DNA from: Candidatus Hydrogenedentes bacterium CG07_land_8_20_14_0_80_42_17
GTDB lineage: Bacteria; UBA8481
Assembly (NCBI GenBank): GCA_002780065.1
Contig: PEWQ01000193.1
Coordinates: 14,514-27,762 of the forward strand
Length of the DNA: 13,249 bases
Direction: 5' to 3'
A program made the position numbers and the translations under genes. Below are positions 1-13,249 of this stretch, one piece after another. Each line of letters starts with the position of its first letter. Position 1 is the stretch's first letter. A model generated the notes under the pieces. That model saw nothing but the letters and a program-made list of their open reading frames with translations, searched no databases and was not told the DNA's origin.

Positions 1-125
1 AAAAGCCTAGCACTACGGCTGGCCCGGTGTTATCGTCGATGGCTTTTTTCTGGAGCGCGATTTTGATTATTGGAATAATGCTGATATTAGCATATTTAGT
101 ATTTGGAGGAATAATAAGTGGCTGA
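1..125 (+). CDS. C-terminal end of an unidentified membrane protein (5' truncated)
   Basis: The third frame is open from the window edge to a TGA at 123-125 and gives about 40 residues. They include a strongly hydrophobic stretch, AFFWSAILIIGIMLILAYLV, followed by a short tail. This looks like a C-terminal transmembrane helix. The stop lies inside the first codons of the sigma factor gene, an 8-base overlap that is typical of translational coupling, so I read it as the preceding gene of the operon. Too little is visible to name it. FlhF or FlhG often sits at this place in flagellar operons, but neither ends in a membrane helix, so another protein is more likely. Confidence 0.55.
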   Translation, partial: KPSTTAGPVLSSMAFFWSAILIIGIMLILAYLVFGGIISG

Positions 126-906
126 AGCGCTAAAAAATCTTTCTGACGAAGTCATTTGGGAACAGTATCGTCAGTCAGCCGACATTGAAGTGAGGAATCA
201 CTTAATTGAGCGTTATGCGCCTTTGGTAAAATACGTTGCCGGCAGAATGGCAACAAACATGCCGCCTCAGGTGGAATTTGACGATTTGGTTTCATACGGA
301 ATATTCGGACTAATCGATGCAATTGAAAAGTATGAACCGTCTCGAGGATTCAAATTCAAGACGTATGCGACGACAAGAATTCGCGGCGCGATTATCGATG
401 AACTTAGAGCTTTGGATTGGATACCGAGATCAGTTCGGCAGAAGTCTCGTCAGCTTCAGCAGGTTTATTCTGACCTCGAAAACAGACTTGGCCGAGCGGC
501 GTCTGATGAAGAAATTGCTCAGGAATTAGGAATAAGTCTGGAAGAATTCGATCAGCTTGTGAACGATGTTTCCGGAACAGCAGTTATTTCGCTTGATGAC
601 GTCTGGCATGTTGGATCGGATGATGATGAGATACAAGTTGGAGATACAATTGCAGGTTCTGAAAAAGATCATCCGAATTACAAAATCGAACGTGAAGAAA
701 TTAAAAACATTTTGATAGATGCAATTAAGCAACTGCCGCCGCGTGAAAAAGAAGTAATTGCTCTTTATTATTACGAAGAGTTGACTCTGAAAGAGATTGG
801 ACTTGTTCTTGGAGTTACTGAATCGCGGGTTTCTCAGTTGCATTCGAAAGCGATCATGAGGCTTAAAGCGAAACTGCAAAAAAATCGCGAGGCTTTTTCA
901 ATATAA
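118..906 (+). CDS. fliA: RNA polymerase sigma-28 factor (FliA/WhiG family)
   Basis: This is an alternative sigma factor that directs RNA polymerase to late flagellar and chemotaxis promoters. The 262 residues match the family length. Region 2 covers about residues 25-97, with the conserved core-binding and -10 recognition stretch around FDDLVSYGIFGLIDAIEKY and the motif FKFKTYATTRIRGAIIDELR. The segment LDWIPRSVR begins region 3. Region 4 (about 205-255) has LPPREKEVIALYYYEELTLK followed by the helix-turn-helix LGVTESRVSQLHSKA. The start is GTG at 118, with a GGAGGA ribosome site at 105-110, 7 bases upstream. It overlaps the end of the upstream membrane gene and is followed after 46 bases by fapA, a common partner. 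No anti-sigma factor FlgM is visible in the window. Confidence 0.95.
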   Translation: MAEALKNLSDEVIWEQYRQSADIEVRNHLIERYAPLVKYVAGRMATNMPPQVEFDDLVSYGIFGLIDAIEKYEPSRGFKFKTYATTRIRGAIIDELRALDWIPRSVRQKSRQLQQVYSDLENRLGRAASDEEIAQELGISLEEFDQLVNDVSGTAVISLDDVWHVGSDDDEIQVGDTIAGSEKDHPNYKIEREEIKNILIDAIKQLPPREKEVIALYYYEELTLKEIGLVLGVTESRVSQLHSKAIMRLKAKLQKNREAFSI

Positions 907-952
907 TGAAAAAGATTTGTAAAGAGGTTTTGAGCAAATACGGGGGTATTTG

Positions 953-2641
953 ATGACGGAACAGAAAAAAAATAATCAAACAAATTCTGATGCATATCTT
1001 AAAAAAGGTTTCAAGCTGGAAGTTCAAGATGGCATGGTGAATCTCACAGTCTTTCCGTCAAAAGAAAATGTTTCTTTAGTCACTGTTGATGATGTAATGG
1101 CAGAATGCCAGAAGATGGGTTTTTATGATGTCGACCATGTATCTGTTGAGCAAGTTGTTAATACAGCTAATGGTGTAACGTCTTCGATAGGAAAGTTTGA
1201 ACCTCGAAAAGCTGATGCGGCAGTTACAGTCTCTGCGGACAATATGCAGGCATGGATAAGACTTTCTCCACCTGAACCCGGCGGAAAAAAACTAACGCTT
1301 GAAGAAATTAAGACAAAGATTCGATTGGAGAACATTATTTATGGTGTGAAAGAAGAAGTGCTTCAAAGGCTGGCAGAACATCCGTCGTATGAAACAGACA
1401 TTTTGATTGCGGAAGGAAGAGCGGTAGAAGAAGGCAAGGACGCAGATTATCTTTATTATTTCGAGGCGGAAAAGAAAATTCGCCCCATGGCTCAAGACGA
1501 ATCCGGCAGGGTAGATTACAAGGAGTTGAATTTAATCGAAAATGTTGTCGAAGGTCAGCACCTTGCTACAAAAATTCCGCCTCAGCCCGGCGCACCTGGA
1601 ATAACAGTAAAGAACGAATATATCGCTCCGAAAGCAGGAAAAGATAAACCTTTTGTTGTTGGAAAGAATGTCACGCTTTCAGAAGATGGCTTGGAAGCTC
1701 ATGCGGCAACGAATGGCGCTGTTATGCTTCTTGGCGGAAAAATCACAGTTTCGCAACTATATCAGATTAAAGGTTCGGTCGGAGCCTCGACCGGAAACGT
1801 AAATTTTTTGGGTTCAGTTGTTGTTTCTGATTCAGTAGAAGAAGGTTTTTCTGTGAAGGCGACCGAAACGGTTTCTGTAGGAAAAACAGTCGGCAAAGCT
1901 GTCGTAGAAGCGGGCGGAGACGTGACAGTGCGAGGCGGCATCATAGAATCTAAAATAATTTCAGGCGGTGATGTCAGAGCAAAATTTGTTGAGACTTCAG
2001 ATATTGATGCCAGAGACGATATTGTTATTAATGAAGCTCTCTTGCATTCAAATGTGCAGTCGGGCGGACAGATAATTGTCGGACTTGGAGGAAGAAAGGG
2101 AACCATTGCCGGAGGTCAGATACGTGCTTACAAACGAGTTTCGTGTAAGACGCTAGGTTCACCTATGTCAACGAAGACCAATGTCGATGTCGGCATAAAT
2201 CCGAAACTATTATCGAGAATGGAAGAACTGCAAAGCGGAATATTAAAAGACAGAGAAAACTTCGAAAACATTCAAAAAGGCATCTCTGCGCTGACTGCAT
2301 TGAAGGAGAAACTTGGAAACTTACCTCAAGCCAAGCAGAAGATTTTGGAAACTCTGTCGATTGCAATGGAATCATTGAAGACAAAATTGCAGGAGATGGC
2401 GGCTGAATTGCGCGATATTCAGACTCAAACTGCAGTAAAAGTCAAGGCTATGATTTCAGTTTCCGATGAGGCGTTTCCTGGAATTAAAATGACCATCGGT
2501 TCGATTAACTATTATACGACTCGCGAAGAAAAATATGTCACCTTTAAGGAAGAAGGCGGCGAAGTAAGAATATTTCCTTATGAAGCTCCAAAATTAAAGA
2601 AGGACAAAAATACGAAAGACGATACTAGTGATGAACAATGA
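953..2641 (+). CDS. fapA: FapA/DUF342 family flagellar assembly protein
   Basis: This is a large cytoplasmic protein of the FapA (DUF342) family, which is linked to flagellar assembly and polar placement of flagella in Vibrio; its biochemical role is poorly defined. I start it at ATG 953, 6 bases after GGGGG (942-946), not at TTG 950, which gives 562 residues. Roughly residues 100-280 hold the N-terminal family domain, with AWIRLSPPEPGGKKLTLEEI and ENIIYGVKEEVLQRL. Residues 280-400 are a glycine- and valine-rich beta-helix-like region with repeats such as GGDVTVRGGIIESKIISGGD. Residues 415-495 are a predicted coiled coil, followed by a beta-rich end and a charged tail. It follows fliA, as in many clostridial and spirochaete flagellar loci, and overlaps the next gene by ATGA. 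Confidence 0.88.
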   Translation: MTEQKKNNQTNSDAYLKKGFKLEVQDGMVNLTVFPSKENVSLVTVDDVMAECQKMGFYDVDHVSVEQVVNTANGVTSSIGKFEPRKADAAVTVSADNMQAWIRLSPPEPGGKKLTLEEIKTKIRLENIIYGVKEEVLQRLAEHPSYETDILIAEGRAVEEGKDADYLYYFEAEKKIRPMAQDESGRVDYKELNLIENVVEGQHLATKIPPQPGAPGITVKNEYIAPKAGKDKPFVVGKNVTLSEDGLEAHAATNGAVMLLGGKITVSQLYQIKGSVGASTGNVNFLGSVVVSDSVEEGFSVKATETVSVGKTVGKAVVEAGGDVTVRGGIIESKIISGGDVRAKFVETSDIDARDDIVINEALLHSNVQSGGQIIVGLGGRKGTIAGGQIRAYKRVSCKTLGSPMSTKTNVDVGINPKLLSRMEELQSGILKDRENFENIQKGISALTALKEKLGNLPQAKQKILETLSIAMESLKTKLQEMAAELRDIQTQTAVKVKAMISVSDEAFPGIKMTIGSINYYTTREEKYVTFKEEGGEVRIFPYEAPKLKKDKNTKDDTSDEQ

Positions 2642-2949
2642 CAGAACCCATTAATTTTCAAGTTAACATTATGCAAGGGCAGGATATAGCAAGATTGACT
2701 CAACAACAGAAAGATGTTGATACACATCAGGTAATAAGTAATGAAATGAATCGAGCAAAAGAGTCCGAGGAAGAACCGAATCAGATATCAAAGACGGATC
2801 AGTCGGAAACAGCTCAGTTGAATAAAGACGGTAGTGGCAGAGGCAGAGCATTTTTGCGCCAGCATGGTGAAAAGAAAGAGGAAGAAAAGGAGACTGAAGA
2901 AAATCCGGTTGAACCTGAAAAAGGACTGAAGGTTGATACTCTGAGATGA
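2638..2949 (+). CDS. Small hydrophilic acidic protein of the fliA-fapA cluster, function unknown
   Basis: This 103-residue protein has no signal peptide, membrane segment or cysteine. The N-terminus (NFQVNIMQGQDIARLTQQQK) is amphipathic. The middle is rich in Glu, Gln, Lys and Ser and looks disordered. A G/R patch (DGSGRGRAFL) precedes a run of Glu/Lys, and the last residues are GLKVDTLR. I recall small proteins of the same plan (an N-terminal amphipathic helix, a charged middle and a short hydrophobic-patterned end after a glycine) at this place in clostridial fliA-fapA clusters, but I cannot verify homology here. The start ATG 2638 overlaps the fapA stop in ATGA, and the stop overlaps the next gene in the same way, so it is probably translated by coupling. 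A role in flagellar assembly is inferred from position only. Confidence 0.7.
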   Translation: MTEPINFQVNIMQGQDIARLTQQQKDVDTHQVISNEMNRAKESEEEPNQISKTDQSETAQLNKDGSGRGRAFLRQHGEKKEEEKETEENPVEPEKGLKVDTLR

Positions 2950-3461
2950 GCATGGATCTTTTTATAGCGGCATTATTGTTTGCGTTTGCGGCCTCGACAT
3001 TTGCTTATCTTGCGGCGACGCGCCGTTTGAATCGAAGCTCTAAATCGGGGAAAACAAATATTGTTGAAATTGAATCGCGTCTTGCTGATTTAACCTCTGA
3101 ATTGAATCATGTAGCCAATAGTCATGCGAACGCGGTTGAAGACAGAAGAGACGAATTGAAGCGGGTTATTGAAATGGCGAATGAACGAATAAGACGCTTG
3201 ACAATTTTGCTTTCAGACCTTGAAATCATGGAGACTCGTATCCGAACTTCTGCCAGAGAGAAAGAGGATACGATTGTCGAGGACGATTTGACTCGATCTG
3301 TTATGCCTGTGAAAGTTGCGAAATCTTATCGGACTGAAATTCACGATGAGATTAGAAATTTAAGTATTTCGGGTGAGAACCCCGAGATTATTGCGGAGCG
3401 ATTACGAGTACCGATTAATGAAGTTGAAATGGTATTAAAAGCAAAGGAGAAAAGACACTGA
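2946..3461 (+). CDS. SwrB-like/DUF6115-like membrane protein with coiled coil and C-terminal helix-turn-helix-like segment
   Basis: The 171-residue protein has one N-terminal membrane helix (about residues 4-24, LFIAALLFAFAASTFAYLAA), a basic stop-transfer stretch, and a charged coiled coil (about 41-105). It ends in a helix-turn-helix-like segment (about 129-166) with the core ENPEIIAERLRVPINEVEMV. This plan and the place after fliA match the proteins annotated DUF6115 in Firmicutes. They also match SwrB, which follows sigD in Bacillus subtilis and promotes activation of the flagellar type III export apparatus. SwrB function is inferred from architecture and position, not from clear sequence identity. 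The start ATG 2946 overlaps the previous stop in ATGA. An alternative start at ATG 2952 would remove two residues. Confidence 0.72.
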   Translation: MSMDLFIAALLFAFAASTFAYLAATRRLNRSSKSGKTNIVEIESRLADLTSELNHVANSHANAVEDRRDELKRVIEMANERIRRLTILLSDLEIMETRIRTSAREKEDTIVEDDLTRSVMPVKVAKSYRTEIHDEIRNLSISGENPEIIAERLRVPINEVEMVLKAKEKRH

Positions 3462-3462
3462 T

Positions 3463-4209
3463 ATGTCAGGGCATTCAAAATGGGCTCAGATAAAGAGGAA
3501 GAAGGGAGTTACGGATCAGAAAAGAGGAGCTCTCTTTTCTAAGTTAGCAAAAGAGATTGTGATTGCGGCGAAAAGTGGCGGAGGCAATCCTGATGGCAAT
3601 GCCAGATTGAGAACTGCTATTGACCGCGCAAAAGCGGCATCGATGCCTAATGAAAATATTAAGCAAGCGATTCTAAGAGGCAGTGGGCAGTTGCCGGGCC
3701 AAGTTTACGAAGAAATTTCTTATGAGGGAATTGGTCCCGGAGGAATTGCCATAATGGTGAGATGTCTTACCGACTCCAGAAATCGTTCTAGTGCAAATAT
3801 AAGACATATCTTTACTAAAAGCGGAGGCAATCTTGGTAAGTCAGGTTCGGTCTCATATCTATTTCAGTTTGTCGGCTTGATAACTATTTCTAGAGAAAAA
3901 TATCCGAATGAAGATGAAGTGATGGAGGCTGTATTGACGGCCGGCGCTGATGACATGGAAACTCAGGACGATCTCTATCAAATCAAGACGAAGCCGGGTT
4001 CTGTTATTGAGGTATCCGAAGCATTGACTGCTAAAGGCATCAACTGCGAATCTGCCGAGTCAGTGATGCTGCCAAATACTTTCATTACTCCGTCTATTGA
4101 AGAAGCGAGATCATGTATGAAATTGATTCAGTTATTGGAGGAGGATGACGACGTCCAGAATGTATATTCCAATCTGGAACCACCTCTAGAATTATTGGCT
4201 GAGGAATGA
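3463..4209 (+). CDS. yebC: YebC/PmpR/TACO1 family protein
   Basis: The 248 residues are the normal family length. The family hallmark N-terminus MSGHSKWAQIKRKKG is present, followed by RGALFSKLAKEIVIAAKSGG, IDRAKAASMPNENIKQAI and YEGIGPGGIAIMVRCLTDSRNR, all strongly conserved in YebC. These proteins were first called transcriptional regulators; recent work links bacterial YebC and mitochondrial TACO1 to relief of ribosome stalling, notably at proline-rich stretches. The start ATG 3463 lies 1 base after the upstream stop. The ribosome site AAGGAGA (3444-3450) is rather far away, at 12 bases. It overlaps ruvC by ATGA; yebC next to ruvC is a very common arrangement in bacteria. Confidence 0.96.
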   Translation: MSGHSKWAQIKRKKGVTDQKRGALFSKLAKEIVIAAKSGGGNPDGNARLRTAIDRAKAASMPNENIKQAILRGSGQLPGQVYEEISYEGIGPGGIAIMVRCLTDSRNRSSANIRHIFTKSGGNLGKSGSVSYLFQFVGLITISREKYPNEDEVMEAVLTAGADDMETQDDLYQIKTKPGSVIEVSEALTAKGINCESAESVMLPNTFITPSIEEARSCMKLIQLLEEDDDVQNVYSNLEPPLELLAEE

Positions 4210-4703
4210 TTTTTTTTGGAGTTGATCCCGGAACTGCTACAACAGGATACGGAGTTATTGAGACTGCAGGAACCACGAGATATCATGTAGCCCACGGAGT
4301 TATTAGAACTCCTGCAGGAATGGCTCCTGCTTCGAGATTGAAGATGCTTTATGATGCTCTGGGCGGCCTTTTTAGACGTTACAGGCCGGATGTGGTGTCA
4401 GTGGAAGAACTGTTTTTTTCTTCGAATGTGAAGACTGCTATGGCTGTTTCGGAGGCTAGAGGAATTGTGTTGTTGGCATCGGTGGACTTTGGAGCTGAAA
4501 TACTTTCATTCACTCCGAATAGAGTTAAACAATCGGTCACTCAGAATGGCAGAGCGGTCAAACGTGATGTTCAAGAGATGGTTAAATTACTTTTGAGCCT
4601 GCCGGATATTCCTAGACCCGACGATGCCGCAGATGCTCTTGCAATAGCTTTGTGCGCGACTCAGGAACCGAGATGGCTTCCTACAAGAGTAAGAAGAAGA
4701 TGA
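4206..4703 (+). CDS. ruvC: Crossover junction endodeoxyribonuclease RuvC
   Basis: This nuclease resolves Holliday junctions during recombination, working with the RuvAB branch-migration complex. The 165 residues match the family. The acidic active site of the RNase H-like fold is visible: Asp7 in GVDPGTATTGYG, Glu67 in SVEELFFSSNVKTAMAV, and Asp140 with Asp143 in DDAADALAIAL. The conserved stretch FTPNRVKQSVTQNGRAVKRD is also present. The start ATG 4206 overlaps the yebC stop in ATGA and puts the first catalytic Asp at the expected residue 7. Unlike the usual layout, ruvA and ruvB do not follow; a zinc-ribbon/PilZ gene takes their place, again coupled by ATGA. Confidence 0.97.
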   Translation: MIFFGVDPGTATTGYGVIETAGTTRYHVAHGVIRTPAGMAPASRLKMLYDALGGLFRRYRPDVVSVEELFFSSNVKTAMAVSEARGIVLLASVDFGAEILSFTPNRVKQSVTQNGRAVKRDVQEMVKLLLSLPDIPRPDDAADALAIALCATQEPRWLPTRVRRR

Positions 4704-5251
4704 AAAAGTTTGTTTCTAAAGAATCTGACTGCGCTTTTTGTCATGGCAGTAATATTGTTTATGTGACGAATTGTTTTGATACAAGCGGTAAGAAAATTTG
4801 CGAATTGTGGTTTTGCAATGAATGTTCAGGCTTTTTTCCGAGAATGCTAACGCTTCCGCCGCCGGGCAAAAATGATAAAATTAAAGAAAAAGATAAAAGA
4901 AAAGCTCCAAGATTTCCGGTTCAGTTTGTAATTCAGGTGGATTTTCATAACGATAATAAGAGACGAAGTTTTTTTGAGTTTGGAAAGAGCTCGATGTCTG
5001 AACCTATTGTTGCAATGGTGCTCGATGCCGGGTTCGGAGGACTTTGCTTCAGATATTCAAAGGCTATTGAAGAGGGAAGCGAAGGCAGAATGCTGATTTC
5101 CCTTCCGAGTGCCGAACGTTCGTTCATGGCGAGGGCAAAGGTTGTGAGATGCACGAAATTGCCTGATCAAAGTTTTGGATTGGGAGTTCAATTCGTAGAG
5201 GTCGATCCTGATTATCGAGATGCGCTAAAGAGATATGTCGAACTGTCGTGA
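4700..5251 (+). CDS. Zinc-ribbon and PilZ domain protein
   Basis: This is a probable cytoplasmic c-di-GMP-responsive protein. I start it at ATG 4700, which overlaps the ruvC stop in ATGA like the other junctions of this operon, giving 183 residues. A longer form from GTG 4652 would run 52 bases into ruvC and is less likely. Residues 11-42 hold CxxC (C11, C14) and CNEC (C39, C42), with C25 and C34 between them, a small zinc-binding module. Residues 66-180 are a PilZ domain. The RxxxR loop is R67 to R71 (RKAPR). The second motif reads DAGFGG (109-114), with Gly where the consensus D/NxSxxG has Ser. The domain ends in GLGVQFVEV. It is the last gene of the tight cluster; placement beside flagellar genes suggests c-di-GMP control of motility or a related process. 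Confidence 0.82.
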   Translation: MKKFVSKESDCAFCHGSNIVYVTNCFDTSGKKICELWFCNECSGFFPRMLTLPPPGKNDKIKEKDKRKAPRFPVQFVIQVDFHNDNKRRSFFEFGKSSMSEPIVAMVLDAGFGGLCFRYSKAIEEGSEGRMLISLPSAERSFMARAKVVRCTKLPDQSFGLGVQFVEVDPDYRDALKRYVELS

Positions 5252-5284
5252 TGCGTGTGATGAAAATTACGTTCGAACGGTAGC

Positions 5285-5302
5285 CGCAGGATTTAGCCTG
5301 CG
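5285..5302. repeat. Short palindrome in the intergenic gap, REP-like
   Basis: CGCAGG (5285-5290) and CCTGCG (5297-5302) form a perfect 6-bp stem around ATTTAG, in the 100-base gap between the PilZ gene and the first HEAT gene. No T-tract follows, so it is a poor intrinsic terminator. The wider sequence GTAGCCGCAGGATTTAGCC resembles dispersed palindromic repeats built on GCAGGCTTTAGCCTGC that I recall from several bacterial genomes. No second copy is visible in this window. Confidence 0.45.
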
Positions 5303-5351
5303 TTGTAATGGCAAGTTGTCAGCAAATAGATGAAAGGATTAACTTTATCGT

Positions 5352-6140
5352 ATGAAGAAAAAAACTAATAATGTGACTGACAAAAAATTTATTTGGATTC
5401 TTTTTGCCATTTGCATCGGCACGCTTTTTATTCTCGCAATTTCTATTATGATTAAGAATTCAATTTCTGCTCCGAAGCAGAAAAGAGAATCAACGATTCA
5501 AATTGAAGATGTTGATGAGTCTTCTCCTTCCGAAAACATTTCTCCGAAAAAACAGTTTGCTTTGGGAAGTAAATTGATGAGATCGAGTTCTTCTGAAGAA
5601 AAAATCAGAGGAATGCAGATTGTTATGACAGCCAATCCGAAGGATGGAGCAAATCTTTTGATTCCATGTTTGATGGATCCTGTTCCGGCTGTTAGAACTC
5701 AAGCCGCAACTTTATTATCGACTTATGAAATCCCAAATTTGGGTTCTCAGATAGTTATGCTTCTTGAGGATCCCGATAAAGCTGTAAGACTTGCCGCTTC
5801 TTCAGCAATGCTGAAGTATGCAAGCGAACCGGGAATAATGTATAGGTTTATGAGACCGATGTCTTCTCGTGATCCTGAGGTTGTGAAACTGACAATTCCT
5901 GTTTGGAAAGTTGCATTGCAGTACGATCCTAGAAATGCTATAGGAACGATAGCTCCTGCTTTATCTTCCTCTGACGAATCAGTGCTTTCTACAGCGCTTG
6001 GAGCTTTGACTCAGTCTTATCCTCGAACAAGAGATCTTGTCCCATACAAAACATTGCTTGAAGGAATTACTGCTCGTATGGGCTCTTCACCTTCGGGGCA
6101 GATGGCGCAGAGCTTACTTCAACGCATTAATGCGGAGTGA
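5352..6140 (+). CDS. Membrane-anchored HEAT-repeat protein, copy 1
   Basis: The 262 residues begin with a short basic cytoplasmic end and one membrane helix (about 13-34, KFIWILFAICIGTLFILAIS). A Ser/Glu-rich linker follows (about 40-65). The rest is an alpha-helical repeat region with HEAT signatures such as DPVPAVRTQAATLLSTY (109-125) and DPDKAVRLAASSAMLKYA (140-157). Such folds act as protein-binding scaffolds. The predicted topology places the repeats outside the cytoplasm. It is paralogous to the next gene: both share a block from the first DP..VR repeat to an EPG motif (EPGIMYRFMRP here, EPGFLYLLTSP there). The ribosome site AAAGG (5333-5337) is 14 bases from ATG 5352, which is long. 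I do not recognise a specific family, and no function can be assigned. Confidence 0.72.
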   Translation: MKKKTNNVTDKKFIWILFAICIGTLFILAISIMIKNSISAPKQKRESTIQIEDVDESSPSENISPKKQFALGSKLMRSSSSEEKIRGMQIVMTANPKDGANLLIPCLMDPVPAVRTQAATLLSTYEIPNLGSQIVMLLEDPDKAVRLAASSAMLKYASEPGIMYRFMRPMSSRDPEVVKLTIPVWKVALQYDPRNAIGTIAPALSSSDESVLSTALGALTQSYPRTRDLVPYKTLLEGITARMGSSPSGQMAQSLLQRINAE

Positions 6141-6142
6141 CA

Positions 6143-7003
6143 ATGACGAAGAAATACATGCCGTGGGATGATCAACCTCCAAAAAAAGAAGAAGATACGA
6201 AACGAAAAAGCGAAATTAAAAAACCTAAAACTATGATTACACCTTCTCTGCTGAAGTGGCTTTTCTACAGTATGTTAGGACTTTTGTTTTTGGCATCCAT
6301 TTTGATTACGGTAGAAAATTATTCCAAGAGCCCTAAAGAAGATCCTGCGGCAGCTATGCGCAGAGCAATGGGGATAACGGATAATTCAGTTGCCGGCAAC
6401 GATGCCGCAAAGACCGAATTGGATAATGCAATTGAAAAGATTTCTTCTGATGTGCCTGATGTAAGAATTGAAGGTTTGTCAAAACTTATGGAAATTGATT
6501 CGAATACTGCGGGGCCGCGACTTTTTATTTTTTTGAAGGATCCTTCACCAATGGTTCGAGCGGCAACTGCGCGATTGTGCGGTAGTTATCGAGTTCAAGG
6601 CGCACATAATTTGATACTGCCGCTTATCTATGAGGTAGATGCCGATGTTCGAAGCGGAGCAGTTGACGGGCTATCTGCTTTCGGAGCCGAACCTGGATTT
6701 TTGTATTTGCTCACTTCGCCGCTGGCGTATCCAAAATCGGATGTTGTAATTTCAGCAATAGATCTTTGGAATAGAACAGCGGTAAATAATTTGGAAGTTG
6801 CTAAGCAAGTCATAATTCCGGTATTGAGATCAAATGATGAACGGATTCTTGAGACGGCTCTTGATGCGATTAGTGCACGATTTACTTCCGTAGAATTGAC
6901 AGGAATGGAACCGTATCTGTTGGATATATCAAAAAGATTATGGGGAACTCCTGTTGGAGACAAAGCTAAAATCTTAGTGGATAGATTAAGGGGTCAGGCT
7001 TGA
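6143..7003 (+). CDS. Membrane-anchored HEAT-repeat protein, copy 2, with C-terminus completed by a mobile element
   Basis: I start it at ATG 6143, with GGAG at 6134-6137 and a 5-base gap, not at GTG 6137, which has no ribosome site; this gives 286 residues. A basic, charged N-terminus precedes one membrane helix (about residues 38-58, WLFYSMLGLLFLASILITV). A linker and HEAT-like repeats follow, for example DPSPMVRAATARLCGSYR and EVDADVRSGAVDGLSAFG. It is a tandem paralogue of the preceding gene, 2 bases downstream of its stop, and the pair may form a heteromer. The last residues GQA and the stop TGA (7001-7003) lie inside the left inverted repeat of the downstream element (from 6990), so the present C-terminus is not the ancestral one. 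Alignment with the paralogue suggests only a few residues changed. Function is unknown. Confidence 0.72.
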   Translation: MTKKYMPWDDQPPKKEEDTKRKSEIKKPKTMITPSLLKWLFYSMLGLLFLASILITVENYSKSPKEDPAAAMRRAMGITDNSVAGNDAAKTELDNAIEKISSDVPDVRIEGLSKLMEIDSNTAGPRLFIFLKDPSPMVRAATARLCGSYRVQGAHNLILPLIYEVDADVRSGAVDGLSAFGAEPGFLYLLTSPLAYPKSDVVISAIDLWNRTAVNNLEVAKQVIIPVLRSNDERILETALDAISARFTSVELTGMEPYLLDISKRLWGTPVGDKAKILVDRLRGQA

Positions 7004-7018
7004 ACTTTTTTACTTTTT
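6990..7018 (+). repeat. Left terminal inverted repeat of the RAYT element
   Basis: These 29 bases start GGGGTCAGGCTTGAAC and continue as T6-AC-T5. They equal the reverse complement of 7876-7904 with no mismatch. The repeat contains the TGA stop of the HEAT gene on the plus strand (7001-7003) and the TAA stop of the transposase on the minus strand (7010-7012). Confidence 0.9.
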
Positions 7019-7846
7019 TCTAGCTTTTGTAACTGCGGATGGAGAGACTCCGAAGAATCTTCCTATGGCAGAAGTGTTATATCCGTATTCGTAGAGAATA
7101 GACATAGCTTGTTTTCGAACGGCTACAACAGGACGATAAAAGATTCTTTTTTTTAGTAATGTTGGATCTATTCCTGCACGTTGGGCGCATTCTTCTGCGA
7201 CTTGTGTCATGGAAGGCCTTCCTCGGAATTCTCGCAATTGAGTTGTCGATCGCCCGTTTTTTCGCCGCTCTACGCCACCGTGATAGTGTTCGTTCAACCT
7301 TATTTCTATTTCAGGTACTGCTTCTTCTATGAGATTAAGATATCGTTTAGCCCCAGATGAGCCCTCAAATTCAGGTACTCGTTTCTCTGTTCCAAGCCTA
7401 TGCTCTCCTGTGCGATAGAATTGATCGCTAGACCAACGCCAAGTCTTTGGAGAGGAAGATAGATGTGCCCTGACTGGATTCTGATGAATGTAGCGGACCA
7501 GGTTATCGAGATAGGATTCCGACGAGACTCGAAATGAATTATAACGTCCCTGAAAAAGATGCCCGCTCCGATTATATTTTTTGTTGAAATAAATGCTGTA
7601 TCTTGTATGTAGAGTATGCATATGACGTGATAGTGGCTCGCGTCCTCGAAGAAGTAAGAGGTGGATGTGATTAGGCATGAGACAGTAGGAACCGATACGG
7701 ATGTCGAATCGCGCTGAAGCCTCTGCAAGGTAGCCTAAATAAGTGATGAAATCATCGTTGTCGAGAAAAATAAGGTGTTTTTCATTTCCGCGAGCGACAA
7801 CATGATACCATTGGTCTTGCAAATCCACTCTTAGTAGCCTTGCCAT
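7010..7846 (-). CDS. REP-associated tyrosine transposase (Y1_Tnp/HUH, RAYT)
   Basis: This is a single-strand DNA transposase of the HUH superfamily. It nicks with one tyrosine and uses a histidine pair to bind the metal. In the 278 residues the HUH motif is H60-I-H62 in MPNHIHLLLL. The probable nucleophile is Y119 in YLDNLVRYIHQNPVRA, a very typical RAYT segment, preceded by RSGHLFQGRY. The N-terminal YHVVARGNEK is also typical. The C-terminus (about 225-278) resembles the helix-turn-helix of the DnaA DNA-binding domain (SAIGRFFGVSPSAVTKA) often fused to such transposases. The gene looks intact, starting at ATG 7846 and ending in the left inverted repeat. Related proteins handle dispersed palindromes; whether this one is still active is unknown. 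Confidence 0.93.
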   Translation of the reverse strand: MARLLRVDLQDQWYHVVARGNEKHLIFLDNDDFITYLGYLAEASARFDIRIGSYCLMPNHIHLLLLRGREPLSRHMHTLHTRYSIYFNKKYNRSGHLFQGRYNSFRVSSESYLDNLVRYIHQNPVRAHLSSSPKTWRWSSDQFYRTGEHRLGTEKRVPEFEGSSGAKRYLNLIEEAVPEIEIRLNEHYHGGVERRKNGRSTTQLREFRGRPSMTQVAEECAQRAGIDPTLLKKRIFYRPVVAVRKQAMSILYEYGYNTSAIGRFFGVSPSAVTKARKK

Positions 7847-7875
7847 TGTCTTGGGCTATCGGTATGAAAAAACCG

Positions 7876-7904
7876 AAAAAGTAAAAAAGTTCAAGCCTGA
7901 CCCC
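7876..7904 (-). repeat. Right terminal inverted repeat of the RAYT element
   Basis: On the minus strand these 29 bases start GGGGTCAGGCTTGAAC and are identical to the left repeat at 6990-7018. They lie upstream of the transposase start, 29 bases beyond its ATG, so they may also be part of its leader or promoter region. The outer two bases overlap a tandem 9-base repeat at 7903-7920. Confidence 0.9.
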
Positions 7905-7920
7905 ATCATTACCATCATTA
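7903..7920. repeat. Tandem 9-base repeat at the element/pilus-gene junction
   Basis: CCATCATTA occurs twice in a row (7903-7911 and 7912-7920). The first copy takes its first two bases from the right inverted repeat, and the second contains the stop codon of the TadG-like gene. It could be an insertion footprint or a chance slippage product. Confidence 0.6.
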
Positions 7921-9372
7921 CTTCTGCAACCAGACGGTTGGAGTTGAATAGCGCGGCGGAGATGATTCAGGAGAATTGGTAATTGGAAAGTCGTCGGATA
8001 AAGCGGCATCGTAGTAAATTTGGAAATTATTGTTAGTGCTTGTGATCGAACCGCAAATAACCGATCCTTTCACAAATCCGTTTCCGCTTGCATCGTAATT
8101 TCCATCAGTGCCTTCATCGTTCGCATTATAGTTATTAAAATTTCCGCCCCAGTTGACTCTGCCAGGCGTATACACAGTGCCATACCAACAGGTTTGGTTG
8201 CCTTGAATATCAATTGCAGTTTGATCAGCTGTGTAGCTGGCTCCGGCATAAACTGCCAGCCCTGCATTATCCTTCCCTTCAATTGCAACCAGATTTGGGT
8301 CGGCATTGTCTGCATAAAGCCCGTGAAGCTCAGTATTGTTGTTTGTAGCCGGTACAGAAATTGTTCCTGAAACCTGAAAAGAGCCAAGCCAGTATTTTCC
8401 TTGAGTATTTGGAAGATTTATGTCGAGGCTTCCGTTAACTTTTACGTCCACACCGTTGCCCCATGTGGCTGTTTGAGACGAAGAAGCGGCTGTGACGTTA
8501 GAATTATCCGTTGTGATTATGAATTTAGAACCATCCCATCTGCATGTCACATCTACTCCGCTTGCGCTTTTTACCGGCTGACCATTTGTGCCGAGTAGCG
8601 AAGCTCCTGCTCCTCCATAACGAGCGATATCTGCGGGATTGTCTTTGTCGAGATAGACATCATTTACAAACTTATCTGCATCAATTTCGGGCCAGGGCTC
8701 AGCCGCAACACCATCTTGAACAGCAATGCCGCCGCCGCCTGCACTGCTTCCAGCCTCAAATGAGCCCACAATGGTATTTTGAGGGCTATTTGAAATCGTG
8801 ATACTACCGTTGATGTGAACATCTCCTTTAAAATAAAGGTTGTTTCCGTCTAATCCGGATAAGAATGAACCGACGTTTGTATCGCCGACAAAGAGAGCGT
8901 AACTACCGCCCGGAGGATTACTCAAATCGCCGTCTCCGTAAATTGTTTTTGAGGAAGTGTCCCACGCCGCGACTGCGATTGCATATCGAGTGATTCCGTA
9001 AAGCTCATTGCCTACAAGCCACGTGGGCATAATGACCGGGTCCCATGCTCCTGTCACAAGAACACCGACCGTTCCGGAACGATCTTCATCTGATACTGTG
9101 ATTTGAATATCGGAATCATAAGGAACGTAACCTGCGGAATGCTGTTGAATGTATTCTATGCACGCCTGTCTTGCTTTCGCTGAATCCGGCATCATGTCGG
9201 CTCCGGCAAGAGCCGCGGAATCGGCGACATCCTGTGCGGTTTGCTCGAGCATGAACTTTCTGCTGATATCGACTGTAAGTCCTGCGGTGACCATGAGCAC
9301 GACCAATATGAATGCGGCAAGAACGAGATACGACCCGGATTCTTTTTTTGTTTTTACTATTCTTGTATACAT
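7918..9372 (-). CDS. TadG-like pilus protein with beta-rich DUF7305-like passenger
   Basis: The 484-residue protein has a TadE/G-type N-terminus. A basic end (MYTRIVKTKK) precedes ESG, then the hydrophobic helix SYLVLAAFILVVLMVTAGLT (about 14-33), then the conserved VDISRKFMLEQTAQDVADSA and ALAGA. This is the Flp pilus-assembly TadG-like domain. Residues 150-484 are a Gly/Asn/Ser-rich, beta-strand-patterned exported region. Repeating motifs include YFKGDVHINGSITI and VDVKVNGSLDI, and near the end YGTVYTPGRVNWGGN and FVKGSVICGSITS. The final DAALSDDFP resembles DUF7305-type passengers of PilX-like proteins. Ribosome site GAGGAGGGG lies about 7 bases before ATG 9372. It follows two TadE-like genes with 17 bases between, and is a probable minor pilin or tip protein of a tight-adherence appendage. 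The assembly ATPase and peptidase are not in the window. Confidence 0.8.
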   Translation of the reverse strand: MYTRIVKTKKESGSYLVLAAFILVVLMVTAGLTVDISRKFMLEQTAQDVADSAALAGADMMPDSAKARQACIEYIQQHSAGYVPYDSDIQITVSDEDRSGTVGVLVTGAWDPVIMPTWLVGNELYGITRYAIAVAAWDTSSKTIYGDGDLSNPPGGSYALFVGDTNVGSFLSGLDGNNLYFKGDVHINGSITISNSPQNTIVGSFEAGSSAGGGGIAVQDGVAAEPWPEIDADKFVNDVYLDKDNPADIARYGGAGASLLGTNGQPVKSASGVDVTCRWDGSKFIITTDNSNVTAASSSQTATWGNGVDVKVNGSLDINLPNTQGKYWLGSFQVSGTISVPATNNNTELHGLYADNADPNLVAIEGKDNAGLAVYAGASYTADQTAIDIQGNQTCWYGTVYTPGRVNWGGNFNNYNANDEGTDGNYDASGNGFVKGSVICGSITSTNNNFQIYYDAALSDDFPITNSPESSPPRYSTPTVWLQK

Positions 9373-9389
9373 ACTATTTCCCCTCCTCG

Positions 9390-10184
9390 TTATAGTGAGA
9401 TTGGATTTCCGCCTAAATTCGGATGGCGGATCATATTTTGTCCTGAGCCTGCATCATAAATATCCAGGGTGTAATCGTTATCGTAGTCATACATTGAAAA
9501 TCCGGATTCAGCAGTGTCGGGGACGGCATCGTTATCAATATCATACGCCAGTTTGTCGGAAACACCACCGGAATCAGTATGACATAAAGCTGTGTAAGTG
9601 CCTTCGCGCGGCAGAAATAATTCAGGTTCGTAAAGATCGACTAAGCCGTCATGGTCTTCGTCGTTTCTCACCATTACAGCCTGGCTTGCGCTAAGCGGCA
9701 TAGTGACTAGAATAACCGGAGTGGCTCCAAAATATGGAGAGACATATCCTATTTTGTAATTCAATGAGAGTCTGACGTTCAATCCCTGAGCGCGCCAGAT
9801 GTATGCCGCGCGTCTTCTGGTTGATGCGTTGTATGTTCCCGGAGAAAATTGATCGTCGCTTACTAATGGAGCGATATCGTATTCGCCTCCAGGTGTTTTT
9901 GCCCAGACCTCCAATGCAAAATCTGAAACTTGGTGTTCCATGAAGACGGATTTCAATAGATGCTCATCTACTGCGGTTATCACATTGATTATCTCTTCAT
10001 CTGTCGCTCCGAGCGATGCAAGCCACACAGCCTGCTTCAAAGAATTTGAAACCATGTTTACGTTGTAATATAGAATTCCTGTTTCGTAAACCATCATGCC
10101 TATGAACATGAACAATAGGACGACAAATATTATTTCGATCAATGCCTGTCCGAATTTGGTTCTTTTACCTTTTCTAATTATCAT
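9390..10184 (-). CDS. TadE-like pseudopilin with DxDxDG calcium-type motifs, copy 2
   Basis: The 264 residues begin with a basic end and the prepilin-like site KFG/QALIEI (Gly12 then Gln13, Glu17 at +5). A membrane helix follows (about 15-40) and then the TadE domain. The C-terminal part carries acidic calcium-binding-type loops: D175-E-D177-H-D179-G180, D215-I-D217-N-D219 and D233-Y-D235-N-D237. These resemble thrombospondin type 3 repeats. The first follows the stretch AVMVRND, matching VIQRND in the paralogue upstream, so the two genes probably arose by tandem duplication. Its length exceeds the usual TadE of about 150-200 residues because of this added region. The start ATG 10184 overlaps the previous gene by 11 bases, with GGGAAG upstream. 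It is probably a processed minor pilin whose exposed part binds calcium; binding is inferred. Confidence 0.78.
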   Translation of the reverse strand: MIIRKGKRTKFGQALIEIIFVVLLFMFIGMMVYETGILYYNVNMVSNSLKQAVWLASLGATDEEIINVITAVDEHLLKSVFMEHQVSDFALEVWAKTPGGEYDIAPLVSDDQFSPGTYNASTRRRAAYIWRAQGLNVRLSLNYKIGYVSPYFGATPVILVTMPLSASQAVMVRNDEDHDGLVDLYEPELFLPREGTYTALCHTDSGGVSDKLAYDIDNDAVPDTAESGFSMYDYDNDYTLDIYDAGSGQNMIRHPNLGGNPISL

Positions 10185-11013
10185 ATCGGTCTTCCCAACC
10201 GTTATTGTTTTTGTCGTAAGACAAGTCGACCATGATAGGTATTGCTATGTATCCTGAATATGTTCTTGGAATTTTTTGAGGCCTGAAGAGATATGGTCCC
10301 GAGTCATAAGAACCGTCGGAAAGAATGTGAATAATTCGAGCACAGAATTTTCCGTCGCTGAGTTTCGTTACTACCTTCGCTCCGGCACCGGTATCAAGAG
10401 TATATGCCGCTCCGTTGTAAAGTAGTATTCCTGTATCGGTTAGGTTTGTTCTGCCGTCATTGTCCCAATCAGGGTCGCTTGAATCTGGAATACCGTCGTT
10501 GTCATGATCATTCTGCCTCGAATCGGCTTTTGCATTGGCAGTCACTGTATCGTAGAATCCATCGCGGTCGTTGTCATTGCGCTGAATTACGTAGAGTCTT
10601 GAACGAATCGGAAAAGTGCCTTCTATCGCGGACATTGCGAGAAACGAAAACCCTGTTCTGTATCCGATATTGACTTCTATTTCAGTTCCTTCGATTCGTT
10701 CGAACTGATTGTTGGGAGTTATAAAAGTTTCTGTATCGAAATCTATAGCAGAGACCATGAACGGAGATGCAAAGAATTGGCTTGCAAAACGGTCGTAGAT
10801 TACGGTGGCGACATCACTGTTTGAGGCTCCAACAGCGGCAAGCCTTGCGGCCTCCCATGTGGCTCGTTGTCCGAGATTGAAGTTGTAAGCAATCAACATC
10901 AAGTTTATTACGGCAAGAATAATGAATATAAAAAAGATGAAGGTCAATCCGAATTCAACCATGTACTGACCGCTCTTCTTTTTAGAAATTAATTTATTTT
11001 CTACATCCCTCAT
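10174..11013 (-). CDS. TadE-like pseudopilin with DxDxDG calcium-type motifs, copy 1
   Basis: The 279 residues start with a lysine-rich end (KLISKKKSG) and a prepilin-like cleavage site, Gly15/Gln16 in SGQYMVEF with Glu20 at +5. This is the pattern that TadV-type prepilin peptidases cut in Flp/TadE proteins. A hydrophobic helix follows (about 22-46) and then the TadE domain with GQRATWEAARLAA. From residue 147 there are acidic loops D147-N-D149-R-D151-G152, D169-H-D171-N-D173-G174 and D182-W-D184-N-D186-G187, and a last D267-KNNNG-WED near the C-terminus. These are thrombospondin type 3 or calcium-loop motifs and suggest a Ca-stabilised exported domain. It is the first gene of a minus-strand cluster of three. 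No clear ribosome site precedes ATG 11013. Confidence 0.8.
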   Translation of the reverse strand: MRDVENKLISKKKSGQYMVEFGLTFIFFIFIILAVINLMLIAYNFNLGQRATWEAARLAAVGASNSDVATVIYDRFASQFFASPFMVSAIDFDTETFITPNNQFERIEGTEIEVNIGYRTGFSFLAMSAIEGTFPIRSRLYVIQRNDNDRDGFYDTVTANAKADSRQNDHDNDGIPDSSDPDWDNDGRTNLTDTGILLYNGAAYTLDTGAGAKVVTKLSDGKFCARIIHILSDGSYDSGPYLFRPQKIPRTYSGYIAIPIMVDLSYDKNNNGWEDRYDN

Positions 11014-11021
11014 AACACAAT

Positions 11022-11049
11022 TCTATAACTATTAAGAGCAACATATCAA
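11022..11049 (-). promoter_or_regulatory. Candidate sigma-70 promoter of the TadE-TadE-TadG cluster
   Basis: On the minus strand TTGATA (11049-11044) and TATAGA (11027-11022) are 16 bases apart. A start of transcription 6-8 bases further on would fall at or next to the ATG at 11013, implying a very short or absent leader, in line with the missing ribosome site. AT-rich DNA makes chance matches likely, so this is only a candidate. Confidence 0.3.
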
Positions 11050-11109
11050 TAAAACTGTAAAAAGAAATACAACTTATTTAGTTTAGCGGTTCAGGATAGT
11101 TTTTCACTC

Positions 11110-11181
<72 letters not shown>

Positions 11182-11190
11182 ATGAAAGAA

Positions 11191-11218
11191 ATGATACATA
11201 CATTTTTTTTCAAATCAA
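11191..11218 (-). promoter_or_regulatory. Candidate promoter of the initiator tRNA gene
   Basis: On the minus strand TTGATT (11218-11213) and TATCAT (11196-11191) are separated by 16 bases that include an A8 run. This would start transcription shortly before the tRNA 5' end at 11181. The match is moderate. Confidence 0.35.
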
Positions 11219-11232
11219 GGGGATTCGTAATT

Positions 11233-11457
11233 TTATTTTAAGAGATACAGCCAAATACCGGATAAAAGCAATGTTGCAACAGTTATTGGTATTCCGCTTC
11301 GAGCATGCTCTTCCCAATCTATATCTACTCCATTGAATGATAGATTTAAGGATTGTCTGATGAGCATGTTTTGAGGATTACCTATTAGAGTCGCTACAGA
11401 GCCTACAACCGAGCAATAAACTAATTTAAAAAAATGTAAATTTCGTATAGAAATGTT
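11233..11457 (-). pseudogene. Remnant of an ArsB/NhaD-type (ion transporter superfamily) permease
   Basis: The minus-strand frame is open for 74 codons between TAG (11460-11458) and TAA (11235-11233), with no good start codon or ribosome site. It contains GSVATLIGNPQNMLI, nearly identical to the signature loop of ArsB/NhaD/YbiR-type transporters (commonly NIGSVATLIGNPQN). A polar stretch follows, then a hydrophobic end, IPITVATLLLSGIWLYLL, like the next membrane helix. Complete members are about 400-450 residues with some ten or more helices; only one loop and about two helices remain. It is therefore a decayed, truncated copy, lying between the tRNA gene and the divergent hydrolase gene. What remains of this 329-base gap (11182-11510) is AT-rich sequence with promoter-like patches. 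Confidence 0.7.
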
Positions 11458-11510
11458 CTAATATTAAATGTCACTAAAATTCTCAAAAAAGACGATAATT
11501 AGATAGCCTT

Positions 11511-12686
11511 ATGGATCTATCACGTTTCAAACAAACGCCTGAAGAGCGGCGAAAAAATAAAGAATCTTTAATAGAGATGCTTCAAGAGAAAGTCGAAATA
11601 ATTTCTCATAAATTATCTGAGAAGAGAAGAACGATTTCGGTATTTGCTTTTATTTTCATTTCACTTATATCTTTCGTCATCTTCTCTCTTGTCACGGCAG
11701 GTGGATTCGCAGGCTCGGCCGAAGCAGTACTGAATCTTCCCAATCCTCCGCGGCTTCTTGCAAACAGAAATTACGAGAGATATTGCAATGGACCTGGTTG
11801 GAGAGCTCCAATGTCAATAACACTTTCTAGTCCAAACTATCCTGACATTGAAGGTAGAAGAATCGATTGGAATAAAGTATCCGGCAGAATAAACAACACG
11901 ATTGCTCAAAAAAGAGGAGTGCGAATCGGATTTGTAATTAAAGATTTAAAAACGGGAAGAACTCTTTTAAGAAATGAAAATGCGAGGTTTGCTTCCGCAT
12001 CGCTTGTAAAAATTCCGCTTCTTATTACTTTGTATCGCGATATAACAGACGGAAAAATCAAAGTTCTTCAAGGCGCATATTATTCGGAAAAGCTTAGAGC
12101 CAGCGGTTCCGGCAGATTGAAATCAGAACCGGCAAATCGTAGAATTAATCTCCGAGATCTAGTATTCCTCATGCTACAGCACAGTGATAATACCGCAACG
12201 AACATTCTCGCAGATCTCGTCGGCTATGACCATGTAACAAGGTATTGCCGCACAATGGGCTGGCGAAACACAAACTTCGTTAGACCGGTTATGGCTCTTG
12301 AACTCCGAGCAAAAGGCATTGAAAACTGGACAACACCAAAAGAATTCTCTGAGATTATAGAAAAAATATTTAGAGGCTCGATGATTTCACAAGAGGCATC
12401 GCGCGAAATGATTCAGTTCATGACAAATCCTCCCATTGATGACCGTCTTCCAAGATATCTTCCGCCGAGAATAGACATAGTCCACAAAACAGGGCTCATC
12501 TACGATAACGCGCATGATGTCGGAATCATTTATCTTCCCGGCGACCAAGCTGTTCTAGTATCGGCATTTGCAGACAATATCGGAACGAATTACATGACTG
12601 CCAAAGAGACGATAGCTTCTATCGCAAGAATTATTTACGAGGAAGCGACTCCGCCGTCTCTTTGGGAACCCGGTCGAAGACATTAA
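11511..12686 (+). CDS. Membrane-anchored serine hydrolase of the class A beta-lactamase fold
   Basis: The 391-residue protein has a charged cytoplasmic N-terminus of about 42 residues and one membrane helix (about 43-65). A Pro/Asn-rich linker leads to an exported catalytic domain (about 125-380). The three motifs of penicillin-recognising serine enzymes are present: SLVK (nucleophile Ser164, Lys167), SDN (225-227) and KTG (326-328). The omega-loop region reads MALELRAKGIENWTTPKEF. It keeps the TTP element but lacks a clear ExxLN, which carries the deacylating Glu of true class A lactamases, so hydrolysis of beta-lactams is uncertain. A peptidoglycan-related or amidase role is also possible. 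No good ribosome site precedes ATG 11511; the frame and domain plan support this start, though a shorter form from ATG 11577 is possible. It converges on trmFO. Confidence 0.88.
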   Translation: MDLSRFKQTPEERRKNKESLIEMLQEKVEIISHKLSEKRRTISVFAFIFISLISFVIFSLVTAGGFAGSAEAVLNLPNPPRLLANRNYERYCNGPGWRAPMSITLSSPNYPDIEGRRIDWNKVSGRINNTIAQKRGVRIGFVIKDLKTGRTLLRNENARFASASLVKIPLLITLYRDITDGKIKVLQGAYYSEKLRASGSGRLKSEPANRRINLRDLVFLMLQHSDNTATNILADLVGYDHVTRYCRTMGWRNTNFVRPVMALELRAKGIENWTTPKEFSEIIEKIFRGSMISQEASREMIQFMTNPPIDDRLPRYLPPRIDIVHKTGLIYDNAHDVGIIYLPGDQAVLVSAFADNIGTNYMTAKETIASIARIIYEEATPPSLWEPGRRH

Positions 12687-12692
12687 TTAAAG

Positions 12693-12726
12693 AACTGTTG
12701 ATTTAAATTTTAGTAAAGAAACAGTT
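12693..12726. terminator. Weak candidate terminator between convergent genes
   Basis: AACTGTT (12693-12699) and AACAGTT (12720-12726) can form a 7-bp stem with a 20-base loop. A T-rich run follows on the plus strand. It lies between the ends of the hydrolase and trmFO genes. The large loop and AT-rich stem make it a poor match to an efficient intrinsic terminator. Confidence 0.25.
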
Positions 12727-13249
12727 TATTTTTCTAATATTTCTCTTTTCCATTTCTTCAGAGATTCTCTGCTCCGTTCAGCAAGCAATTGTTTTTTTTC
12801 GCCTTTTGATATCTTGATATTCAGTTCCGATACAACTCCCCAATTTGCTTTCATTGGTTGAAATTTAAGCTTTGAAGGTGCTGTAATATATCGTATGAGT
12901 CCTCCTATTATTGTTTCTTCAGGTAAAGGACGGAAATTTTTCGAAATGGTTGAAATGCCGGCAACAATACCGCTCGCCGCAGATTCAATATAGCCTTCAA
13001 CCCCTGAAAGCTGACCTGCAATTTTAATTCGTGGCTCTATTTTTATTGAGAGGTCAGCGGAGAGAAAATTTTGCGAATCTATAAAAGTGTTTCTGTGAGC
13101 CGAACCGTAACGAATAAAAGATGCGTTTGCAAACGCCGGTATCATTCTAAAAATTCTGTCTTGCTCCGCAATTTTCAGCCGCGTTTGAAAGCCGACAAGG
13201 TTGTAAAGCACTCCACTCATATTCTCACGCCGTAATTGGATTACTGCAT
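12726..13249 (-). CDS. trmFO: TrmFO, folate/FAD-dependent tRNA (uracil-54-C5) methyltransferase, C-terminal part
   Basis: TrmFO makes 5-methyluridine at position 54 in the T loop of tRNAs, using methylenetetrahydrofolate and FAD. The frame is open to the window edge, so the gene is cut at its 5' side. About 174 of the usual 430-450 residues are visible. The first visible codons read AVIQLRREN and continue into GVLYNLVGFQTRLKIAEQDR, a conserved TrmFO segment. Further matches are RYGSAHRNTFIDS, AGQLSGVEGYIESAASG, GGLIRYIT and FQPMKANWG. The Met encoded at 13220 is internal, not a start. TrmFO replaces the SAM-dependent TrmA in many Firmicutes and other lineages, so its presence is weak taxonomic evidence. 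Confidence 0.95.
   Translation of the reverse strand, partial: AVIQLRRENMSGVLYNLVGFQTRLKIAEQDRIFRMIPAFANASFIRYGSAHRNTFIDSQNFLSADLSIKIEPRIKIAGQLSGVEGYIESAASGIVAGISTISKNFRPLPEETIIGGLIRYITAPSKLKFQPMKANWGVVSELNIKISKGEKKQLLAERSRESLKKWKREILEK

Follow-up and report, generated by a model that had tools for sequence, protein, structure and literature searches.

Two consecutive genes of this genome, E1 and E2, encode Tad minor pilins that carry a tail with DxDxDG loops behind their pilin head, and this tail is a real, conserved and rare feature. Taken as a whole, the best explanation is probably that E1 and E2 are pseudopilins of the Tad pilus tip stabilised by calcium.

Pilin heads and loop-bearing tails of E1 and E2

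The stretch of DNA that we analysed (13,249 bp, hereafter the window) forms the end of a contig 27,762 bases long (G000:C131:14514-27762), which belongs to a draft genome of 2.39 Mb. E1, E2 and a TadG-like gene are consecutive on its minus strand and form a three-gene operon (Table 1), with an overlap of 11 bp between E2 and E1 and a TadG-like gene that starts 17 bp after E2. A tRNA-Met is encoded upstream of the operon on the same strand (11109-11182), and promoter-like sites around the operon are no commoner than in shuffled sequence.

Table 1. Features of the E1, E2 and TadG-like operon, with positions in the window and residue numbers of each protein.
Feature	Position	Strand	Remarks
E1, TadE-type minor pseudopilin, 279 aa	10174..11013	-	First gene of the operon; TSP3-like tail
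E1 predicted prepilin cleavage, G15/Q16	10966..10971	-	KKKSG/QYMVEF; Glu20 is +5
E1 TadE domain, residues 15-57	10843..10971	-	18.7 bits, below the 22.9 cut-off
E1 loop 1, DNDRDGFYD, residues 147-155	10549..10575	-	DxDxDGxxD invariant in 8/8 relatives
E1 loop 2, DHDNDGIPD, residues 169-177	10483..10509	-	
E1 loop 3, DWDNDGRTN, residues 182-190	10444..10470	-	
E1 loop 4, DKNNNGWED, residues 267-275	10189..10215	-	C terminus
E2, second TadE-type minor pseudopilin, 264 aa	9390..10184	-	
E2 predicted prepilin cleavage, G12/Q13	10146..10151	-	TKFG/QALIEI; Glu17 is +5
E2 loop 1, DEDHDGLVD, residues 175-183	9636..9662	-	Same place as E1 loop 1
E2 degenerate loop, DIDNDAVPD, residues 215-223	9516..9542	-	Without Gly
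E2 degenerate loop, DYDNDYTLD, residues 233-241	9462..9488	-	Without Gly
TadG-like third gene of the operon	7918..9372	-	Long C-terminal region; PF13400 Tad, E 1.3e-8

The original prediction described both ORFs, which lie where it placed them, as TadE pseudopilins with unusual tails and with a prepilin-peptidase site bearing Glu at +5. The site is present in E1 and E2, and the TadE assignment is supported at the level of the family: the TadE model (PF07811) matches all eight members, with a best E of 2.7e-9, and the individual matches of E1 (E 0.002, 18.7 bits) and E2 (E 0.0062, 17.1 bits) both lie under the curated cut-off of 22.9 bits. AlphaFold models, built on four-sequence alignments, give each head a long N-terminal helix and three main strands with fair confidence, the last head strand ending at residue 141 in E1 and 169 in E2. 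The tails of these models have pLDDT values of about 30-45, and a Foldseek search with the E2 model against the PDB returned no match with E ≤ 0.001.

In both paralogues, loop 1 starts six residues past the last head strand (at residues 147 and 175, respectively). E1 has four canonical loops; E2 has one, plus two degenerate ones, and the sister genome has a canonical DYDNDGWID where E2 has the degenerate DYDNDYTLD. When the tails were shuffled, the four DxDxDG motifs seen in E1 compared with 0.09 expected and were matched in none of 20,000 shuffles, and the single motif of E2 compared with 0.03 expected (P 0.03 for DxDxDG, 0.005 for DxDxDGxxD). The evidence for the E2 loop is weak by itself, and its support comes from invariance across relatives. 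In an alignment of eight proteins that includes both paralogues from four genomes, the loop 1 motif NDxDxDGxxD is invariant even though identity to E1 drops as low as 23%, and the tail sequence outside the loops varies between lineages. The invariant tail columns are, in E1 numbering, N146, D147, D149, D151, G152, D155, H170, G174, D177, and D267. Eight of these ten are of the loop-ligand type (Fisher P 4e-4 for both paralogues; 2e-6 and 0.02 for the orthologues of E1 and E2 alone), an enrichment test that is partly circular since the motif was chosen from the same aligned sequences. The matching RND stretch reported previously ahead of the loops is real (E1 145-147, E2 173-175), and the relatives keep only its "ND" part.

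The assignment of the loops to the thrombospondin type 3 (TSP3) kind holds well for E1 and is weaker for E2. A profile of the E1 orthologues, searched against all PDB sequences, had COMP (3fby) as its best match, a weak one (E 0.0067), followed by thrombospondin-2 (1yo8), both over the loops; the corresponding E2 profile found nothing significant. Residues 166-194 of E1 (RQNDHDNDGIPDSSDPDWDNDGRTNLTDT) fit the TSP3 pattern DxDxDGxxDxxDxDxDxDGxxNxxD and share 15 of 29 residues with a COMP repeat, a likeness that includes the Asp pattern of the loops, and loops 2 and 3 together look like one TSP3 repeat. As the Pfam TSP_3 model scores E1 at 11.3 bits, under its cut-off of 25, and does not match E2, we name the tails TSP3-like and not TSP3 members. 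Judged from sequence, they are TSP3-like by their residues in E1 and by position and conservation in E2.

Distribution of the tails and their Tad context

Relatives of both E1 and E2 occur in three other genomes that belong to two small deep lineages. One of them, G001 (contig RFFU01000040.1, labelled Candidatus Hydrogenedentota), is a sister of the window genome within the same taxonomic order; the other two, G019 (MAG T1Sed10_126) and G041 (MAG CSSed10_354m), alone make up a separate group at phylum level. When a profile of the eight family proteins was run over 386 genomes, full-length relatives with head and tail were found only in these four genomes, the window's included. None of the 141 other TadE/Tad-type ORFs from this search (picked by head similarity with E up to 0.05, and including some TadF- and TadG-like proteins) has such a tail, in agreement with the earlier statement that standard TadE proteins lack these loops; the tails are thus not universal in ordinary TadE. 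A DxDxDG of any kind occurs in two of the 141, both of family f62 and with a single motif, which we rejected as the same feature because it lies inside the head and not in a tail. An archaeal protein (L026) was set aside as repeat similarity only, its match spanning 22 residues of an Asp-rich repeat region, and a plasmid tblastn search with E1 gave no match.

Membership of the pair in a tight-adherence (Tad) system, also part of the original prediction, is borne out by the gene context in G019 and G041. The G019 cluster reads E1, E2, CpaB, RcpA, TadZ, TadA, TadB, TadC, and a TadG-like gene (we read the names of the core genes from sequence and confirmed RcpC and T2SSE). In G041, E1 is directly preceded by a Flp pilin gene and followed by E2, CpaB, RcpA, and TadZ, and this placement between the Flp pilin and cpaB-rcpA-tadZ identifies E1 and E2 as Tad minor pilins. 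The window genome has its core Tad operon (CpaB, RcpA, TadZ, TadA, TadB, and TadC) on contig C88, a Flp pilin on C144, and one PF01478 prepilin peptidase, on C116; within this genome, no locus besides E1 and E2 reaches E 0.001 with the TadE model. The trio of E1, E2 and the TadG-like gene is apart from the core Tad operon here and in G001. Relatives of the TadG-like gene adjoin the E1/E2 pair in G001 and belong to the Tad cluster that holds the pair in G019. Given the Tad context of the relatives and the single RcpC of each genome, the trio most simply represents the minor pilins of the window genome's Tad system, and it was, again most simply, split from the core Tad operon in the window's taxonomic order.

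Two further loci are shared by both genomes of this order. A second TadA-like ATPase is encoded together with TPR-like genes away from the core Tad operon (L180:961-2298; L184:4497-5831), and the gene directly upstream of CpaB (L178:3965-4753; L181:14288-15127) is conserved and encodes an N-terminal membrane helix. The window genome's copy of the latter has no Pfam match, and its product is possibly another pilin-like subunit.

Next to the TadG-E2-E1 operon, both genomes of the order encode HEAT-repeat proteins, of which the window has two and G001 one, as well as a PilZ protein that bears two CxxC motifs in its N-terminal part (window 4652-7003; L021:7331-9015). A REP-associated tyrosine (IS200-like) transposase gene separates the Tad trio from the HEAT genes in the window (7010-7846), its product having a weak DnaA-type match at the C terminus. 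The product of window positions 11511-12686 resembles class A beta-lactamases, with a best model score under the curated cut-off (134 vs 200 bits), and includes a membrane segment in its long N-terminal region. Upstream on the same contig (L019 and window 118-2641) is a series of flagellar genes, fliM/fliN, fliP, fliR, flhB, flhA, flhF, and flhG (names read from sequence), followed by genes for a FliA/WhiG sigma factor and a FapA protein.

A TSP3_bac repeat in CpaB and the possible role of calcium

The CpaB/RcpC protein of the window genome (G000:C88, L178:4839-5834) has DSDSDGYTDVDELAQGTDPKDS just past its membrane helix and before the SAF domain, and that of G001 (G001:C14, L181:13089-14342) has DSDNDGYPDLDEQAAGTDPNDP between the membrane helix and the SAF domain. 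This TSP3_bac (PF18884) repeat, first noticed in this analysis, is conserved between the window genome and its sister. In protein scans it scored 25.5 bits in G001 (cut-off 25) and 22.3 bits, below the cut-off, in the window genome; six-frame genome searches gave 30 and 26 bits, respectively, both above it. The latter searches, in which TSP3_bac was the only calcium-repeat model used genome-wide, found nothing but the CpaB repeat in either genome. The repeat occurs in none of 70 other CpaB-like ORFs, one of which has an unrelated DEDESG elsewhere. Since the CpaB proteins of G019 and G041 are without the loop, not every genome with tailed TadE proteins requires it. In the window's taxonomic order, the inner-membrane partner CpaB/RcpC has a TSP3 loop as well, so that calcium may have two sites of action in the machine.

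Calcium binding by the tails, as predicted from their loop motifs, is likely, and the sequences suggest an adhesive pilus that depends on calcium. We infer Ca2+ as the ligand, the tip as the location, and stiffening or assembly as the function. E1 and E2, predicted to be cleaved by the prepilin peptidase, would be minor pseudopilins of the only Tad (Flp, type IVc) pilus system in this bacterium. By analogy with TadEFG and KilLMN, they probably join the TadG-like protein in a tip complex that starts the Flp pilus. The TSP3/EF-hand-like DxDxDG tail placed directly after the pilin beta-sheet in each protein would most likely stay unfolded until export and take up its fold when it binds Ca2+, either in the periplasm or outside. 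Tails folded in this way would stiffen the exposed tip or tie assembly or adhesion to external calcium, and the CpaB loop might stabilise the periplasmic linker of CpaB; both the folding after export and the linker role are proposed from published work on Tad tips, PulG, and PilY1. If the loops do bind calcium, a metal-dependent tip module would become known for a widespread pilus system, offering a direct test of Tad tip folding after export and of whether Tad pili can respond to external ions.

Whether calcium would also regulate the pilus is more questionable. We regard as rather doubtful a calcium-gated adhesive pilus, in which external calcium switches Tad pilus assembly or tip function via TSP3-type sites in the tip pseudopilins and CpaB, and a purely structural role of calcium is at least as likely as regulation. 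The tails might be constitutive structural spacers that bind Ca2+ tightly on leaving the cytoplasm, the extra domain then folding with no calcium regulation, a reading whose probability we place just short of even. The Tad tip would then be an ordinary one with an equally ordinary accessory domain, and this reading overlaps the best explanation in everything except the regulatory step. Secreted proteins commonly contain TSP3 and dockerin-like loops as stabilising modules, and loop 1 is invariant and directly follows the pilin sheet, as a structural clamp would; the CpaB loop of the same taxonomic order is left unexplained by such spacers, though it may be structural too.

It is less probable, and in our judgement unlikely, that the tails are receptor- or surface-binding modules whose acidic loops contact mineral, polysaccharide or partner cells via bridging divalent cations. 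Published Tad tips, namely the Kil tips and CpaL, do differ by their exposed C-terminal domains (PMC12075869, PMC12607857), and the variability of the tails outside the loops points the same way, but the sharing of the loop 1 residues by both paralogues has a structural look and not that of a diversified binding face. The low-confidence tail models and the one motif of E2 (P 0.03 by shuffling) would agree with Asp-rich tails that are acidic sequence with DxDxDG loops arising by composition and no metal role. The excess of motifs in E1, the invariance of loop 1 across eight divergent proteins and the lack of tails in the 141 other TadE/Tad-type ORFs nonetheless make this improbable. Most improbable of all is that the trio is part of a different type IV filament, for instance the type II secretion pseudopilus whose genes are near the trio in the sister genome: gsp-like pseudopilin genes (read by eye) are close to the trio in G001, and the trio is apart from the core Tad operon there and in the window genome, but in G019 and G041 the E1/E2 pair is located within the Tad operon, and the heads match TadE. 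Tad tip pseudopilins stabilised by calcium remain our preferred explanation. Weighing against it are the low pLDDT of the modelled tails, the TSP_3 score of E1, the single canonical loop left in E2 and the loop-free CpaB proteins of G019 and G041.

Comparison with known systems

In published work, TadEFG-type minor pilins are assigned to the tip of the Tad pilus, where they have been proposed to start assembly and to carry exposed variable domains (PMC12075869; for CpaL, PMC12607857). E1 and E2 resemble TadE and TadF (PF07811; TadE/TadF of A. actinomycetemcomitans and CpaJ/CpaK of Caulobacter) in their Glu+5 prepilin site, TadE head, operon with a TadG-like gene and Tad machinery in the genome, and differ from them in having about 90-135 additional residues, with DxDxDG loops, beyond the head and in scoring under the Pfam cut-off. 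The Myxococcus Kil tips (KilL/KilM/KilN) and CpaL are also Tad minor pilins with extra exposed domains and a TadG-like partner (PMC12075869, PMC12607857), but bear vWA or other modules where E1 and E2 bear TSP3-type loops. In the Tad-tip literature searched we found no TSP3-type loops on TadE subunits, nor, in the literature searched, any case of calcium as cofactor of Tad minor pilins or CpaB; a search for work joining TadE with thrombospondin type 3 or EF-hand found nothing relevant. Compared with the TSP3 repeats themselves (PF02412) and with TSP3_bac, the E1 tail resembles them over residues 166-194, and it differs from thrombospondin type 3 in its score below the TSP_3 cut-off, its few loops and its lack of a long Ca2+ wire.

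Type II secretion pseudopilins and PilY1 are already known to have calcium as a structural cofactor. PilY1 is not a pilin, whereas E1 and E2 are pilins and bear the loops themselves. PilY1 of type IVa pili depends on calcium (PMC8833165), which makes this tip-associated factor of a type IV filament comparable to what we propose for E1 and E2. For the type II pseudopilin PulG, calcium is critical for folding and assembly, and GspG/PulG, which has a pilin fold, carries its calcium site in its C-terminal part (PMC6692295), as proposed here for E1 and E2. The GspG/PulG site is, in contrast, within the pilin domain of a major subunit of the type II secretion system, whereas E1 and E2 would be minor Tad subunits with a multi-loop TSP3-like tail.
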